Shown: positions 1 through 64,000 of the stretch, piece by piece
Layout of the letters: every line of letters starts with the position of its first letter
Numbering within the stretch: position 1 is the stretch's first letter
Assembly (NCBI RefSeq): GCF_029910655.1
Contig: NZ_CP123897.1
Coordinates: forward strand, 1,488,001-1,552,000
Origin: Methylomonas sp. UP202
Lineage (GTDB): Bacteria; Pseudomonadota; Gammaproteobacteria; Methylococcales; Methylomonadaceae
Length of the DNA: 64,000 bases
Reading direction: 5' to 3'
Notes under the pieces: model-generated
What the model saw: the letters and a program-made list of their open reading frames with translations, nothing else
Databases searched by the model: none
Told to the model about the DNA's origin: nothing
Program-made: the position numbers and the translations under genes

Positions 1-214
1 CGAGCAGACCGTTCGGGAAAAACTGCCGGAAGGATTTCAGCGTAGCGAATTCTTGCGCGAGCACGGCGCGATCGACATGATTATCGACCGACGGGAGATG
101 CGCGAAAAAATTGCATCGATACTGGCGATGCTATGCGTCGGCCGTTCGACTGGGGCGGCGCCGGGCGGCGAAAGTTATGCCGATTCCGGAGACGCCGGAG
201 CGGGCCAGGGGTAG
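1..214 (+). CDS. accD: Acetyl-CoA carboxylase carboxyltransferase subunit beta, C-terminal end (partial)
   Basis: Only the last 70 codons are in the window, read in the frame beginning at base 2 and ending at a TAG at 212-214. The run [19 protein letters not shown] is typical of the AccD C-terminus, where the carboxyltransferase beta subunit of acetyl-CoA carboxylase ends after its crotonase-like fold. The complex makes malonyl-CoA for fatty acid synthesis in the cytoplasm. The next gene, folC, starts 11 bases after the stop, which is the usual accD-folC-dedD order of gammaproteobacteria and supports the call. The zinc ribbon and active site lie outside the window, so they cannot be judged. 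The tail after REKIASILA is Gly/Ala rich and probably unstructured. Confidence 0.85.
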
Positions 215-225
215 TCGCGGTCGCA

Positions 226-1500
226 ATGGCGCGCTTCGAGACGCTTCAGGCATGGCTAAACTGGCAGGAACAACTACACCCCAAGTCTATCGATCTGGGA
301 CTGGCGAGAGTCGCCGGCGTGTATGCCCGGCTTCGATCAGACCGTCCGGCGCCGCTGACCGTGACCGTGGCCGGGACCAACGGCAAGGGTTCCTGCGTGG
401 CGTTTTTGGAAGCGATCTACCGAGCGCAGGGTTATAAAGTCGGGGCCTACACCTCGCCGCACATTCTGCGGTATAACGAACGTATTCGCATCGCCGGGCG
501 ATCGGCCGGCGATGCGGAGATTTGCGATGCTTTCGCCCGCATCGATGCCGCACGGGGCGAGACCAGTCTGAGTTATTTCGAATTCGGTACGCTGGCGGCC
601 CTGGATTTGTTTGCCCGCGCCGATGTCGATGTGCAGTTGCTGGAAGTAGGGCTTGGCGGCCGACTCGATGCGGTCAACATCGTCGACCCGGACGCGACTT
701 TAGTGACGACGATCGCGCTGGACCATGTCGATTGGTTGGGCAACACTGTCGAAGCTATCGCTCGGGAGAAGGCCGGGATTTTTCGGCCGGGTGTTCCGGC
801 CGTCATCGGCGACCAACAACCGCCGGCTTCGCTATTGGCGACCGCAGCGGATATCGGCGCCGTGACCTTGCGCATCGGCGCCGCCTACCGTTATCGCAAA
901 CGGGGCGAAGTCTGGGATTGGCTGGGCGAATCCGCCGAACTGCTGGGATTGCCGGTGCCAGCCTTGCAGGGCGAACATCAGTACCGCAACGCTTCGGCGG
1001 TCATCGCCGCCGTCCAGGCGTCGAACGGGCGGCTGCCGGTCGGGGCAGAGGCGATACGGAGAGGCGTGGCCGAGGCCCGCTTGAATGGGCGGTTTCAGCT
1101 CATTGATGGCAGCCATCCGGTGTTGCTGGATGTCGGTCATAATCCGCAGGCGGTGGGGACCTTGCTGGAGTATCTCAGCGAAAGCTTCCCCAATGCCAAG
1201 ATACGCGCGGTGTTCGCGATGATGAAGGACAAGGACATTGCCGGCGTGATTCGGATCATGGCCGATCGGGTCGCCGAGTGGCATCTCGCGCCGCTGGCCA
1301 ATCCGCGCGCCGCGCCGCCCGAAACGATTGCGGCACTGTTTCCGCCCGAACTGCGCGACCGCGTTCGCGACGGCTATCCGGATTTTTCCGCCGCCTACCG
1401 AGCGGCCAGCGGGCAGGCCGGGCCCGGCGAACTGACGCTGATTTTCGGTTCTTTTTTTCTGGTATCCGAATATTTATCTAATTTTCCCAGAGGTGCTTGA
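226..1500 (+). CDS. folC: Dihydrofolate synthase / folylpolyglutamate synthase
   Basis: FolC adds glutamate to dihydropteroate and then extends the polyglutamate tail of folates, using ATP, in the cytoplasm. The 424-residue length is normal. The P-loop reads GTNGKGS at residues 50-56 and is followed by YTSPHILRYNERI, the Mur-ligase-like signature; the Mur ligase middle and C-terminal domains follow (LEVGLGGRLDAVN, LLDVGHNPQA). An upstream in-frame ATG at 133 would place the start inside accD, and its first 31 residues look like out-of-frame accD, so the ATG at 226 is preferred. The stop is 2 bases before the ATG of the next gene, suggesting cotranscription with accD and dedD. Confidence 0.95.
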   Translation: MARFETLQAWLNWQEQLHPKSIDLGLARVAGVYARLRSDRPAPLTVTVAGTNGKGSCVAFLEAIYRAQGYKVGAYTSPHILRYNERIRIAGRSAGDAEICDAFARIDAARGETSLSYFEFGTLAALDLFARADVDVQLLEVGLGGRLDAVNIVDPDATLVTTIALDHVDWLGNTVEAIAREKAGIFRPGVPAVIGDQQPPASLLATAADIGAVTLRIGAAYRYRKRGEVWDWLGESAELLGLPVPALQGEHQYRNASAVIAAVQASNGRLPVGAEAIRRGVAEARLNGRFQLIDGSHPVLLDVGHNPQAVGTLLEYLSESFPNAKIRAVFAMMKDKDIAGVIRIMADRVAEWHLAPLANPRAAPPETIAALFPPELRDRVRDGYPDFSAAYRAASGQAGPGELTLIFGSFFLVSEYLSNFPRGA

Positions 1501-1502
1501 GT

Positions 1503-2345
1503 ATGGATCAGGAGTTAAAGCAACGATTGATTGGCGCTGCGGTAATTACCGCGTTGGCCGCCATCTTCGTGCCGATGTTGTTCGACGACCCAATCGACGA
1601 AACCGGTAAAACCATCAACGAATTGAAAATCCCGGAAGTGCCGGCCAAGACTCAGGATGTAGAATTCATGCCGCTGCCCGATAAGCCGGAAGCGGTGGCC
1701 GAAACCGCGCCGGCTGGCGAGCCGCCGGTCGGCGAAGTCCCGGCGCCGAGAGCGGTGGCGGAGGAAGGTGAAGGGGAAGCGGCGCTCGAGGCGCCGAAAC
1801 CGCAATTGAAACTGGGCGCTCGGGAAACCTTGCCGCTTCCCAAGAAAGCGGCGCCGGCTCCGACGCGCGCGCCGACGCCTGTCGTGGGTGACGACGAAGA
1901 ACCGGTGGTGGCCGAGGCCGAAGACGTACCGCCGCCGCGTCCGACCAAATTGCCGGCGCCGACCGCGGCACCGGCCGTACAGCCCTTGGCTCAGGTCGCG
2001 CCCAGTGCCATCGCCAAGCCGAAGCCGACAAAATTACCGGAAACCAAACCCGAGACGGTCGTTGCACCGGTGACCGCGCCGGCCGTTAAGGCGCCGGTCG
2101 GCGGAGAGGAAAGCAACCGCTGGTATCTGCAAGTCGGTACGTTTAGTCAGAAACCGAACGCGGCCGCATTGCAAGAAAGTCTGAAACAACAAGGTTTCGC
2201 CGCGTCGGTCAAGGAGTTCTCCAGCGATAAGGGGTCGGTGTTCAAAGTCCGGATCGGCCCTATCGTCGATAAGGCCAAGGCTCAAGCGATCAAGGCTAAA
2301 CTGGCGCAAATCAACGTGAACAGTTTTGTTTCGCCGGACGAGTAA
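1503..2345 (+). CDS. dedD: SPOR domain protein, DedD-like cell-division factor
   Basis: The 280-residue protein has a short cytoplasmic N-terminus (MDQELKQRLIGA), one membrane segment at about residues 9-27, a long Pro/Ala/Glu-rich periplasmic linker, and a C-terminal SPOR domain (about residues 205-278, with WYLQVGTFSQKPNA and VFKVRIGP). SPOR domains bind denuded peptidoglycan glycans at the septum, and DedD supports cell constriction in Escherichia coli. A TTG at 1497 in frame would overlap the folC stop. The ATG at 1503 follows a GAGGT element and gives the conserved DedD N-terminus. It lies between folC and cvpA exactly as dedD does in enterobacteria. Confidence 0.88.
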   Translation: MDQELKQRLIGAAVITALAAIFVPMLFDDPIDETGKTINELKIPEVPAKTQDVEFMPLPDKPEAVAETAPAGEPPVGEVPAPRAVAEEGEGEAALEAPKPQLKLGARETLPLPKKAAPAPTRAPTPVVGDDEEPVVAEAEDVPPPRPTKLPAPTAAPAVQPLAQVAPSAIAKPKPTKLPETKPETVVAPVTAPAVKAPVGGEESNRWYLQVGTFSQKPNAAALQESLKQQGFAASVKEFSSDKGSVFKVRIGPIVDKAKAQAIKAKLAQINVNSFVSPDE

Positions 2346-2367
2346 GCTAACGATCCCGGTTTAAGCG

Positions 2368-2886
2368 ATGCTGGATTTTGTGCCTTGGCAGCAAATGCTA
2401 TGGGTCGATTACCTGATTATCGTCATCGTGGGCGGTTCGGCCCTGATGGGTTTGTTTCGCGGCTTCGTCAAGGAGGCGTTCGCGCTGACGATATGGTCGG
2501 TCGCGGTCTGGGTCGGTGTGCACTACAGCCGCGATGTGGCGGTATTGTTGCAGTCGACGATCAGTTATCCGTCGGCCCGCGCCGCCGCGGCGTTTGCGCT
2601 GCTGTTTTTCGCGACCTTGATTCTGGGCAGTTTGATCAGCTTTTTATTAAGTCAGTTGATCGAATCCACCGGATTGACCGGTAGCGATCGCTTGTTAGGC
2701 ATGCTGTTCGGCATCGTGCGCGGTTCGGTGCTGGTGGCCTTGCTGGTGATGATGGCCGGCGTGACGCCGCTGCCGGAAGACCCTTGGTGGAAACAGTCGG
2801 TTCTCATTCCGCCGTTCCAGGCGCTGGCCTTGTGGTTGAAAAACCATATGCCGGCAGGTTTGGCGGATTACATTCATTATCGTTAA
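2368..2886 (+). CDS. cvpA: Colicin V production family membrane protein
   Basis: A 172-residue integral membrane protein with four hydrophobic segments, beginning near WVDYLIIVIVGGSALMGLFRG, which is the conserved CvpA start. CvpA proteins are inner-membrane proteins linked to envelope homeostasis and, in E. coli, to colicin V secretion; the molecular function is not settled. The identification rests on the N-terminal motif, the late signature LTGSDRLLGMLFGIVRG, the usual family length and the position directly upstream of purF (12-base gap), an ancient pairing in proteobacteria. Confidence 0.9.
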   Translation: MLDFVPWQQMLWVDYLIIVIVGGSALMGLFRGFVKEAFALTIWSVAVWVGVHYSRDVAVLLQSTISYPSARAAAAFALLFFATLILGSLISFLLSQLIESTGLTGSDRLLGMLFGIVRGSVLVALLVMMAGVTPLPEDPWWKQSVLIPPFQALALWLKNHMPAGLADYIHYR

Positions 2887-2898
2887 ATCGGATCAGCT

Positions 2899-4407
2899 AT
2901 GTGTGGTATTGCGGCAATCGTTTCTCATCAAAGCGTTAATCAGGATCTCTACGATGCCCTGACGGTGTTGCAGCATCGCGGCCAGGATGCCGCCGGCATC
3001 GTCACCTGCGACGGCGGGCGCTTGCATCTGCGTAAGGATAACGGGCTGACACGCGACGTGTTTTCAACCGAGCAAATGATGAAGCTGAAAGGCAATATGG
3101 GGATCGCCCACGTGCGTTACCCGACGGCCGGTTGCACCAGTTCGGCCGAAGCCCAACCGTTTTACGTCAACTCGCCGTTCGGCCTGACGCTGGCGCACAA
3201 CGGCAACTTGACCAATACCGAGGAATTGAAGCGGCAGGTGTTCGTCGACGATCAGCGCCATATCAACACCGACTCGGACTCCGAGGTGTTGTTGAACGTG
3301 TTCGCCCACGAGCTGCAACAGTTCGGCAAGCTGCGTTTGACCGTCGACGACGTGTTCCAGGCGGTCAGCGCGGTCCACAAACGCTGCCGAGGCGCGTATG
3401 CGGTGGTCGTGATGATCGCCGGTTTCGGCGTGTTGGGTTTTCGCGATCCGCACGGCATTCGGCCGATCGTGTATGGCGAACGCAAATCGGATGAAGGCAT
3501 CGAATACATGATCGCTTCGGAAAGCGTGGCCTTGGACGTGTTGGATTTTCGCTTGATTCGCGATTTAGCGCCCGGCGAAGCGGTGTTTATCGAGGCTTCC
3601 GGCAAACTGCATACCCGGCAGTGTGCCGAAACCACCGATCATTGTCCGTGTATTTTCGAATACGTCTATTTCGCCCGGCCCGATTCCATTATCGACAACA
3701 TTTCGGTGTACAAAGCCCGGATGCGAATGGGTAAGAAACTGGCCGAAAAAATTCAGCGGGAATGGCCGGATCACGATATCGACGTCGTGATTCCGATTCC
3801 GGATACCAGCCGCACCGCCGCCTCGCAGATCGCCCACGATCTGGGCGTCAAGTTTCGCGAAGGCTTCATGAAAAATCGCTATATCGGCCGGACCTTCATC
3901 ATGCCCGGCCAGAAGATGCGGAAGAAGTCGGTCAAGCAAAAGCTGAATGCGATTTCGCTGGAATTCGACGGCAAGAACGTGTTGTTGGTCGACGATTCGA
4001 TCGTGCGCGGCACCACCTCCGAGCAGATCATTCAAATGGCCCGTGATGCCGGTGCCAAGAAAGTCTACTTCGCATCGGCCGCGCCGCCGGTGCGCTATCC
4101 CAACGTTTACGGCATCGACATGCCGGCCGCGCGCGAGTTGATCGCCCACGACCGGAGCGAGGAGGACGTTTGCAAGGCCTTGGGCGCCGATAAATTGATA
4201 TTCCAAGATCTGAGCGATTTGATCGAAGCGGTCGGCAGGGGTAATCCCAATATTAAGCATTTCGATACTTCGTGTTTTAGCAGCGAATACATCACCGGCG
4301 ACATCGACATGGCGTATCTGGCGCGTATCGAGGCCCTGCGCAACGATCACGCGCAGTCGCAGCGCAATGGCAGCAACTTCATCATCGATATGCAGGTGGC
4401 GAAATAA
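2899..4407 (+). CDS. purF: Amidophosphoribosyltransferase
   Basis: PurF transfers the glutamine amide to PRPP, the first committed step of purine synthesis. The 502-residue chain begins [10 protein letters not shown], so Cys2 becomes the N-terminal nucleophile of the class II glutaminase domain; there is no long propeptide. The glutaminase part includes [11 protein letters not shown] and LAHNGNLTN. The phosphoribosyltransferase half carries the PRPP loop [17 protein letters not shown] near residue 358. The stop overlaps the ATG of metZ (TAATGA), implying translational coupling. Confidence 0.97.
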
Positions 4408-5639
4408 TGAGCGAATTCGATTGGCAAGACTTCGGGCCGGAGACCCAGGCGATTCGGGCAGGCCAGCGCCGAACCCACGAAGATGAACATAGCATGCCGA
4501 TTTTCGCGACCTCCAGCTACGTGTTTCAGTCCGCCGAACAAGCGGCTTTGCGCTTTACCGGTCAGCAAGCGGGCAATATTTATTCGCGCTTCACCAACCC
4601 GACGGTCGCTGCCTTCCAGGCGCGTTTGGCCCTGTTGGAACAGGGCGAACGCTGTTTGGCATTTGCGTCAGGGATGGCGGCCATCATGGCGGTCGGGATG
4701 GCTTTGCTGAAGGCCGGTGACCACGTGGTGTGCTCGCGCAGCGTGTTCGGCAACACCGTGCTGGCGTTTCAAAATTACTTCGGTAAATTTGGGGTCGAAA
4801 CCGACTTTGTGGCCTTGACCGATCCGGCCGCCTGGGAGGCGGCGATCAAGCCGAATACCCGGCTTTTGTTCCTGGAAACGCCGTCGAATCCGCTGATCGA
4901 GATCGCCGACATTCGCGTGTTGGCCGACATCGCCCACCGCCACGGCGCCTTGTTGGTGGTGGACAACGTGTTTTGCACGCCGATCCTGCAGAAGCCGTTG
5001 TTGCTGGGTGCCGATCTGGTCGTGCATTCCGCGACCAAATACATCGACGGACAGGGCCGTTGCGTCGGCGGCGCGGTGGTCGGCGGCGAAGCCCTGATCG
5101 AAAAACAGGTCTATCCCTATCTGCGGACCGGCGGCGCGACGATGAGTCCGTTCAACGCCTGGGTGTTTTTGTCCGGTCTGGAAACCTTGGCCGTGCGAAT
5201 GCAGGCGCATTGCGACCGAGCTTTCGAACTGGCTCAATGGCTGGAAGGCCAGCCGGCGGTCGCCAAGGTGCATTATCCGGGTCTTAGCTCACACGCCCAG
5301 CACGAACTGGCTAAACGCCAGCAAAGCCATTTCGGCGCGGTCGTCAGTTTCGAATTGCGCGGAGGCAAGGACGAGGCTTGGCGGCTGATCGATTCTACTC
5401 GGATGCTGTCGATTACCGCCAATCTGGGTGACGTCAAAACCACGATCACCCATCCCGCCACCACCACGCATGGCCGCCTGTCGCCGGAGGCTCGCGCCGA
5501 AGCCGGCATCAAGGACAGCTTGGTGCGGATTTCGGTCGGTTTGGAGAATCTCGACGATATCAAAGCCGACTTGCTGGCGGGTTTATCGGCCGCGAACGTC
5601 GAGAACGCTGGTCGCGCGACGGTCGCCGATTCGGCGTAG
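4407..5639 (+). CDS. metZ: O-succinylhomoserine sulfhydrylase
   Basis: A 410-residue fold-type I PLP enzyme of the Cys/Met metabolism family. The PLP-binding lysine is in VVHSATKYIDGQGR, and the phosphate-binding region reads FASGMAAIMAVGMALLKAGD. MetZ condenses O-succinylhomoserine with sulfide to give homocysteine in the transsulfuration-independent methionine route. The metZ call over metB/metC relies on the N-terminal wording FGPETQAIRAGQ and the purF-metZ coupling seen in pseudomonads and related bacteria. Substrate preference (succinyl versus acetyl) cannot be proved from sequence alone. Confidence 0.9.
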   Translation: MSEFDWQDFGPETQAIRAGQRRTHEDEHSMPIFATSSYVFQSAEQAALRFTGQQAGNIYSRFTNPTVAAFQARLALLEQGERCLAFASGMAAIMAVGMALLKAGDHVVCSRSVFGNTVLAFQNYFGKFGVETDFVALTDPAAWEAAIKPNTRLLFLETPSNPLIEIADIRVLADIAHRHGALLVVDNVFCTPILQKPLLLGADLVVHSATKYIDGQGRCVGGAVVGGEALIEKQVYPYLRTGGATMSPFNAWVFLSGLETLAVRMQAHCDRAFELAQWLEGQPAVAKVHYPGLSSHAQHELAKRQQSHFGAVVSFELRGGKDEAWRLIDSTRMLSITANLGDVKTTITHPATTTHGRLSPEARAEAGIKDSLVRISVGLENLDDIKADLLAGLSAANVENAGRATVADSA

Positions 5640-5687
5640 TGCGAAATATCGGCTATCTTTGTCCGAACTATCACCTGGATTTTCAGT

Positions 5688-6263
5688 ATGTTTCAAGACC
5701 GCAAGGAATACCGGAAAAACTTTAGCGCCGAAGGTTTTTTATATGTCGGCGGCGAGGTATTGAAACTCGGTTGTTACGATGTCTCGTTGAAAGGCGCGAT
5801 GATCGAGGTGGAACCCGGCGAACTGCTGAGCGGTATTGCCGAGTTCGAAAGCCTGCTGGCCGAGGACCGCCGCGCCGAGATCTTCGTCGAGGCCCTGTCG
5901 CTGGCCGGCGAAGTCGATATCGTCTGGGTCAAGCGCGAACGCCAACGGATCATGATGGGCTTGGAGTTTCGCGATGTGGTCCACAACGCCCAAAAACTTT
6001 GGCGGCGGAGGCGGGGCTATCGGAAAACGGAAAGCTTCGAGGTCGATCTGTTCATCGATAAGGATCGCTACAGCGCGGAAGGTATCAACCGTTCTACCGA
6101 AGGCATGTGCTTGCGCGTCCAGGCGCCGGCCTCGGTGAAGATCGGCGCCCCGGTCAAGCTACAAGTCAATCAATTGGGTTTTAGCGCGCTCGGCAAAGTG
6201 GTTTGGGTGGAAGCCAACGATTTGGCTTGCCGATTCGGCGTGCAATTGGTGATCATTAAATAG
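5688..6263 (+). CDS. Tandem PilZ domain protein (putative cyclic-di-GMP receptor)
   Basis: A 191-residue soluble protein with two PilZ-like halves. The first begins DRKEYRKNF and carries DVSLKGAMIEV; the second begins near residue 105 with RRRRGYRKTESFEVD and has NRSTEGMCLRV. These match the two parts of the PilZ signature, an Arg-rich segment followed by a D/NxSxxG motif that binds cyclic-di-GMP; both halves keep recognisable, slightly changed versions. The gene stands alone, 48 bases after metZ and converging with grxC 9 bases away. The output is unknown; candidates are motility, exopolysaccharide or adhesion control. Confidence 0.8.
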   Translation: MFQDRKEYRKNFSAEGFLYVGGEVLKLGCYDVSLKGAMIEVEPGELLSGIAEFESLLAEDRRAEIFVEALSLAGEVDIVWVKRERQRIMMGLEFRDVVHNAQKLWRRRRGYRKTESFEVDLFIDKDRYSAEGINRSTEGMCLRVQAPASVKIGAPVKLQVNQLGFSALGKVVWVEANDLACRFGVQLVIIK

Positions 6264-6272
6264 TCGAGGCCT

Positions 6273-6527
6273 TCAAGCCTGCAACAAAGGGTCGAGTTCG
6301 CGGCCCACATCCAATGCATAGAGATCGTCGAAGCCGCCGATGTGGCGGTCGCCGATGTATATTTGCGGCACGGTGCGGCGGCGGGTCTTCTCCATGACTT
6401 CCTCGCGCAAACCCGGTTCGCTGTCTACGTCGATTTCGGTGTAACTCGCGCCTTTCTTGTCGAACAAACGCTTGGCCATCGTGCAATACGGGCAGAGTTT
6501 CGCGGTATAGATGATGATTTCCGGCAT
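6273..6527 (-). CDS. grxC: Glutaredoxin 3
   Basis: An 84-residue thioredoxin-fold protein with the dithiol active site CPYC at residues 12-15, the cis-Pro motif TVPQIYIG and the glutathione-binding GGFDDLYAL. It reduces protein disulfides and glutathionylated proteins with glutathione. The frame stays open upstream to an ATG at 6587, but only the ATG at 6527 gives the canonical MPEIIIYTAKLCPYC start. Family length is 80-88 residues. It sits 34 bases downstream of the aldolase gene on the same strand, so the two may share a transcript. Confidence 0.93.
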   Translation of the reverse strand: MPEIIIYTAKLCPYCTMAKRLFDKKGASYTEIDVDSEPGLREEVMEKTRRRTVPQIYIGDRHIGGFDDLYALDVGRELDPLLQA

Positions 6528-6561
6528 GATAAAATTAATAAATACTAATGAATGCTGCATT

Positions 6562-7212
6562 TTAGCGGGCTGGCGGGCATTGCTCAATAGCCATCGCTCG
6601 GCTCAATTGGCAAAGCAGCTGGCAAGCGGCGTCGGCCAAGCTGGTTCCGAAGGCGACGACACCGTCGAGATGGCCCAGCATTGTAAATAACGGTAGGGCC
6701 TGCAAGTCGCCGTTGGCGAACAGTTCGGCGACAGCCTCCGCCATTCGCGGCGTGCCGTACGGAATGTCGGCGCCGGTGTGGGGCAAGGCCAGCGCGGCGG
6801 TTTGCCGCCAAATTTCCGGGCTGTGCACATGGATGACGGCTTGCGCGTCCGGGCATTCGCGGTACACGCCGGCATGGGTCAGCGCTTCCGACGACGGTTG
6901 GCAGGCGCCGCGCGAACACAGCCGATTTTGTTCGGGAACGGCCCCGACGACCCAGACGAATTGCCACGCCTCGAGTTGCGGCAAGTCACCGGTTTGGGTG
7001 CCGGAGATGATAAATTCGTCGCGGCCGGGAACCAGTCGCCGGCTGATGTTGCCGAAACCCAAGCCATCGTAACGGTCGGGGACCCGGCCGATCAGACCCA
7101 AACGATGCATGATCGATCGCCAGGCGTTCAGTTCGGCGAAGCCGAAGTCGACCGGTAAATCGGCGAGCTGATGCTCGAGCCGGTATTTGATCACGCCTTC
7201 GCGGTCGCTCAT
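6562..7212 (-). CDS. Class II aldolase/adducin family protein
   Basis: A 216-residue cytoplasmic protein of the class II aldolase/adducin fold, a family that includes L-fuculose-phosphate and ribulose-phosphate aldolases/epimerases and methylthioribulose-phosphate dehydratase. Metal-binding histidines are visible in AVIHVHSPEIW and later in MLGHLDGVV; GLGFGNISRR and FIISGTQTG match the phosphate-binding loops. The start at 7212 (MSDREGVIKYRL) is preferred to an in-frame ATG at 7263 because the longer form would run into the divergent channel gene. No pathway partner lies nearby, so the substrate is not predicted. Confidence 0.8.
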   Translation of the reverse strand: MSDREGVIKYRLEHQLADLPVDFGFAELNAWRSIMHRLGLIGRVPDRYDGLGFGNISRRLVPGRDEFIISGTQTGDLPQLEAWQFVWVVGAVPEQNRLCSRGACQPSSEALTHAGVYRECPDAQAVIHVHSPEIWRQTAALALPHTGADIPYGTPRMAEAVAELFANGDLQALPLFTMLGHLDGVVAFGTSLADAACQLLCQLSRAMAIEQCPPAR

Positions 7213-7251
7213 GATGTTTTTCCGTTTATTTTCACGTTTTCCCAAGCGCGC

Positions 7252-10200
7252 ATGAAGCCACATTCGTTCAAAATCGGCCTGGTTTGGCCGCTGTTATTTT
7301 TGTTTTTCAGTGTAACGCTTGCTCATGCCGCAAATCAAAAGGCGGCGATCAAGCCGGCGTCGATCGCAGACATCAAACAGCGGATTCAGTTCGTCAAGGA
7401 TAAGCAGAATCTGGGCGAGGACTTGAAAAATCGCATCTTGTCCGCTTATTACGAAAGCGAGGATAACCTTAACGAAACCGAAGCTCAGGACGCTCAAGCC
7501 GAGTCGTTCAAACAGGCTTTGAACAGCTTGCCGCTGGAAACCAAGCGCATTGCCAAGCAGATCGAAGAAGCCGAAGCCAACCTGAAGAATCGCCGGCAGG
7601 AACGTTGGTCGCTGTTTCCGACCGACGAGTTGGAGCAGCGTTTAATCATCGAGAAAACCAAACTTAGCGATTTGGATGCCGAAATCAGCCGAGTCGAAGC
7701 GCAGATCGGTGAGTTGATGAATCGGCCGCAATTGCTCAGGGAAAAAGTTTCGGAACTGAAGGGCAAGCAGGCCAGCAGCCAACAGGAACAGCAATTGCTC
7801 GCCAGCCGGGGCGGGGACAATCTTTACGAGAAAGAAGCCAGCCAAATTCAGTTGGAAACTCGCGTCAAGTTGCTGAACAGTACTTTGAAGACGCTGGAAC
7901 TGGAAAACATCAGCAATCCGCTGCGCTTACAGGCGCAAAAGGACAGGATGCATTTGTTGAATTTGCAGCGAGAGCAACTGGCTATGCTGATCGCCGATCT
8001 GGACAATCACTTGCTCGACCGTCGTCAGCAATTGATCGACAAGGAGCGTGACGAGTTGTTGCAGGCGGAGAAGGACGCCGAGGGCAAGCATCCGTTGATC
8101 CGCGAAGCGACTAAGGAAAACATGCGCTACAACCGCAGTTTGCAGGCGGTCAATAAGAACATGGAGCAGTACCTGATTCAAAAAAACGAGATGGATGCTC
8201 GATACAAGCAGTTGGAAAAGGACTACCAGAGCGCCGAGCAAAAAATCTCGCTGGCCGGCTTGAGTCCGGCGCTGGGCAATCTGCTGCGCGAGCAGCGTCG
8301 TAACATTCCGCAACATAAGCAGTTCGGCGCGCTGAACGATGAGATTCAAGATCAGATCGCGCTGACCAGTCTGGAAAGCTTCAAGCTCGACGAAGCCAAG
8401 AAAAATCTGTCCGATATCAATCAGACCTTGCTGAACCGGGTGGCCCAATTGCCGACCGATACCGACGACGCCGAGAAACTCCGAATCCGTGCCGAGTTGC
8501 GCCTGTTATTGAACGACCAGAAGGATTTGGTGGTTCGCTTGGCCGGCGCTAACACCGAATACGCCCGCGTTTTGGGCGATGTCGATTTCAGCTTGCAGCA
8601 AATGCTGGGTATCGCCGATAAATTCGGCGCCTACCTCGATCAGCGTTTGCTATGGGTGCCGAGTGCGCCCGTCATCGATCAGCAGTATCTAAAGGATATT
8701 GTGCACTCGGTCTTTTGGTTTTTTGACCCCGGTAATTGGCGGCAAGTCGCTCAGGGATTTTGGGATGGCCTGGTTCATAATCCGGTATCGGTGCTGGTCG
8801 GCTTGGCGATCGTTTTGCTGCACTGGCGGTTTCGCAAGTCGGTCAAACTTCGGCTGGAAACCTTGCTGCGCGGCAATGCCGCCAACGCCAGTGTCGGTGA
8901 AACCTTATCGGCACTGGTTTACCTGGGGCTGCTGTCCTTGTACGGTGCGTTGCTGATGGCGTGGATAGGCGGCGTGCTGGCATTGAACGCCCGTGCCGAT
9001 TTTTTCAGCCGCTCGTTTGCCGAAGGATTGCTTTCCACTGCGTCGGCCTTGTGCGTGGTGCAATTTTCGTTTCGCTTGTTCAAGCCGTCCGGGGTCGCGG
9101 AAACCTTGTTTCAATGGCCCAACCAAGTCGCGCAGTTGCTGTACCGCCAGATCAAATGGTTGCGTTTTTTGCTGGTGCCCAGCGTTTTCGTGACCGCGAT
9201 GACCGGTAGCGATTTGTTTTCGGAGCACAGCTATGCGTTGGGACGCACCGCGCTGATTGTGCTGATGCTGGCGTTTACCTATGTGTTTCATTGCCTGGCC
9301 CATCCGCAAACCGGTTTGGCCAAGAGTTTTTACCGGCTGTCGCACGGCTGGCTGAGCCGCTTGCGCTTCGTTTGGTACGCGATCGCGGTATTGACACCGT
9401 TGGTCATCGTCGGTTTCGCGGTGGCGGGTTATTACCAAAGCGCGCTGGAACTTTACGAAAAACTGGTTTACAGCCTGCGGTTGATGTTCGCGACCGCGTT
9501 GTTGTATGCGCTGATCTTGCGCTGGTTTCGGCACACCGAGCGCCAACTGGCCTTGCGCAACGCCAAGCAAAAGCGCAAGCAGGCCGAGCAAGTGCAAACC
9601 AGTAGCGCCGCCGACGAGGCTTTCGCGCCCGACAAGGACTTATTGGACATCACCAAGATCAATCAGCAGGGGCGCAAGCTGCTGACGACGCTGGTCATGG
9701 CGACGATGCTGGTCGGCTTCTGGGCGATCTGGAGCGATATTTTGCCGGCCTTTTCGGTGTTCGATAACGTCGTGCTCTGGCAATACGGGCAGATGATCGA
9801 CGGCAAGGACGCGCAGCAACCGGTGACGTTGATTAATTTGTTGATCTGCTTGCTCTACGGCGGTTTGGCGTTTGTGTTTGCCAGCAATTTTCCCGCTTTG
9901 GTCGATCTGCTGACAGTCGGCAAATTCGCGATGACGGCCGGCAGCCGCTACGCCTTGATTCAACTGGTGCGTTACACGTTGACCGCGATTACCTTTCTGG
10001 CCGTGGCCAATGAACTTGGCGGCAGTTGGTCGCAAGTGCAATGGCTGGTGGCGGCGCTGTCGGTGGGGCTGGGTTTTGGCTTGCAGGAGATTTTCGCCAA
10101 CATGGTATCGGGTATCATCTTGCTGTTCGAGCGGCCCATCCGGGTTGGCGATACCGTCACGGTTGGCGATGTGACCGGTCGGGTCAGCCGCATTCAAATG

Positions 10201-10632
10201 CGCGCGACCCATATCGTCGATTGGGATCGCAAGGAATTGGTGGTGCCGAACAAAACCTTCATCACCGACCGATTGATCAACTGGACTTTGTCCGATACCG
10301 TGACGCGGGTGATGGTTCCGGTCAGCGTCGCCTACGGCAGCGACATCGAGATCGTCGAGCGGATTTTGCGCGAGGCCATCAAGGCAACCGAGCTGGTGTT
10401 GCCTGAGCCGGAGCCTGCAGTGAATTTCGTCGGTTTCGGCGAAAGTTCGCTGGATTTCAAAATCCAAGTGTTTGTCAGCGAACTCGCCGAGCGGGCAACG
10501 GTGACCCATCAACTGCACGTCGGCATTTACAACGCGTTGCAATCCCATCATATCGAGATTCCTTATCCGCAACGCGACGTACATATCCGCTCGATCGCCG
10601 ACGGAATTCTGCCGGATCGCGGGGTGTCTTGA
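7252..10632 (+). CDS. MscK/KefA-like large mechanosensitive channel
   Basis: A 1126-residue inner-membrane channel of the MscS superfamily. From this start it has a signal peptide (MKPHSFKIGL... cleaved after AHA at about residue 25), a roughly 460-residue periplasmic domain rich in coiled coil (Glu/Lys/Gln heptads), about ten membrane segments, and a C-terminal MscS domain. The pore helix and following beta domain are seen in GLGFGLQEIFANMVSG and ERPIRVGDTVTVGD. Such channels release solutes on hypo-osmotic shock; MscK of E. coli (1120 residues) has the same layout. An ATG at 7171 in frame would add 27 residues overlapping the divergent aldolase and bury the signal peptide. Confidence 0.9.
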   Translation: MKPHSFKIGLVWPLLFLFFSVTLAHAANQKAAIKPASIADIKQRIQFVKDKQNLGEDLKNRILSAYYESEDNLNETEAQDAQAESFKQALNSLPLETKRIAKQIEEAEANLKNRRQERWSLFPTDELEQRLIIEKTKLSDLDAEISRVEAQIGELMNRPQLLREKVSELKGKQASSQQEQQLLASRGGDNLYEKEASQIQLETRVKLLNSTLKTLELENISNPLRLQAQKDRMHLLNLQREQLAMLIADLDNHLLDRRQQLIDKERDELLQAEKDAEGKHPLIREATKENMRYNRSLQAVNKNMEQYLIQKNEMDARYKQLEKDYQSAEQKISLAGLSPALGNLLREQRRNIPQHKQFGALNDEIQDQIALTSLESFKLDEAKKNLSDINQTLLNRVAQLPTDTDDAEKLRIRAELRLLLNDQKDLVVRLAGANTEYARVLGDVDFSLQQMLGIADKFGAYLDQRLLWVPSAPVIDQQYLKDIVHSVFWFFDPGNWRQVAQGFWDGLVHNPVSVLVGLAIVLLHWRFRKSVKLRLETLLRGNAANASVGETLSALVYLGLLSLYGALLMAWIGGVLALNARADFFSRSFAEGLLSTASALCVVQFSFRLFKPSGVAETLFQWPNQVAQLLYRQIKWLRFLLVPSVFVTAMTGSDLFSEHSYALGRTALIVLMLAFTYVFHCLAHPQTGLAKSFYRLSHGWLSRLRFVWYAIAVLTPLVIVGFAVAGYYQSALELYEKLVYSLRLMFATALLYALILRWFRHTERQLALRNAKQKRKQAEQVQTSSAADEAFAPDKDLLDITKINQQGRKLLTTLVMATMLVGFWAIWSDILPAFSVFDNVVLWQYGQMIDGKDAQQPVTLINLLICLLYGGLAFVFASNFPALVDLLTVGKFAMTAGSRYALIQLVRYTLTAITFLAVANELGGSWSQVQWLVAALSVGLGFGLQEIFANMVSGIILLFERPIRVGDTVTVGDVTGRVSRIQMRATHIVDWDRKELVVPNKTFITDRLINWTLSDTVTRVMVPVSVAYGSDIEIVERILREAIKATELVLPEPEPAVNFVGFGESSLDFKIQVFVSELAERATVTHQLHVGIYNALQSHHIEIPYPQRDVHIRSIADGILPDRGVS

Positions 10633-10701
10633 GCGAACGATTTCGAGATAACCCCGTTCTGTAATAGAATGGCCGACTTTTAGCCTAGATAGTTTGCCGA
10701 T

Positions 10702-11163
10702 ATGCGTTGTCCGTTTTGTGCCGCGCAGGATACCCGCGTCATCGATACCCGCCTGGCGGACGATGGCGATCAGGTCAAGCGCCGCCGCGAGTGCGTGGCT
10801 TGCAAGGAGCGCTTTACCACCTTCGAAGTGGTCGAACTGGCCTTGCCGCGCATCGTCAAGCGCAGCGGCGCCAGGCAGAGTTTCGACGAAAACAAGTTGC
10901 GGGCCGGCATGCTGCGCGCGTTGGAAAAGCGGCCGGTTCAAGTCGATGCGGTCGAAGCGGCGATCAGCCGGATCAAAAAAGTGCTGGTTACCCGCGGCGA
11001 GCGGGAAATACCGGCGCTGGCGCTGGGCGAACTGGTGATGCAGGAACTCAGTCAACTGGATCATGTCGCCTTCGTGCGTTTCGCCTCGGTCTATCGCAGT
11101 TTTCAGGATGTCAGCGAATTCACCCGGATGATAGAGACACTGCAGCAACATGATCCAGGCTAG
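10702..11163 (+). CDS. nrdR: Transcriptional repressor of ribonucleotide reductase genes
   Basis: A 153-residue protein with an N-terminal zinc ribbon (MRCPFC at the start and [12 protein letters not shown] at about residue 31) followed by an ATP-cone domain ([26 protein letters not shown], shown here only as a location near residues 55-80). NrdR binds NrdR boxes upstream of nrd genes when loaded with dATP/ATP. No nrd gene is present here. It overlaps ribD by 14 bases, an arrangement common in proteobacteria, so it heads the riboflavin operon. Confidence 0.96.
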
Positions 11164-12241
11164 TTCGGACGCCTATTTCATGGCGCGCGCGGTCAAATTG
11201 GCCGAGCGCGGGCTGTATACCACCGATCCCAATCCCCATGTAGGTTGCGTATTGGTCAAAAACGGCGAGGTTCTGAGCGAGGGCTGGACTCAGCGGGCCG
11301 GATTTGCTCATGCCGAAGTCGACGCGCTGAATAAGACCCCCGATGCGCGCGGCGCGACCGCTTACGTGACCTTGGAGCCATGTAGCCATCACGGTAAGAC
11401 CGGCCCGTGTACCGACGCCTTGTTGGCCGCCGGCATTGCCAGGGTCGTCGTGGCGATGGTGGATCCCAATCCGTTGGTGGCCGGACGCGGCCTGCAAAAA
11501 TTGCGCGACGCCGGCGTCGAAGTCGTTTGCGGCGTACTGCAACAGGAAGCCGAAAAGCTCAATCCAGGCTTTTTCAAACGGATGCGACTCGGTTTGCCGT
11601 GGATACGCAGTAAACTGGCGATGAGTTTGGATGGCCGCACCGCGATGGCCAGCGGCGAAAGTCAATGGATCACGTCTCCGCAAGCTCGCGCCGACGTCCA
11701 GCGCTGGCGGGCCGCCAGCAGCGCCATCGTTACCGGCATAGCGACGGTGCTGGCCGACGACCCGCGCATGAGCGCCCGTGTGGATTTCGATGCGGAACAG
11801 CCGATCAAGGTGGTGTTGGATTCCGGCTTGCGTTTGCCGCCGACTGCCAAGCTGTTCGATGCCGGCGCCGAGGTCTGGGTATTGACTTGCAGCCAAGACA
11901 CCGAGAAGGCCAATCGCTTGCGCGCGGTCGGCTGTCGGATTTTTCAGATCGGCGCCAGCGGCGGACATGTCGATTTGCGGCAAGCCTTTCGTTTGTTGGC
12001 CGAGCAGCAAATCAACAGCGTCTGGGTCGAAGCCGGCGCGACCCTGAATGGCGCCTTGTTGGACAGCGGACTGGTCGACGAATGGTTGTTTTACCTGGCG
12101 CCCTGCATATTGGGCAGCGAAGGATTGGGCTTGTTTCATTTACCCAGCCTGCAAAGTCTGGCGGACAAAAAATCCTTACGTTTGTTGGAAACTCGCCAAG
12201 TGGGTCCCGATCTACGGCTGCGTTATCGCTGCGAAGCCTGA
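11150..12241 (+). CDS. ribD: Bifunctional diaminohydroxyphosphoribosylaminopyrimidine deaminase / reductase
   Basis: A 363-residue fusion. The N-terminal cytidine-deaminase-like domain has the zinc site FAHAEVDAL and [13 protein letters not shown]; the C-terminal domain (from about residue 150, [13 protein letters not shown]) is the NADPH-dependent reductase. The enzyme performs the second and third steps of riboflavin synthesis, from the RibA product to the ribitylamino-uracil phosphate. Length and domain order are standard. The start overlaps nrdR. Confidence 0.96.
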
Positions 12242-12275
12242 TATAGTCATCTCTTAAGTTCACCGGAATTTGATC

Positions 12276-12932
12276 ATGTTTACCGGAATCATCCTGGCGG
12301 TCGGCCGAATCTCGGCGATACAGGCTCGCGGCGGAGACTGCCGTCTGCAAATACACACCGGCAAATTGTCGCTGGCGGGTGCCGCGCTCGGCGACAGCAT
12401 TGCCGTCAACGGCGTCTGCCTGACGGCGGTTGAGTTGGGCGAACACCATTTCGTCGCCGACGTGTCCAACGAAACCTTGTCGCGAACCACCTTGAGAAAT
12501 GCCGTGGCCGGCACCCCGGTCAACCTGGAACTGGCGCTGATGCCGTCCAGCCGCCTTGGCGGTCACATCGTCAGCGGCCACGTGGACGGCATCGGCGGCG
12601 TCGTCAAAAAGCAGCCTGACGGCCGGTCGATCCGCTTCAAGTTTAAGGCGCCCGATGAGCTGGCTAAATATATCGCCGAGAAAGGTTCGATTTGCATCGA
12701 CGGCATCAGTCTGACCGTCAACAGCGTCGACGGCGCTTTTTTTTCGGTCAACATCGTGCCGCATACCTTGGCCGAAACCACGCTCGGCCAGATTGAAGTC
12801 GGCGGCAACGTTAACCTGGAAGTCGATTTGCTGGCCCGTTACCTGGAGCGACTGATGAAGGGCGAAGCGGCGGCTCGTTGCGGCGGTGGCGTCACCGAAG
12901 CTTTGTTACATAACGCAGGATTCATGCAATGA
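12276..12932 (+). CDS. ribE: Riboflavin synthase alpha subunit
   Basis: A 218-residue protein built of two lumazine-binding repeats, the first opening MFTGIILAVGRI and the second near residue 98 with GHIVSGHVDGIG. It dismutates two 6,7-dimethyl-8-ribityllumazine molecules into riboflavin. A TTG at 12270 is in frame, but the ATG at 12276 gives the invariant MFTGI start. The stop overlaps the ATG of the next gene (ATGA), so ribE and ribB are coupled. Confidence 0.95.
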   Translation: MFTGIILAVGRISAIQARGGDCRLQIHTGKLSLAGAALGDSIAVNGVCLTAVELGEHHFVADVSNETLSRTTLRNAVAGTPVNLELALMPSSRLGGHIVSGHVDGIGGVVKKQPDGRSIRFKFKAPDELAKYIAEKGSICIDGISLTVNSVDGAFFSVNIVPHTLAETTLGQIEVGGNVNLEVDLLARYLERLMKGEAAARCGGGVTEALLHNAGFMQ

Positions 12933-14035
12933 ACACAACCGAAGAGATTATCGAAGACCTGCGACGCGGCAAAATGGTCATCATCATGGACGACGAGGAT
13001 AGGGAAAACGAGGGCGATTTATTGATGGCCGCCGCGTTTGCCCGCCCGGAGGACATCAATTTCATGGCCAAATACGGCCGGGGCTTGATCTGTCTGACCT
13101 TGACCCGCGAGCGCTGCCAACAATTGCGCTTGCCGCTGATGGTCAACGATAACAAAACCCCGTACACGACCAATTTTACGGTATCGATCGAGGCGGCCGA
13201 GGGCGTGACCACCGGCATTTCCGCCGCCGACCGGGCCTTGACCGTGCAACGCGCGGTCGCGCCTAGCGCCCAGCCCGGCGACTTGGTGCAACCCGGCCAT
13301 ATTTTTCCGTTGATGGCTCAAGCCGGCGGCGTGTTGAATCGAGCCGGTCATACCGAGGCCGGTTGCGATCTGGCGCGCCTGGCCGGCGTCGAGCCGGCGG
13401 CGGTTATCGTCGAAATTCTGAACGACGACGGTTCGATGGCGCGTCGTCCCGATTTGGAGGCCTTCGCCGAGCAGCACAATCTGAAAATCGGCACGATAGC
13501 CGATTTGATCCATTATCGGATCAAGCACGAAAACACCTTGGAGCGGATTGCCGAATGCGCGTATCCGACCGAGTTCGGCGATTTTCGACTCTACGCTTAT
13601 CAAGATCGTAACGACGACAACGTGCATCTGGCTCTGGTGCTGGGTGAGGTCGCCGGCGAGGAACCGGTCCTGGTCAGAGTACATGCCCGCAACGTCGTCG
13701 ACGATTTGTTTTGCTCCAAGCGTAGCGATTGCAGTCTGCCGATCCGCGAGGCCATGCGGCGGATCGCCGAAGCCGGGCGCGGCGTGCTGGTATTGATTCG
13801 CCAGAACGAGAACAACAAGGCACTGGTCGAATTAATCCATGCTTACCAGATGCAGGACAACGGCATCAAAAGCCAAGCCAGCGCCGAAGTCGGCTGGCGC
13901 ACCACCGGTACCGGTTCGCGAATCTTGGCCGATTTGGGCGTGCGTCGCCTGAAGGTGATGGGTGCCAAGAAAAATTACATCGGTCTGGCCGGTTTCGATC
14001 TGGAGATCGTCGAGCAAGTCGAGTTCGGCGTTTGA
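12929..14035 (+). CDS. ribB: 3,4-dihydroxy-2-butanone-4-phosphate synthase with degenerate GTP cyclohydrolase II domain (RibBX-like)
   Basis: A 368-residue protein in two parts. The N-terminal DHBP synthase domain is complete: acidic metal site DDEDRENEGDL, and HTEAGCDLARLAG. It makes the four-carbon unit of riboflavin from ribulose 5-phosphate. The C-terminal half (about residues 205-368) aligns with RibA but the zinc site is damaged: the region that normally holds three cysteines reads HARNVVDDLFC and SKRSDCSLP, so the first ligand is Asn and the second Ser. GTP cyclohydrolase II activity is therefore doubtful, as in RibBX proteins described in Shewanella. A working RibA would have to be encoded elsewhere. 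Confidence 0.88.
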   Translation: MNTTEEIIEDLRRGKMVIIMDDEDRENEGDLLMAAAFARPEDINFMAKYGRGLICLTLTRERCQQLRLPLMVNDNKTPYTTNFTVSIEAAEGVTTGISAADRALTVQRAVAPSAQPGDLVQPGHIFPLMAQAGGVLNRAGHTEAGCDLARLAGVEPAAVIVEILNDDGSMARRPDLEAFAEQHNLKIGTIADLIHYRIKHENTLERIAECAYPTEFGDFRLYAYQDRNDDNVHLALVLGEVAGEEPVLVRVHARNVVDDLFCSKRSDCSLPIREAMRRIAEAGRGVLVLIRQNENNKALVELIHAYQMQDNGIKSQASAEVGWRTTGTGSRILADLGVRRLKVMGAKKNYIGLAGFDLEIVEQVEFGV

Positions 14036-14095
14036 TCGCGATTTTTCGGGGCGCCGCACGCCGAAACCGCGTAAAATTAGCGGCCTTTTTATTTG

Positions 14096-14129
14096 CGCGG
14101 CGGCCGGTGTTCCGGTGCCGGCCGCCGCG
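14096..14129 (+). promoter_or_regulatory. GC-rich hairpin between ribB and ribH
   Basis: A perfect 12-bp stem (CGCGGCGGCCGG at 14096-14107 with CCGGCCGCCGCG at 14118-14129) around a 10-base loop, ending 30 bases before the ribH ATG. No T-run follows, so it is not a classic intrinsic terminator. It could slow polymerase, block decay from the 3' side or tune ribH translation. It does not look like the FMN riboswitch. This is the only sizeable break in an otherwise tightly packed operon. Confidence 0.55.
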
Positions 14130-14159
14130 TCGTCATCGCTCAACCCTATTGGATAAGTT

Positions 14160-14633
14160 ATGTCAGTCAGTATCGTAGAAGGTCATTTGTCGGCCCAGGG
14201 CGGCAAGTTTTGCATCGTTTCCTCGCGTTTCAACAGCTTCATCGTCGGCCAATTGGAAGCCGGCGCCATCGACGCGTTGGTCCGCCACGGCGCCGCCGAA
14301 GCCGACATCAAGTTGATCAAAGTGCCGGGCGCTTTCGAATTGCCGGTGGCGGTGCAACGCATCGCGGCCGCGAAAAAATACGATGCGATCATCGTACTGG
14401 GCGCGGTGATTCGCGGCGGTACTCCGCATTTCGAATACGTGGCCGGCGAATGCGTCAAGGGCATCGCCCAAGTTGCGTTGCAGTACGACGTACCGGTCAG
14501 CTTCGGCGTGTTGACGGTCGACAGCATCGAACAAGCCATCGAGCGGGCCGGCACCAAGGCCGGCAACAAGGGCGCCGAAGCGGCGATGTCCGCCATCGAA
14601 ATGGTCAGCCTGTTCAACAACCTGAGCCTTTAA
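14160..14633 (+). CDS. ribH: 6,7-dimethyl-8-ribityllumazine synthase
   Basis: A 157-residue protein with the lumazine synthase signatures [26 protein letters not shown] (phosphate and pyrimidine binding) and [16 protein letters not shown], the last containing the catalytic His region. It condenses ribitylaminouracil with the DHBP product to form lumazine, the RibE substrate, as an oligomeric shell enzyme. The stop TAA overlaps the ATG of nusB. Confidence 0.96.
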
Positions 14634-15082
14634 TGAGTCAAGCCAAAACCAACGCCAGAAAATGCGCGGTCCAGGCGCTGTATCAATGGCAGATGTCGGG
14701 CGATAGCCTGAGCCGCATCGAAACCTATTTCCTGGAAGAAGAGCATCTGAAGGGTGCGCAAAAAAGCTATTTCAGCGAGATTTTTCACGGCGTGCCAACA
14801 CAACTGGATATCGTCGATGCGGCGTTGGCCGGTTTTGTCGATCGGCCCATCGAAAAAATCGATCCGGTCGAGCGGGCGATATTGCGGATAGGTGCTTACG
14901 AGTTGATTTACCGGTTGGAAACGCCGTACAAAGTGATCATCAACGAAGCCGTCAACCTGGCCAAGTGTTTCGGCGCGGAAGGTAGCCACAAATACGTCAA
15001 CGGCATTCTTGACAAAGTTTCCCAGACTCAGCGAGCGGTCGAAATCGCCGCTAAGCAGAAGCAAGGGTTGCCGAAAGTCTGA
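14633..15082 (+). CDS. nusB: Transcription antitermination factor NusB
   Basis: A 149-residue all-helical protein. It begins [20 protein letters not shown], the Arg-rich start that binds boxA RNA together with NusE/S10, and ends with ETPYKVIINEAVNLAKCFG and KYVNGILDKV. NusB acts in rRNA antitermination. The longer open frame upstream (from 14093) is not coding; the ATG overlapping the ribH stop is the start. ribH-nusB-thiL is a standard proteobacterial order. Confidence 0.96.
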   Translation: MSQAKTNARKCAVQALYQWQMSGDSLSRIETYFLEEEHLKGAQKSYFSEIFHGVPTQLDIVDAALAGFVDRPIEKIDPVERAILRIGAYELIYRLETPYKVIINEAVNLAKCFGAEGSHKYVNGILDKVSQTQRAVEIAAKQKQGLPKV

Positions 15083-15115
15083 CGACCGGCGCGATGGCGA
15101 TTTCTTGGGTGGCTC

Positions 15116-16057
15116 ATGCCTGAACGACTAGGCGAATTCGATCTGATTCGCCGTTATTTCGCGGCGGACGCGCCGCGCCATCCTCACAACAAACTCGGAA
15201 TCGGCGACGACTGCGCGCTGATGAGTCTGCCGCCCGGCCAGCACTTGGCGATCACCGCCGACACCATGGTCGAAAACGTGCATTTCTTCGCCGATGCCGC
15301 GCCCGAGGATTTGGGTCACAAGTTGCTGGCCGTGAACCTCAGCGATTTGGCGGCGATGGGTGCAGAGCCGTTTGCGGTGACCTTGGCCGTAACCCTGCCC
15401 AAAGTGGATCCGACTTGGTTGGAAGCGTTTTCGCGGGGTTTTTTGACGCTGGCTCGCCGCTTTAACGTCGATTTGATCGGCGGCGACACGACATCGGGAC
15501 CGTTGACGCTGACCGTGCAGGCGATGGGCACGGTGCCGAGCGGGGCGGCGTTGACCCGCTCGGCGGCCAACGTCGGCGATTTTGTGTATCTGAGCGGACC
15601 TGTCGGCGATGCCGGGTTGGGCTTGAAGATCAAGCAAGGTTATCGCTGCGCGTTCCCTGAAATCCCACTACGCTGTTTTCATCGGCCCGAGCCTAGAGTC
15701 GAACTGGGGTTGGCGTTGCGGGGCATCGCTCACGCCTGTATCGATATTTCCGACGGATTGGCGGCCGATTTGGGGCATATTTTGACGCAAAGCCGGGTCG
15801 GCGCTTGTCTGGACTGGGCGGCCTTGTCGTTCTCCGATGCGATGGACGCCTATTTGGCCGAATCCGGCGACTGGCGGCTACCGCTCACCGCCGGCGACGA
15901 CTACCAACTCTGTTTTACGGTGCCTCCGGATCGGTCCGCCGCACTACCGGCCGGTTGCCGGAAAATCGGCGTCATCGAAGTCGAACCCGGCCTCCGTCTG
16001 CGCCGCGACGGGTCTATCGAATTGTTGGAGTTTACCGGTTATGAGCATTTTCTTTAG
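15116..16057 (+). CDS. thiL: Thiamine-monophosphate kinase
   Basis: A 313-residue PurM/SelD-like ATP enzyme that converts thiamine phosphate to thiamine diphosphate. Typical motifs are EFDLIRRYF near the start, GIGDDCAL at about residue 33, ADTMVENVHF at about residue 54, and NLSDLAAMGA and GGDTTSG further on, which bind Mg-ATP. The length is normal. It overlaps pgpA by 17 bases, consistent with one operon. Confidence 0.95.
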   Translation: MPERLGEFDLIRRYFAADAPRHPHNKLGIGDDCALMSLPPGQHLAITADTMVENVHFFADAAPEDLGHKLLAVNLSDLAAMGAEPFAVTLAVTLPKVDPTWLEAFSRGFLTLARRFNVDLIGGDTTSGPLTLTVQAMGTVPSGAALTRSAANVGDFVYLSGPVGDAGLGLKIKQGYRCAFPEIPLRCFHRPEPRVELGLALRGIAHACIDISDGLAADLGHILTQSRVGACLDWAALSFSDAMDAYLAESGDWRLPLTAGDDYQLCFTVPPDRSAALPAGCRKIGVIEVEPGLRLRRDGSIELLEFTGYEHFL

Positions 16058-16550
16058 AGCGTCCTACGGTAAGGCTGGCTTATCGGCCGGCGACATATTG
16101 CGCGATGTCAGGCTGTGGCTGGCGTTCGGTTTTGGCGCCGGCTTGATCAAGCGCGCGCCGGGTACCTTCGGCACGTTGGCGGCCTTGCCGGTTTACGCGG
16201 CCTTGTTGCAAACCGGTTTCTGGGGCTACTGGTTGGCGACTGCGGTAGTCATCGCGGTCGGCATTCATTTGTGCGATTACGCCGCCGCGCGCCTGCAAGT
16301 TCACGATTTCGGCGGCATCGTCTGGGACGAAATCGCCGGCTTGTTGTTGGCGATGGCCTGGGTGCCGTTTTCGTGGCGGCACTTGGCGCTGGGTTTTGCG
16401 TTGTTCAGATTTTTCGACATCGTCAAGCCTTGGCCGATCGGCTGGCTGGACCGGCGGGTTCACGGCGGTTTGGGCATCATGCTGGACGATGTCGTTGCCG
16501 GGCTGTTCGCGGCATTGGTGTTGGCGTTGTGCGCGCCATGGATGTCGTAA
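16041..16550 (+). CDS. pgpA: Phosphatidylglycerophosphatase A
   Basis: A 169-residue membrane protein with about four hydrophobic segments. The N-terminal part has FGFGAGLIKRAPGTFGTLAA, the family signature, followed by IVWDEIAGLLLAM and FRFFDIVKPWPI. PgpA removes the phosphate from phosphatidylglycerophosphate to give phosphatidylglycerol in the inner membrane. The ATG at 16041 lies inside the end of thiL. It closes the nrdR-to-pgpA run. Confidence 0.94.
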   Translation: MSIFFRASYGKAGLSAGDILRDVRLWLAFGFGAGLIKRAPGTFGTLAALPVYAALLQTGFWGYWLATAVVIAVGIHLCDYAAARLQVHDFGGIVWDEIAGLLLAMAWVPFSWRHLALGFALFRFFDIVKPWPIGWLDRRVHGGLGIMLDDVVAGLFAALVLALCAPWMS

Positions 16551-16660
16551 TATTAGCGCCAGCTAAACCGTTAGACAGGACGGCGGGCCTTTGCTATAAA
16601 TAAATTCCCGCTCAACGCGCGGGGCCATTCCAGAATAATCAAATAACGAGAGAAGCAACT

Positions 16661-17461
16661 ATGAAAACAAAAAAACTGTTGGCCTTAAGCCTGGGTAGCG
16701 CCGCGCTGGTATTGTCCGCGCAAACCGTTTCCGCGGCTTGCAGCGATGTTTCGCGCTCGGCGTTGACCGACGCGATCAGTGCCGCGGAAGCCGCAAGCAC
16801 TGGAGGTTATGGACTGAATATGTGGGTGACCGTGGTCGACGAGACCGGAAAGGTGTGCCACGTCGCCACCAGCGGCACTACCGGCTCGGCGGCAGGTAAC
16901 TCCGAATGGCTGGGCAGTCGGGTCATTTCGGCTCAAAAAGCCTTTACCGCCAACGCCTTCAGTCTGGACGGCTATGCCATTTCCACCGGTAACTTGTACT
17001 CGGCGGTGCAGCCTGGCGGCAGTCTGTACGGTCTACAGCACAGCAATCCGGTTGATGCCAGCCGGGCTTACGCGGGCAGTCCGAATGCCTACGGTACTAA
17101 CAGCGATCCTTTGAAAAACAAACGGGTCGGCGGCGTGAACGTATTCGGCGGCGGATTGGCTATCTATAGTGGTGGCCATAAAGTCGGCGCAATCGGCGTC
17201 TCCGGCGATACCTCCTGCCGCGATCATGCCTACGCTTGGCGGGTTCGCGAAGCATTGGGCATGCATCCGGCCGGTACCGGCATCACCACGTCCAACATGA
17301 ATGCCGCCGGTACCGCGCAAACGGCGTTGACCGGCGCGGCCAAGGGCGACGAATTGATTCTGACTGGAACCGGCGGCTATTGGGACGCCTGGTCGCAGCC
17401 GGCTTGCCCGAATTCCACGCCGACGGCAACGACGGCCAACGGCACTTTGCAAGCGCCTTGA
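16661..17461 (+). CDS. Secreted GlcG/HbpS-family protein (possible heme binding)
   Basis: A 266-residue exported protein. Signal peptide MKTKKLLALSLGSAALVLSA ends after VSA at about residue 25. The mature part matches the GlcG/HbpS (DUF336) fold: MWVTVVDETGKVCHVATSG, SRVISAQKAFTANAFS, then VFGGGLAIYSGG and VGAIGVSGDTSCRDH. Family members bind heme or sense redox state outside the cell; function in this case is inferred from fold only. A longer insert than usual separates the two halves (around residues 115-155). A good ribosome-binding site (GAGAGAAG) precedes the ATG. Confidence 0.75.
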   Translation: MKTKKLLALSLGSAALVLSAQTVSAACSDVSRSALTDAISAAEAASTGGYGLNMWVTVVDETGKVCHVATSGTTGSAAGNSEWLGSRVISAQKAFTANAFSLDGYAISTGNLYSAVQPGGSLYGLQHSNPVDASRAYAGSPNAYGTNSDPLKNKRVGGVNVFGGGLAIYSGGHKVGAIGVSGDTSCRDHAYAWRVREALGMHPAGTGITTSNMNAAGTAQTALTGAAKGDELILTGTGGYWDAWSQPACPNSTPTATTANGTLQAP

Positions 17462-18148
17462 TTGCTTGAGGCAGGTGCCGCGCGACCTGCCGCCATCGGC
17501 GTGAGAGTGTCGCTAGTCCTGGTTGGGGCGTTGCTTATGGCGCCTTATCTCGCATTGGGCCTGTTGCCGATTTGGCAACAGGTCCGCGTCGTTCGGCCTT
17601 GCCCGGCGGCGGGAGGGGTTCCAATTCAGGCGTCCCGGTCCATGCCGGACTTGCACCAGCTTGCTTCGTCAGCCGAATCCGGCGGTGGAGCGTCTACCCC
17701 GGAGCAGATCGCCGAAGAAGAGAGTGTCGACCTCGAACAGGTGGAAACCGCCAGACAGTGGCTCGGCGATCACGATCCCGCGCAACGTATCGCAGGCGCT
17801 CAACAACTGGCGGCCTATCCTACTCCGGAGGCCGGTCGTTACCTTTTGGTGGCCTTGCGGCAAGATCGAGTCGGGGAGGTCCGTGCGGCGGCGGCGGAAA
17901 GTCTGGGTTATTTCGATCAACCAGCGCTGCCGGTCTACGATGCCTTGATAGCGGCATTGAACGACCCTGACGAAGCGGTTCGATTCAATGCCTTCAGCGC
18001 CCTACAAACACTGATGGATAAGCTGGTGGACCAGCCCAGGTTGCTGGCGCGACTGCAGGCAAAATTAAAACAAACCTTAAAGTCCAAGAAACTGCCGGCC
18101 GATAGCCGTGTAGCGGTCGACAGCTATTTGCAAGATCAGTCGCCTTGA
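17462..18148 (+). CDS. HEAT-repeat protein with N-terminal membrane anchor
   Basis: An open frame of 228 residues with one hydrophobic segment near the N-terminus (VSLVLVGALLMAPYLALG) and HEAT-like alpha-helical repeats from about residue 95 (QRIAGAQQLAAYPTPEAGRY, RAAAAESLGYF, VRFNAFSALQTLM). HEAT arrays bind proteins; no partner is evident. The start is uncertain: TTG at 17462 directly after the previous stop, GTG at 17501, or ATG at 17540. The GTG gives a clean short anchor. It is probably cotranscribed with the GlcG-like gene. Confidence 0.65.
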   Translation: MLEAGAARPAAIGVRVSLVLVGALLMAPYLALGLLPIWQQVRVVRPCPAAGGVPIQASRSMPDLHQLASSAESGGGASTPEQIAEEESVDLEQVETARQWLGDHDPAQRIAGAQQLAAYPTPEAGRYLLVALRQDRVGEVRAAAAESLGYFDQPALPVYDALIAALNDPDEAVRFNAFSALQTLMDKLVDQPRLLARLQAKLKQTLKSKKLPADSRVAVDSYLQDQSP

Positions 18149-18203
18149 CAGCCGTGTTGTCCGGCTGTCTGGCGGGGCGAGAGGTGCGAGTATTTCGGCC
18201 GAA

Positions 18204-18320
18204 TTAGGTCAAGCAAAATACGTAGTAACTGTAGTAAAACACGATAAAAAACAACAGTACGTTCAACAGTCTCTCTACGGCCAAATGCCCGGCCGATACT
18301 TTGGATGTTTTAGTTTTCAA
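18204..18320 (-). CDS. Small single-pass membrane peptide (38 residues)
   Basis: Read on the minus strand from a TTG at 18320 to TAA at 18204, below usual ORF size cut-offs. A strong Shine-Dalgarno-like GGGAGGGAG ends a few bases before the TTG. The peptide starts MKTKTSKVSAGH and then has a hydrophobic stretch rich in Val, Leu, Phe and Tyr (LLNVLLFFIVFYYSYYVFCL) to its end. A Lys-rich start and one membrane helix resemble many small inner-membrane proteins. It follows the glycine-zipper gene by 51 bases on the same strand. No family is recognised. Confidence 0.45.
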   Translation of the reverse strand: MKTKTSKVSAGHLAVERLLNVLLFFIVFYYSYYVFCLT

Positions 18321-18371
18321 GACTCCCTCCCGAACTTTAGTGCCGCGAAAGCGGTTTTGATCTATCAAGGC

Positions 18372-18701
18372 TTAGCGGCCGATGCCGTTGCCTATCCACG
18401 CGCCGGCGGCAGCGCCCAAACCCGCGCCCAGCGGGTCACCCTTGCTGATTTCGTAGCCGACCGCGCTACCGAGCGCGCCGCCAACCAAGCCTTCGGTCGA
18501 ACGTCGATCATTGCTTGGATTAGTGCCGGGCATTTGCGCGTAACGCGGTTGTAATGCGGGAGCCGGGCGGTAAACGTGCTCCACGACGACCGGCTCGCGA
18601 TGATGGTGACCGTGTTTGCGGTGCCCGTGCCCGTGGTCGTCGGCCATCGCAAAATTAGGAAAAACGAATCCGACGCAGACTACCAGCGTGGTTTTCAACA
18701 T
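18372..18701 (-). CDS. Glycine-zipper 2TM domain protein
   Basis: A 109-residue exported protein with a signal peptide (cleavage after NFAMA at about residue 20), a His-rich segment (HGHGHRKHGHHHRE) and a C-terminal glycine zipper (GLVGGALGSAVGYEISKGD, then GAGLGAAAGAWIGNGIG). This is the Rick_17kDa/2TM glycine-zipper fold found in outer-membrane-associated 17-kDa antigens. The His cluster could bind metal, which is inference. The signal peptide lacks a clear lipobox cysteine. Confidence 0.75.
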   Translation of the reverse strand: MLKTTLVVCVGFVFPNFAMADDHGHGHRKHGHHHREPVVVEHVYRPAPALQPRYAQMPGTNPSNDRRSTEGLVGGALGSAVGYEISKGDPLGAGLGAAAGAWIGNGIGR

Positions 18702-19056
18702 GATGACTCCATTTCAAGATTGTTAAGGAAAAGTCTAGTCACGCAAGCTGAATCCCGAATGAATAAACCATTAGGAATCGATTAAAACTAAAGAGGCTTG
18801 GCCGATAGGTCGGGACTGTTTACCGAATTTCGCTTCAATGTACACGAAAGTCAAAAAACGTGTTAGCATTTTTGCTCAGTTGACAGGTGGCTGTTCAACG
18901 CCATCATTTTCAGCGATGTCAAACGGTGCGACCGATTTTTTGGCGGGCTTGATGGTAGCGAATCGATTATACTGCAACTGTTCCGGTGCCTCGTTTTTTG
19001 CGGCGGCTAAGCTGCTGCGTAAACGTTTGGTTTTCAATGATTTCTAGGAGCTGTTC
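18702..19056. other. Intergenic region without a supported gene
   Basis: About 355 bases between the divergent glycine-zipper gene and the small secreted peptide. One 69-codon open frame (18838-19047) has no ribosome-binding site and an unconvincing composition, so it is not called. The stretch probably holds promoters for both neighbours; an AT-rich TATACT lies at about 18967. Confidence 0.4.
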
Positions 19057-19227
19057 ATGTTGATAAGTAGTCGAAATCGAGTAGTTGCGGGAATTAGCCG
19101 GGTAGTGCTAGTGGTGGCGGGTGTCTTATTGATATCACTAGGTTTGTCTCCCAGTATTCGGGCCGATAATCTATCGGAGCCGCCATTCGGCGGGGCGGGA
19201 GTCGGGTGTCCAACCAGTTTCCGGTAA
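19057..19227 (+). CDS. Small putative secreted peptide (56 residues)
   Basis: ATG at 19057 follows AGGAG with six bases of spacing, an excellent ribosome-binding site, and the frame ends at TAA 19225-19227. The product begins MLISSRNRVVAGISR and then has a 20-residue hydrophobic run ending LSPSIRA, a plausible signal peptidase site, leaving a mature tail of about 20 residues (DNLSEPPFGGAGVGCPTSFR) with one cysteine. No family is recognised. It is isolated, convergent with the nasT gene 53 bases away. Confidence 0.45.
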   Translation: MLISSRNRVVAGISRVVLVVAGVLLISLGLSPSIRADNLSEPPFGGAGVGCPTSFR

Positions 19228-19280
19228 GGCGATACGCTGAGCAAGGAGACTAGCGTAGTTCTCGGCTCGTAGAGGTGATT

Positions 19281-19859
19281 CTACTTGAACAGTTCGGCCA
19301 TCGAAATCACGTTCTTCGCCATTTCGCCGATTGCCATGTTGCGGTCCATCGCCAATTTACGCAAGGCATGGTAAGCCTGTTCTTCGCTAAAGCCCTGCGA
19401 TTTCATCAGGATCGCTTTTGCGCGGTCCACCAGCTTGCGATCTTCCAATTGGGTCTTGGTTTTTTTTAATTCGTCCTTGAGCGCCTGATGTTCCTTGAAA
19501 CGGGCGATTGCGATATCGACGATGGATTTGATGCGTTTCGCTTCCAGGCCGTCCACAATGTAAGCGCTGACGCCTGCCTTAATGACTTTGTTGATGGTTT
19601 CGGTTTGCTGGTCCTCGGCAAACATCACCACCGGCAACGAATAGCTCTGATTGATTTCGACGATGGTTTTCAGAATCGGCTCGGTAGGGGTGTAAAGATT
19701 GAGTACCACCACGTCCGGGTGCAAGGTTTGCACGATGCGCAGCATATCCAACTCCTGCAGCTTCAACGTGGCGACTTCGCAGCCGTGTTGGCGTAGCGTG
19801 CGTTCCAGTACGCGGTCGCTGTCGAATTCGTCCACGACTAAGACATTCAACGCTGTCAT
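19281..19859 (-). CDS. nasT: NasT-like ANTAR antitermination response regulator
   Basis: A 192-residue protein: receiver domain (about residues 1-125, starting MTALNVLVVDEFDSDR) and C-terminal ANTAR RNA-binding domain (DRAKAILMKSQGFSEEQAYHALRKLA). NasT binds two-hairpin leaders and prevents termination ahead of nitrate assimilation genes. The usual phosphoacceptor Asp appears replaced by Asn in DVVVLNLYTP. NasT is normally held inactive by the nitrate sensor NasS, and no nasS is adjacent. The longer upstream frame overlaps the transporter, so the ATG at 19859, two bases after the transporter stop, is chosen. Confidence 0.88.
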   Translation of the reverse strand: MTALNVLVVDEFDSDRVLERTLRQHGCEVATLKLQELDMLRIVQTLHPDVVVLNLYTPTEPILKTIVEINQSYSLPVVMFAEDQQTETINKVIKAGVSAYIVDGLEAKRIKSIVDIAIARFKEHQALKDELKKTKTQLEDRKLVDRAKAILMKSQGFSEEQAYHALRKLAMDRNMAIGEMAKNVISMAELFK

Positions 19860-19861
19860 CG

Positions 19862-21340
19862 TCAATCCAGCTCGATTTGTACCAAGCTGCCGTCCGGCAT
19901 GATTTCGGTGATAAAGTTTTTTGGTTCCCTCAGAAAATAAATCAACCCGAGTAGGATCGCGCACGCGCCGCCCAACATCAGAAAAAAGCTGAATGTGGAG
20001 ACGAAAGTCAGCAAGATTAGAAACACGATGGCGCCGGCATTACCGTAAGCACCGACGATGCCGGCGACTTCGCCGGTGATCGAACGCTTGATCAACGGCA
20101 CGAACGCAAAGATGGCGCCTTCGGCCGCTTGCATGAACACCGAACAAATCAACGTGACGGTCACGCTCAAGGCGATGGACCAGTCCGGCGAAATCCAGGC
20201 CATCGCCAGATAGCCGACCGCAAGTCCGGCCACGAACAGCGTCAACGAGAGTTTGCGGCCGATCTTGTCGCTGAGCCAGCCGCCGGCCGGCCGGGCGACG
20301 ACATTGGTCACCACGAAGCTGGAGGCCAGCAGGCCGGCATCCAGCATGTCTATGCCCTGGGTCTCGTGAAAGGTATGGAAAAAAAACATCGGTAACATCG
20401 ATAGCACCGCCAATTTGGACCCGAACGTGACCAGATACGCGATCGCCAGTATGAACACTTGCTGGTAGCGGTAATGGTGAATGCTGGGAATGGGGGCGCT
20501 TAGTTTGTCGGCGTTGTTGTTGACGAGTTGATGAGCATGAGCCAGGAATAACAGCCATATCGTCAACTGGATACCCAGATGCCAAGTTAAGCTTAACACC
20601 GGCGTTGCCGGTGTCGCCAGCTTCCAGGCCAGCAGCGAAATCGTCGCGTACAAAGGTATCAGGCTGAACATGTACAAAAACAGATCGCGGATGCTGGAAA
20701 CTTCCATCGCCAGAGGTCGGCGGGTTTTCAGGCCCGCCAGTTCCGGCGGCAAATTCTCAACGCTGAAGTAATAAATGATCGAATAAACCAGCGCGATCGC
20801 GCCGGTCAGTGCCACCGCATAGCGCCAGCCGTGCTCTGCGCCGAAATAAAACGCCAGGCCTGGCAGAAAAATGGCCGCGAATGCCGAGCCGAAATTGCCC
20901 CAGCCGGCATAAATACCTTCGGCGGTGCCGACCTGGCTGGCCGGAAACCAGTCGCCGATGATACGCACGCCAACCACGAAACCGGCACCGATAAACCCTA
21001 GCAAGAATCGCGACCAAGCCAATTCGGCGAAATTGTCGGCCGCGGCGAACATAAAGCAGGGGATGCTACAAACCGCCAACAACACGCTGTAGCTGATTTT
21101 TGCACCAAACCGGTCCACCAGCATGCCGGTCGCGACTCTGGCGGGAATGGTCAGCGCCACGTTCAGTAGCAACAAAATGTCGATTTCGGTTTGACTGATG
21201 CCCAGGTCTTGCTGAATCAAAACCAGCAGCGAAGCATGGTTAAACCAGACCACGAAGCTGATGAAAAAGGCCATCCAGCTCATGTGTAGCACTTTGGCCT
21301 TGCCTTGTAGCGACAGTAACTTGAACGGCGTAAAAGTCAT
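19862..21340 (-). CDS. Nitrate/nitrite MFS transporter (NarK/NrtP type)
   Basis: A 492-residue major-facilitator protein with about twelve membrane segments. The N-terminal WMAFFISFVVWFNHASL and the nitrate signatures GAGFVVGVRIIGDWFPASQVGTAEG (family position near residue 120-145; reads GIYAGWGNFGSAFA next) and, in the second half, AYGNAGAIVFLILLT identify the NNP nitrate porter family. It imports nitrate (or exports nitrite) across the inner membrane. A 60-residue loop in the middle is longer than usual. It is upstream of nasT and divergent from nirB, so uptake, regulation and reduction are grouped. Confidence 0.88.
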   Translation of the reverse strand: MTFTPFKLLSLQGKAKVLHMSWMAFFISFVVWFNHASLLVLIQQDLGISQTEIDILLLLNVALTIPARVATGMLVDRFGAKISYSVLLAVCSIPCFMFAAADNFAELAWSRFLLGFIGAGFVVGVRIIGDWFPASQVGTAEGIYAGWGNFGSAFAAIFLPGLAFYFGAEHGWRYAVALTGAIALVYSIIYYFSVENLPPELAGLKTRRPLAMEVSSIRDLFLYMFSLIPLYATISLLAWKLATPATPVLSLTWHLGIQLTIWLLFLAHAHQLVNNNADKLSAPIPSIHHYRYQQVFILAIAYLVTFGSKLAVLSMLPMFFFHTFHETQGIDMLDAGLLASSFVVTNVVARPAGGWLSDKIGRKLSLTLFVAGLAVGYLAMAWISPDWSIALSVTVTLICSVFMQAAEGAIFAFVPLIKRSITGEVAGIVGAYGNAGAIVFLILLTFVSTFSFFLMLGGACAILLGLIYFLREPKNFITEIMPDGSLVQIELD

Positions 21341-21688
21341 GAAAGATCCGAACGATTGAATTTGGGTAAGCGGAAAGCAGATTGCATGCCAACGACTTCA
21401 ACGAGTCAAGACGGTTGCGGTGTTGATACGGCCGCGCGACCGTGTGCTCAAGCGATAGACGGAGAGGGAAGCGTTGGAAATTGGGCATGGGTCTTGGTCA
21501 ATCGTGGGCCAGTTTGGTGCGAATATTTTGTTGGTTTGCATTGTTTGGGTGCGCTGATCGTCGCGGTCGAGCGCCGTGAATTATATAAAATCGTTGTAAA
21601 TCAATAGTAAGTGAGTTGTGGCATGGAATTTGATTGATTCTGGTCAAGTCTCGTCGTTGGACTTGCCCCCGAATTAGACCTGGACAAA
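21341..21688. other. Divergent control region between nitrate transporter and nirBD
   Basis: About 490 bases in all separate the two start codons; no gene is seen. The part nearest nirB carries possible leader hairpins: GAAT...ATTC around 21625-21640 and CAAGTC...GACTTG around 21644-21665. These could be the paired stems recognised by an ANTAR protein, but loop sequences could not be matched with certainty. The AT-rich stretch near 21580-21605 is a likely nirB promoter zone. Confidence 0.4.
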
Positions 21689-21737
21689 GGCGTCCTGCGC
21701 GAATGATGTTAATCATTCGCCAGGGCGCCTTTTTTTT
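21689..21737 (+). terminator. Leader terminator upstream of nirB (ANTAR-type attenuator)
   Basis: A long hairpin GGCGTCCTGCGCGAATGAT paired with ATCATTCGCCAGGGCGCC, with a short loop (GTTA), followed by eight T residues. It lies about 95 bases before the nirB ATG, inside the transcript leader, where an intrinsic terminator would stop nirBD expression unless overcome. In NasT systems the antiterminator disrupts such a stem, and nasT is encoded just upstream on the other strand. Confidence 0.8.
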
Positions 21738-21831
21738 GGCCTGAACAAAAGTTTCCACGACGACCGTACCCGAGTTTGCTCGCAAAGTGAGCGGATTCGG
21801 AGCAATTCAGCCCAATTAACAGGAGTCGCGG

Positions 21832-24372
21832 ATGAGCACGCAACAAACCTTGGTCGTGATCGGTAACGGTATGGTCGGCCAGCATTTTTTAACCGGCTTG
21901 GTCGAAAGCGAAATCGCTGGCCGCTACCGTGTGGTGACCTTTTGCGAGGAGCCGAGGCCGGCTTACGATCGGGTGCATTTATCGGCCTTCTTCGCCGGTA
22001 AGACCGCCGACGATTTGTCGCTGGTCGAGGCGGGCTTTTTCGAACAACACGGTATCGAGATCCATCTGGGTGACAGAGCGATCGGTATCGATCGCCAGCG
22101 GAAGCAAGTGATTTCCGCCAACGGTGCGATCATCCAATACGACAAGCTGGTCTTGGCGACCGGTTCCTATCCGTTTGTACCGCTGATCGCCGGCCGGGAT
22201 CGCCCGCGTTGTCTGGTGTATCGCACGATAGAAGATTTGGAGGCGATCAAGGCCGCCGCCGCGGAATCCCGGATCGGTGCCGTGATCGGCGGTGGGCTGT
22301 TGGGACTGGAAGCGGCCAAGGCTTTGAAGGATTTGGGCTTGGAAACCCATGTCGTCGAATTCGCCTCGCGGCTGATGGCGGTGCAACTCGACGACGGCGG
22401 TGCCGCGATGTTGAAGCGGAAAATCGAGGCCTTGGGCGTCGTTACCCATTTGAATAAAAACACCACCGCGATCATCGACGGGGAAACGGCCTTGCACCGG
22501 ATGACCTTTGTCGACGGCAGTCATCTGGAAACCGATATCGTGTTGTTTTCCGCCGGGATTCGGCCTCGCGACGAATTAGCCAGTGCCAGCGGTCTGGCGG
22601 CCGGGTCGCGCGGCGGGATTGCGATAGACAATCAGTGCCGGACTTCCGATCCGGATATTTACGCGATCGGCGAATGCGCGTGCTGGAATGGCCAGATCTT
22701 CGGTTTGGTCGCGCCGGGTTACGCGATGGCCAGAACCGTGTTGGCCGACTTAGCCGAGGCTGACGCGGCCTTTACCGGTGCCGACATGAGTACCAAATTG
22801 AAGCTGATGGGTGTCGATGTCGCGAGCATCGGCGACGCTCAGGCCCGGACGCCCGGTGCGCTGGTCTACAGTTATCAGGACGGCGCCGGCGAAATCTATA
22901 AACGGTTGGTAGTCAGCGCGGATAACCGGCACTTGCTGGGGGCGGTGCTGGTCGGCGACGCGGCCGATTACGGCACCTTGCTGCAATATTGTTTGAACGG
23001 TATAGAACTGCCGGCGCAACCGGATACGCTGATTTTACCGGCGCGCGGCGACGCGCCGGCCGGACTCGGCGCGGATGCCTTGCCGGCCAGCGCCCAAATC
23101 TGTTCCTGTCACGACGTTAGCAAGGGCCAAATTTGTGACGCCGTCGCCGCCGGTTGCGTCAGCATCGGCGATTTAAAAGCCGCCACCAAGGCCGCCACCG
23201 GCTGCGGCGGTTGCAGTGCCTTGTTGAAGTCGGTGCTGGATAGCGAACTGACCAAACTCGGCGTCGCGGTCAGCACCGATCTTTGCGAGCATTTTCCGCA
23301 TACTCGCCAGGACTTGTACCATTTGGTGATGGTCGGCCAGATCAAGACCTTCGACGAGTTGTTGGACCGGCACGGACACGGCTTGGGATGCGATGTCTGC
23401 AAGCAAGCGGTTGGCTCGATCTTGGCTTCGTATTGGAACGACTACATACTGGAAAAACCGCATGTGGGTTTGCAGGATACCAACGATACCTTTTTGGCCA
23501 ACATCCAAAAAGACGGCACTTATTCGGTGGTTCCGCGCATCGCTGGCGGCGAAATTACCCCGGAAATGTTGATCGTGCTCGGCCAAGTCGCTAAAAAATA
23601 CCGTTTGTATACCAAAATCACCGGCGGTCAGCGCGTCGATTTGTTTGGTGCCAGGGTCGAGCAATTACCGGTGATTTGGCGGGAATTGATCGCGGCCGGC
23701 TTCGAGTCCGGTCATGCTTACGGCAAATCCTTGCGCACCGTGAAATCCTGCGTCGGCAGCACTTGGTGCCGCTACGGCGTCGACGACAGTGTAGGGCTGG
23801 CGATCGAATTGGAAAATCGCTACAAAGGCTTGCGGGCGCCGCATAAAATCAAAATGGCGGTGTCCGGTTGCACCCGCGAATGCGCTGAAGCGCAGGGTAA
23901 GGACATCGGCGTGATCGCCACTGAAAACGGTTGGAACTTGTATGTGTGCGGTAACGGCGGCATGAAGCCGCGCCACGCCGATCTGTTCGCGACCAATCTG
24001 GATAGGGGAACCTTGATTCGCTACATCGACCGGTTGCTGATCTTTTACGTGCGCACCGCCGCGCGCCTGCAACGGACCTCGGTGTGGCTGGAAAATCTGG
24101 ACGGCGGCTTGGCTTATTTAAAAGATGTGGTGATGGCCGACAAGCTCGGGATCGCCGCCGATCTGGAGCGGCAAATGCAGCACGTCATCGACACTTATCA
24201 ATGCGAGTGGAAAACCACGCTGGCCGACGAAACCAGCTTGAAACGTTTCCGGCACTTCGTCAACAGTGATTTGGGCGACGACGATGTTGTGTTTGTCGAG
24301 GAACGAGGTCAAATTCGGCCGGCCGATCCTGACGAACGCAAGCATTTTAAACTGATCGAGGAGGCTGCCTGA
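21832..24372 (+). CDS. nirB: Assimilatory nitrite reductase (NAD(P)H) large subunit
   Basis: An 846-residue enzyme that reduces nitrite to ammonium. Order: FAD/NAD(P)-binding domain (VVIGNGMVGQHFL; second nucleotide site IGAVIGGGLLGLEAAKAL), a BFD-like [2Fe-2S] domain (CSCHDVSKGQICD and CGGCSALL near residues 423-465), and a siroheme/4Fe-4S domain with SCVGSTWCRYG and VSGCTRECAEAQGKD. Both cysteine pairs for the cluster are present. It begins after a leader with a terminator hairpin and overlaps nirD by one base. Confidence 0.97.
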   Translation: MSTQQTLVVIGNGMVGQHFLTGLVESEIAGRYRVVTFCEEPRPAYDRVHLSAFFAGKTADDLSLVEAGFFEQHGIEIHLGDRAIGIDRQRKQVISANGAIIQYDKLVLATGSYPFVPLIAGRDRPRCLVYRTIEDLEAIKAAAAESRIGAVIGGGLLGLEAAKALKDLGLETHVVEFASRLMAVQLDDGGAAMLKRKIEALGVVTHLNKNTTAIIDGETALHRMTFVDGSHLETDIVLFSAGIRPRDELASASGLAAGSRGGIAIDNQCRTSDPDIYAIGECACWNGQIFGLVAPGYAMARTVLADLAEADAAFTGADMSTKLKLMGVDVASIGDAQARTPGALVYSYQDGAGEIYKRLVVSADNRHLLGAVLVGDAADYGTLLQYCLNGIELPAQPDTLILPARGDAPAGLGADALPASAQICSCHDVSKGQICDAVAAGCVSIGDLKAATKAATGCGGCSALLKSVLDSELTKLGVAVSTDLCEHFPHTRQDLYHLVMVGQIKTFDELLDRHGHGLGCDVCKQAVGSILASYWNDYILEKPHVGLQDTNDTFLANIQKDGTYSVVPRIAGGEITPEMLIVLGQVAKKYRLYTKITGGQRVDLFGARVEQLPVIWRELIAAGFESGHAYGKSLRTVKSCVGSTWCRYGVDDSVGLAIELENRYKGLRAPHKIKMAVSGCTRECAEAQGKDIGVIATENGWNLYVCGNGGMKPRHADLFATNLDRGTLIRYIDRLLIFYVRTAARLQRTSVWLENLDGGLAYLKDVVMADKLGIAADLERQMQHVIDTYQCEWKTTLADETSLKRFRHFVNSDLGDDDVVFVEERGQIRPADPDERKHFKLIEEAA

Positions 24373-24707
24373 TGAGCCGTTGGACAGAAGTATGCCGAGT
24401 CGAGGATTTGCAAGCGGACTCCGGCATTTGCGCCCGCTTGGCCGACCAGCAAGTCGCGTTGTTTTTTCTGCCCCGTTTGAACGCGGTGTTCGCGATCGGC
24501 AACCGCGATCCCTTCAGCCAAGCCAACGTATTGTCGCGCGGGATGGTGGGCGACATCGGCGGTGAGCCGATGGTGGCCTCGCCGATGTACAAGCAGCATT
24601 TCAGTCTGCGGAGCGGGATTTGTTTCGAGGACGCCGCGGTGCGGGTACCGGTATTTCAGGCCCGTATCGAACAAGGCCGGGTTGAAGTCAACAGTTCGGC
24701 GGACTGA
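24372..24707 (+). CDS. nirD: Nitrite reductase (NAD(P)H) small subunit
   Basis: A 111-residue Rieske-fold protein (EVCRVEDLQADSGICARL; FAIGNRDPFSQANVLSRG; GDIGGEPMVASPMYKQHFSL). Like other NirD proteins it lacks the Cys/His ligands of a Rieske cluster. It works with NirB. The ATG overlaps the nirB stop, so translation is coupled. It converges with the helicase gene 28 bases away. Confidence 0.94.
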   Translation: MSRWTEVCRVEDLQADSGICARLADQQVALFFLPRLNAVFAIGNRDPFSQANVLSRGMVGDIGGEPMVASPMYKQHFSLRSGICFEDAAVRVPVFQARIEQGRVEVNSSAD

Positions 24708-24735
24708 CCGGGGGGAGGTCGGTCCGCCGCTGGAG

Positions 24736-26463
24736 TCATTCCTGCGGTTTGGCGCGTTTCGACGGCGAACCGACCCGCTTTTTGCTTTTAGCCTTTTTGA
24801 TGGCTGCCGGGTCGAAGTGGGAGATATTCAGTGGCTTGCCGACGACCCGGACCTTTTTCAGCGCTTGAAACAAGTCCTTGGGCATGCCGGCCGGCAATTC
24901 GACGGTGCTATACGTTTCCTCGATTTTAATCCGGGCGATATGTTCGCCGTCGATGCCGGTTTCGTTCGCGATCGCACCGACAATATTGCCCGGTTTGACG
25001 CCGTCGTTACGGCCGATTTCAATTCGGAACAATTCCATTTCGACTTGACTGGCGCCTCGGCCGCGTTCGCGCTGCGGGCCGCGCTCGCCTCGTTCGCGCG
25101 GTTTGTCGTCGGCCGGCCGGGCCGGTTTTTTCCCCGAGTCCTTGAGTAGCAGCGGGGTGTCGCCCTGCAGCAATTGCGCCAGCGCGGCGGCAATGTCGCC
25201 GGCCGGCACGTCGTGTTCGACTTGGTACTGACTGATTAGTTGGTGGAAAAAGCTCAGCTCCGCCGACGCCAGCGTGTCGGTAATCCGCTGTTTAAAGCGG
25301 ATGACGCGGGCATTATTGATAAACTCGGTGGAGGGCAATTGCATTTCCGCGACTTTCTGGCGGGTGGCTTGTTCGATATTGGCCAGCAAGCGTTTTTCGC
25401 GCGGCGAAACGAACAGTATCGCGTCGCCGGTGCGGCCGGCGCGGCCGGTACGGCCGATCCGATGCACATAGGATTCGGTATCGTAGGGAATGTCGTAGTT
25501 GACGACGTGAGTGATCCGGTCCACGTCCAAACCGCGCGCGGCCACGTCCGTGGCAATCAATATGTCCAGCTTGCCGCTTTTCAAATGATCGATAGCCCGT
25601 TCACGCAAGGCCTGTGACATATCGCCATTGATCGCGGCGGCGGAAAAACCGCGGGCTTCCAGTTTTTCGGCAACCTCGACGGTGGCGGTCTTGGTGCGGA
25701 CGAAGATGATCATACCGTCGAAATTCTCGGCTTCCAGAATCCGGGTCAAGGCATCCATTTTGTGTTGGCCGTTGACGAAGCAATAGCGCTGGCGGATGTT
25801 CTCGGCGGTCGTGGTTTTGACCTTGATCGTAATTTGTTCGGGCTGATTCAGATAGCGCTGGGCAATTTTGCGGATTTCGGCTGGCATCGTCGCGGAGAAC
25901 AGCGCGGTTTGTCGGGTCGGCGGGGTTTGCTCCAGAATCCATTCGACGTCGTCGATGAAGCCCATGCGCAGCATTTCGTCCGCTTCGTCGAGCACCAGCG
26001 TCGTTAATTGATCCAGTTTCAAAGTCCCGCGCCGCATATGATCCATGACCCGGCCCGGCGTGCCGACGATGACATGCGCGCCGCGATTCAGTTGCCGCAA
26101 TTGGCTGGTGTAGTCCTGACCGCCGTAAATCGGCAATACGTGAAAGCCCTTGATATGCGCCGCGTAGCTTTGAAAGGCTTCGGCGACCTGGATGGCCAGT
26201 TCTCGGGTCGGCGCTAGCACCAAGGCTTGCGGGTCTTTTTGTTTCAGATCGATTCGGGTAAGAATCGGTAAAGCGAAGGCGGCGGTCTTGCCGGTACCGG
26301 TTTGGGCCTGGCCCAACACGTCGCGGCCGGACATCACGAAGGGGATAATTTGGGCCTGAATCGGCGAGGGGGTTTCGTAACCGATGCCCTCTAGAGCTTT
26401 AAGAATGGGGTCGGATAGCGCTAGATCTTTGAAGGAAGGCGTGGCGGCGGGGGTTTCGGACAT
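24736..26463 (-). CDS. deaD: DEAD-box ATP-dependent RNA helicase (DeaD/CsdA type)
   Basis: A 575-residue helicase. Motifs: Q motif TPSPIQAQIIPF, Walker A AQTGTGKTAAF, DEAD at LVLDEADEML, SAT in FSATMP, and HRIGRTGRAGRTG. The C-terminal part has an Arg/Glu/Lys-rich linker and a DbpA-like RNA-binding domain (FRIEIGRNDGVKPGNIVGAI near residue 470), then a basic tail KKAKSKKRVGSPSKRAK. This layout is DeaD/CsdA, which helps ribosome assembly and mRNA turnover in the cold. Confidence 0.93.
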   Translation of the reverse strand: MSETPAATPSFKDLALSDPILKALEGIGYETPSPIQAQIIPFVMSGRDVLGQAQTGTGKTAAFALPILTRIDLKQKDPQALVLAPTRELAIQVAEAFQSYAAHIKGFHVLPIYGGQDYTSQLRQLNRGAHVIVGTPGRVMDHMRRGTLKLDQLTTLVLDEADEMLRMGFIDDVEWILEQTPPTRQTALFSATMPAEIRKIAQRYLNQPEQITIKVKTTTAENIRQRYCFVNGQHKMDALTRILEAENFDGMIIFVRTKTATVEVAEKLEARGFSAAAINGDMSQALRERAIDHLKSGKLDILIATDVAARGLDVDRITHVVNYDIPYDTESYVHRIGRTGRAGRTGDAILFVSPREKRLLANIEQATRQKVAEMQLPSTEFINNARVIRFKQRITDTLASAELSFFHQLISQYQVEHDVPAGDIAAALAQLLQGDTPLLLKDSGKKPARPADDKPRERGERGPQRERGRGASQVEMELFRIEIGRNDGVKPGNIVGAIANETGIDGEHIARIKIEETYSTVELPAGMPKDLFQALKKVRVVGKPLNISHFDPAAIKKAKSKKRVGSPSKRAKPQE

Positions 26464-26583
26464 TAAATTTACCTGTGGAAAAAAAGAGATCGCCCCGGTT
26501 GATACCGGGTCACTCGACCATTGTACCTCAGTTTGCCGGGTTTATTTTTAACTTATTGATAATTTGGATAAAACGTCCACTGA

Positions 26584-27558
26584 TTAGGCCGGGCGCCCAG
26601 AGGCGTATTTCAGACAAATCCAAATGAAAAATTGAGCGCCGAAAATCAGATTCGCCATCAGCAAATGTAGCGGTTGGGCGGCCGCCGGAAAACCCAGGCG
26701 ATCTAGGCTCACGCCGGCCAGAATCGCGGTTACGATCAGAACGCACAGGGCATAGGCCATGCGCCGCAACAGACTGCCGGGCGAGGTGTGCGCGACGATT
26801 TGCCAGGCCAACCACAGATTGGTGAACAGGATGACCGACGAGAACGAGCGGTGTACGTAAAAAATGATGGGAAAGCTATCCCGCCAGAATTGGCGATCGA
26901 TATAGCTGTGCTGGTGCGCGATGAAATCCACCGATTCCCTGACTTGAGTACCCATCGCAACCTGTATTAAGATCATGCCGATCGCGATTTTCAGCAAGAG
27001 CGCGAATCGCGGGGTTTGCCACCCGCCGTCCAATTGCGCCAACAGCGGTTGTTGCGAGCGGGCGATGGCGTAGATCAACAATGCGACAATGCCCAGCGCT
27101 AACAACATGTGCAGGGTGATCATCAACGGCTTTAAATTGCTGGCGACGACGGCCGATCCCAACCAACCCTGGAAGCCCACCAGCAGAAACACCGTCACAG
27201 CCAGATAGAAGATCCCCTTGTCGCCTTTCAGGTAAATGCGCGAAGCCCAGGCGGTCAGCAATATCAGTAGGCCGGTGCTGGCGCCGATCAAGCGATTGGT
27301 GTATTCGGTCCAGGTTTTTACCGGGTTGAAAGTGGTGTTCTCGTAGCCGCGTTGAGCATAGATTTCGTGATAATTGGCGGGTAACTGCGCTTCGTCGGTC
27401 GGCGGTACCCATTGGCCGAAGCAAGTCGGCCAGTCCGGGCAGCCCATGCCGGCACCCGAGGCGCGAACGATGCCGCCGACCAGAATCACGAAGTAGACGG
27501 CAAAAATGGTTAATGTGCCCAAGCGGCGAAAGCGGGCGGCGGCAAGCGGGTCTATCAT
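26584..27558 (-). CDS. ctaA: Heme A synthase (COX15/CtaA)
   Basis: A 324-residue membrane protein with eight hydrophobic segments. It oxidises the methyl group of heme O to make heme A for aa3 oxidases. The signature GGIVRASGAGMGCPDWPTC and EYTNRLIGASTGLL give one heme-ligand His-poor loop; HMLLALGIVALL and YVHRSFSSVILF hold histidines of the heme sites. Length fits the family. The cytochrome oxidase genes are not in this window. Its ATG lies 6 bases after the HDOD gene stop. Confidence 0.88.
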   Translation of the reverse strand: MIDPLAAARFRRLGTLTIFAVYFVILVGGIVRASGAGMGCPDWPTCFGQWVPPTDEAQLPANYHEIYAQRGYENTTFNPVKTWTEYTNRLIGASTGLLILLTAWASRIYLKGDKGIFYLAVTVFLLVGFQGWLGSAVVASNLKPLMITLHMLLALGIVALLIYAIARSQQPLLAQLDGGWQTPRFALLLKIAIGMILIQVAMGTQVRESVDFIAHQHSYIDRQFWRDSFPIIFYVHRSFSSVILFTNLWLAWQIVAHTSPGSLLRRMAYALCVLIVTAILAGVSLDRLGFPAAAQPLHLLMANLIFGAQFFIWICLKYASGRPA

Positions 27559-27564
27559 CGTGAT

Positions 27565-28407
27565 TTAAAAAAATAGGGATTGAGCTAATTCGATTTCTTC
27601 GGACACGCCTTCGATTTCCAGAATTTCGGCATCGCCGGCCAGTCCGAGCTTGGCGAAGGCCGGCACGGAATGCCAATCGACCCGGCAGGCCGGGTGGTCG
27701 GTGCCGGCCACGCTTTGCAGAAACGCGACCTGCACTAAATCGACGTAATCGGCTTTCGGACCCGCGTCGCGTTGAAAATCAACGTATTCCGACGGCACCG
27801 GCTTGAGTTCCTCGGGAAAATGCCAGGTGTCCATGATGATTTTGCCGACGTGCGGGTGGGCTTTTTCCAATAACTTGTCGAGGCGGGACGGACTGTCGCG
27901 AAATTCGGGGATATTCTCGACCAGGCTGAGTATCGGCAATTTGCCGATTTGGTGTATCAAGCCGGCCAGCATGGCTTCGTCGGCGTTCAGATGCGGAGCA
28001 AAACCGGCCAGGGCCCGGCAGATCGCCGACACGTTGACGCCTTGCTCCCAGATCGTTCGGAAGTAACTTTCCAGCAATGCCGATTTGGGGGCGAACATTT
28101 GCTGCATGATCAGGCTGGTGACTAAAGTTCGGATGGTGTTGTTACCCAGGCGAGTCACCGCCATCTGGATATTTTTGATTTCCATCGCCCCGCGATAGAG
28201 CGGGCTGTTGGCGACTTGTATCAAACGCGCGGAAATCGCCGCGTCGGTGGCAATGATCTCGGCCAGACTTTGCGCGGTCACGTCGCCCTTGCTGACGGCG
28301 TCGCGAACCTTGATCGCCACGTCCGGCAGGGTTGGCAGCACCAAACGATTGGCGTCCAGTTCCGCTTGGACATGGGCTAAAAAGTCGTTGACGGATTTGA
28401 ATTGCAT
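27565..28407 (-). CDS. HDOD domain protein
   Basis: A 280-residue cytoplasmic protein dominated by an HDOD domain (about residues 20-215): LPTLPDVAIKVRDAVSKGD, RLIQVANSPLYRG, AMLAGLIHQIGKLPIL. HDOD is an HD-fold variant without phosphodiesterase residues, used as a signalling scaffold. The gene lies between ygfZ and ctaA with short gaps (11 and 6 bases), forming a probable ygfZ-HDOD-ctaA operon. A second HDOD gene lies 1.4 kb away on the other strand. Confidence 0.85.
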   Translation of the reverse strand: MQFKSVNDFLAHVQAELDANRLVLPTLPDVAIKVRDAVSKGDVTAQSLAEIIATDAAISARLIQVANSPLYRGAMEIKNIQMAVTRLGNNTIRTLVTSLIMQQMFAPKSALLESYFRTIWEQGVNVSAICRALAGFAPHLNADEAMLAGLIHQIGKLPILSLVENIPEFRDSPSRLDKLLEKAHPHVGKIIMDTWHFPEELKPVPSEYVDFQRDAGPKADYVDLVQVAFLQSVAGTDHPACRVDWHSVPAFAKLGLAGDAEILEIEGVSEEIELAQSLFF

Positions 28408-28418
28408 GATGCTGTGCC

Positions 28419-29369
28419 CTATTCGGCGAGGATTAAACTAAGCGGCGTCTGATGTTCGTCGCCAAGTATAAAGCGTTTTGACTCGCCTTCAAGCGCGTGT
28501 AATACCAGTAGCAAGCGGGTGTCGCCGTCGTGAGCGGAGCTCAGCACGCTGCCGACGGTTTGACCTGTGTCGCCATCCAACACCGGTGTACCCGGTGCGA
28601 TCGTCAATTCGCCGGCACAGCCGCCAACAAGCAATTGCCGTTTCACCTTACCAAGATAATGGCTTCTGGCGACGATTTCCTGGCCGGTGTAACAGCCTTT
28701 AGTGAAGCTGATGCCGCCGAGGCCGTCGATGTTGAGCATTTGCGGCAAGTGTTGTTCGGATTGAGACGCATCGAACCAAGGCAAACCGTCAAGCATATCC
28801 TGGTAGCGCCAATCGGTTTCGGGTCGGCTAATTAAGTCTGTTAGTATGGCGCTATCGTGCTTTGCTAAGATCAAAAACCGGCGGCGGCCGGGCAGTTTGA
28901 CTATCGTTAGCGGTGCGTGGCCGACCGACCAATCCTTCTCCGGCAACGGAAGCGAGTGGAATTCGTGGCCGGCCGCAATCGTCAGCCCGGCGACGCTTAG
29001 ATGGTCGCTGGCGTCGCCGAGAGTCACGGCGGCGCGCAACACGTATTTGCGCAGTTTTTCGATAACCGGGGTGGCTAGCGAGGTTGGCATTACCAACCAA
29101 TAGCCGTTGGTTTTTTTTATCACCAGCAAGGTACTGATGACCCGACCCTTCGCGTTGCAAAAAGCCGCGATACTGGCTTGGGTTTCGCTGATCTGCTGAA
29201 TGTCGCACGTCAGCTGACCTTGCAAAAACCGGGCGCTGTCGGCGCCGATGACCTCGATCGCGGCTAGCCCGGTGGCCGGGTAAAGAGTGGCATGCTCGTC
29301 ACGCGGATCAAGATTGTCGGGCAGTTTGTCGATCGTATCGGTGTTCATGTTTAAGTTTAAAGGTGGCAT
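28419..29369 (-). CDS. ygfZ: tRNA-modifying / Fe-S cluster protein YgfZ (folate-binding)
   Basis: A 316-residue GcvT-like protein. The signature KGCYTGQEIVAR near residue 226 contains the essential Cys of YgfZ, which helps mature some Fe-S enzymes in a folate-dependent way. Also IEVIGADSARFLQGQLTCD and FCNAKGRVISTLL in the N-terminal folate-binding part. The first ATG (29369) and a second at 29348 are both possible; neither has a strong ribosome-binding site. It is divergent from ygfX. Confidence 0.9.
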   Translation of the reverse strand: MPPLNLNMNTDTIDKLPDNLDPRDEHATLYPATGLAAIEVIGADSARFLQGQLTCDIQQISETQASIAAFCNAKGRVISTLLVIKKTNGYWLVMPTSLATPVIEKLRKYVLRAAVTLGDASDHLSVAGLTIAAGHEFHSLPLPEKDWSVGHAPLTIVKLPGRRRFLILAKHDSAILTDLISRPETDWRYQDMLDGLPWFDASQSEQHLPQMLNIDGLGGISFTKGCYTGQEIVARSHYLGKVKRQLLVGGCAGELTIAPGTPVLDGDTGQTVGSVLSSAHDGDTRLLLVLHALEGESKRFILGDEHQTPLSLILAE

Positions 29370-29411
29370 TCCGCTATTAGTTTACCGTAGCCTGATCGCG
29401 AGATCGTTTTA

Positions 29412-29849
29412 ATGAAGCGAAATTTCGAACCTCCGTTGCAGTTTGCCGTCCGCGAGTCGCGATCGGCGCTCAAGTTGTTGTGTGGCCTGCACGCCGCGGC
29501 ACTGTACGCTTGCTTTGAGAACGGCATGCCGTTGGTCTATCGGTTGGCGGCGGCCGGCTTATTGATTTTGACGGCGGTTAACAGCGGGGTGTTTCGAAAA
29601 ACACGGCCATTTTTTCTGCGCTATACTCCGGGCGGCGGCTGGGAAATATCGGCGGACCTTGAAGCATTTCAGCCGATACGAATCGAATCAACTACGGTGA
29701 CAACTCGGATGCTGACTATTTTGCATTATCGGACGGATGGCGGAAGTGTCGAGAGGTTGCCGATTTTTCGGGATGCACTGCCCGAGAACGACTATCGCAG
29801 ATTGGTCGTCAGTCTAAAAATTTCCGGCTTTTCGCGAGATAGACGCTAG
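29412..29849 (+). CDS. YgfX/CptA-like membrane protein
   Basis: A 145-residue protein with two close hydrophobic segments (about residues 20-58: LKLLCGLHAAALYACFE; YRLAAAGLLILTAVNSGVF) and a soluble C-terminus ending in a cytoplasmic domain (ISGFSRDRR). Size, layout and position beside ygfZ match the YgfX family, an inner-membrane protein usually paired with SdhE (YgfY). Sequence similarity to E. coli YgfX is weak by eye. No SdhE-sized frame exists between it and ygfZ. Its stop overlaps the start of the next gene. Confidence 0.55.
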   Translation: MKRNFEPPLQFAVRESRSALKLLCGLHAAALYACFENGMPLVYRLAAAGLLILTAVNSGVFRKTRPFFLRYTPGGGWEISADLEAFQPIRIESTTVTTRMLTILHYRTDGGSVERLPIFRDALPENDYRRLVVSLKISGFSRDRR

Positions 29850-30712
29850 TGAATGCGATGGAAACCTTGCAGTTGCAAGTCGGGGCGCTAAAAAATTTGC
29901 CGGTATTGCCCCAAGCCAGTTTGCAAATTTTGCAGGCGATTAACACGCCGGATATTTCCATTGACCGTCTGGTCGCGGCGCTTTCGACGTCGCCGAGTTT
30001 AGTGGCTCGCCTGTTGGGATTGGCTAATTCCGCGTATTTTTCGCGAGGCAAGACGACTACCGACATTCGGAGCGCGGTGTTTCAGGTTTTGGGGCTGGAT
30101 TTAGTCAAGGGCTTGGCGTTAGGGGTCATTTTTAACGTCCAGTTCGATACCGGTAAATGTCAAACTTTCGAAAGCGACTATTTTTGGATGCGTTCCCTGG
30201 TCACGGCGGTCGCCGCGCAAAAGCTGGCCTCGGAAATAGGCGCGCTGCAACATTTGGCGCCGTCTACCGTATATACCAGCGGCTTGTTATTGGACATCGG
30301 TATATTGGCCTTGGGATTTCTGGCGCCGGATCAACTTAACCAGATCTTTATCGCCGCCGAGCGTGGCCCGGAACGAGTGACCGATTTGGTCAGCGATCAG
30401 TTTGGTCTCAGTCATTTTCAAATCGGCGCGGCTCTATTAAAAAAATGGCATTTGCCGGAGTTGTATCAGTTGGTCTTGTCTGAGTATCAGCGCCACGAAT
30501 ATGTCGGGCAGGAGCAGTCGTTGTTGGATTTGTTACGTCTTTGTCGACGGCTCAGCGCGGAGTTCGCCTCTGGCGTCGAATTCGAGCCGGCCGCTTATTT
30601 GCAGAATTGTCAGGCGTTGTGGTTGCCGATCGAGACGTTGAACGCGATAGCCGAGCAGTTGCTGGAAAGCCGGGTGGCAATGCAGCAATTGGCCTACGTG
30701 ATGGGGAACTGA
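29849..30712 (+). CDS. HDOD domain protein
   Basis: A 287-residue protein with an HDOD domain: LKNLPVLPQASLQILQAIN, SLVARLLGLANSAYFSRG, YTSGLLLDIGILALGF. The start is a GTG at 29849 overlapping the previous stop, or an ATG at 29858 (METLQLQVG). It ends in TGATGG, overlapping the ATG of a diguanylate cyclase gene, so it is likely to be coexpressed and functionally linked to cyclic-di-GMP signalling. Confidence 0.85.
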   Translation: MNAMETLQLQVGALKNLPVLPQASLQILQAINTPDISIDRLVAALSTSPSLVARLLGLANSAYFSRGKTTTDIRSAVFQVLGLDLVKGLALGVIFNVQFDTGKCQTFESDYFWMRSLVTAVAAQKLASEIGALQHLAPSTVYTSGLLLDIGILALGFLAPDQLNQIFIAAERGPERVTDLVSDQFGLSHFQIGAALLKKWHLPELYQLVLSEYQRHEYVGQEQSLLDLLRLCRRLSAEFASGVEFEPAAYLQNCQALWLPIETLNAIAEQLLESRVAMQQLAYVMGN

Positions 30713-31914
30713 TGGCCGACAATAGTTATGGTTCCGGGACGAACGGCGGTGCTTACGGATTCGGCATGCACGATCTGGTGGTGGACTTGTTCAACGCGCT
30801 TTCGACCGTTAAAGAACTGTCGGAAGTCAGCTATCAGGCCGACGATGAAAAACAATTGATTCGCCGGGCCTTGGCCAGTTTGATCCAAAATCAGGACATG
30901 GAACGTTGTTCTTTTTTTGCGGTGGACGGCGATGGCTGGTTAACCAATGTGGTCGGCCTGAGTTTTGTCGAACTGAACTTGCCGGAGGTGCCGGCCGGCG
31001 ACACGACCCGATTCAAGGTCGGGGACGGCGTGATCGGTTTGGCCGCTTCGACCGGGCAATTGCAGTATTGTCAGAACTGCCTCGAGGACGAACGCTTCAG
31101 CTCGGAAAGCGACAGCGCCGCGATGCCGGGTTCGTTGATCAGTGTGCCGGTGTTTACTTGCGACGAGCAATTGATCGGGGTCTTGAACGTTTCGCATCCG
31201 CTGCCGTATTTCTTCACCGATTGGCATATGCGCTTGCTGGAAATCTACAAGAACATGTTGGGCCAATTGATAACGACTCGGCGATTGCTGCGACAAATGG
31301 ATCAGCAGATTGCGCTAAGAACCTCGCAATTGGAGTCATTGGTTGCCGAGACCAAGCAACTCAAAGACCATTTCGCCAGTATGTCGATGCTCGACCAACT
31401 GACGGGATTGCACAATCGCCGCTACTTTTACGACCAAGTGGAAATCGTAATTTCGCATCACAAGCGCTACCGGAACAGCTTCTGCCTGCTGGTAATGGAT
31501 ATCGATTTCTTCAAGCGCATCAACGATCTCTACGGGCACTTGTTTGGGGATGAAGTTCTGGTAGGGGTGTCCGAAGCACTCAAAAAACTGGTCAGGGCTA
31601 GCGATATCCTGGTTCGGTTTGGCGGGGAAGAATTCGTGCTGGTATTCACCAATACTTGCTGCGAGGGCGGCTACGCGTTGGCGGAACGTATCCGGCAGGA
31701 AATCAAGACCTTGCGCTGGCATGTCGGCTTGGAATCGGTCAGCGTCACGTTGAGCGTGGGTTTGCATTGCGTCGATAGCGGTTACCACGATACCCACGAA
31801 GCTATCGATATCGACGACATCATTCATTGCGCCGACTTGGCGCTTTATCAAGCCAAAACCAGCGGCCGGGACCGTATCGTGGTGTACTCCAACGGTTTGA
31901 CCAAAGACGGTTGA
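30712..31914 (+). CDS. GAF-GGDEF diguanylate cyclase
   Basis: A 400-residue cytoplasmic enzyme. Residues about 30-185 form a GAF-like sensor domain (ISVPVFTCDEQLIGVLNVSH), then a short coiled coil (QMDQQIALRTSQLESLVAET) and a GGDEF domain from about residue 225 (MLDQLTGLHNRRYFYDQ; LVMDIDFFKRINDLYGHLFG). The active-site loop reads RFGGEEFVLVF, an intact GGEEF, so it should make cyclic-di-GMP from two GTP. An RxxD inhibitory site is present in the right region as VRASD, five residues before the signature. The 30541 start of the open frame is not used. Confidence 0.92.
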   Translation: MADNSYGSGTNGGAYGFGMHDLVVDLFNALSTVKELSEVSYQADDEKQLIRRALASLIQNQDMERCSFFAVDGDGWLTNVVGLSFVELNLPEVPAGDTTRFKVGDGVIGLAASTGQLQYCQNCLEDERFSSESDSAAMPGSLISVPVFTCDEQLIGVLNVSHPLPYFFTDWHMRLLEIYKNMLGQLITTRRLLRQMDQQIALRTSQLESLVAETKQLKDHFASMSMLDQLTGLHNRRYFYDQVEIVISHHKRYRNSFCLLVMDIDFFKRINDLYGHLFGDEVLVGVSEALKKLVRASDILVRFGGEEFVLVFTNTCCEGGYALAERIRQEIKTLRWHVGLESVSVTLSVGLHCVDSGYHDTHEAIDIDDIIHCADLALYQAKTSGRDRIVVYSNGLTKDG

Positions 31915-31933
31915 ATTCGCCGCGGCAATAAAA

Positions 31934-31956
31934 AAAGGCGCCGGTTAAGCGCCTTT
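31934..31956 (-). terminator. Intrinsic terminator for the CsgG-like gene (possibly bidirectional)
   Basis: Stem AAAGGCGC (31934-31941) with GCGCCTTT (31949-31956), loop CGGTTAA. On the minus strand it is followed by a run of seven or more T residues, 20 bases after the CsgG-like stop; on the plus strand it ends the diguanylate cyclase transcript with a shorter T-run. Confidence 0.75.
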
Positions 31957-31975
31957 AACGAGTGCCGGCCTGGCG

Positions 31976-32839
31976 CTATTTTACTTTCAACGAACCGCCG
32001 GTACCCAAACCGTCTTGTACGTCTTGCGCTTTATAGTTGCGTACGGCGATGACCATATTGTTGTAAGCGTCGAAGAATGCCGCCGCGATGGCTTGGCCTT
32101 CCGGTGTGCGCGAGAAGGAACTGACACCGCCGCCGACCCCGCCTCCGAGCAGATAACCCCAGCCGCCGATACCGGCGGCCGCGGAAAAATTGGTATTGTT
32201 GGCGGTCGCGCTGCCCGAGGAAATCGCGACTTGTACCGTCGAACGGATATCCGTCAAGGTCAATGCCACATCCGAGGTTCTGGTCTCCACCGAGTTCGAC
32301 AAGGCGCCAGCGGCCGCGCCCAGCGCGCCCAGGCCGGCCGCGCTCAGACCAATCCCTACCAGACCGGCGCCGATGTTGTTGCTATTGCCGCTCGTGGCTT
32401 CGTTGGCGACAATGACTTGTGGATCGAGCAGATAATCGGCGGCGACGCGTTGGCCTTTGTGTTGCTTGGAGCCTGAGCGGTATTCGCCGGAGTCGCGCTG
32501 TTCGCCGGTGATTTCATTGATCAGCGCTCGGGTGGCCCTATTACCGATAGAGGTCAAAACAAAGCAATTCGATTGTTGCACCGCCAGCCGAATCAACGGT
32601 TCGACCGTAGTGACGTTGCTGGAACCGCTGAAGCGGCCGTCGGCGACGGCCAAGGTTCCCAGCGGGGTAGTGCAACGCTCCAAGGATTTATTCGCATTCA
32701 CACTGGTTGCTCCCCCCGCGGAACCGGTTACCATTTGGCTGCTGCCGCCCGTTTGCAATCCCGCTTGTTGCGTGGCGCAGCCGCTTAGGGTCGCCATGAC
32801 AGCCGATAGCCAGATTTTGTTAGTGGGCCGTTTGCTCAT
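31976..32839 (-). CDS. CsgG/HfaB-family outer-membrane lipoprotein
   Basis: A 287-residue lipoprotein: basic start, hydrophobic stretch, lipobox LSGC near residue 21. Later parts match the CsgG/HfaB fold (LAVQQSNCFVLTSIGNRA, ALTLTDIRSTVQVAISSGSA) with a Gly-rich segment (LLGGGVGGGVSSF). Family members form secretion pores for curli or holdfast factors or act as lipoprotein accessories. No curli subunit genes lie nearby, so the partner is unknown. It diverges from a Sel1-type lipoprotein gene. Confidence 0.75.
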   Translation of the reverse strand: MSKRPTNKIWLSAVMATLSGCATQQAGLQTGGSSQMVTGSAGGATSVNANKSLERCTTPLGTLAVADGRFSGSSNVTTVEPLIRLAVQQSNCFVLTSIGNRATRALINEITGEQRDSGEYRSGSKQHKGQRVAADYLLDPQVIVANEATSGNSNNIGAGLVGIGLSAAGLGALGAAAGALSNSVETRTSDVALTLTDIRSTVQVAISSGSATANNTNFSAAAGIGGWGYLLGGGVGGGVSSFSRTPEGQAIAAAFFDAYNNMVIAVRNYKAQDVQDGLGTGGSLKVK

Positions 32840-32988
32840 AAAAACTCCTCAGTTGTGTGGGTCAATTCTCTTTGAAAATACACGGGGGTGAACGTGAAAA
32901 CCAGTTGTCTAACGCGCCGATTAGCAAATAAGATAGGCCGGCATGATAGCTCAAGTTAGAAACTAACGCGATAACGAGACCGACAAAT

Positions 32989-33600
32989 ATGAAAGCATCG
33001 TTCTGGATAGCAATTCTATGGGAAATCGCGACTTTGCCGGGGTGTACGCAGACGCCGCCGCCGGTTGCAAACGTCAACACCGTTACCATTTGCGACGAAA
33101 GCGGTTGCGCCGACCGGCCCAGGAATTACGCAAGCTTCGACCCGGCCAAACGCAGTCCGGAGGAGGAAGCCGCCAATCAGCGGATGGCCGATCTGGAAGC
33201 CCTCGCGGAAAAAGACCCTTCCGCCGCCTACGATTTAGCATTACGGCTATTTCGCGGCGACGGCATCAAACAAAATACGCATAAATCCGTGGAATGGATG
33301 CGCAGCGCCGGCGAGCGCGGGCATTTCGAAGCCCAGAAAGCGCTGGGACGTTTGTACTTGACCGGCTTGGGCGAAATGGGGTCGGACCCCGGCGAGGCCG
33401 AAAAATGGCTGAGCATGACCGCGAGCAAGGGCGACAAAGAGGCGCGTACGCTGCTAAAGGAAGCTACCCAAGCTCGGCAAACCTTGCAAAGCAACTACCG
33501 CTATTGGGATCGCTGGCGTTCGACCTTCTATAACTATTGGTCTAGCGGATATAACTACCACTGGCGCTGGGACACCGGGCGTTGGTATTACAACTACTAA
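32989..33600 (+). CDS. Sel1-repeat lipoprotein with aromatic C-terminus
   Basis: A 203-residue protein with a lipobox-like LPGC at residues 16-19 and two or three Sel1-like repeats (PSAAYDLALRLFRGDGIKQN, FEAQKALGRLYLTGLGEMG). The last 35 residues are remarkably aromatic (YRYWDRWRSTFYNYWSSGYN, then WRWDTGRWYYNY). Sel1 repeats bind proteins. No precise function is predicted. The divergent gene is a CsgG-like lipoprotein, and the two may act together at the outer membrane. Confidence 0.7.
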   Translation: MKASFWIAILWEIATLPGCTQTPPPVANVNTVTICDESGCADRPRNYASFDPAKRSPEEEAANQRMADLEALAEKDPSAAYDLALRLFRGDGIKQNTHKSVEWMRSAGERGHFEAQKALGRLYLTGLGEMGSDPGEAEKWLSMTASKGDKEARTLLKEATQARQTLQSNYRYWDRWRSTFYNYWSSGYNYHWRWDTGRWYYNY

Positions 33601-33792
33601 GCGTTAGGCGGCTATTGCCGTCATTGTTTTCGTGGCGATCGCTTAAATCCAGTGGCTTTCATCCGGAGACTTGGCATCGAGATACCACGTTTGTTCTGGT
33701 GTTTGCTGGCCCATTCCTTGCTATAATTCCGGGTTTTTCGTACTCCGGCCCCGCCGGGTTTCATCGACTCTCATCACTGCTGAATTATTGCC

Positions 33793-34884
33793 ATGGCACT
33801 TCATTGCGGAATCGTTGGCTTGCCCAACGTCGGTAAATCGACTTTATTCAATGCGTTGACCAAAGCCACGATCGCCGCCGAAAACTATCCCTTTTGCACC
33901 ATCGATCCCAACGTCGGCGTGGTCCCGGTCCCCGATCCGCGCATGGATAAACTGGCGGAAATCGTCAAACCCGAGCGCATACTGCCGACGACGATAGAAT
34001 TCGTCGATATTGCCGGACTGGTGGCCGGTGCGTCCAAGGGCGAAGGCTTGGGTAACCAATTTCTGGGAAATATCCGCGAAACCGATGCCATTGTTCATGT
34101 CGTCAGATGTTTTGAAGACGACAACGTTATTCACGTGGCGGGCAAGGTCGATCCGATCGGCGATATTGAGGTGATCAATACCGAATTGGCATTGGCCGAT
34201 ATGGCATCGGTCGAAAAAGCATTGCAGAAAGCGGCGAAAATCGCCAAGTCCGGAAACAAGGACGAATTGGCCCGAAAAGAAGTGTTGGAGCGGGTGTTGG
34301 AACAATTGAATCGGGGTGAGCCGGTCCGCACGCTCGGCTTGAGTGACGATGAAGTCAAGTTGATCAAGGAGTTATGCTTGATCACCATCAAGCCGACTCT
34401 ATACGTCGCCAACGTACAGGACGACGGTTTCGACGATAACCCGATGCTGGATCAAGTCAGGGCATTCGCGGAAAAGGAAGGCTCCTCGGTTGTCGCGGTC
34501 TGCGCAGCAATCGAAGCCGAGATCGCTCAGCTCGAAGACGAAGAGAAAAAGGAGTTTTTGCAGGATCTGGGTTTGGATGAGCCAGGGCTGGATCGCGTCG
34601 TTCGCGCCGCCTATCAGTTGTTGAATTTGTCCACTTATTTTACAGCCGGCGTCAAGGAAGTCCGCGCTTGGACCATTCCCGTGAACGCGACCGCGCCGCA
34701 AGCCGCAGGCGTTATCCACTCCGATTTCGAAAAAGGCTTCATCCGCGCCGAAGTGATCTCTTATCAAGATTTTGTCGGCTACAACGGCGAGCTGGGCGCT
34801 AAGGATGCTGGAAAATGGCGTTTGGAAGGTAAAGAGTACAAGGTGCAAGACGGCGATGTCATGCATTTCCGTTTCAACGTTTGA
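33793..34884 (+). CDS. ychF: Ribosome-binding ATPase YchF
   Basis: A 363-residue Obg-family P-loop ATPase. G1 [16 protein letters not shown]3 [19 protein letters not shown] and NVQDDG in place of the GTP-selecting NKxD; the C-terminal TGS-like domain ends [15 protein letters not shown]. YchF binds the ribosome and prefers ATP. It is followed 50 bases later by a tRNA gene. Confidence 0.97.
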
Positions 34885-34934
34885 CACAAAAACCAGCTTG
34901 TCATACACTATGCGGCTCTTGAGTTGATGTCAGT

Positions 34935-35011
34935 GGCGACATAGCTCAACCGGTTAGAGCGCGGGATTCATAACCCCGAGGTTCCAGGTTCGATTCCCGG
35001 TGTCGCCACCA
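34935..35011 (+). tRNA. tRNA-Met (CAT anticodon, elongator type)
   Basis: A complete cloverleaf of 77 nt: acceptor stem GGCGACA/TGTCGCC, D arm GCTC...GAGC, anticodon loop TTCATAA, T loop TTCGATT, discriminator A and encoded CCA. The A-C mismatch in the T stem also occurs in E. coli elongator tRNA-Met. The first acceptor pair G-C differs from initiator tRNA (C-A mismatch), which argues against fMet. A CAT tRNA that is lysidine-modified to read Ile cannot be formally excluded. Confidence 0.93.
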
Positions 35012-35045
35012 TTTCTCGATTCAGAGAAGCTCAAGGAAGATCAGA

Positions 35046-35078
35046 AACCCGCAGGCTGTAAGGCTTGGCGGGTTTTTT
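35046..35078 (+). terminator. Intrinsic terminator after tRNA-Met
   Basis: Stem AACCCGC (35046-35052) with GCGGGTT (35068-35074), loop of 15 bases, then a T-run to 35078. It ends the tRNA transcript. It also forms a possible insertion site for the element just downstream. Confidence 0.8.
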
Positions 35079-35238
35079 ATTGCGTTATCGGAAAATTACC
35101 GGCCAGTCCCAGAACTGCACCAATGGCGCGGACGGTGTATGCGCTGTTGCTAATGGGCAGATATATAAGCTCCTGTAATCTCTACCCTTGGCGCTAAAAC
35201 GGTGACGATGCCGCGCACCAAGATCATTCACTGTAAGT

Positions 35239-35478
35239 TTGAGCGTTAACCTGAAGGAAGCGATCAAAACCGACGTCAGTTCGAAAGGGCGTTACGCCAT
35301 GTCGCGGACACCAATTACGCAGATGGCAATGAATAACCCGTGGTTAATGTCGGAGGGATTAGTGTCGATCAAAGACCAGTGGGTACGTTGTCATTACCGT
35401 GTTTCATCTACTTGCGCAGCGGACCCGCATAGGTCTTGTGGGGAGGATCCGAGAGAAACTCGCCCTGACCCGATTGGG
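35239..35478 (+). mobile_element. Probable 3' remnant of a group II intron
   Basis: An open frame here reads MSRTPITQMAMNNPWLMSEG and then LVSIKDQWVRCHY, resembling the tail of group II intron reverse transcriptase/maturase proteins. It is followed by GCGGACCCGCATAGG..TGTGGGGAGG..GAGAAACTCGCCC and a terminal GACCCGATT, like the 3' structural end (domain V/VI zone) of bacterial class C introns. Class C introns insert just downstream of terminator hairpins, and a terminator lies at 35046-35078. The reverse transcriptase itself and any 5' end were not found. Recognition is from memory of motifs, not alignment. Confidence 0.45.
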
Positions 35479-35485
35479 CATGGAA

Positions 35486-35938
35486 TTACCAGCTTTCATA
35501 CCAATACCACCATCGTCCATAAATATGTTTATAAGAATCTTCGCCCAGCTTCAGTGGTGGATTATTTGGTGAATTAGCAAAACCAGCTTTATCCATAACC
35601 GAATGTGAAGATGTAATCATTCTTACCGTTCCATCAGCCAGTAAATCTGTGACCGTCACCGTGTATAAGCCGACTTGACGCGGCGGGTGCTGAAACTCAA
35701 AAGCAAGATCAACTTTTCCGGCACGAACATGCTCCGCATAGTTTGTAAGAGCCTGTTCGCTTGCCATAAATCGAATATAAGAAAAAACGCCAAAATTCGA
35801 TAAAACCAAAGACACTATTAGCGTGGCTGGTTCTAATGCCCAATAAATCCAAGTATATTTCGTGCCGATATTTTTATTTTTAGCCTGGTATTGGCGGGAC
35901 CGATAAATCTGTCTCAATTGAAGCCTCACCGGTATCAA
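35486..35938 (-). CDS. Hypothetical membrane protein
   Basis: An open frame of 150 residues with one membrane segment (about residues 30-55: YWALEPATLIVSLVLSNFGV) and a soluble C-terminal domain containing VGLYTVTVTDLLADGTVRMI and ending in a Trp/Tyr-rich tail (YGRWWYWYESW). No ATG: candidates are TTG at 35938, GTG at 35929 or TTG at 35917, the last with a GAGG-like element ahead. It overlaps the upstream Sel1-like gene by up to 59 bases. The stop lies 8 bases from the intron remnant boundary. No family is recognised. Confidence 0.5.
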   Translation of the reverse strand: MIPVRLQLRQIYRSRQYQAKNKNIGTKYTWIYWALEPATLIVSLVLSNFGVFSYIRFMASEQALTNYAEHVRAGKVDLAFEFQHPPRQVGLYTVTVTDLLADGTVRMITSSHSVMDKAGFANSPNNPPLKLGEDSYKHIYGRWWYWYESW

Positions 35939-36644
35939 CTTGTTTTGCTAGCGCAAGCCAACATTTAGCTTTGCCGATGTCCAACGGGTAGTCTTGCCAT
36001 CCGTCTGCATATCCATTCATCAGATACAACCGTGCCCTTTCCACGCCCATCTTTGCGGCCAACAGTTTTAGTTCTCGGCCCTTGCTGTCATTCTTGGGTA
36101 TAGTTTGCCAATAAGGTGCTTGCACGGAACCCAGGTCTATATGGATTGTTAGCAACCCACTCAATATATTGGTGCAATAAGGCTGCCCGGCATTCGCCGC
36201 CTGCACGACATAACGTTCGTAATTCCGCATGTCCAAATCCCAGCGGGCGATCACCAAGGCCGCCAAACATTGCGCCGATGGGTCGCCGGCGTCGGCCAGC
36301 CTGCACAAATGGTGGTAAGCCGAGCGCTCCCACGGCATCAGCCAATGCCGGCCGGAATTGACGGTGGGGCCGATATTCAACAGTTGATACGCCAGATCGG
36401 CTACTTCGAAGCCTTGCTTAGCCATGTCCAGGATCAGTTGCCGGCGCCTTTCGACCGTGTAAAGTGGCGGCCTTGAACCGTTGACCGCCAGCTCATTGAG
36501 CAACTGCAAATCCATGCGTTGCCGATCGGTTTCCGCTAGCGGTGGATACTCGCGCGGTGAATGGTAAGGCGGCGTGTAGATGTACCAACCCAGTACCGAC
36601 AGGGCCATAGCGCTAAGAACGAGCAGTATTTTTTCGAGGGGCAT
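35880..36644 (-). CDS. Sel1-like repeat membrane-anchored protein
   Basis: A 254-residue protein with an N-terminal hydrophobic anchor (KILLVLSAMALSVLGWYIY) and helical repeats resembling Sel1/TPR units (YHHLCRLADAGDPSAQCLAAL, GKAKCWLALAKQ). It probably faces the periplasm. The gene and the one overlapping its 3' end form a two-gene unit. Codon use is a little more AT-rich than in the neighbouring core genes, in keeping with an accessory region. Function is unknown. Confidence 0.6.
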   Translation of the reverse strand: MPLEKILLVLSAMALSVLGWYIYTPPYHSPREYPPLAETDRQRMDLQLLNELAVNGSRPPLYTVERRRQLILDMAKQGFEVADLAYQLLNIGPTVNSGRHWLMPWERSAYHHLCRLADAGDPSAQCLAALVIARWDLDMRNYERYVVQAANAGQPYCTNILSGLLTIHIDLGSVQAPYWQTIPKNDSKGRELKLLAAKMGVERARLYLMNGYADGWQDYPLDIGKAKCWLALAKQVDTGEASIETDLSVPPIPG

Positions 36645-36767
36645 GTTGGCGCGAATAAGCGAACCGAATGAAGATGTGCAAAAGAGCGTATTTTATAAAA
36701 ATGACAAATCAATGACATCGGCTGAAGTCAGCTGATTCAGACATTGGTCTATTCTCTAGTCGTTGAT

Positions 36768-37007
36768 TTATAAGTCTTTTACGTCAGTGCTCGTCCCGGG
36801 GCGAATAGGATTAAATCCTTCCTGCTTACCCACGGCCGTGGCGTGAACCGAATGGTCGTGGGTATCGACGAAATGGGCGCTTTGATTGCCGATTAAATCG
36901 GGATGGTTCAAATCAGCGGCTTGCCGGCCGACGGCGAATTGGCCGCTGGGCTCCAGTACCAAGACCTTGACGCCTTGTCCGCGATTGCCGTTTATTCCAA
37001 TACGCAA
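36768..37007 (-). pseudogene. Decayed fragment, possibly of a subtilase-like protein
   Basis: A 79-codon open frame without an ATG that overlaps the end of the di-heme gene by 16 bases. Its codon choice is gene-like, and the stretch VKVLVLEPSG..ADLNHPDLIGN..HFVDTHDHSVHATAVGKQ resembles the region of S8 subtilases spanning the Asp and His sites (cf. NHPDL and GHGTHVAG), but the key residues are altered. It is too short for an enzyme and ends at TAA 36768. It is best seen as a remnant; it could also be an unrelated small protein. Confidence 0.3.
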
Positions 37008-39223
37008 CTGCCCGTCGGCGTCAGGATCGCGTCGTTGGGGTCCAGGTCCAGGAAGGTGGGCAGCGGGTGGTGGGAGCCGCTCGCGCCGACCGCGCCGATT
37101 CTCGCCAGCGGTTGGTAGGGGCGGCCGTCGGTCGGCAGACGTAGTTCCGGATGATCGAACGGCGCTTTTTGGTAGCGTACGCGCTGGTCGGTCAACGACA
37201 CCAGAAAGGCGACCAGATCTTCCTCCTGACGGTCGGTCAAGCCCAACGGTTTGATGTTGGGGGCGAGGTCGGACGCATTGAAGTGGCAGAAGTTGCCGCC
37301 GCGATTGTAAAACTGCACCACTTGCCGTAAAGTCGCGACGCCGCCGTTATGAAAGTAGGGGCCGGTCAATTGGCTGTTGCGCAGGCCGGGGGTTTTGAAA
37401 GCGCCATCGACCGCCGCCCGTTTAAAGTCCCGGTTGAGGATTTCGTCGGGATCGCAGATCTGATTATGGTTGGCATCCGTGCAGACCGCGCTGTTGCCGT
37501 CTTCGCTCAGCGCTGGAATCGCATCGTTGCCCAGAATTGGGAACGGAATCGGGTCGGGTTTTCGCGGCTCGTCGGCCGGCAAGGCTTGATTGGCTTCGAA
37601 ATTTCGGCGTTGCATCAGCGCCTGACGAGCAAACGCCAGCGGCAGATTGGCATTGTCGGAGCCGCCTCGGCCCAAGTCGTCGGTGGTTGGCGTCACCGCG
37701 ATATTGTAGAAGCCGCTATCGTAAAGGGCGCTGCCGTCGGCCATAGTCATCGGCCGAATCAGGTTTTTACCCTGGTTGGCGGCGCGGATGGAGGCTTTGG
37801 TCAGTTCCGGACCGGCGTGGCATTGCACGCACTGGCCCTGGTTGACGAACAGATTCAAGCCGGCCAGTTCCTTGTCGCCGAAGCCTGCGTTAAAGCGGCC
37901 GGTTTCCATCCAGACGTCGAAATAACTGCGGTCGGCGACCAACGTCGATTCGTACAGCGACACCGCCAGCCCGAAAAACAGGCTGAAGTTGTATTCCATT
38001 TGGTTGAAGACGATGCCGGGCGCTTCGATGGCTTCGTCGGATTCCCAATATTGGTCGTTAAACGCGGCCTTGATCAAATCGGCGTAAGTCGTATCCAGGC
38101 CGCGATAGGGCGCCTTGGCGAGGCCGCCCAGCACCGAATCCTCGGGATGCACGACTTGCTGTCCCAGCGGCGTTAAGGGTTTGCCGGTCGCGGCGGATGC
38201 CGCCAACAGTTTTTTGCCGATTTCCGGAAAGCTGCGGCCGTTAGGCAGGCTGGGGTCGGTGGTTGATTTTTGACGCGGGTCGCCGAACGACATTTCCGCG
38301 AAGCTGACGGTCGGGTCCATCGCCTGCGACGCCAAACTGGCCTGGGCCAGGGAGATTTGTTCCAGGGCCAATCCGTCCGGCGTGTTGACGACGATGGCGG
38401 CGTTGGGATTTTGGTCGCCGAAACCGTCCTGGCCGTTGAAATGCGGATTGGCGCGGCCGTCCCAGAAGTTGCTGAAGTTGAACACCGCGTTGATCACCGA
38501 CGGCGCGTTGCGCGGGACCGAGCGGCGCACGTTCTTCTTGCCGAACAGGTTCCAGACCGGGTCCTGGACCGGCGTGCCGCTATCGACGGCGAGGCCGGGG
38601 TTTACGTGGTCGAAAAAGGTGTACAACATGCCCATCGAGCCGGCGATGTCGTTGCTGTTACCGGTGCTGGGATCGATGGCGCTATTGGCGCCTTGGACCA
38701 CGCTGTCGATGGTCTTGACGAACGGGAAGTCCTGGCGGGTTAACCTGGCGTTCGGGCCCTTGATTTCGAAATCGGCGGCATTGATTTTGTTTGCGTTGGC
38801 AAAACCGTCGATCGGATTGGTTTTGGCATTGGCTACCGCGAGAAAGCCGGGGTTGAGTTGATTTTTAGCGCGACTGTCGGCACCGGCGTGAAAATGGCAA
38901 CTGGCGCAGGCCTGCACGCCGTCGCTGCCGATTTGGCTGTCCCAGAACAGCGCCTTGCCCAGTTGTAGGGCCGCTTCGCGGTTCTTGACGAAGCGGTCCA
39001 GTCCTTCCGGCAGCGGCGCGCCGCCGTCTTGTCGCACGGCCAGACGCAAGGATTCCAAGCCGAACGAGCGAGCGTCGGCCGGCGCTTGCACGATGGTGGT
39101 ATTGGCGGAGACGCCGGCACCGGCCAGCAGGCCGGTTATCAAGGCGGTGTTCAGAAAAATCCTGGCGGCTCGGGAATGGGCGGCCGGTTCGATGGTGCGT
39201 GCGCTAAACAGGTGGCGGTACAT
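36992..39223 (-). CDS. Di-heme cytochrome c peroxidase / MauG-like protein
   Basis: A 743-residue exported protein (signal sequence about residues 20-40, FLNTALITGLLAGAGVSA). Two c-type heme sites are present: CASCH at residues 106-110 and CVQCH at about residue 460. Motifs such as RRSVPRNAPSVINAVFN and FWDGRANPHF belong to the bacterial di-heme peroxidase/MauG family. An EF-hand-like loop (DANHNQICDPDE) occurs near residue 590. The size is twice that of classic CcpA and nearer to surface-associated peroxidases of methanotrophs. It has a GAGGAC ribosome-binding site and lies downstream of a 30-residue peptide gene. It may reduce peroxide or oxidise a protein or peptide substrate. Confidence 0.85.
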   Translation of the reverse strand: MYRHLFSARTIEPAAHSRAARIFLNTALITGLLAGAGVSANTTIVQAPADARSFGLESLRLAVRQDGGAPLPEGLDRFVKNREAALQLGKALFWDSQIGSDGVQACASCHFHAGADSRAKNQLNPGFLAVANAKTNPIDGFANANKINAADFEIKGPNARLTRQDFPFVKTIDSVVQGANSAIDPSTGNSNDIAGSMGMLYTFFDHVNPGLAVDSGTPVQDPVWNLFGKKNVRRSVPRNAPSVINAVFNFSNFWDGRANPHFNGQDGFGDQNPNAAIVVNTPDGLALEQISLAQASLASQAMDPTVSFAEMSFGDPRQKSTTDPSLPNGRSFPEIGKKLLAASAATGKPLTPLGQQVVHPEDSVLGGLAKAPYRGLDTTYADLIKAAFNDQYWESDEAIEAPGIVFNQMEYNFSLFFGLAVSLYESTLVADRSYFDVWMETGRFNAGFGDKELAGLNLFVNQGQCVQCHAGPELTKASIRAANQGKNLIRPMTMADGSALYDSGFYNIAVTPTTDDLGRGGSDNANLPLAFARQALMQRRNFEANQALPADEPRKPDPIPFPILGNDAIPALSEDGNSAVCTDANHNQICDPDEILNRDFKRAAVDGAFKTPGLRNSQLTGPYFHNGGVATLRQVVQFYNRGGNFCHFNASDLAPNIKPLGLTDRQEEDLVAFLVSLTDQRVRYQKAPFDHPELRLPTDGRPYQPLARIGAVGASGSHHPLPTFLDLDPNDAILTPTGSCVLE

Positions 39224-39393
39224 GACAGTCCTCTTGATGTTTATTCGATCATGTCCCGGAATGCTTGGATCGCAACCCTTGCGAGACCGGGTTGCCGTGA
39301 CGAAGGATGGCTTGCAATCTCGCCGTTGATTCCGCGGTTTGGGTTTGGAGAAACCGGTCCGGGCGTTATTAGTTTTTCAAAATAAGGTTGGCG

Positions 39394-39412
39394 CGGCCGG
39401 CTGGTGGCCGGC
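39394..39412 (-). repeat. GC-rich hairpin between peptide gene and di-heme gene
   Basis: Inverted repeat GCCGGC...GCCGGC around a short loop on the minus strand, about 50 bases after the peptide stop and 170 bases before the di-heme gene. Only a loose T-rich stretch follows, so it could be a partial terminator or an RNA processing site that sets different peptide and enzyme levels. Confidence 0.4.
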
Positions 39413-39457
39413 AGAGCCAAGAAGCGAGGGACGTCCTTTTCCCTCTGGGGTTTTGGC

Positions 39458-39550
39458 TTAGGCCAGTACGATGCCGCCGCTGCAACGGCCGCCGACTGAA
39501 CTGCCCAATTTGACAGCCAAACCAGCACGAATGTTGGATTTTACTTTCAT
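39458..39550 (-). CDS. 30-residue peptide, possible modified-peptide (RiPP-like) precursor
   Basis: Minus-strand ATG at 39548-39550 preceded by AGAGGAG with six bases of spacing, the best ribosome-binding site in the region, and ending TAA at 39458. The product starts MKVKSNIRAG, a basic start seen in short bacterial precursor peptides, then has a Gly/Ser-rich middle and ends GGRCSGGIVLA with one cysteine. Its size and leader-core look suggest a ribosomally made, modified peptide. Neighbours are a di-heme MauG-like enzyme gene downstream and a 619-residue protein of unknown function upstream. The longer frame extending upstream of the ATG (to 39769) looks non-coding. Family not identified. 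Confidence 0.55.
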   Translation of the reverse strand: MKVKSNIRAGLAVKLGSSVGGRCSGGIVLA

Positions 39551-39991
39551 GACACTCTCCTCTTTATACCCGTGCCCATCGCACGTCGATTCGCCGGCCC
39601 CATGCCGACTGATCCGGTTCGAGTTTGACCGCCCGCGATCCGCTACACCGGCGCGGTCCGACCATCCTCTAAATTCAAAATCGCTGGCGCCACACCGGAA
39701 TAAGGTTGACGCACCGTTAAACCATTCGGCCAGATCGTCCGGCCGATCCGCCCGCGCGTCCGGCCCCAACTCGATAGGCCGGCCCGAAAGGCTATGTTCG
39801 CGTTAATCGTCGCCGCCGCCCCGGTATCGATCGCTCAGGCCCGGTAGCCGCGGATGGCGATGGCTAAGCGTCCTGCCGGCCGAGTTCAGGCGAACGATGC
39901 CCGAGGCGACGGTCGCGCATCCCTGCCGTGATTAACGCGAACATAATCGTTAGAGGCGCTCGGCCATCCCTAGCCGAGGCCGCGTGCCGGG
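39551..39991. repeat. Intergenic region with a perfect 16-bp inverted repeat
   Basis: The 441 bases between the 619-residue gene and the peptide gene hold no other supported gene. TATGTTCGCGTTAATC at 39793-39808 is the exact reverse complement of GATTAACGCGAACATA at 39930-39945, separated by 121 bases. Such arms could bound a small mobile insert, form a cruciform, or be paired binding sites for a regulator of the peptide. Confidence 0.6.
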
Positions 39992-41851
39992 CTAGCCGTG
40001 CTCGCGAATGTCGATGTTGCTCTTGGTCACCCGTATCTCAACGTGGAACAATTGCTCGAAGACTTCGCCGATGTGCGGAATACGCTGGACTTCGCCGAGC
40101 AGCAGGTTGTAGATATTCAAATCCGCCGCCGAGAATTCGCGCTCGGGTTGCGGGCGGCCGAACAGCCGATTGATCGCTTGCTGGGTTTGTTCGGCGGCGG
40201 CCAAAATGCCTTGCTCGCGGCGGAAATATTTCATCAAGCAGCGAATCAAGCGCTCGAACGCCGCTGCTTCGTAGGCCGGTCGGCCGAATTGCGTACTCAA
40301 GATGCCGCGCAATTGCGCCTCGGCGATCCGGTGATAGGCGCTAAGCGCCGGCGGCGCGATGCGTTCGGCCAAGCTGTCGGCATTCGCCGTCAGTCCCAAA
40401 CCTTCGCAGGTTTTTTGATACATGTCGGCGTAGACCTTTTCCCGATCGGCCCGCCATGCTTCGCTAGCGATCAGCGATTTGGATTGCAACTGTTTGATCT
40501 GAGTTTGCACTAGCGCCTTGAACGCGTTAAATCGCTCGGAATCGACGTTCGGCCAGGTATCCAAAATCGTCCACAGATCTTCGTAATGGCGGCTCATCAG
40601 CGGCCATACCGAGAAAGCGATGGCGTGGGCCTGCAAGCCGTACAGACCGTAATCCAACGCCGCCGGCAATGCGTCCAGCGCGGCCGCGACCTCAGGGGCT
40701 TGCGGAACGTCGTCCATGCCAGCCAGCGTCGTGCCGTCGACCAGCACGCCCAAAAATTCTTCGATCATCTTGCGCGGTCCGGCGCAAACGCCGTGCGCGG
40801 ATTGAAACACGTAGTTGCGTTCGGCGTAGTCGTAAATGCCTTGGGCGGTCATCGGCGCGTCGGGGGCCAGCGTGGTTTCGACGACCGGTAGGAACAGCAT
40901 TTGATGGGTGGTCATCCGCACACCGTCGGTGACGCGGTACATCGATGACAACACCGGATGCAACTCGCCGTTCGCGACGCGGGGCGCGGTTTTCATCAGT
41001 TGGTAGGCCGGAACCGCCAGCACCAGCGCCGATAATCGCTCCAAATGACCGACGGTCCAGCCGGCGCGGGCTTCCGGAAAACGCCGCAGATAGGCTTCGC
41101 GGATTTGCAGCAAGGCGGCCATCGCCGGCAACCAATGCTGGCCCATGCTTTTCAGCGCGGTCAAATTCATCGGCCGCTCGTTTTGGTAGCGGCTGCCGGG
41201 GTAGGGGCAGGTCGTCCATTCGGTCGGCACTTCGACGCGCAACGGTTTCGGGAAGACGTTGGATTCGCCGACCTGGCGACCTTCGTTATCCATCGCGATA
41301 TGAGCCACCCGAAATACCGGGATCATCAATTCCAGATAGCCCAATTCCACCGGCCGGCCGGTCAGTTCGGCCATGATGGCCTCGCATTCGAACCAAGTGC
41401 GCGGCGATTGACCGGGAGCCGTTGGTAGTAGGTGGTTGGCGCCGGTTTGCGCCATTTTAGGGGCGGGTGCCGGGTTGGTGGTTTGCAGGATGCCTTGTAG
41501 AATCAACTCTTCGAGCAGATCCTTAACCACCGGCCAATCGTAGCCCTGGCCCCAACCGGTGGCGCTTATGGCTGGAAAGCTGGCTTGCTTGGCCAGGTTT
41601 TCGCCGAATGCGAACAACTCGGGTTCGTCGAAGCTGATTTCCTTGTCTTCGTAATACAGGCGTAGTTCGGTGGCGCCGGTCTCGTTTGTGACGTATTGGG
41701 CGATCGTGCGTTTATGCATCGGCAGAAACAGCCAATCGTCCTGGCTCAGTTCCGCCAGTTCCGGCGTTTCGGTCAAGTCGGCGTGAAACGGGCAGCCGCC
41801 GCTGTGTTGGGTGTCGTCGGTTCGAGACCTTTCCAAAATCGGCTGGCTCAT
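39992..41851 (-). CDS. Unrecognised 619-residue protein of the peptide/di-heme cluster
   Basis: A long soluble-looking protein with no signal peptide and no membrane segment. Residues 18-23 read GGCPFH, a Cys-Pro motif of the kind used for heme binding. Around residues 60-120 a segment of beta-like then helical sequence (YYEDKEISFDEPELFAFG, then YDWPVVKDLLEELILQGIL) recalls the winged-helix PqqD/RiPP recognition fold, by eye only. The remainder is helical, with repeated Tyr/Trp/His-rich stretches (FSVWPLMSRHYEDLWTILD; AYHRIAEAQLRGILS). No known family came to mind. Being upstream of the peptide gene on the same strand, it may process, bind or regulate the peptide. Confidence 0.6.
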   Translation of the reverse strand: MSQPILERSRTDDTQHSGGCPFHADLTETPELAELSQDDWLFLPMHKRTIAQYVTNETGATELRLYYEDKEISFDEPELFAFGENLAKQASFPAISATGWGQGYDWPVVKDLLEELILQGILQTTNPAPAPKMAQTGANHLLPTAPGQSPRTWFECEAIMAELTGRPVELGYLELMIPVFRVAHIAMDNEGRQVGESNVFPKPLRVEVPTEWTTCPYPGSRYQNERPMNLTALKSMGQHWLPAMAALLQIREAYLRRFPEARAGWTVGHLERLSALVLAVPAYQLMKTAPRVANGELHPVLSSMYRVTDGVRMTTHQMLFLPVVETTLAPDAPMTAQGIYDYAERNYVFQSAHGVCAGPRKMIEEFLGVLVDGTTLAGMDDVPQAPEVAAALDALPAALDYGLYGLQAHAIAFSVWPLMSRHYEDLWTILDTWPNVDSERFNAFKALVQTQIKQLQSKSLIASEAWRADREKVYADMYQKTCEGLGLTANADSLAERIAPPALSAYHRIAEAQLRGILSTQFGRPAYEAAAFERLIRCLMKYFRREQGILAAAEQTQQAINRLFGRPQPEREFSAADLNIYNLLLGEVQRIPHIGEVFEQLFHVEIRVTKSNIDIREHG

Positions 41852-42367
41852 CGCGCATGTCTCCGGAATGGGTTGAGTTCGAATGGCACGCTTGGCAACG
41901 ACGCGCCGGCTCTAAGGACTGGAATCCCGTGCCGCCGGTCATTTCTACTGATATCCGCAACCGTGTCGGCGTGATGAAACAATAAATCCAGCGCCGGTTG
42001 GTGTCTGTGAATAACGGCATCGGCGCGTTGCGAGATAACTCACTTGACACCGGAAAGTGGGCGTACAGTGTTCGTCAGACCGTGTGGCGTAAGTCGTTCC
42101 ACTGCTTTGCGTAGCTCGAGGGGGAGGCGACTGCTTGGGTGTGGTGAAACTGGTTCGGATCAACCAATTGCGCCGGTTGAAATCAACCAAAAGTTTCACT
42201 GGAGCGTCGATTACGCGCACGACGATGGTGCGGTCGCTTGTTTTGTAAGGGTGTTGGCGCGATTGGCTCGGGTATTGCCTGAGCGCATCTGTCGTAACAC
42301 AAGATCGGCGAGGTGTGGCAATGAGCGATTCGGTAGCGAATCCGGCTGAAAACGGAGAGATAGCCTC
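41852..42367. other. Divergent intergenic region, no gene
   Basis: About 516 bases between the start of the 619-residue gene (minus) and the start of the Hyf-like operon (plus). Short open frames here have no ribosome-binding sites. ATCAACCAATTGCGCCGGTTGA near 42157 contains a short inverted repeat (CAACC/GGTTG). The region probably carries both promoters. GGAGAG precedes the ATG at 42368. Confidence 0.45.
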
Positions 42368-44500
42368 ATGGTGTTGATATTGGCCTATGCCGCGGTGCTG
42401 TTGAGTTTTGCGTCCGGGCTGCTGGCGCTGCTGGTCAACCGCCGCGCCGGTTTGCTTCGGCTAGGCCACGCCGCGTTCCGGCGTTGGCCGGCCGGCAGGC
42501 GATGTTGGACTAGCGCCGATGCCTGGCTGGAAGAAAGCCGATACGCGGCGTTACTGAAAACCACGGTATTCAGGTTGCTGGGTGCGGCGGGCGTCGCCGC
42601 GATTCTGGCCGGTTTGTGGGTGCTGTTGGGTCAAACCTCGGTGGTCACCGACCGAATTGGCTTGGGCTTGCCGTGGTTGCCTTGGCATGTACGTTTCGAC
42701 GGTCTGTCCGGTTTCTTCTACTTGATAATCGGCATCGCCGTTGGCGCGGTCAGCCTGTACGGGCCGGGTTATGTGGCGGCGTATCAAGAAGAAAAACATC
42801 CGTTCGCGGTGTTGGGCTTGTTCACCGGTCTGTTCGTTGCCGGTATGTTGTTGGTTCTACTGGCGGACGACGCCTTCTTTTTCATGATCGCCTGGGAGCT
42901 GATGTCGGTCGCCAGTTATTTCCTGGTGGCGTTTCAGCACGAACACCCGGCCAACCGCCGCGCCGCTTTTCTGTATTTGCTGATGGCCGAGGTCGGCGCG
43001 CTCGCCATCATTCTGGGATTTGGGGTGTTGGCGGCCTTTACCGACGGCTTTACCTTCGACGCCTTGCGTCAAGCGCAACTGTCCTCGAATTGGGCGACCT
43101 TGGCTTTCGTGCTGGCCTTGTTGGGTTTCGGCATGAAGGCCGGCATCGTGCCGATTCATGTTTGGTTGCCGGAAGCGCATCCGGTCGCGCCGTCGCATAT
43201 TTCCGCGCTGATGAGCGGCGTCATGCTGAAGGTGGCCGTCTACGGACTGATCCGGTTTTGCTTCGATTTGCTGGGCGACGTGCATTGGCAATGGGGCGTC
43301 GTGCTGTTGGTGCTGGGCACGTTCTCGGCCTTGGGCGGCATTCTGTACGCGATGATGCAGCCTAACCTGAAACGCCTGCTGGCGTACAGTTCGGTGGAAA
43401 ACATCGGCATTATCTTCATGGTGCTGGGCTTGGCGGTGATCTTCATGGCCAACGGCTTTCCGCAGCTGGCGGCCTTGGGCTTATTGGCGGCCTTATTTCA
43501 CGCCTTCAATCATGCCTTGTTCAAAAACCTGCTGTTTTTAGGGGCCGGCATACTGCAGCATCAGGTTCACGATTTGAATATCGATACGATGGGCGGGCTG
43601 ATCCAACGCTTGCCCAAGACCAGTTTCCTGTTCCTGATTGGCTGCATGAGTATCTCGTCGTTGCCGCTGTTCAACGGCTTTGTGTCGGAGTGGCTGGCCT
43701 TCCAGACCGCGCTGCAGGTGGACGCGCTAGACAACGGCGTGCTGCGCAGTCTGATACCGGTGTCGGCGGCGGCCCTGGCCTTGACCGCGGCCTTGGCGGC
43801 GGCTTGCTTCGTCAAAGTGTTCGGCATGATTTTCCTGGGGTTGCCGCGTTCGCGCAACGCCGAAAAAGCCCAGGAAGTGGACGATCGCGGCATGCTGTTG
43901 GCCTTGAAATTGTTGGCTGGCTTGTGCTTTTTCTTCGGGATTTTTCCGGCTTTCATCATCGACTTACTCAATCAGGTGGCCAGGCAATTGTTGGGTCAAG
44001 CCTTGCCCAACGATACCGCGTTGAGCTGGTTGCGACTGGCGCCGGTGTCGCATCAACAGGCATCCTATGCGCCGCTGTTGGTGTTGATCAGCGTTTTGTT
44101 GGCGGCCGGCGCGGCGTTCCGGTATCTGCGGCTCAATCCGGAAACTAAAACGATGCGCCGCGCGCCGGCTTGGGATTGCGGATTCGGCGGTTTGAACGCG
44201 CGCATGCAATACAGTTGCAGCGCGTTTACGATGCCGTTCCGGCGCATTTTCGCCAAGGTCTGGTTGATCGACGAGCAAATCGACAAAGACCTGCACGGTG
44301 CCGGGGACATCGAGGTCGCGGCGATTCATTACCGCCTGCAAGTGCAGGATCACAGCTGGCCCAGGCTCTATCTACCCATAGCCCATGCCATCAATCAACT
44401 GGCCAGGCTGGTCGGCCGCATCCAGACCGGTAATATCCGGGTTTATCTCGGTTATTCGTTTGCCACGTTAATTCTGATGTTGTGGGTGGTCAGCCTATGA
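42368..44500 (+). CDS. hyfB: Hydrogenase-4/complex I-like proton-translocating subunit B (NuoL-like)
   Basis: A 710-residue membrane protein with about 15 helices, homologous to NuoL/HyfB/HycC antiporter-like subunits. Conserved elements: FFMIAWELMSVASYFLV (with the Glu on the fifth helix), AGIVPIHVWLPEAHPVAPSH and the lysine-bearing MQPNLKRLLAYSSVENIGII. It opens a six-gene operon in which every stop overlaps the next start. It would move protons across the inner membrane, driven by the electron-transferring subunits. The C-terminal 120 residues include RAPAWDCGFGG as in HyfB. Confidence 0.9.
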   Translation: MVLILAYAAVLLSFASGLLALLVNRRAGLLRLGHAAFRRWPAGRRCWTSADAWLEESRYAALLKTTVFRLLGAAGVAAILAGLWVLLGQTSVVTDRIGLGLPWLPWHVRFDGLSGFFYLIIGIAVGAVSLYGPGYVAAYQEEKHPFAVLGLFTGLFVAGMLLVLLADDAFFFMIAWELMSVASYFLVAFQHEHPANRRAAFLYLLMAEVGALAIILGFGVLAAFTDGFTFDALRQAQLSSNWATLAFVLALLGFGMKAGIVPIHVWLPEAHPVAPSHISALMSGVMLKVAVYGLIRFCFDLLGDVHWQWGVVLLVLGTFSALGGILYAMMQPNLKRLLAYSSVENIGIIFMVLGLAVIFMANGFPQLAALGLLAALFHAFNHALFKNLLFLGAGILQHQVHDLNIDTMGGLIQRLPKTSFLFLIGCMSISSLPLFNGFVSEWLAFQTALQVDALDNGVLRSLIPVSAAALALTAALAAACFVKVFGMIFLGLPRSRNAEKAQEVDDRGMLLALKLLAGLCFFFGIFPAFIIDLLNQVARQLLGQALPNDTALSWLRLAPVSHQQASYAPLLVLISVLLAAGAAFRYLRLNPETKTMRRAPAWDCGFGGLNARMQYSCSAFTMPFRRIFAKVWLIDEQIDKDLHGAGDIEVAAIHYRLQVQDHSWPRLYLPIAHAINQLARLVGRIQTGNIRVYLGYSFATLILMLWVVSL

Positions 44501-45441
44501 ACTGGTTCGTTGCCGTGATTCAAACCACGCTGTTCGTGGCCTTGGCGCCGCTACTGAGCGGTTGGTTGAAATGGTGCAAATGCCAATTACAAAACCGCAA
44601 GGCGCCGTCCTTGCTGCAACCCTATCGCGATTTGCTTAAGTTAATCCGTAAACAGCCGGTCGTCGCCGAACATGCGTCGTGGCTGTTCATCTACACGCCG
44701 TATATCGTGTTTTCGGCGATGGTGCTGGCCGCATCGGTGGTGCCGTTGATAGCGGTGGACTTGCCGACCTCGGCCAGCGCCGACGTGATCGTATTGGTCG
44801 GTTTTTTTGCGTTTGCCCGGTTTTTTCTAGCGCTGGCCGCGCTCGACATCGGGACCGCATTCGGCGGCATGGGCGCGTCGCGGGAAATGACGATTTCGTC
44901 GCTGGCCGAACCGGCGATGCTGATGGCGGTGTTCACGCTGACGATGACCGCATCGACCACCAATCTGTCGCTGGCGATCGAACATGTACTCTACGAAGGC
45001 TTGGTGCTAAGGCCGTCCTTCGTGTTCGCGATGTTCGCGCTGATGTTGGTGGCGATCGCCGAGACCGGCCGGATTCCGGTCGACAACCCGACCACTCACC
45101 TTGAGCTGACGATGATCCACGAAGCGATGATCTTGGAATACAGCGGCCGCCATTTGGCGCTGATCGAGTGGGCCAGCCAGTTGAAGTTGGCGTTGTACGG
45201 GGTGCTGATCGCCAATATCTTCGCGCCTTGGGGTATCGCGCGGGAATTGACCTTGCCGGCGCTTGGCTACGGCTTGCTGGCGATTGCGGGCAAGTTGGCG
45301 GTGTTGGCGGTGTGCTTGGCGATTTCGGAAACCCTGGTGGCGAAGATGCGCTTGTTTCGGGTGCAGGAATATCTCAGCTTCGCCTACCTGCTGGGTTTGT
45401 TGGGCATGTTGAGTCACATCATCTTGGAGGCGGCGCGCTGA
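44497..45441 (+). CDS. hyfC: Hydrogenase-4/complex I-like membrane subunit C (NuoH-like)
   Basis: A 314-residue membrane protein with about eight helices, homologous to NuoH/HyfC/HycD, which links the hydrophilic arm to the antiporter modules. Key parts: LLQPYRDLLKLIRKQPV near the start and ETGRIPVDNPTTHLELTMIHEAMILEYSG, which holds the conserved acidic residues of the quinone/proton channel interface. The GTG upstream at 44482 is in frame, but the ATG overlapping the hyfB stop gives the usual start. Confidence 0.9.
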   Translation: MNWFVAVIQTTLFVALAPLLSGWLKWCKCQLQNRKAPSLLQPYRDLLKLIRKQPVVAEHASWLFIYTPYIVFSAMVLAASVVPLIAVDLPTSASADVIVLVGFFAFARFFLALAALDIGTAFGGMGASREMTISSLAEPAMLMAVFTLTMTASTTNLSLAIEHVLYEGLVLRPSFVFAMFALMLVAIAETGRIPVDNPTTHLELTMIHEAMILEYSGRHLALIEWASQLKLALYGVLIANIFAPWGIARELTLPALGYGLLAIAGKLAVLAVCLAISETLVAKMRLFRVQEYLSFAYLLGLLGMLSHIILEAAR

Positions 45442-46118
45442 TGAATCTCGAACAACAGGATTTTTACACCCAGGCGATTTTGTCGATGGCCGCGCTGGTC
45501 GGTTTGACTTCGTTTCTGATGCTGGGGCAGGGCCGTTTGTTGCGGCTGATCTTCGTGTTCGCGCTGCAAGGCTTGCTGTTGACGCAGACCACGGCCTTGG
45601 CGGCTTACAGTCTGGATAGCCATCATCTTTACATTTCCGCGCTGTTGACCTTGGTGCTGAAGGTGTTGTTCATTCCGTGGATGCTGCGGCGGCAGGTACT
45701 GATGCTGAATCTGCACCGCGACGTGGAGGCCTTGAAAAACAACACCTTCGTGATGCTGGGCGGCGCGGCGCTGATGGTGTTCAGCTATTACGTGCTGCAT
45801 CCCATCGTGCAGACCTCGTCGGCGGTGATGTTGAATGCGTTGGCGGTCAGCCTGTCGGTGGTGCTGCTGGGGATGTTATTGATGATTTCGCATCGCCAGG
45901 CGATTGCCCACGTGGTCGGCTTCATGTCCATCGAAAACGGATTGTTTTTCGCCGCCATCGTGGCCACGCGCGGCATGCCGATGGTCGTCGAATTGGGGAT
46001 AGCCTTCGACGTGCTGGTCGCGGCGGTGTTGTTCGGGATCTTTTTCTTTCATATCAGCACCAGCATCGACTCGCTGGATGTCGATCGGATGAACCGTTTG
46101 CACGAGGTGGACCGATGA
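45441..46118 (+). CDS. hyfE: Hydrogenase-4/complex I-like membrane subunit E (NuoK-like)
   Basis: A 225-residue membrane protein matching HyfE, which contains a NuoK-like part (ALQGLLLTQTTALAAY; HVVGFMSIENGLFFAAI). The conserved membrane Glu of NuoK is in SIENGLFF. It is longer than NuoK (about 100 residues), as in HyfE. Start overlaps the hyfC stop; stop overlaps hyfF. Confidence 0.88.
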   Translation: MNLEQQDFYTQAILSMAALVGLTSFLMLGQGRLLRLIFVFALQGLLLTQTTALAAYSLDSHHLYISALLTLVLKVLFIPWMLRRQVLMLNLHRDVEALKNNTFVMLGGAALMVFSYYVLHPIVQTSSAVMLNALAVSLSVVLLGMLLMISHRQAIAHVVGFMSIENGLFFAAIVATRGMPMVVELGIAFDVLVAAVLFGIFFFHISTSIDSLDVDRMNRLHEVDR

Positions 46119-47578
46119 TCGCCGCTTATCTGGTCATGCTGATTCCGCTGATCGGCATCCTGTTTTTCGCGTTTGTCGGTCACCAGCGCGAAACCGGCCA
46201 ACTCAACGTGCGCTTCAACGCCGTTACGTTGCTGGCGACGATTTGGCTGGCGGTCAATGTGTTGAACAACGGCACCATCCTGTCGGCCGGCAAGGCCTTC
46301 ATCGTCGATTCGTTCAACGTGTATCTGATCGTGTTGACCGCCTTTGTCGGCTTGACCACCTCGATTTTTTCCGCGCCTTACATGGAGCACGAAAAGCAGC
46401 GGGGTAAATTGACCGAGAAGCGGCTGAAGCTTTACTACTCGATGTATCAAGGCTTTATGCTGGCAATGTATCTGGTATTGACCACCAACAACATGGGGGT
46501 GATGTGGGTGGCGATGGAGGGGGCGACGCTGGCGACCGTATTATTGGTCAGCCTTTACCGCACACCGGAATCGATAGAAGCCGCCTGGAAATATTTCATT
46601 CTGTGCGGGGTCGGTATCGCTCAGGCCTTGTTCGGCACGATCTTGCTGTATTACGCGGCGGTGCAGATCGGCGACGGCGATAACGCCTTGCTGTGGTCGG
46701 TGCTGTTCGACAACGCCGCGCGTTTGAATCCGGAAATTTTGGAGTTGGCCTTCGTGTTCATGTTGATCGGTTACGGCACCAAGATTGGTTTGGTGCCCTT
46801 GCACAACTGGTTGCCGGACGCCCATTCCGAAGGCCCGACGCCGATGTCGGCGGTGTTGTCCGGATTGTTGCTCAACGACGCCTTGTACGCGGTGGTGCGC
46901 AATAAGATGCTGGTGGACGGCGCCACCCACACCAACATGGCCGGTTTGCTGATGATGGGATTCGGCTTGCTGTCGTTTTTGGTGGCCGCCTTGTTTTTGC
47001 ACCGGCAAAAAGACATCAAGCGCTTGTTCAGTTACTCGTCGATAGAGCACATGGGCGTGATGACCTTTGCCTTCGGCATGGGCGGCGCATCGGCGACCTT
47101 CGCGGCGCTGCTGCACATGACGGTGCATTCGTTGACCAAATCGGCGATCTTCGTGACAGTGGGCCATGCCGCGCAACTGGCGGGCACCCAGCAGATGGAG
47201 AAAATTCGCGGTTTGATCAAAACTCAACCCGAGATCGGTTGGGGGCTGTTGATCGGTACCGTGGCGATTGCCGGCTTTCCGCCGTTCGGCGTGTTCACCA
47301 GTGAGTTTTTGGTATTGGTGGCGACGATGCATAGTTATCCGTGGCTGGCGCCGGTATTGTTGCTGGGAATAGGCGTTGCCTTCGCCGGGCTGTTTCGCCA
47401 CATTCAACCCATCGTCTACGGCGAGCGCCCCGAGGGCCAGCAGCCGATTAAAGCCAATCTGTGGCCGGTGATGATTCATCTGGCGCTGGTATTGTGGTTG
47501 GGTCTGGCAATTCCCGATTTTCTGGCGAATTGGTTTTCGCAAGCCACGCAGTTGATTTCCGGGAGCGTGCCGCTATGA
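46115..47578 (+). CDS. hyfF: Hydrogenase-4/complex I-like antiporter subunit F (NuoM/N-like)
   Basis: A 487-residue membrane protein with about 14 helices. Motifs: MWVAMEGATLATVLLVSLYR with the conserved Glu, IGYGTKIGLVPLHNWLPDAH (with the lysine in TKIG), and KRLFSYSSIEHMGVM. It is the second antiporter-like subunit of the complex. It joins hyfG by an ATGA overlap. Confidence 0.9.
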   Translation: MIAAYLVMLIPLIGILFFAFVGHQRETGQLNVRFNAVTLLATIWLAVNVLNNGTILSAGKAFIVDSFNVYLIVLTAFVGLTTSIFSAPYMEHEKQRGKLTEKRLKLYYSMYQGFMLAMYLVLTTNNMGVMWVAMEGATLATVLLVSLYRTPESIEAAWKYFILCGVGIAQALFGTILLYYAAVQIGDGDNALLWSVLFDNAARLNPEILELAFVFMLIGYGTKIGLVPLHNWLPDAHSEGPTPMSAVLSGLLLNDALYAVVRNKMLVDGATHTNMAGLLMMGFGLLSFLVAALFLHRQKDIKRLFSYSSIEHMGVMTFAFGMGGASATFAALLHMTVHSLTKSAIFVTVGHAAQLAGTQQMEKIRGLIKTQPEIGWGLLIGTVAIAGFPPFGVFTSEFLVLVATMHSYPWLAPVLLLGIGVAFAGLFRHIQPIVYGERPEGQQPIKANLWPVMIHLALVLWLGLAIPDFLANWFSQATQLISGSVPL

Positions 47579-49155
47579 GCAATCCGAATTGGACCCAAGC
47601 CTTGCGCTCATCCCTCTCGGCGGCCGGCGTCGCCGTCGAATCGGATGCCGCCGGCGACGCCATTTCCCATTGGCGGGTGGCTTCCGAACATTGGCGCACG
47701 TTGGCCGAGTTGGCGCTAGCCGATAGCGTGCGCTGGTCGGCCGGCTGGGCCGAACAACGCGCGGCCGGTTTTGTCGTGCATGTATTGCTGGAAAAACACG
47801 GCGTTTATCTTTGGGCGCAAACCGAGCTGGGTCCGGCAAAGCCGGAAGTGCCCAGTCAGGCCGGCGTGTATCCGGCCGCCAATCGTAGCGAGCGCCACAC
47901 CCAAGATATGTTCGGCATCCAGTTCGTCGGCCATCCGGATAACCGGCCGTGGACGCGCCACAAGGCGTGGGACAAACACCAACATCCGTTGCGCAAGGAC
48001 TTTCCGGTCGAAGGTCGCCCGGAAACCGTGACGCCGCCGGACATGGATTATGCCTTCGTGAAATCGCACGGCGCCGGCACCTACGAAATCCCGGTCGGTC
48101 CGGTCCATGCCGGCATCATCGAACCCGGCCATTTTCGGTTTCAGGCGGTCGGCGAATTGATATTGAATTTGGAAGAACGCCTGGGTTACGTGCATAAAGG
48201 CATCGAAAAAATCGCCGAGGGCCGCGATCCGCCAGGCTTGGCCAGGTTGGCCGGCCGGGTGTCCGGCGATACGACCGTCGGACACGCCTGGGCCGCCTGC
48301 ATGGCGATGGAGCGGGCGGCCGGTGTCGAAATTCCGCCGCGCGCGGTGCTGATACGCGGCATTCTGGCCGAACGCGAGCGGGTCGCCAATCATCTGGGCG
48401 ACATCGGCGCGATCTGCAACGACGTGGCGTTTACGTTCGCGCAAATCCAATTTACCCGACTGCGCGAAGACTGGTTGCGCACCCAGGCCGCGATGTTCGG
48501 GCATCGGCTGATGATGGATTGCGTCGTTCCGGGCGGCGTGACATCGGACTTGTCGGCTGAGCAATGCCAAGCCATGCGCGTCGGTATCGTCAAGCTCAGA
48601 GACGAATTGGCCGATCTAATGACCACGCTGGATTTGAATTCGTCGCTGGAAGACCGTCTATATACCGCCGGATTTTTGTCCGAGGATATCGCTGCCGCCT
48701 ATGGCACCGTCGGCTATGTCGGCCGGGCCAGCGGCCAGGACTTCGATGTGCGCCGCGATGCGGCCTATCCGCCCTACGACGCGGTCGGTTTCAAGGTGGC
48801 GCTGGAAAATCAGGGCGATATCGCCTCGCGTTTTTGGGTGCGTTATAAGGAAATCATCGCCTCAATGAAGCTGATCGAACAGTTTATCGACCGGCTGGCG
48901 CCGGGCGCGCTGGTCGGCGATTGGCACATCCCGGCGGCCGGCAGCCGGGGCCTGGGCATCGTCGACGGCTGGCGCGGCGAGATCGTCAGCTTCGTGGCTT
49001 TCGAAGCCGGCAACCGCATCGCCCGGTTCTATCCGCGCGATCCCAGTCAGTTGAACTGGCCGGCACTGGAAAAATTGGTGTTGAACAACATCGTGCCGGA
49101 TTTTCCGGTGTGCAACAAATCCGTGAACGGCTCCTATTCCGGTAATGACTTATAG
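47575..49155 (+). CDS. hyfG: Hydrogenase-4-like large subunit, fused NuoC-NuoD type, without NiFe ligands
   Basis: A 526-residue protein: the N-terminal 165 residues are NuoC-like (HTQDMFGIQFVGHPDNRPW), the rest is the NuoD/large-subunit fold (PVGPVHAGIIEPGHFRF; EERLGYVHKGIEK; VPGGVTSDL). In hydrogenases the first metal motif is CGxCG; here the same place reads GRVSGDTTVGHAWAA. The C-terminal DPCxxC motif is replaced by PDFPVCNKSVNGSYSGNDL with a single Cys. It therefore cannot carry a normal [NiFe] site and should be an Ehr-type, non-hydrogenase large subunit. What it oxidises or reduces is unknown. Confidence 0.88.
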   Translation: MSNPNWTQALRSSLSAAGVAVESDAAGDAISHWRVASEHWRTLAELALADSVRWSAGWAEQRAAGFVVHVLLEKHGVYLWAQTELGPAKPEVPSQAGVYPAANRSERHTQDMFGIQFVGHPDNRPWTRHKAWDKHQHPLRKDFPVEGRPETVTPPDMDYAFVKSHGAGTYEIPVGPVHAGIIEPGHFRFQAVGELILNLEERLGYVHKGIEKIAEGRDPPGLARLAGRVSGDTTVGHAWAACMAMERAAGVEIPPRAVLIRGILAERERVANHLGDIGAICNDVAFTFAQIQFTRLREDWLRTQAAMFGHRLMMDCVVPGGVTSDLSAEQCQAMRVGIVKLRDELADLMTTLDLNSSLEDRLYTAGFLSEDIAAAYGTVGYVGRASGQDFDVRRDAAYPPYDAVGFKVALENQGDIASRFWVRYKEIIASMKLIEQFIDRLAPGALVGDWHIPAAGSRGLGIVDGWRGEIVSFVAFEAGNRIARFYPRDPSQLNWPALEKLVLNNIVPDFPVCNKSVNGSYSGNDL

Positions 49156-49164
49156 GTAGCGGCC

Positions 49165-49674
49165 ATGCTGAAACAGTTTAAGAAAATCCTGACCACCGGC
49201 ATCGTCACCGAGCGGGTGAGCGTGCCCAAGGACGCGGAGTTGGAGGCCCTGGGCATTGAAATCAAGCGGCACGTCGACCGCAAGTTTTCCGGCAGCATCG
49301 CGATTCGTCAGGTGGATGCCGGTTCCTGCAACGGCTGCGAGTTGGAAATTCACGCGCTGAACAATCCTTATTACGACATCGAGCGCTTCGGCATCCACTT
49401 CGTCGCTTCGCCGCGCCACGCCGATGTGTTGTTGGTGACCGGGCCGGTATCGCGGCACATGCAGACCGCGTTGATCCGGACCTACCAGGCCACGCCGGAT
49501 CCTAAGTGGGTAGTGGCGGTCGGCGATTGCGCGACTTGCGGCGGCGAGTTCGGCGTGTCCTACGCCAGTTGCGGCGCGGTGGCGAATGTAATTCCGGTCG
49601 ATGCGACGATTCCCGGCTGCCCGCCGACGCCGATGGCGCTGATGCAAGGCTTGCTGGCGTTGATGACGCGCTAG
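49165..49674 (+). CDS. hyfI: Hydrogenase-4-like small subunit (NuoB-like, Fe-S)
   Basis: A 169-residue protein homologous to NuoB/HyfI/HycG. Cysteines for one [4Fe-4S] cluster are all present: SCNGCELEIH near residue 54, GDCATCGG near residue 117, and GCPPTPMAL near the C-terminus. The cluster (N2 in complex I) is the last before quinone. There is no NuoI-like ferredoxin gene (HyfH/HycF) and no HyfA/HyfD, giving a complex of only B, C, E, F, G and I. Confidence 0.9.
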   Translation: MLKQFKKILTTGIVTERVSVPKDAELEALGIEIKRHVDRKFSGSIAIRQVDAGSCNGCELEIHALNNPYYDIERFGIHFVASPRHADVLLVTGPVSRHMQTALIRTYQATPDPKWVVAVGDCATCGGEFGVSYASCGAVANVIPVDATIPGCPPTPMALMQGLLALMTR

Positions 49675-49964
49675 TCCCGGCCTTGCAATGCCTGCCCGAC
49701 CAGGGCTGTTCGCGCGGCACGGCGAAGTCCGCTCTTCGTGGCCTAACCGTCGCCCGACTTCTCGTAGCCGATCAAAATCGGCGCCGTTCAATGCCAAACT
49801 CGGGAAAATCGCCGCCTGAATAATTGACCCGGCCCGCGCCGGATGGGTTAAGCTTAACCGGTTGCCGTCCGAGTCGTCGCGGCCGTTTGGCCGCTGCTAC
49901 GTCGCCGGGCAACGTTGAAGTTTGGTTAGCCATATTCCTCCCTATAACAACGACAGGAGACAAC

Positions 49965-51518
49965 ATGAGAATCGGCGTACCCAAAGAAATTCACGACGGC
50001 GAAAAACGCGTCGCTACCACGCCGGAAGCGGCGGAAAAAATTATTAAGCTGGGCTTCGAAGTCGGCGTGGAATCCGGCGCCGGCGCGGCGGCGAACATCA
50101 GCGACGAAGCCTACCAGGAAGTCGGCGTCAAGATTCTGCCCGACGCCAAGGCAGTCTGGCAGGAGTCCGATATCGTTATGAAGGTCCGGGCGCCCGAGCG
50201 TCACCCGGAGCTGGCGATAGACGAAGCGGAATTGCTGAAAGACGGCCAGACCCTGATCAGCTTTATTTGGCCGGCCCAAAACGACGCGCTGATGCAGCAA
50301 TTGGCGGCTAAAAACGCCACTGTGTTGGCGATGGATAGCGTGCCGCGCATGTCGCGAGCTCAAAAAATGGACGCACTGAGTTCGATGGCCAATATCGCCG
50401 GCTATCGGGCGGTGATCGAAGCCGCTCAGCATTTCGGCCGGTTTTTTACCGGCCAGATCACCGCCGCCGGCAAGATACCGCCGGCCAAGGTCTTGGTCAT
50501 CGGTGCCGGCGTGGCCGGTCTGGCGGCGATCGGCGCGGCCAAGGGCATGGGTGCGATCGTCCGCGCCTTCGATACCCGCCCGGAGGTCAAGGAACAGATA
50601 GAAAGCATGGACGCCGAATTTCTGATGCTGGATTTTCATGAAGACGGTTCCGGCAGCGGCGGTTACGCCAAAACCATGTCCAAGGAGTTCATCGAAGCCG
50701 AGATGGCGCTGTTCGCCCGCCAGGCGATGGAGGTGGACATCATCATCACCACCGCGCTGATTCCCGGCAAACCCGCCCCGGAGCTGATCACCGCCGGCAT
50801 GGTGAAATCGATGAAGCCCGGCAGCGTCATCGTCGATTTGGCCGCCGAGCAAGGCGGCAACTGCGCGCTGACCGAAAAAGACCGGGTGGTGGTCAAGCAC
50901 GACGTCACCATCATCGGCTATACCAATCTGCCCAGCCGGCTGGCCAACCAGTCCAGCCAGCTTTACGCGACCAACTTGCGCCACTTGCTGACCGACTTGT
51001 GTCCGACCAAGGACGGCACGCTCAACGTCAATTTCGACGACGAAGTGATCCGCGGCGCCACCGTGATCAAGGAAGGCAAGATCACTTGGCCGCCGCCGCC
51101 GCCGAAACTCTCGGCCAGCCCGAAGCCGCTGACCGAAGCGCCGGCGGTCGAGCCCAAAGTGGAGAAACCCCAATCGGCGCTGGCGCAACTGCTGCCGATT
51201 CTGCTGGCGGGCGCCGCCTTGTTCGGCATGGGCGCCGTCGCGCCGGCGTCGTTCCTGTCGCATTTCACCGTGTTCGTGCTGGCTTGCTTTGTGGGTTATC
51301 AAGTGATCTGGAACGTCACCGCTTCGCTGCATACGCCGTTGATGAGCGTGACCAACGCGATCAGCGGCATCATCGTCATCGGTGCCTTGCTGCAAGTGTC
51401 GACGCCGAATAATTTGGTGATTACGGTATTGTCCGGCGTGGCCATCTTGATCGCGTCCATCAACATCGCCGGCGGCTTTCTGGTCACCCGGCGCATGCTC
51501 GAAATGTTCAGAAAATAA
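49965..51518 (+). CDS. pntA: NAD(P) transhydrogenase subunit alpha
   Basis: A 517-residue PntA of full E. coli type: NAD-binding domain I ([42 protein letters not shown]), an alanine-proline linker (near residue 375-400), and C-terminal membrane helices of domain II. With PntB it couples hydride transfer from NADH to NADP+ to proton re-entry, supplying NADPH. The ATG at 49965 follows AGGAGA; the 141 bases ahead in frame are not coding. Confidence 0.95.
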
Positions 51519-51530
51519 GGAGTAGGCAAC

Positions 51531-52922
51531 ATGGCACAAGGTTTAGTTACGATGTCTTACATCTCGGCATCGATTCTGTTCATTTTAAGCTTGAGCGGTC
51601 TCAGCCGGCAGGACACTTCCCGGCGCGGCAACTATTTCGGCATGCTGGGCATGGCGATCGCGATTGTCGCGACGGTGTTCGGCGGTCACGTTACAGCGTT
51701 CGGCATTCTGGCCGGCGCGCTGTTGATCGGCGGCTCGATCGGCGCCTTCGCGGCGGCGCGGGTGGAAATGACGCAAATGCCGGAACTGGTCGCGCTGATG
51801 CACAGCCTGGTCGGTATGGCGGCGGTGTTGGTCGGTTACGCCAGTTTCCTCGATCATAATTCCACGTTGGTCGGCGTCGAAAAAACCATACACGAGCTGG
51901 AAATCTACATCGGCGTGTTCATCGGCGCGGTGACCTTCTCCGGTTCGGTGATCGCCTTCGGTAAACTGTGCGGCAAGGTCACCGGCAAACCGGTATTGCT
52001 GCCGGCCCGGCATTGGTTGAATCTGGCGCTGTTCGTCGCCACCTTCATTCTGGGCCGTCAGTTCTTGGCTAACGCCGAAGCCGGCGACGCGTTGACGCCG
52101 CTGCTGATCATGACCGGCATCGCGCTGGTGTTCGGCGTGCACATGGTGATGGCGATCGGCGGTGCCGACATGCCGGTGGTGGTGTCGATGCTGAATAGCT
52201 ACTCGGGCTGGGCGGCGGCGGCGACCGGTTTCATGCTCAGCAACGACTTGCTGATCGTCACCGGCGCGCTGGTGGGTTCCAGCGGCGCGATTCTGAGTTA
52301 CATCATGTGCCGGGCGATGAACCGCCATTTCCTCAGCGTCATCGCGGGCGGTTTCGGTACCGCCGGCGGCGGAGAGGCGGCGGAAATCGAAGGCGAAGTT
52401 CAGCCGATCGAAGCCGAGGAAACCGCGCAACTGCTGCGCGAATCCAAGAACATCGTCATCATTCCCGGTTACGGCATGGCAGTCGCTCAAGCCCAGCATA
52501 CCGTCAACGAAATCACCAAGTTGCTGGTCGGACAGGGCAAGAAGGTACGCTTCGCGATCCACCCGGTCGCCGGCCGGATGCCCGGCCACATGAACGTGTT
52601 GCTGGCCGAAGCCAAGGTGCCTTACGACATCGTGCTGGAAATGGACGAAATCAACGACGACTTTCCGGACGTCGATGTGTCGATCGTCATCGGCGCCAAC
52701 GACATCGTCAATCCATCGGCATTGAACGACCCGAACAGTCCCATCGCCGGCATGCCGGTGCTGGAATGCTGGAAGGGCGGCACCACCATCGTCATGAAGC
52801 GCAGCATGGCCTCCGGCTATGCCGGCGTCGGCAATCCGCTGTTCGTGCTGGAAAACACCCGCATGTTGTTCGGCGATGCCAACGACCGGTTACAAGCTTT
52901 GTTGAAAGCCTTGCAGGCTTAA
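51531..52922 (+). CDS. pntB: NAD(P) transhydrogenase subunit beta
   Basis: A 463-residue PntB: nine membrane helices, then the NADP-binding domain III ([74 protein letters not shown]). It starts 12 bases after pntA. A long GC hairpin follows the stop. The Ehr-type complex and pntAB are neighbours, both linking redox to proton flow. Confidence 0.96.
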
Positions 52923-52979
52923 TCTGAACGGCCGCTGTCCGGACCGCGCTGATTGGCGGGCGGGCGCGACATTCGGTAG

Positions 52980-53017
52980 TAGCCCCCGACCGGCACCGTT
53001 ACCGGTGCCGGTCGGGG
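52980..53017 (+). terminator. Strong hairpin after pntB (terminator-like)
   Basis: An almost perfect dyad AGCCCC(C)GACCGGCACCG / CGGTGCCGGTCGGGGCT with a TTA loop, about 55 bases after the pntB stop. No clear T-run follows, so it may rely on RNase or Rho, or serve as a stabiliser of the mRNA end and of the converging metalloprotease transcript. Confidence 0.6.
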
Positions 53018-53124
53018 CTATCGTCATTCCTTCTCTTCAATACGAGCCGGAACCCCTGTCAAATCCGGTCTGCGGCTCACTCCCGCCTTAGTCGGCAGGC
53101 GCTGCCCCAGTCGACTGGGTTGAT

Positions 53125-54249
53125 TTAGGGCGCGGCGGCGAGCTGTTGGTGCGGCGCGCAGGCCGGACAACTGACTTCCGCCAATTGGCCGCTATGGCGA
53201 TGGCGCAAGGGCCGGGCAAGACCGTCCTCTTGGTTCATGGACCGGTACAACCGGTTTTCCTCGGCTATGACTTCCCGCTCGTGTTCGAAAGGGTAAAGAT
53301 TTTGCGCCATGCCGCCGCCGGCGATGAAATGGCCGCTATCCAACAGCATCAGCTTGGCGTGCAGCAGTTCGTGCAGCAGCGCGTCGGCCGGCGATACGCC
53401 GCAGGCCGGGTTGGCGTCGCAGCCCGGTTCGGCCAGTAGTTGCGCGCCTAGTCGGGTATCGAAATAAATCGTCACGCTATCGACCCGGTATTGGTTGCCC
53501 CAGGCTTGCGCCTGCCAGGTGTTCTTGCGGTATTTCAGCAGCACTTTTTGTTGGTCCAGATCCCTGATTAGCGCCGCGACCGCCGGATAGCGGGCGTAGT
53601 ATGCCGCGATGTGCTCGAAATCGGCGACAACTGTGGCCGGTTCGCCAAGTTCGGGTCGATAGGCGCTTTTCAGAAAGTCGAGTATCGTTGCTTCCGCGTC
53701 GGCCGGCGCCGGTTGCGGAATCGCGACTTGTTGGTAGGCGTTGGCGATGTCGGCGGCGCTCGGCGGTTGGGTTCTTCGCAACTTGATCAACGTATGGTTG
53801 GCTTCGTCTCGGCTGGCGATTGCCTGCATCGCGCCGGCCGGCGGTGCCACCAAATGCGCGGCGGGACTTGGCGGAGGCGCGAGCAAGTCTTCGGCGCTGA
53901 CCGCCCGCGACCAACCCAGCAAGCCGATGCAAAACGTCAATACCAATCCGACCTCGCGGCGGCGGTTGCCATGAGCCGCCGGACTGTCCAACGAACGCCG
54001 GTCTTGTTTGAGATACACGCCGTGCGCGTCGGCGATCGCCAGCAGTTCGCGATAAGCGTCGGCGGCGGCGAGGCTTAAGCCGGCTCGACAGACCAGCGCG
54101 GCGTTGCCGTCGATCACGCAGGGGTGTAGGAAATTGCGCGTCGGCCAGCGTTGGTACCAATCGTTGAGTGCTTGGGCCAGGCGTTCAGGGTCGCACGGCG
54201 GCCGGACGGCGGTTTGGTAGGCTTGTTGCAGCGTGCGGGTTTCGCTCAT
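53125..54249 (-). CDS. Membrane-anchored zinc metalloprotease-like protein (HELLH motif)
   Basis: A 374-residue protein from the ATG at 54249 (MSETRTLQQAYQTAVR). Cytoplasmic helical N-terminal part (about 85 residues), a membrane segment near residues 97-116 (VGLVLTFCIGLLGWSRAVSA), then a Pro/Ala-rich stretch and a C-terminal domain with HELLHAKLM at about residue 293 and YPFEHEREVIAEENRLY downstream. HELLH followed by a later Glu/Asp ligand matches zincin proteases; the order of motifs recalls the M91 (NleD/HopH1) family. A four-cysteine-like CPAC lies near the end. The open frame extends to 54318, but codons before 54249 add no plausible sequence. Confidence 0.55.
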   Translation of the reverse strand: MSETRTLQQAYQTAVRPPCDPERLAQALNDWYQRWPTRNFLHPCVIDGNAALVCRAGLSLAAADAYRELLAIADAHGVYLKQDRRSLDSPAAHGNRRREVGLVLTFCIGLLGWSRAVSAEDLLAPPPSPAAHLVAPPAGAMQAIASRDEANHTLIKLRRTQPPSAADIANAYQQVAIPQPAPADAEATILDFLKSAYRPELGEPATVVADFEHIAAYYARYPAVAALIRDLDQQKVLLKYRKNTWQAQAWGNQYRVDSVTIYFDTRLGAQLLAEPGCDANPACGVSPADALLHELLHAKLMLLDSGHFIAGGGMAQNLYPFEHEREVIAEENRLYRSMNQEDGLARPLRHRHSGQLAEVSCPACAPHQQLAAAP

Positions 54250-54448
54250 CGTGACCGTGGGATTGCTCGAAGACTCAAGGGACAGCGCATTATAAAAACT
54301 TCCATCGGCCCGCCACAAAATAAATGACCGTGAATGGCGGCGCGGGGTTGCCGTCGTTTGGCGGAGTCGTGCTCAAGGATTGCAAGTATCCGATTCGAGC
54401 CACTGCTCAGTGCCGACTTGCCAAACCCGAAAAAATATTTAGACTATA

Positions 54449-54460
54449 CAATAATTATTG
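54449..54460 (+). promoter_or_regulatory. Palindrome in the arsR promoter (probable ArsR operator)
   Basis: CAATAATTATTG is a perfect 12-bp palindrome 13 bases before the arsR ATG, overlapping an AT-rich promoter zone (TATACAATAAT). ArsR/SmtB-family proteins bind AT-rich dyads of this sort, so it is a likely autoregulation site. Confidence 0.6.
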
Positions 54461-54473
54461 AATAGTTAAATCG

Positions 54474-54812
54474 ATGGATAAGGAATCAGCCGCTAAATTG
54501 TTCGAATCTCTGGCTTCCGGTGTGCGTTTGGACGTGTTCAGGTTGTTGGTCAAACACGCGCCGCAAGGTTTGGTTGCCGGCGAAATCGCTGCGGAACTGG
54601 GTTTGCCGCCGACCAATCTATCGTTTCATTTAAAAGCCCTGACCCATGCCGGGCTGGTTGACGCTACCCAGGAAGGCCGCTTTCAACGCTATCGGGCTGA
54701 TTTGAACCTGATCCGCGAGTTGATCGGGTATCTGACCGAGGAATGTTGCGCCGGCAGCCCGACGGCCTGCTTCGGACCGGAGCAAATGGCGTGCGGCGAC
54801 GGCGAGTCTTGA
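54474..54812 (+). CDS. arsR: ArsR-family arsenical-responsive repressor
   Basis: A 112-residue winged-helix repressor (SLASGVRLDVFRLLVKHAP; LGLPPTNLSFHLKALTHAGL; GRFQRYRADL). A C-terminal cysteine cluster ECCAGSPTACFG would bind arsenite, releasing the operator. This C-terminal trap matches ArsR types found beside ACR3 operons. The ORF that continues in another frame into arsC is unrelated to it. Confidence 0.9.
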   Translation: MDKESAAKLFESLASGVRLDVFRLLVKHAPQGLVAGEIAAELGLPPTNLSFHLKALTHAGLVDATQEGRFQRYRADLNLIRELIGYLTEECCAGSPTACFGPEQMACGDGES

Positions 54813-54838
54813 ATCAAACCCATAACATGGTCATCCGT

Positions 54839-55318
54839 ATGAACGTTTTATTTCTATGCACCGGCAACTCCTGCCGCTCGCTGATGGGCGAAGCGATCTT
54901 CAATCACTTGGCGCCGGAGGGCTGGCACGCGATCAGCGCCGGCAGCCGGCCGATCGGCCGGCTGAACGACGGTGCGGTGGCGATACTCGAAGAAAAAGGG
55001 ATATCCACGGCCGGCTATTACAGCAAATCCTGGAACGATTTGCCGGTGACCCCGGATATCGTGATCAGCGTCTGCGCCAATGCCGCCAACGAAACTTGTC
55101 CGGCTTATCTCGGCCCGGCCTTGCGCGCCCATTGGGGCGTGGACGATCCGGCGCATGCCGAGGGCAGCCCGGAACAAATCAAAGCGGCTTTCGAAACCGC
55201 TTACGGCATCGTGCGTTACCGAATCGAGCGCTTTCTGGAGCTGCCGTTGGATGAGTTGAAAAACGATCCCGAGCGTTTTAAGGCCGAACTGGATCGCATC
55301 GGCACTTTGCTACCTTAA
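54839..55318 (+). CDS. arsC: Arsenate reductase (LMW phosphatase type)
   Basis: A 159-residue protein with the phosphatase loop CTGNSCRS starting at Cys7 and the further cysteines VSVCANAANETCPAYLG, the pattern of thioredoxin-coupled ArsC (Staphylococcus pI258 type). It reduces arsenate to arsenite. An ATG at 54827 in frame is also possible. It is between arsR and arsI, and the start is 26 bases after arsR. Confidence 0.92.
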   Translation: MNVLFLCTGNSCRSLMGEAIFNHLAPEGWHAISAGSRPIGRLNDGAVAILEEKGISTAGYYSKSWNDLPVTPDIVISVCANAANETCPAYLGPALRAHWGVDDPAHAEGSPEQIKAAFETAYGIVRYRIERFLELPLDELKNDPERFKAELDRIGTLLP

Positions 55319-55342
55319 CTATCTCGCCAAGAGGCTTAATTT

Positions 55343-55786
55343 ATGAAACGTTTCCATATTCACCTTGCCGTCGACGATCTACAACGGAACATTGCGTTCT
55401 ACAGTGCGCTGTTCCAAGCCGAACCCAGCGTCGTCCACGACGATTACGCCAAATGGATGCTGGACGATCCGCGCATCAACTTCGCGATCTCCAACCGGGG
55501 CCGAGCAGCGGGCGTGGATCATCTCGGCATTCAAGTCGAATCGGAGCAGGCATTGACCGAAATTCAGCAGGTGCTGCAACAGGCGGCGTTGCCCGTCATC
55601 GAGCAAAAACAGGCGGCCTGTTGCTACGCCGAGTCGGACAAATACTGGACGGTCGATCCGCAAGGCATCCCCTGGGAAGCCTTTCATTCTTTGAAAAGCA
55701 TTCCGATATTCGGTAAAGACGCCGATTTGCCGACCGATAGCGCCGCGAGTTGCTGCGGTCCTTCGTCGAATTGCAGCCCTATCTGA
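55343..55786 (+). CDS. arsI: ArsI/CadI-family vicinal oxygen chelate metalloenzyme (C-As lyase)
   Basis: A 147-residue protein of two betaalphabetabetabeta modules. Metal-site residues typical of ArsI are visible: His5 (FHIHL), His60 (GVDHLG) and Glu at WEAFHS, together with the vicinal Cys93-Cys94 (AACCYAESDKYW) that binds trivalent organoarsenicals. ArsI cleaves the C-As bond of methylarsenite with O2. A second CC pair (SCCGPSSNC) ends the protein. CadI-type cadmium-induced proteins are close relatives, so the substrate is not certain, but the arsenic operon favours arsI. Confidence 0.85.
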   Translation: MKRFHIHLAVDDLQRNIAFYSALFQAEPSVVHDDYAKWMLDDPRINFAISNRGRAAGVDHLGIQVESEQALTEIQQVLQQAALPVIEQKQAACCYAESDKYWTVDPQGIPWEAFHSLKSIPIFGKDADLPTDSAASCCGPSSNCSPI

Positions 55787-55810
55787 TCGAACAGTTCGAG
55801 GTTTTCCACG

Positions 55811-56869
55811 ATGAATTTGCCAATCTGCCCGCAGCCGCGCTTGTCGTTTTTGGACCGCTTCCTAACCTTGTGGATATTTCTCGCGATGTTGCTGGGTGTG
55901 GGCATCGGCTTTGCGTTTCCGGAACAGGTGAATCGCCTGAACGCCCAGGCTTCGGTCGGTACCACCAACGTCCCGATCGCGATCGGTCTGATTCTGATGA
56001 TGTATCCGCCGCTGGCGAAAGTGCGTTACGAGGAACTCGGCGACGTGTTTCGTAACGGCCGGGTGCTGGCGCTGTCGCTGGTGCAAAACTGGCTGATCGG
56101 TCCGCTGTTGATGTTCGGCTTGGCGATCGGATTTTTAGCCGACTATCCGGAATACATGACCGGCTTGATCCTGATTGGCCTGGCCCGTTGCATTGCGATG
56201 GTGATCGTCTGGAACGAACTGGCGCGCGGCGATAACGACTACTGCGCCGGGCTAGTGGCCTTTAACAGTGTGTTTCAAGTGCTGTTTTTCGGGGTTTATG
56301 CCTGGTTGTTCGTCACCGTGTTGCCGCCGTTGTTCGGTTTGCCGGGCAGTTTGGTGGCGGTGACGGTCGCCGATATTGCCCAAAGCGTGTTTATTTATCT
56401 GGGGATTCCGTTCATCGCCGGTTTCGCGACGCGTTGGCTGTTGGTAAGAGCCAAGGGCAAGGATTGGTACCAGCAGCGTTTCGTACCCAAAATCAGCCCG
56501 CTGACGCTGATCGCGTTACTGTTCACGATCGTGACGATGTTCTCGTTGAAGGGCGAATTGATCGTGCAATTGCCGCTGGACGTGTTGCGCATCGCGCTAC
56601 CGCTGCTGATTTATTTCGTCGCGATGTTTCTGGTCAGTTTCGCGATGGGCAAACTGATCGGCGCCGACTACGGCCAAACCACGACGTTGGCCTTTACCGC
56701 CGCCAGCAACAACTTCGAATTGGCGATCGCGGTGGCGGTGGCAGTGTTCGGCATCGACAGCGGCGCGGCTTTCGCGGCGGTGATTGGGCCGCTGATCGAA
56801 GTGCCGGTCATGGTCGGCTTGGTGAACGTCGCGTTCGCGATTCAACAGCGCTGGTTTGTCGGGCGCTAA
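55811..56869 (+). CDS. acr3: ACR3-family arsenite efflux permease
   Basis: A 352-residue membrane protein with ten helices. It exports arsenite using the proton gradient. Conserved: [19 protein letters not shown] with the essential Cys on helix 4, and [19 protein letters not shown] on helix 9. The last gene of arsR-arsC-arsI-acr3, with 24-base spacing from arsI. Confidence 0.93.
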
Positions 56870-57759
56870 TCCCGGCAGGTTTCGGCGTTCTCGCCAGCAC
56901 CGGCTTTTTCGAACGATCGATCCCCCTGTCACCTCGGTTTCGGTCAATTTCTCGCAATTCGGCGTCAGCCGCCGCATGCCCTCTACATCCGGCCCTATTT
57001 CTCACTGGTGTTTCTCGGGCTGAGCCGGTCTAAGTCCGGACCGGCGTGCCCTTCGACAGGGCGAGCGGTATTTAAGGGCCGGGTTAATAGGTCCCGCTCC
57101 GGCGGGAAAGCACAAACACGCCATTCCCAATGCCACGGGCATCCTGACTTTGCAAGCTATAGTTTTCCCGTTTGGGAAACTCCGGTAGGCGGCGTTTTAG
57201 CGGCGACCGAGTGTTTAGCCGCGAATCGCCGATAACTGCGGTTAGCGCGTTTGCAACGCCGGGCAAAGTCAGTCCATCAGTGCTTGGTCCCCGCGACAGC
57301 GTCTAACGATTAGCACAGTTGCCCTCTCGCCGATATTCGTTTCCGGCCAATGTTAAGTCCTCCAATCGTTGGGCAGGCGGCCGATGCCGCACGCCAAATT
57401 CGACAGTCCATGTCGGATGCGCCCAATTTAGCCTGTTAGGTACGCGGTCCGTGGCGGCAACGATTCGCCCTTGAAAAACAACGTGCTGCGGTATTCGGCG
57501 ATGTTTCGGCGTATCACGCATGTAATACATTTCACGATTCTTTAACAGAGCTGTAACGGAAACTTATTGATTTGTTTGGAATAATTCGCCGCAACTGAGA
57601 TGGCAGGGAGCCGCGGGATCTTGGTTGATGCGGAATTACAGGGAACAGGGAAGACCAGCGAAGGGAGCGGCAAGAGGAAGAAGGTAGGGAGTAGGTTGCA
57701 ATACGGACACATGGTAGCGGGAATAGCGACACCACTCGAGGTGTTAGAAGTTTAGTGAG
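56870..57759. other. Long intergenic region, no supported gene
   Basis: About 890 bases without a credible gene. It includes a fragment CCGTGCCCTTCGACAGGGCGAG near 57045, like dispersed REP-type repeats of this group, a TTTTCCC/GGGAAA hairpin near 57163-57180 and a purine-rich stretch at 57640-57700. A minus-strand frame at 57532-57867 has unnatural Ser/Arg/Pro-rich content and overlaps the riboswitch, so it is rejected. Promoter elements for the riboswitch transcript probably lie at 57500-57740. Confidence 0.45.
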
Positions 57760-57890
57760 CAGGTAAGCGTGTAAAAGCCAAACTCGCCGCGAGGCGGGGA
57801 CGGAAAGTTTCAGGTCTTGGCTTGGGTCGGTCGCCGGGGATGGCGGCGGGCGGTAGGAAGCCGACAAGCCAAGACGGCTGGGCTGTCACC
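57760..57890 (+). promoter_or_regulatory. Cyclic-di-GMP-I (GEMM) riboswitch
   Basis: The leader before the VPLPA gene contains AAACTCGCCGCGAGGCGGGG, a stem closed by a GCGA tetraloop, then GGACGGAAAGTTTCAGGTC, and finally AAGACGGCTGGGCTGTC. These are the GEMM motif parts: CAAACC, GNRA-loop stem, GGGACGCAAAG, GGGTCT and AGCCGGGTTGCC. The third arm is unusually long, pairing GGTCTTGGCTTG with CAAGCCAAGAC over a large insert. Two positions differ from consensus (CGGAAAG for CGCAAAG). Location, in the 5' leader of a surface gene, is typical. Confidence 0.8.
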
Positions 57891-57920
57891 TTATGTATTT
57901 TTTAAATCTTAAACATAAGG
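57889..57920 (+). promoter_or_regulatory. Ribosome-binding-site hairpin, expression platform of the riboswitch
   Basis: CCTTATGT (57889-57896) is the exact complement of ACATAAGG (57913-57920). The latter includes part of the AAGGAAA ribosome-binding site of the VPLPA gene (ATG 57929). The CC of the first arm overlaps the 3' end of the riboswitch closing stem, so ligand binding could compete with RBS sequestration. Confidence 0.65.
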
Positions 57921-57928
57921 AAACCATT

Positions 57929-58690
57929 ATGAAATCTTTAAACAAAGCCTTGTTGGCGGCGGCGATGTTCGCTGCCACCGGCGCGGCGAATGCGGCGATC
58001 AACAATACTAGCGCCGCCACAGCCGAGGCCTATTTGTCGGTTTACGACAAAAGCCAAACCTTGACGTTCACGCTGGATTTGGGGTTGTTGATGAGCGATC
58101 TGATCGCCAACGTCAACAACGACAGTTATACGCTGAGCTACGATTTGAGCCTCAATGACAACTGGAATACCTTCGCCAGCGGCATGGATGCCTCTCAGAC
58201 CAAGTTCGCGATTGCCGTCGGTTACGGTTCCAAGCAGTTGATCACCGGCATGACCGAGATCGCTAAATACAACAGCTTGCAACAATCCACAGTCCCTGGT
58301 ACTGCGATCAAAAACCATGCAAACCAGATCACTACCGGTCAAGTCAAAGCTACCCCTGGTGCTTCCGCCAGCGACTATGCCGCGAATCTGAGTTCACTGG
58401 TGTCTGACGCAGACACCCCGAATACCGGACAACACAATGACTTCAACAGCATCTTCGGTACGGTCAGCTTGGCCCAAGCCAATATCGCCTACGGTACCTC
58501 CGGCGACTTCTGGTACTACAACGGCACTCAAGCCCATACCCTGGCCGCCGGTAAATGGACCCTGGCCGGCAATCTGCTGAGCTTCGGTCCGGCCCCGGCC
58601 AACGTGCCGCTGCCGGCCGCAGTTTGGATGTTCGGCGCCGGCCTGATGGGCATGTTGCGCGCGACTCGCCGCAAATACGCCGCCGCATAA
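57929..58690 (+). CDS. VPLPA-CTERM sorting domain protein
   Basis: A 253-residue exported protein: signal peptide MKSLNKALLAAAMFAATGAANA, a repetitive Ser/Thr/Asn-rich body, and a C-terminal tripartite tail VPLPAAVWMFGAGLMGMLRA, with TRRKYAA, i.e. the VPLPA motif, a membrane helix and Arg/Lys. Such tails direct sorting and cleavage by exosortase-type systems on the outer surface. The exosortase is not in this window. The start at 57929 follows AAGGAAA; the frame opens at 57893, but that start falls within the RNA control region. Confidence 0.85.
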   Translation: MKSLNKALLAAAMFAATGAANAAINNTSAATAEAYLSVYDKSQTLTFTLDLGLLMSDLIANVNNDSYTLSYDLSLNDNWNTFASGMDASQTKFAIAVGYGSKQLITGMTEIAKYNSLQQSTVPGTAIKNHANQITTGQVKATPGASASDYAANLSSLVSDADTPNTGQHNDFNSIFGTVSLAQANIAYGTSGDFWYYNGTQAHTLAAGKWTLAGNLLSFGPAPANVPLPAAVWMFGAGLMGMLRATRRKYAAA

Positions 58691-58754
58691 GCGGTATTCG
58701 GAGCGGCGTTGGCGCCGCTCCGGTTTTCACGATTGATAACTCGAGGAACTACCC

Positions 58755-60362
58755 ATGAAAAACTTAGTATTAGGCACCGCGATCAGCGCTCTGTTGGCCG
58801 CATCAGGTGTGCAAGCCGCGACCGTCAACGATCCGATTCCGGTCGACGGCAACAACCTGCCCATCATTGATGCCAGTCAAACCAACGTGTTGTATCTGTC
58901 CGGCGCCTCCGCGGCGGTCAACTTCATCGAAAAACTGATCACCGATTCATCGGTACCGGCCGCCGATAAAGTCTGCGACACCACTAAAAAAGTCTGGAAA
59001 TACAAAGATAGCCTGACCGGTTCCGACCAAAACGCTTATTTGTGCACCCGCGCTACTACCAACAGCAATGTGCCGACCAACAAGCCTTACATCTTGGTCT
59101 ACAAACGTAGCGCCGGCGGTTCCGCGTTCGGCGTCAGCCCTATCATCGCCGAAGCCAACGGCGACACCGCCGCCGCCACGATCGAGTATTTGAAAATCAG
59201 CTCGGCTTGCACCTCCAATACCTTGCCGGTCGCCGGTTCGACGCTGGGTTTGATCACCTGCCCTTACGACTTGGCCGACGCCAGCAAATACAGCACCCAC
59301 ATCTCCGACTTCGGCATTTCCGACGTCGACCCGGGGCAATTTATCGGTAACAACGCTCCGGTCGGTTATTCGGATGTAACATCCGACGATGTCGCTAAAA
59401 TGACCGTGAAAAGCGCTTCGGCGGTGACCTTCGGCGTGCCCGTCACCAAAAAACTGTATTTTGCATTGCAAGCCGCCCAAATCGCCAACGGTTCCTTGGC
59501 GGGCTGCGCGGTTGGTGCCGAAACCGAGGCCTGCATGCCTAGCCTGAGCTCGGCTCAAATCGCATCGATTCATGCGGGCAGCTGGGCGGACTGGAACCAA
59601 TTGAAAGTGACCGGTTCCACCGGTTTGTACGATTGGGTCCAAGCCAATGCCGCCGCTTACTTGCCGGGTTCCTCGTTGTTGCATACCTGCCGCCGCGAAA
59701 ACGGTTCCGGTACCCAAGCTCAATCCAATATCAAGTTCCTGCATGATCCTTGTACTTCGGCTGCTTCCGCGACGGCTCCGGCTTCCGACGCACTGGCCTT
59801 GGGTTTCGGCGAAGGCGACGGCTATCCGATGATCCACGAGAACAACACCTCGGGTTCGGTCGGCAACTGCTTGGACGAGCTGAACGACGGCAGCAACGCC
59901 GCCAACGGTTTCGATAACACCTACGGTGTGCGCTGGGCGGTCGGTATCCAGTCTCTGGAGAAAAAGACCGCCGTATCCAGCAACTTCCGTTTTGTTAAAG
60001 TCGATGGCGTAGCGCCGACCCTGGCTAACGTAGTCAACGGCAAATACAAGGACTGGGCGGAAAACACTTTCCAATATTGGACCGACCACTTTTCCGACGC
60101 TAACCTGAAAAAACTGACCAACGCGATCATTACTTCAGCCGGCGCGCCGGAAGTGATGGCGGCGCTGAACGCCGGTTTCACCCACACCTTTACCGCTACT
60201 CCAGGTGCATTCTTGGCCGTACCGACCAGCTTCGCTCCCGAAGCCAACGGTGCGTTTAACGCCAGCCGTCCGGTCAATCCATACAGTCATGCGACAGCAG
60301 CCGCATCGACTAATGCCTGCCGCGCACCAACCATTTACAACAACGGCGATGCCAAACTGTAA
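58755..60362 (+). CDS. Secreted periplasmic-binding-like protein
   Basis: A 535-residue protein with a signal peptide (MKNLVLGTAISALLAASGVQA). The N-terminal NVLYLSGASAAVNFIEKLI and the internal HTCRRENGSGTQAQSNI resemble PstS-like substrate-binding folds, which normally bind phosphate, but the binding motif is altered and no ABC transporter follows. Several Cys pairs (e.g. GCAVGAETEACMP) suggest disulfides. It starts 64 bases after the VPLPA gene and ends just before a strong terminator, so it appears to share the riboswitch transcript. It may be a surface or extracellular protein. Confidence 0.65.
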   Translation: MKNLVLGTAISALLAASGVQAATVNDPIPVDGNNLPIIDASQTNVLYLSGASAAVNFIEKLITDSSVPAADKVCDTTKKVWKYKDSLTGSDQNAYLCTRATTNSNVPTNKPYILVYKRSAGGSAFGVSPIIAEANGDTAAATIEYLKISSACTSNTLPVAGSTLGLITCPYDLADASKYSTHISDFGISDVDPGQFIGNNAPVGYSDVTSDDVAKMTVKSASAVTFGVPVTKKLYFALQAAQIANGSLAGCAVGAETEACMPSLSSAQIASIHAGSWADWNQLKVTGSTGLYDWVQANAAAYLPGSSLLHTCRRENGSGTQAQSNIKFLHDPCTSAASATAPASDALALGFGEGDGYPMIHENNTSGSVGNCLDELNDGSNAANGFDNTYGVRWAVGIQSLEKKTAVSSNFRFVKVDGVAPTLANVVNGKYKDWAENTFQYWTDHFSDANLKKLTNAIITSAGAPEVMAALNAGFTHTFTATPGAFLAVPTSFAPEANGAFNASRPVNPYSHATAAASTNACRAPTIYNNGDAKL

Positions 60363-60408
60363 GGGTTGATTAGGGGCAATCCCGAACCAGGTCAGGGACG
60401 ACCGCCTT

Positions 60409-60458
60409 AAAAAGTGACCGGGGCAGTCGCGGCAACGCGGCTGACCCGGCCGCTTTTT
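60409..60458 (+). terminator. Strong intrinsic terminator between the PBP-like gene and tpsB
   Basis: Long hairpin: AAAAAG / CTTTTT at the base, CCGGG / CCCGG and CAGTCGCG / CGCGGCTG above, closed by a GCAA tetraloop, with the base T-run as tail. It separates the VPLPA/PBP-like transcript from the two-partner secretion genes. Confidence 0.85.
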
Positions 60459-60634
60459 CGGTTTTAACGCGATTGCCGTTTTCGGGGCGACGCGGCCGAT
60501 TCGTAGTAGGCCGCTTGCCGGTGCGAATGCCCGCCGCGCGTCACCGGTTTGTCATAAAAGCTTAACCTGGGCTACCTAAAATGGCGGCTCGCAGGCCTTC
60601 ATAACGAAGGCCGTTTAGGTTTCATCGGAATTCA

Positions 60635-62278
60635 ATGAGTTTGAACACTGTCCGCTTCCGCCGGGTTTGGCGCGAAGTATTGATGGCTGCATTGCTGGCT
60701 AGCGGCTCGCTGTCCGCGCTCGCGGCCGACCAGGCCTCTACGCCTTCAAACGGCAGCCAGACCGACCAAGCCGGCGCGCCGGCCAAGTTCGATTTGCTGG
60801 AATTGCGGGTCAAGGGCAATACGCTGTTGGACAAAAAGCAGCTCGAGCGCACGGTGTATCGGTTTTTGGGGCCGGACAAAAGCATCGATAACGTCGAATT
60901 GGCCAGGGCCGCGCTGGAAAGTCTGTATCAAGCCAACGGTTTTCAAACCGTCTCGGTGGATATTCCCGAACAGGACGTTAAAAACGGCGTGGTTTATCTG
61001 CAGGTCGTCGAAGGCAAGGTGTCCAAGCTGCGGGTCAAGGATTCGCGCTATTTCGCATTGGGCAAAATCAAGGCCGGTGTGCCCGAGTTGGCCGAAGGCA
61101 ACGTTCCCAACATGCCGAAAATGCAGCAGCAACTGGCCGAGTTGGCCGGCCAATCGCCGGACCGCCAGATTCAGCCGATTCTGCGGGCCGGCGAAACGCC
61201 CGGCACCTTGGAAGTGGATTTAAAGGTCAAGGACGAAATGCCTTTGCACGGCCGCGTCGAACTCAACGGCCGCAACACCTCGACCACCTCGCGGTTGCGG
61301 CTGATTTCGTCTTTGCGTTACGACAACCTATGGCAGGCCTTTCACAGTGCGTCGTTGATGTATCAAGTGTCGCCGGAAAACAACGCCGAAGTGGACGTTT
61401 GGGCCGGCACCTATGCGATGCCGCTGTTCGACTCGCCGACTCGGTTGGCTGTTTATGCGGTCAGTTCGTCGTCGAATGCCCAGATTGCCAGTGCCGGAGC
61501 TTTGTCGGTGATCGGTATCGGTAACATTTACGGCGCCCGGTTGGTGCATCCGTTTAAATCCCTACCCGACTACTACCACAGCGGTACCTTGGGCGTGGAC
61601 TACAAGGACTTTAAGGAAGATTTGAATTTGATCGGCGCCGACTCGATCAAGACTCCGATCAGTTACACGCCGTTCCTGGCTCAGTACAGCGGTACGCTGA
61701 ACGGTGACGGCCGTCAGACCAGCTTCGATTTGGGCGCGCACTGGTCGTTTCGCGGCTTGGGCAACAGCCAACGCGAGTTCGAGAACAAGCGCTATTTGGC
61801 CAAGGCCAGCTATCTGTATTTGACCGGCGATTTAAAACATCGGCACGATTTGCCATGGGGCATGAGCTTGGTCGGCCATTTCGCCGGTCAGGCGGCCGAT
61901 AGTCCCCTGATCAGTAACGAGCAATTCTCGTTGGGCGGCGCGCAAAGCGTGCGCGGCTATTTCGAAACCCAGGCCTTGGCCGACGACGCGGTGTTCGGTT
62001 CGTTGGAATTGCATAGCCCGCATTTAGGTTTGGCCGATTGGGAAGCGGTCGATGAGTTGAAGCTGTTGGCGTTTCTGGACGCCGGTAAGGGTTGGGTCAA
62101 GAACCCTTTGAAAGGCAACGCCAAGGGCAATTTCTTGAGCAGCGCCGGCGTCGGCTTACGCTTTCAGGTGTGGAAGCATTTGAGCGGGGCTTTCGACGTA
62201 GGCATACCGTTCAGCGGGTTGGCGCCGGTCAGTAGCGGCGATCCGCGCGTGCATTTCAATATCGCCACCGATTTTTAA
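60635..62278 (+). CDS. Two-partner secretion outer-membrane transporter TpsB (ShlB/FhaC family)
   Basis: A 547-residue outer-membrane protein: N-terminal signal (ALLASGSLSALAA), a POTRA region (LELRVKGNTLLDKKQLERTV; then NGVVYLQVVEGKVSKLRV), and a 16-strand beta barrel with the late signatures LSLGG-like FSLGGAQSVRGYFETQALA and a Phe terminus (HFNIATDF). TpsB exports TpsA exoproteins. It starts at an ATG with a GAATTC-adjacent, weak RBS and precedes tpsA by 650 bases. Confidence 0.93.
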   Translation: MSLNTVRFRRVWREVLMAALLASGSLSALAADQASTPSNGSQTDQAGAPAKFDLLELRVKGNTLLDKKQLERTVYRFLGPDKSIDNVELARAALESLYQANGFQTVSVDIPEQDVKNGVVYLQVVEGKVSKLRVKDSRYFALGKIKAGVPELAEGNVPNMPKMQQQLAELAGQSPDRQIQPILRAGETPGTLEVDLKVKDEMPLHGRVELNGRNTSTTSRLRLISSLRYDNLWQAFHSASLMYQVSPENNAEVDVWAGTYAMPLFDSPTRLAVYAVSSSSNAQIASAGALSVIGIGNIYGARLVHPFKSLPDYYHSGTLGVDYKDFKEDLNLIGADSIKTPISYTPFLAQYSGTLNGDGRQTSFDLGAHWSFRGLGNSQREFENKRYLAKASYLYLTGDLKHRHDLPWGMSLVGHFAGQAADSPLISNEQFSLGGAQSVRGYFETQALADDAVFGSLELHSPHLGLADWEAVDELKLLAFLDAGKGWVKNPLKGNAKGNFLSSAGVGLRFQVWKHLSGAFDVGIPFSGLAPVSSGDPRVHFNIATDF

Positions 62279-62927
62279 AGGCTGTTCCGTGTTCCGCTAT
62301 GCGAAGCGCGACGCTCTATTTGACGAGTCGCGGAGAAACTCGCGGATTTTTCGATTGTTGAAGGGAGTACAAACCTAGGTTTGTACTCCGGCTGGTTTCT
62401 GGAGTCGATAAATAGATGCGTTTAAACGGTATTTAAAACATCGGCTTGAACGTATGGAAATTCGGCGTATTTATAGATTTTTTTGAACGGTGGCGCGGGA
62501 ACGACCAAATCGGCAATGTTGGTTGTTACGATAATATGACCTTATTTTTATACTATTAATTTTCAAGATTATCCCGGCGATTTATTTTCTGTAACTAATT
62601 AATTAATAAGGAATTTAATTGGATGTTTTTTGTTCGGCGACGGGTTTGGGTTTTGGGTGTAATAGATTCGTCATATTTCGAATGTCTAAATAATTTGATT
62701 GCTACTTTAGTACAGTTTTTAGCGACGGTTGGTCGGATAGATTAATAAATAGTCACTATTCGCCGGGCATTTGGAAAAGGGTGGTTTATTCCTTCTCCGC
62801 GGGAAAGAAATTCGTGCCGCGCGCTGAATGGTTGCAATCAATAGAACATTAATTCGGCGAAGTCGCTGTTTGCGCTTATTTGGTTAATTCCCCGCCGGCG
62901 CGTTATTTTATTTGAAGGGCTAATTCC
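62279..62927. other. AT-rich intergenic region before tpsA
   Basis: About 650 bases, clearly more AT-rich than the rest (notably 62440-62770, with TTAATTAATTAATAAGG near 62600). No gene is supported. AT-rich upstream DNA is common before large TpsA genes, and it may hold the promoter and H-NS-like binding sites. Confidence 0.5.
62364..62389. repeat. Perfect 26-bp palindrome after tpsB
   Basis: Positions 62364-62376 (GGAGTACAAACCT) are the exact complement of 62377-62389 (AGGTTTGTACTCC), with no loop. It is 86 bases after the tpsB stop. It could form a hairpin in RNA (minimal loop from the centre), a binding site for a dimeric regulator, or a small element remnant. Confidence 0.6.
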
Positions 62928-64000
62928 ATGACCAACAAACCATCGGCTAAATCCCAGGACGTTCAATTTCGATTGAAACCGCTCGCGGCTCGCGTGCGCT
63001 ACGCATTGGCCGGCGGCCTGTTGGTGGGTAACGGCGCCGCGTTGGCCGAATTACCGATACCGGCGGCCGCTTGGATCAGTAGCGGTAGTGCGCAAGCACC
63101 GGTCGTGGACGGGAATACGATGGTGATCAAGCAGCTTTCGGACAAAGCAGTCTTGAATTGGCAAAAATTCAACGTCGGCAAGGAAAATACCGTCAAGTTC
63201 GAGCAGCCAGGCACCTCGTCGATCGCATTGAACAAGATAAACGATCCAGATCAAGATCCCAGCAGGATCATGGGTCAGATCGTCGCCAACGGCCAAATCT
63301 ATCTGTACAACAAAAACGGCTTTATCTTCGACAAAGACTCGGTGGTGAACGTCAACAGCTTCATCGCCACCACGTTGAAAGTTACCGACGAAGCCTGGGC
63401 GCGCGGCATCACCCGCGTCTACGACGAAAGCAAGGGCGCGGCCTTGGTCATCGAACCCAAATCGCCTGACGATAAGCTCGATCCGAAAACCGCCGAAATA
63501 CTGATTAACGCCGGCGCCAAGATCACCACCGACAAGGCCGGCCGCATCATCATCGCCGCGCCGAAAATTACTAACGAGGGGACCGTGAGCGCCGGCGCTC
63601 AAGGCCAAATCATCATGGCGGCCAGTGAAGACAAGGTGTATCTGCAGGCCGCCGACGATAAAAGTCCGTTCGCCGGCTTGCTGGTCGAAGTCGGTACCGG
63701 CGGCAAGGTGACCAATCGCGGCGACATTTCGGTGCGGCAGGGCAATGTGACCTTGGCCGGTTTCGCGGTCAACCAGGAAGGCCGAGTCAGCGCGACGACG
63801 TCTGTCAACGTTAACGGTTCCATTCGTTTGATCGCCAGGGAGAAAATCAAGGAGAACAATCCGGTATTGCTCGCTACGCAGACCGTCCGCGACAATGCCG
63901 GCGACGGGGCCGAAACCAAGGCCAAGGTTCGCTTGGGTGACGGCAGCGTCACCGAAGTGGTGGCCGATAGCGACGGCGGTAGCGCGATCGACGAACAGAC
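62928..64000 (+). CDS. Two-partner secretion exoprotein TpsA (filamentous hemagglutinin-like), 5' part
   Basis: The frame is open from the ATG at 62928 (after AAGGG) to the window end, giving 357 residues, and continues outside. It has a long N-terminal signal (ARVRYALAGGLLVGNGAALA) and then the TPS domain: NTMVIKQLSDKAVLNWQKFN, VGKENTVKF, NGQIYLYNKNGFIFDKDS, NVNSFIATTL and IIIAAPKITNEGTVSAGAQG, which form the beta-helix start recognised by TpsB. The NPNG-type motif is NKNG. Function of the exoprotein (adhesin, cytolysin, contact-dependent toxin) depends on the missing C-terminus. Confidence 0.9.
   Translation, partial: MTNKPSAKSQDVQFRLKPLAARVRYALAGGLLVGNGAALAELPIPAAAWISSGSAQAPVVDGNTMVIKQLSDKAVLNWQKFNVGKENTVKFEQPGTSSIALNKINDPDQDPSRIMGQIVANGQIYLYNKNGFIFDKDSVVNVNSFIATTLKVTDEAWARGITRVYDESKGAALVIEPKSPDDKLDPKTAEILINAGAKITTDKAGRIIIAAPKITNEGTVSAGAQGQIIMAASEDKVYLQAADDKSPFAGLLVEVGTGGKVTNRGDISVRQGNVTLAGFAVNQEGRVSATTSVNVNGSIRLIAREKIKENNPVLLATQTVRDNAGDGAETKAKVRLGDGSVTEVVADSDGGSAIDEQ

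Follow-up and report, generated by a model that had tools for sequence, protein, structure and literature searches.

A small gene set for a short Arg-Cys peptide, probably modified and exported, in Methylomonas sp. UP202 and scattered other bacteria

A small gene set of the methane-eating bacterium Methylomonas sp. UP202 probably serves to make, chemically alter and export a tiny peptide with a conserved Arg-Cys motif, and related sets are scattered in other bacteria. It lies in what we call the window, the whole stretch of 64,000 nucleotides analysed here, and consists of genes for a protein of no known family (P0002), a precursor peptide and a MauG-like di-haem protein (P0001). We read the set as an undescribed RiPP-type pathway, in which P0002 would modify the peptide core, a C39 transporter would cut and export it, and the di-haem protein would act later, in one subclade; this reading seems to us rather likely. 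The literature search, which left most subscription papers and preprints outside, found no description of such a peptide/enzyme system and no match for the peptide leader strings, and the novelty of the system is provisional.

Gene arrangement in the window

The preliminary description had placed on the minus strand, in this order, a protein of no recognised family, a short peptide and a MauG/cytochrome c peroxidase-like di-haem protein. The layout is borne out at every point (Table 1): profile searches gave P0002 no Pfam or NCBIfam assignment, and P0001 matched the CCP_MauG family PF03150 at 4.9e-18 (66.6 bits for a cut-off of 25.6), which puts it in that superfamily.

Table 1. Positions in the window of the genes of the set and of their principal features
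Feature	Position	Strand	Basis
P0002, 619 aa, outside known families, proposed to mature the peptide in the cytoplasm	39992..41851	-	ORF; Pfam and NCBIfam searches
Ribosome-binding-like AGAGGAGAG, just upstream of the peptide ATG	39555..39563	-	Read from the sequence
Precursor peptide, 30 aa, MKVKSNIRAGLAVKLGSSVGGRCSGGIVLA	39458..39550	-	ORF; relatives
Leader, 10 residues, MKVKSNIRAG, proposed C39 cleavage after Ala-Gly	39521..39550	-	Conservation in 33 peptides, favoured by the search motif
Core, 20 residues, LAVKLGSSVGGRCSGGIVLA, with Arg-Cys motif	39461..39520	-	33-peptide compilation
P0001, 743 aa, MauG-like di-haem c-type protein, N-terminal hydrophobic segment	36992..39223	-	ORF; profile searches; tree
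P0001 first haem-binding motif CASCH, residues 106-110	38894..38908	-	Alignment
P0001 second haem-binding motif CVQCH, residues 465-469	37817..37831	-	Alignment
P0001 Tyr639, aligned with MauG chain position 294	37307..37309	-	Alignment of 602-642 on 257-297, equal offset at both ends

The window is very close to Methylomonas koyamae: P0002 is 99% identical in strain R-45383, and the peptide genes differ by one synonymous and no non-synonymous codon, too few to weigh. Between P0002 and the peptide lies a 29-nt imperfect inverted repeat (39780-39808 and 39930-39958), the inner 16 bases of which are kept in R-45383. A transposable element was considered for this stretch and rejected, as it is single-copy in its own genome, is present in R-45383 as well and is not a repeat family. 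Scanning 36700-42400 for promoters and terminators gave nothing usable, with one promoter-like site (1.9 in shuffles) and 13 terminator-like sites (7.7 in shuffles). Upstream of P0002, and divergent from it, is a membrane-protein gene resembling hydrogenase-4 subunit B (42368-44500; NF005086, 804 bits), with further membrane-protein ORFs beyond.

A nearly fixed leader and a variable Arg-Cys core

The peptide is without a family in Pfam (E up to 1) or NCBIfam (E up to 10). Its frame had been required beforehand to recur in other genomes, and it does: the DNA pattern of the leader is found in 10 of 311 genomes of the order, namely all nine that carry full-length P0002 plus one other (G263), and in 0 of 311 when the pattern is reversed. 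Judged by these sequences, the peptide ORF is not a product of chance.

We compiled 33 peptides from 22 loci, leaving out same or near-same genomes (L011, L024, L027, the short copies L028-L035, L048 and L050-L058). All are short (19-58 residues) and begin with a nearly fixed, MKVKTNVRAG-like leader of ten residues, with Gly at position 10 in all 33, Ala at position 9 in 32, and V, I or L four residues from the end. This conservation arises partly by construction, because the peptides were found with a motif that favours it. The core that follows varies in length and composition, so that the family has the short precursor, conserved leader and variable core of a RiPP, and the compilation upholds the peptide as a conserved product in its own right.

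What the cores share is a cysteine next to an arginine. Cys occurs in 30 of the 33 cores (a single one in 29, two in one), and in 29 of these 30 it adjoins Arg; when the cores were shuffled 2000 times, this count averaged 5.8 and never exceeded 15. Only L010 departs from the rule, its Cys having no Arg beside it. In two peptides with the same leader, L019 11923 and L022 11907, the core is GRCSG and then a stretch of over 25 consecutive Gly, and three others (L021 9733, L129 13675 and L129 13838) are His-rich and Cys-free (HGADD...H). Tyr is found in 13 of the 33 cores.

That the exported peptide binds metal, as a metallophore or in copper handling, with the di-haem enzyme helping to build the ligand as proposed for SACCP/MopE and CorB/CorA, is to our mind somewhat unlikely. 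Among the points that speak for it, the three Cys-free cores are the His-rich ones, and the nearest described di-haem relatives of P0001 are, we believe, the copper-linked SACCP/CorB group. In published accounts, SACCP and CorB are MauG-resembling di-haem proteins of methanotrophs, situated at the surface or in the periplasm and proposed to oxidise a partner (PMC3621798, PMC3912023). Genes for TonB-dependent receptors, moreover, lie in four neighbourhoods (L016, L025, G260 by Pfam, and G263, whose receptor is 54% identical to that of G260 and has FecR beside it), and hint at metal uptake in some lineages. The typical core, however, contains a single Cys, and neither His nor Trp is conserved in it; blastp with three of these receptors found relatives at only two of 21 loci (L016 and L025) and none in the window.

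P0002 and its association with the peptide

P0002 is rare. It was found in one of 185 genomes sampled across the class (that of the window itself), in 3 of 61 relatives (own genome included) and in 13 of 311 genomes of the order, nine of them with full-length matches and four with the middle part only. A pattern scan over one genome for each of 84,980 species gave at least 21 P0002 loci, three of which (L011, L024 and L027) coincide or nearly coincide with genomes already in the order set. These are the 21 loci referred to here as scan loci; they are spread over Methylococcales, Beta- and Alphaproteobacteria, Steroidobacter and Nitrospira. Viral contigs held no relative of P0002, and plasmids a single weak and partial match, in Burkholderia arboris, covering 31% of the query.

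The peptide closely accompanies P0002. A same-leader peptide is present in 19 of the 21 scan loci, and in the two misses (L012 and L018) the sequence breaks off with the contig. No such peptide came from the six short loci (L036-L041) that have distant relatives of the middle domain and nothing more of P0002. Within the order, the nine P0002 genomes all fall among the ten with the leader pattern (n=311; hypergeometric 1.5e-16, kinship ignored). The peptide also occurs without any P0002 match, in three genomes of the order (G263, G260 and G338). In G263 and G260, both of one genus, Arg-Cys peptides stand with an exporter, there is no P0002 in the genome and no di-haem relative is found at E 1e-80, which means that the Arg-Cys motif needs neither enzyme and that neither is universal. 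At the G260 locus (L130, 7154-15743), transposase-like genes, identified by eye, separate the HlyD gene, which has two Arg-Cys peptides on its side, from the C39-ABC gene, which has one.

P0002 fell in no known family: Pfam offered none at E up to 1, with only scattered weak matches for the middle domain, NCBIfam offered none at E up to 10, and a PDB profile search gave six matches at E 0.16-0.52, which we judge to be chance. By eye the protein has no secretion signal. Its middle part (residues ~180-420) is shared with proteins of 400-480 aa in Methylococcales and Burkholderia arboris, and the neighbours of these stand-alone relatives (L042-L047 and L004) resemble PKS, Rieske or NRPS genes by eye, Pfam identifying among them a methyltransferase, a JmjC/cupin protein and a metallo-beta-lactamase-fold protein. 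P0002 would thus fit an enzyme of secondary metabolism that has been joined to a peptide pathway. A methyltransferase is also found near P0002 and the peptide in two loci, L015 (9301-10599) and L026 (7245-8438); L026 has a subtilase as well, and no ABC exporter of the type described below in its 13 kb.

Thirteen aligned middle domains share the invariant residues D188, R192, E196, N229, W240, G310, E344, C356 and M362. H184 and H298 are invariant in 20 close relatives of P0002. A haem-dioxygenase-like fold (TDO/IDO/PrnB), considered for this domain, was set aside, as the thirteen sequences have no invariant His, which speaks against a conserved His haem ligand across the whole superfamily. An RRE (PqqD-like) leader-binding domain is common, though not universal, in RiPP pathways. 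One had been suggested by eye at the N-terminus of P0002 and was likewise dropped (hhalign probability 0.07%, P 0.58), in what was a weak test: residues 30-135, 20 rows against 30 PqqD sequences of one family, Neff 2.7.

Exporter genes

Most clusters have beside them genes for an HlyD protein, a C39-peptidase ABC transporter and a second ABC protein, accompanied in some loci by a TolC-type outer-membrane protein. Of the 21 scan loci, 17 have HlyD relatives and 16 have C39-ABC relatives, whereas the stretches examined of L008, L011, L024 and L026 contain none of these exporter genes. A C39-ABC profile run over the 311 genomes of the order (E 1e-120 or better) picked out eleven: seven of the nine P0002 genomes; G263, G260 and G338, in all of which same-leader peptides adjoin the exporter; and, as a partial match, G394, where the contig starts inside the exporter gene and 12 kb of it hold no peptide. 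The two P0002 genomes without a match, G220 and G452 (73% complete), do have the peptide. In the window's own genome the exporter operon stands in trans, at 2.653-2.660 Mb of contig C1, about 1.1 Mb away and with no second peptide, and in G374 it is likewise on another contig. The set of three genes first described is therefore incomplete, since a dedicated exporter belongs with most P0002 genomes and also with peptides that lack P0002.

At L005 the exporter proteins have the Pfam domains C39 (PF03412, 5.2e-19), ABC_tran and HlyD_3. Q20, C26, H106 and D122 of the C39 domain, which we take to be its catalytic residues, are invariant in eight sequences, so that the proteins have the make-up of a C39-peptidase export system. 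C39 peptidases follow a double-glycine rule, by which the cut would fall after the Ala-Gly of the leader.

The peptide might instead leave the cell unmodified, as a pheromone or bacteriocin, with P0002 and the di-haem protein engaged in sensing, in immunity or in some unrelated task. The genomes G263 and G260, with peptide and exporter and neither enzyme, are what one would expect if so, and some loci also contain genes that cluster by likeness with histidine kinases and response regulators (one kinase, at L009, is confirmed by Pfam), a hint of signalling. We nevertheless think it unlikely: the pairing of P0002 with the peptide in nine of nine genomes and the Arg-Cys motif in 29 of 30 Cys-bearing cores suggest chemistry on the core, and the middle domain of P0002 stands elsewhere beside PKS/NRPS-like genes (by eye), as expected of a biosynthetic enzyme.

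The di-haem protein P0001 and its subclade

Two CXXCH motifs are present in all eight cluster di-haem proteins. P0001 also has a Tyr where MauG has one: Tyr639 aligns with MauG chain position 294, and Tyr is kept there in 8/8 cluster and 14/14 generic proteins. In MauG this residue is the distal haem ligand, for which peroxidases have Met, and P0001 is of the MauG type at this place. The N-terminus of P0001 looks like a Sec signal by eye.

P0001 is ~38-41% identical to 14 generic relatives of ~700-830 aa in the order, which we assume to be the SACCP/CorB group. In a 23-protein tree, which includes a very long branch for G338, the eight cluster proteins form one clade (100/100) on a long stem, apart from these 14. 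Three cysteines, Cys590, Cys646 and Cys740, are found in all eight and in at most one of the 14, and Cys581 is common to the cluster proteins and 13 of the 14. A profile of the di-haem protein exceeds 1000 bits in exactly six of the 311 genomes, all with P0002, the next score being 451 bits. Co-occurrence of P0002 and the di-haem enzyme had been required beforehand, and they do co-occur, in six of nine P0002 genomes; the three genes go together, with the di-haem clade absent from the other three P0002 genomes. In a P0002 tree with 20 rows, a branch (95/93) divides off the seven that have the di-haem gene, and one change accounts for its presence.

The gene also goes with a type of core. Nineteen loci could be judged, two truncated ones being left out, and were sorted by eye after the data had been seen. 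Seven with the di-haem gene (L007, L008, L010, L016, L020, L024 and L027) carry cores that are short and fairly hydrophobic, LAVKLGSSVGGRCSGGIVLA and LQAKLVSGGFCRGPVIA among them; the twelve without it have Ser-rich cores mostly ending SRC(V/A/L)G(I/L/A), poly-Gly cores or others. One of the twelve, L009, has only ~750 bases downstream, and the gene may lie further on. Because the di-haem loci form one clade, a single event may lie behind the match of enzyme and core type, and a formal statistic for that match makes it look stronger than it is. A second pairing of a di-haem enzyme with the peptide, without P0002, occurs in G338 (L129, 3695-7003), where the peptide MKVKTSLKAGRAYRCVSEA precedes an SBBP beta-propeller-like protein and a MauG-like di-haem protein of another kind, after which comes the exporter.

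It is improbable, in our estimate, that the di-haem gene is a mere bystander, a downstream paralogue of a family common in methylotrophs: relatives are indeed frequent (118 of 311 genomes at E 1e-80 or better, the clade itself included) and the clade is missing from three of nine P0002 genomes, but within the order this separate clade (100/100) occurs only with P0002 (6/6), it stands beside P0002 in Steroidobacter and Nitrospira as well (loci found via P0002, and so no independent test), and in G338 a further MauG-like gene goes with a peptide from this family.

Comparison with known systems

The precedents invoked in the preliminary description, MauG and MbnH, oxidise Trp in a partner protein, to TTQ or kynurenine, and the sequences do not support carrying them over. 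None of the 33 cores contains Trp, and TTQ or kynurenine chemistry on the peptide, considered as a candidate, is therefore unlikely; Tyr is present in only three of the nine di-haem-linked cores. P0001 resembles MauG and MbnH in its two CXXCH motifs and in the aligned Tyr, and differs in length (743 aa against a MauG chain of 373 aa) and in having a candidate substrate without Trp. It also falls far below the NCBIfam cut-offs for both, at 100.1 against 362.85 bits for MbnH (TIGR04039) and 79.2 against 443.85 for MauG (TIGR03791).

With SACCP and CorB, whose partners are MopE and CorA, P0001 shares the description of a MauG-like di-haem protein. If the generic relatives are that group, as assumed, P0001 stands apart from it, in a clade of its own that has three further conserved Cys. 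The partner differs too: theirs is a surface protein with a Trp-derived kynurenine, while the candidate here is a short exported peptide without Trp.

The exporter has the same gene set and domains as NHLP/NHLM exporters (C39-ABC, HlyD and second ABC), yet the L005 proteins remain under the cut-offs of those families (TIGR03796, 147.3 against 853.3 bits; TIGR03797, 99.7 against 709.4; TIGR03794, 34.2 against 156.2). NHLP leaders are long, in contrast to the ten residues found here. Methanobactins are likewise short ribosomal peptides of methanotrophs, and some of their operons have an MbnP/MbnH di-haem pair (PMC3621798); the present peptides are set apart from them by a different leader and by having, as a rule, a single Cys that adjoins Arg.

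A model of the pathway

What the sequences themselves show is the co-occurrence of the genes, the division of the peptide into leader and core, the presence of exporter genes and the di-haem motifs. In the order of events that we infer, together with its chemical steps and its cleavage site, the ribosome would make a peptide with a nearly fixed leader ending in Ala-Gly and a variable core with Cys beside Arg. P0002 would act on it in the cytoplasm, most likely at the Arg-Cys core, and the exporter formed by HlyD, the C39-peptidase ABC and the second ABC protein would then cut after Ala-Gly and export the core. The window belongs to the one subclade in which a secreted, MauG-like di-haem enzyme would act on the exported core, most likely oxidising the Cys or a position next to it. 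Modification of the peptide by any enzyme is itself something that we infer. In its boldest form, which we put forward only tentatively and would not bet on, the pathway would be a new RiPP class, with P0002 as a new maturase superfamily working on the Arg-Cys motif and P0001 as the first MauG-type di-haem enzyme, as far as searched, to act on a short exported peptide, at Cys or Arg and not at Trp.

Significance

P0002 has no family, is tied to a single peptide family and shares its middle domain with proteins of biosynthetic-looking loci, and it may therefore bring new peptide chemistry. The di-haem/peptide idea can be tested directly because the substrate is so small; if it is true, the known roles of MauG-like enzymes would be extended to an exported partner of 20 residues that lacks Trp. 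Some methanotrophs would then have a peptide system besides methanobactin.
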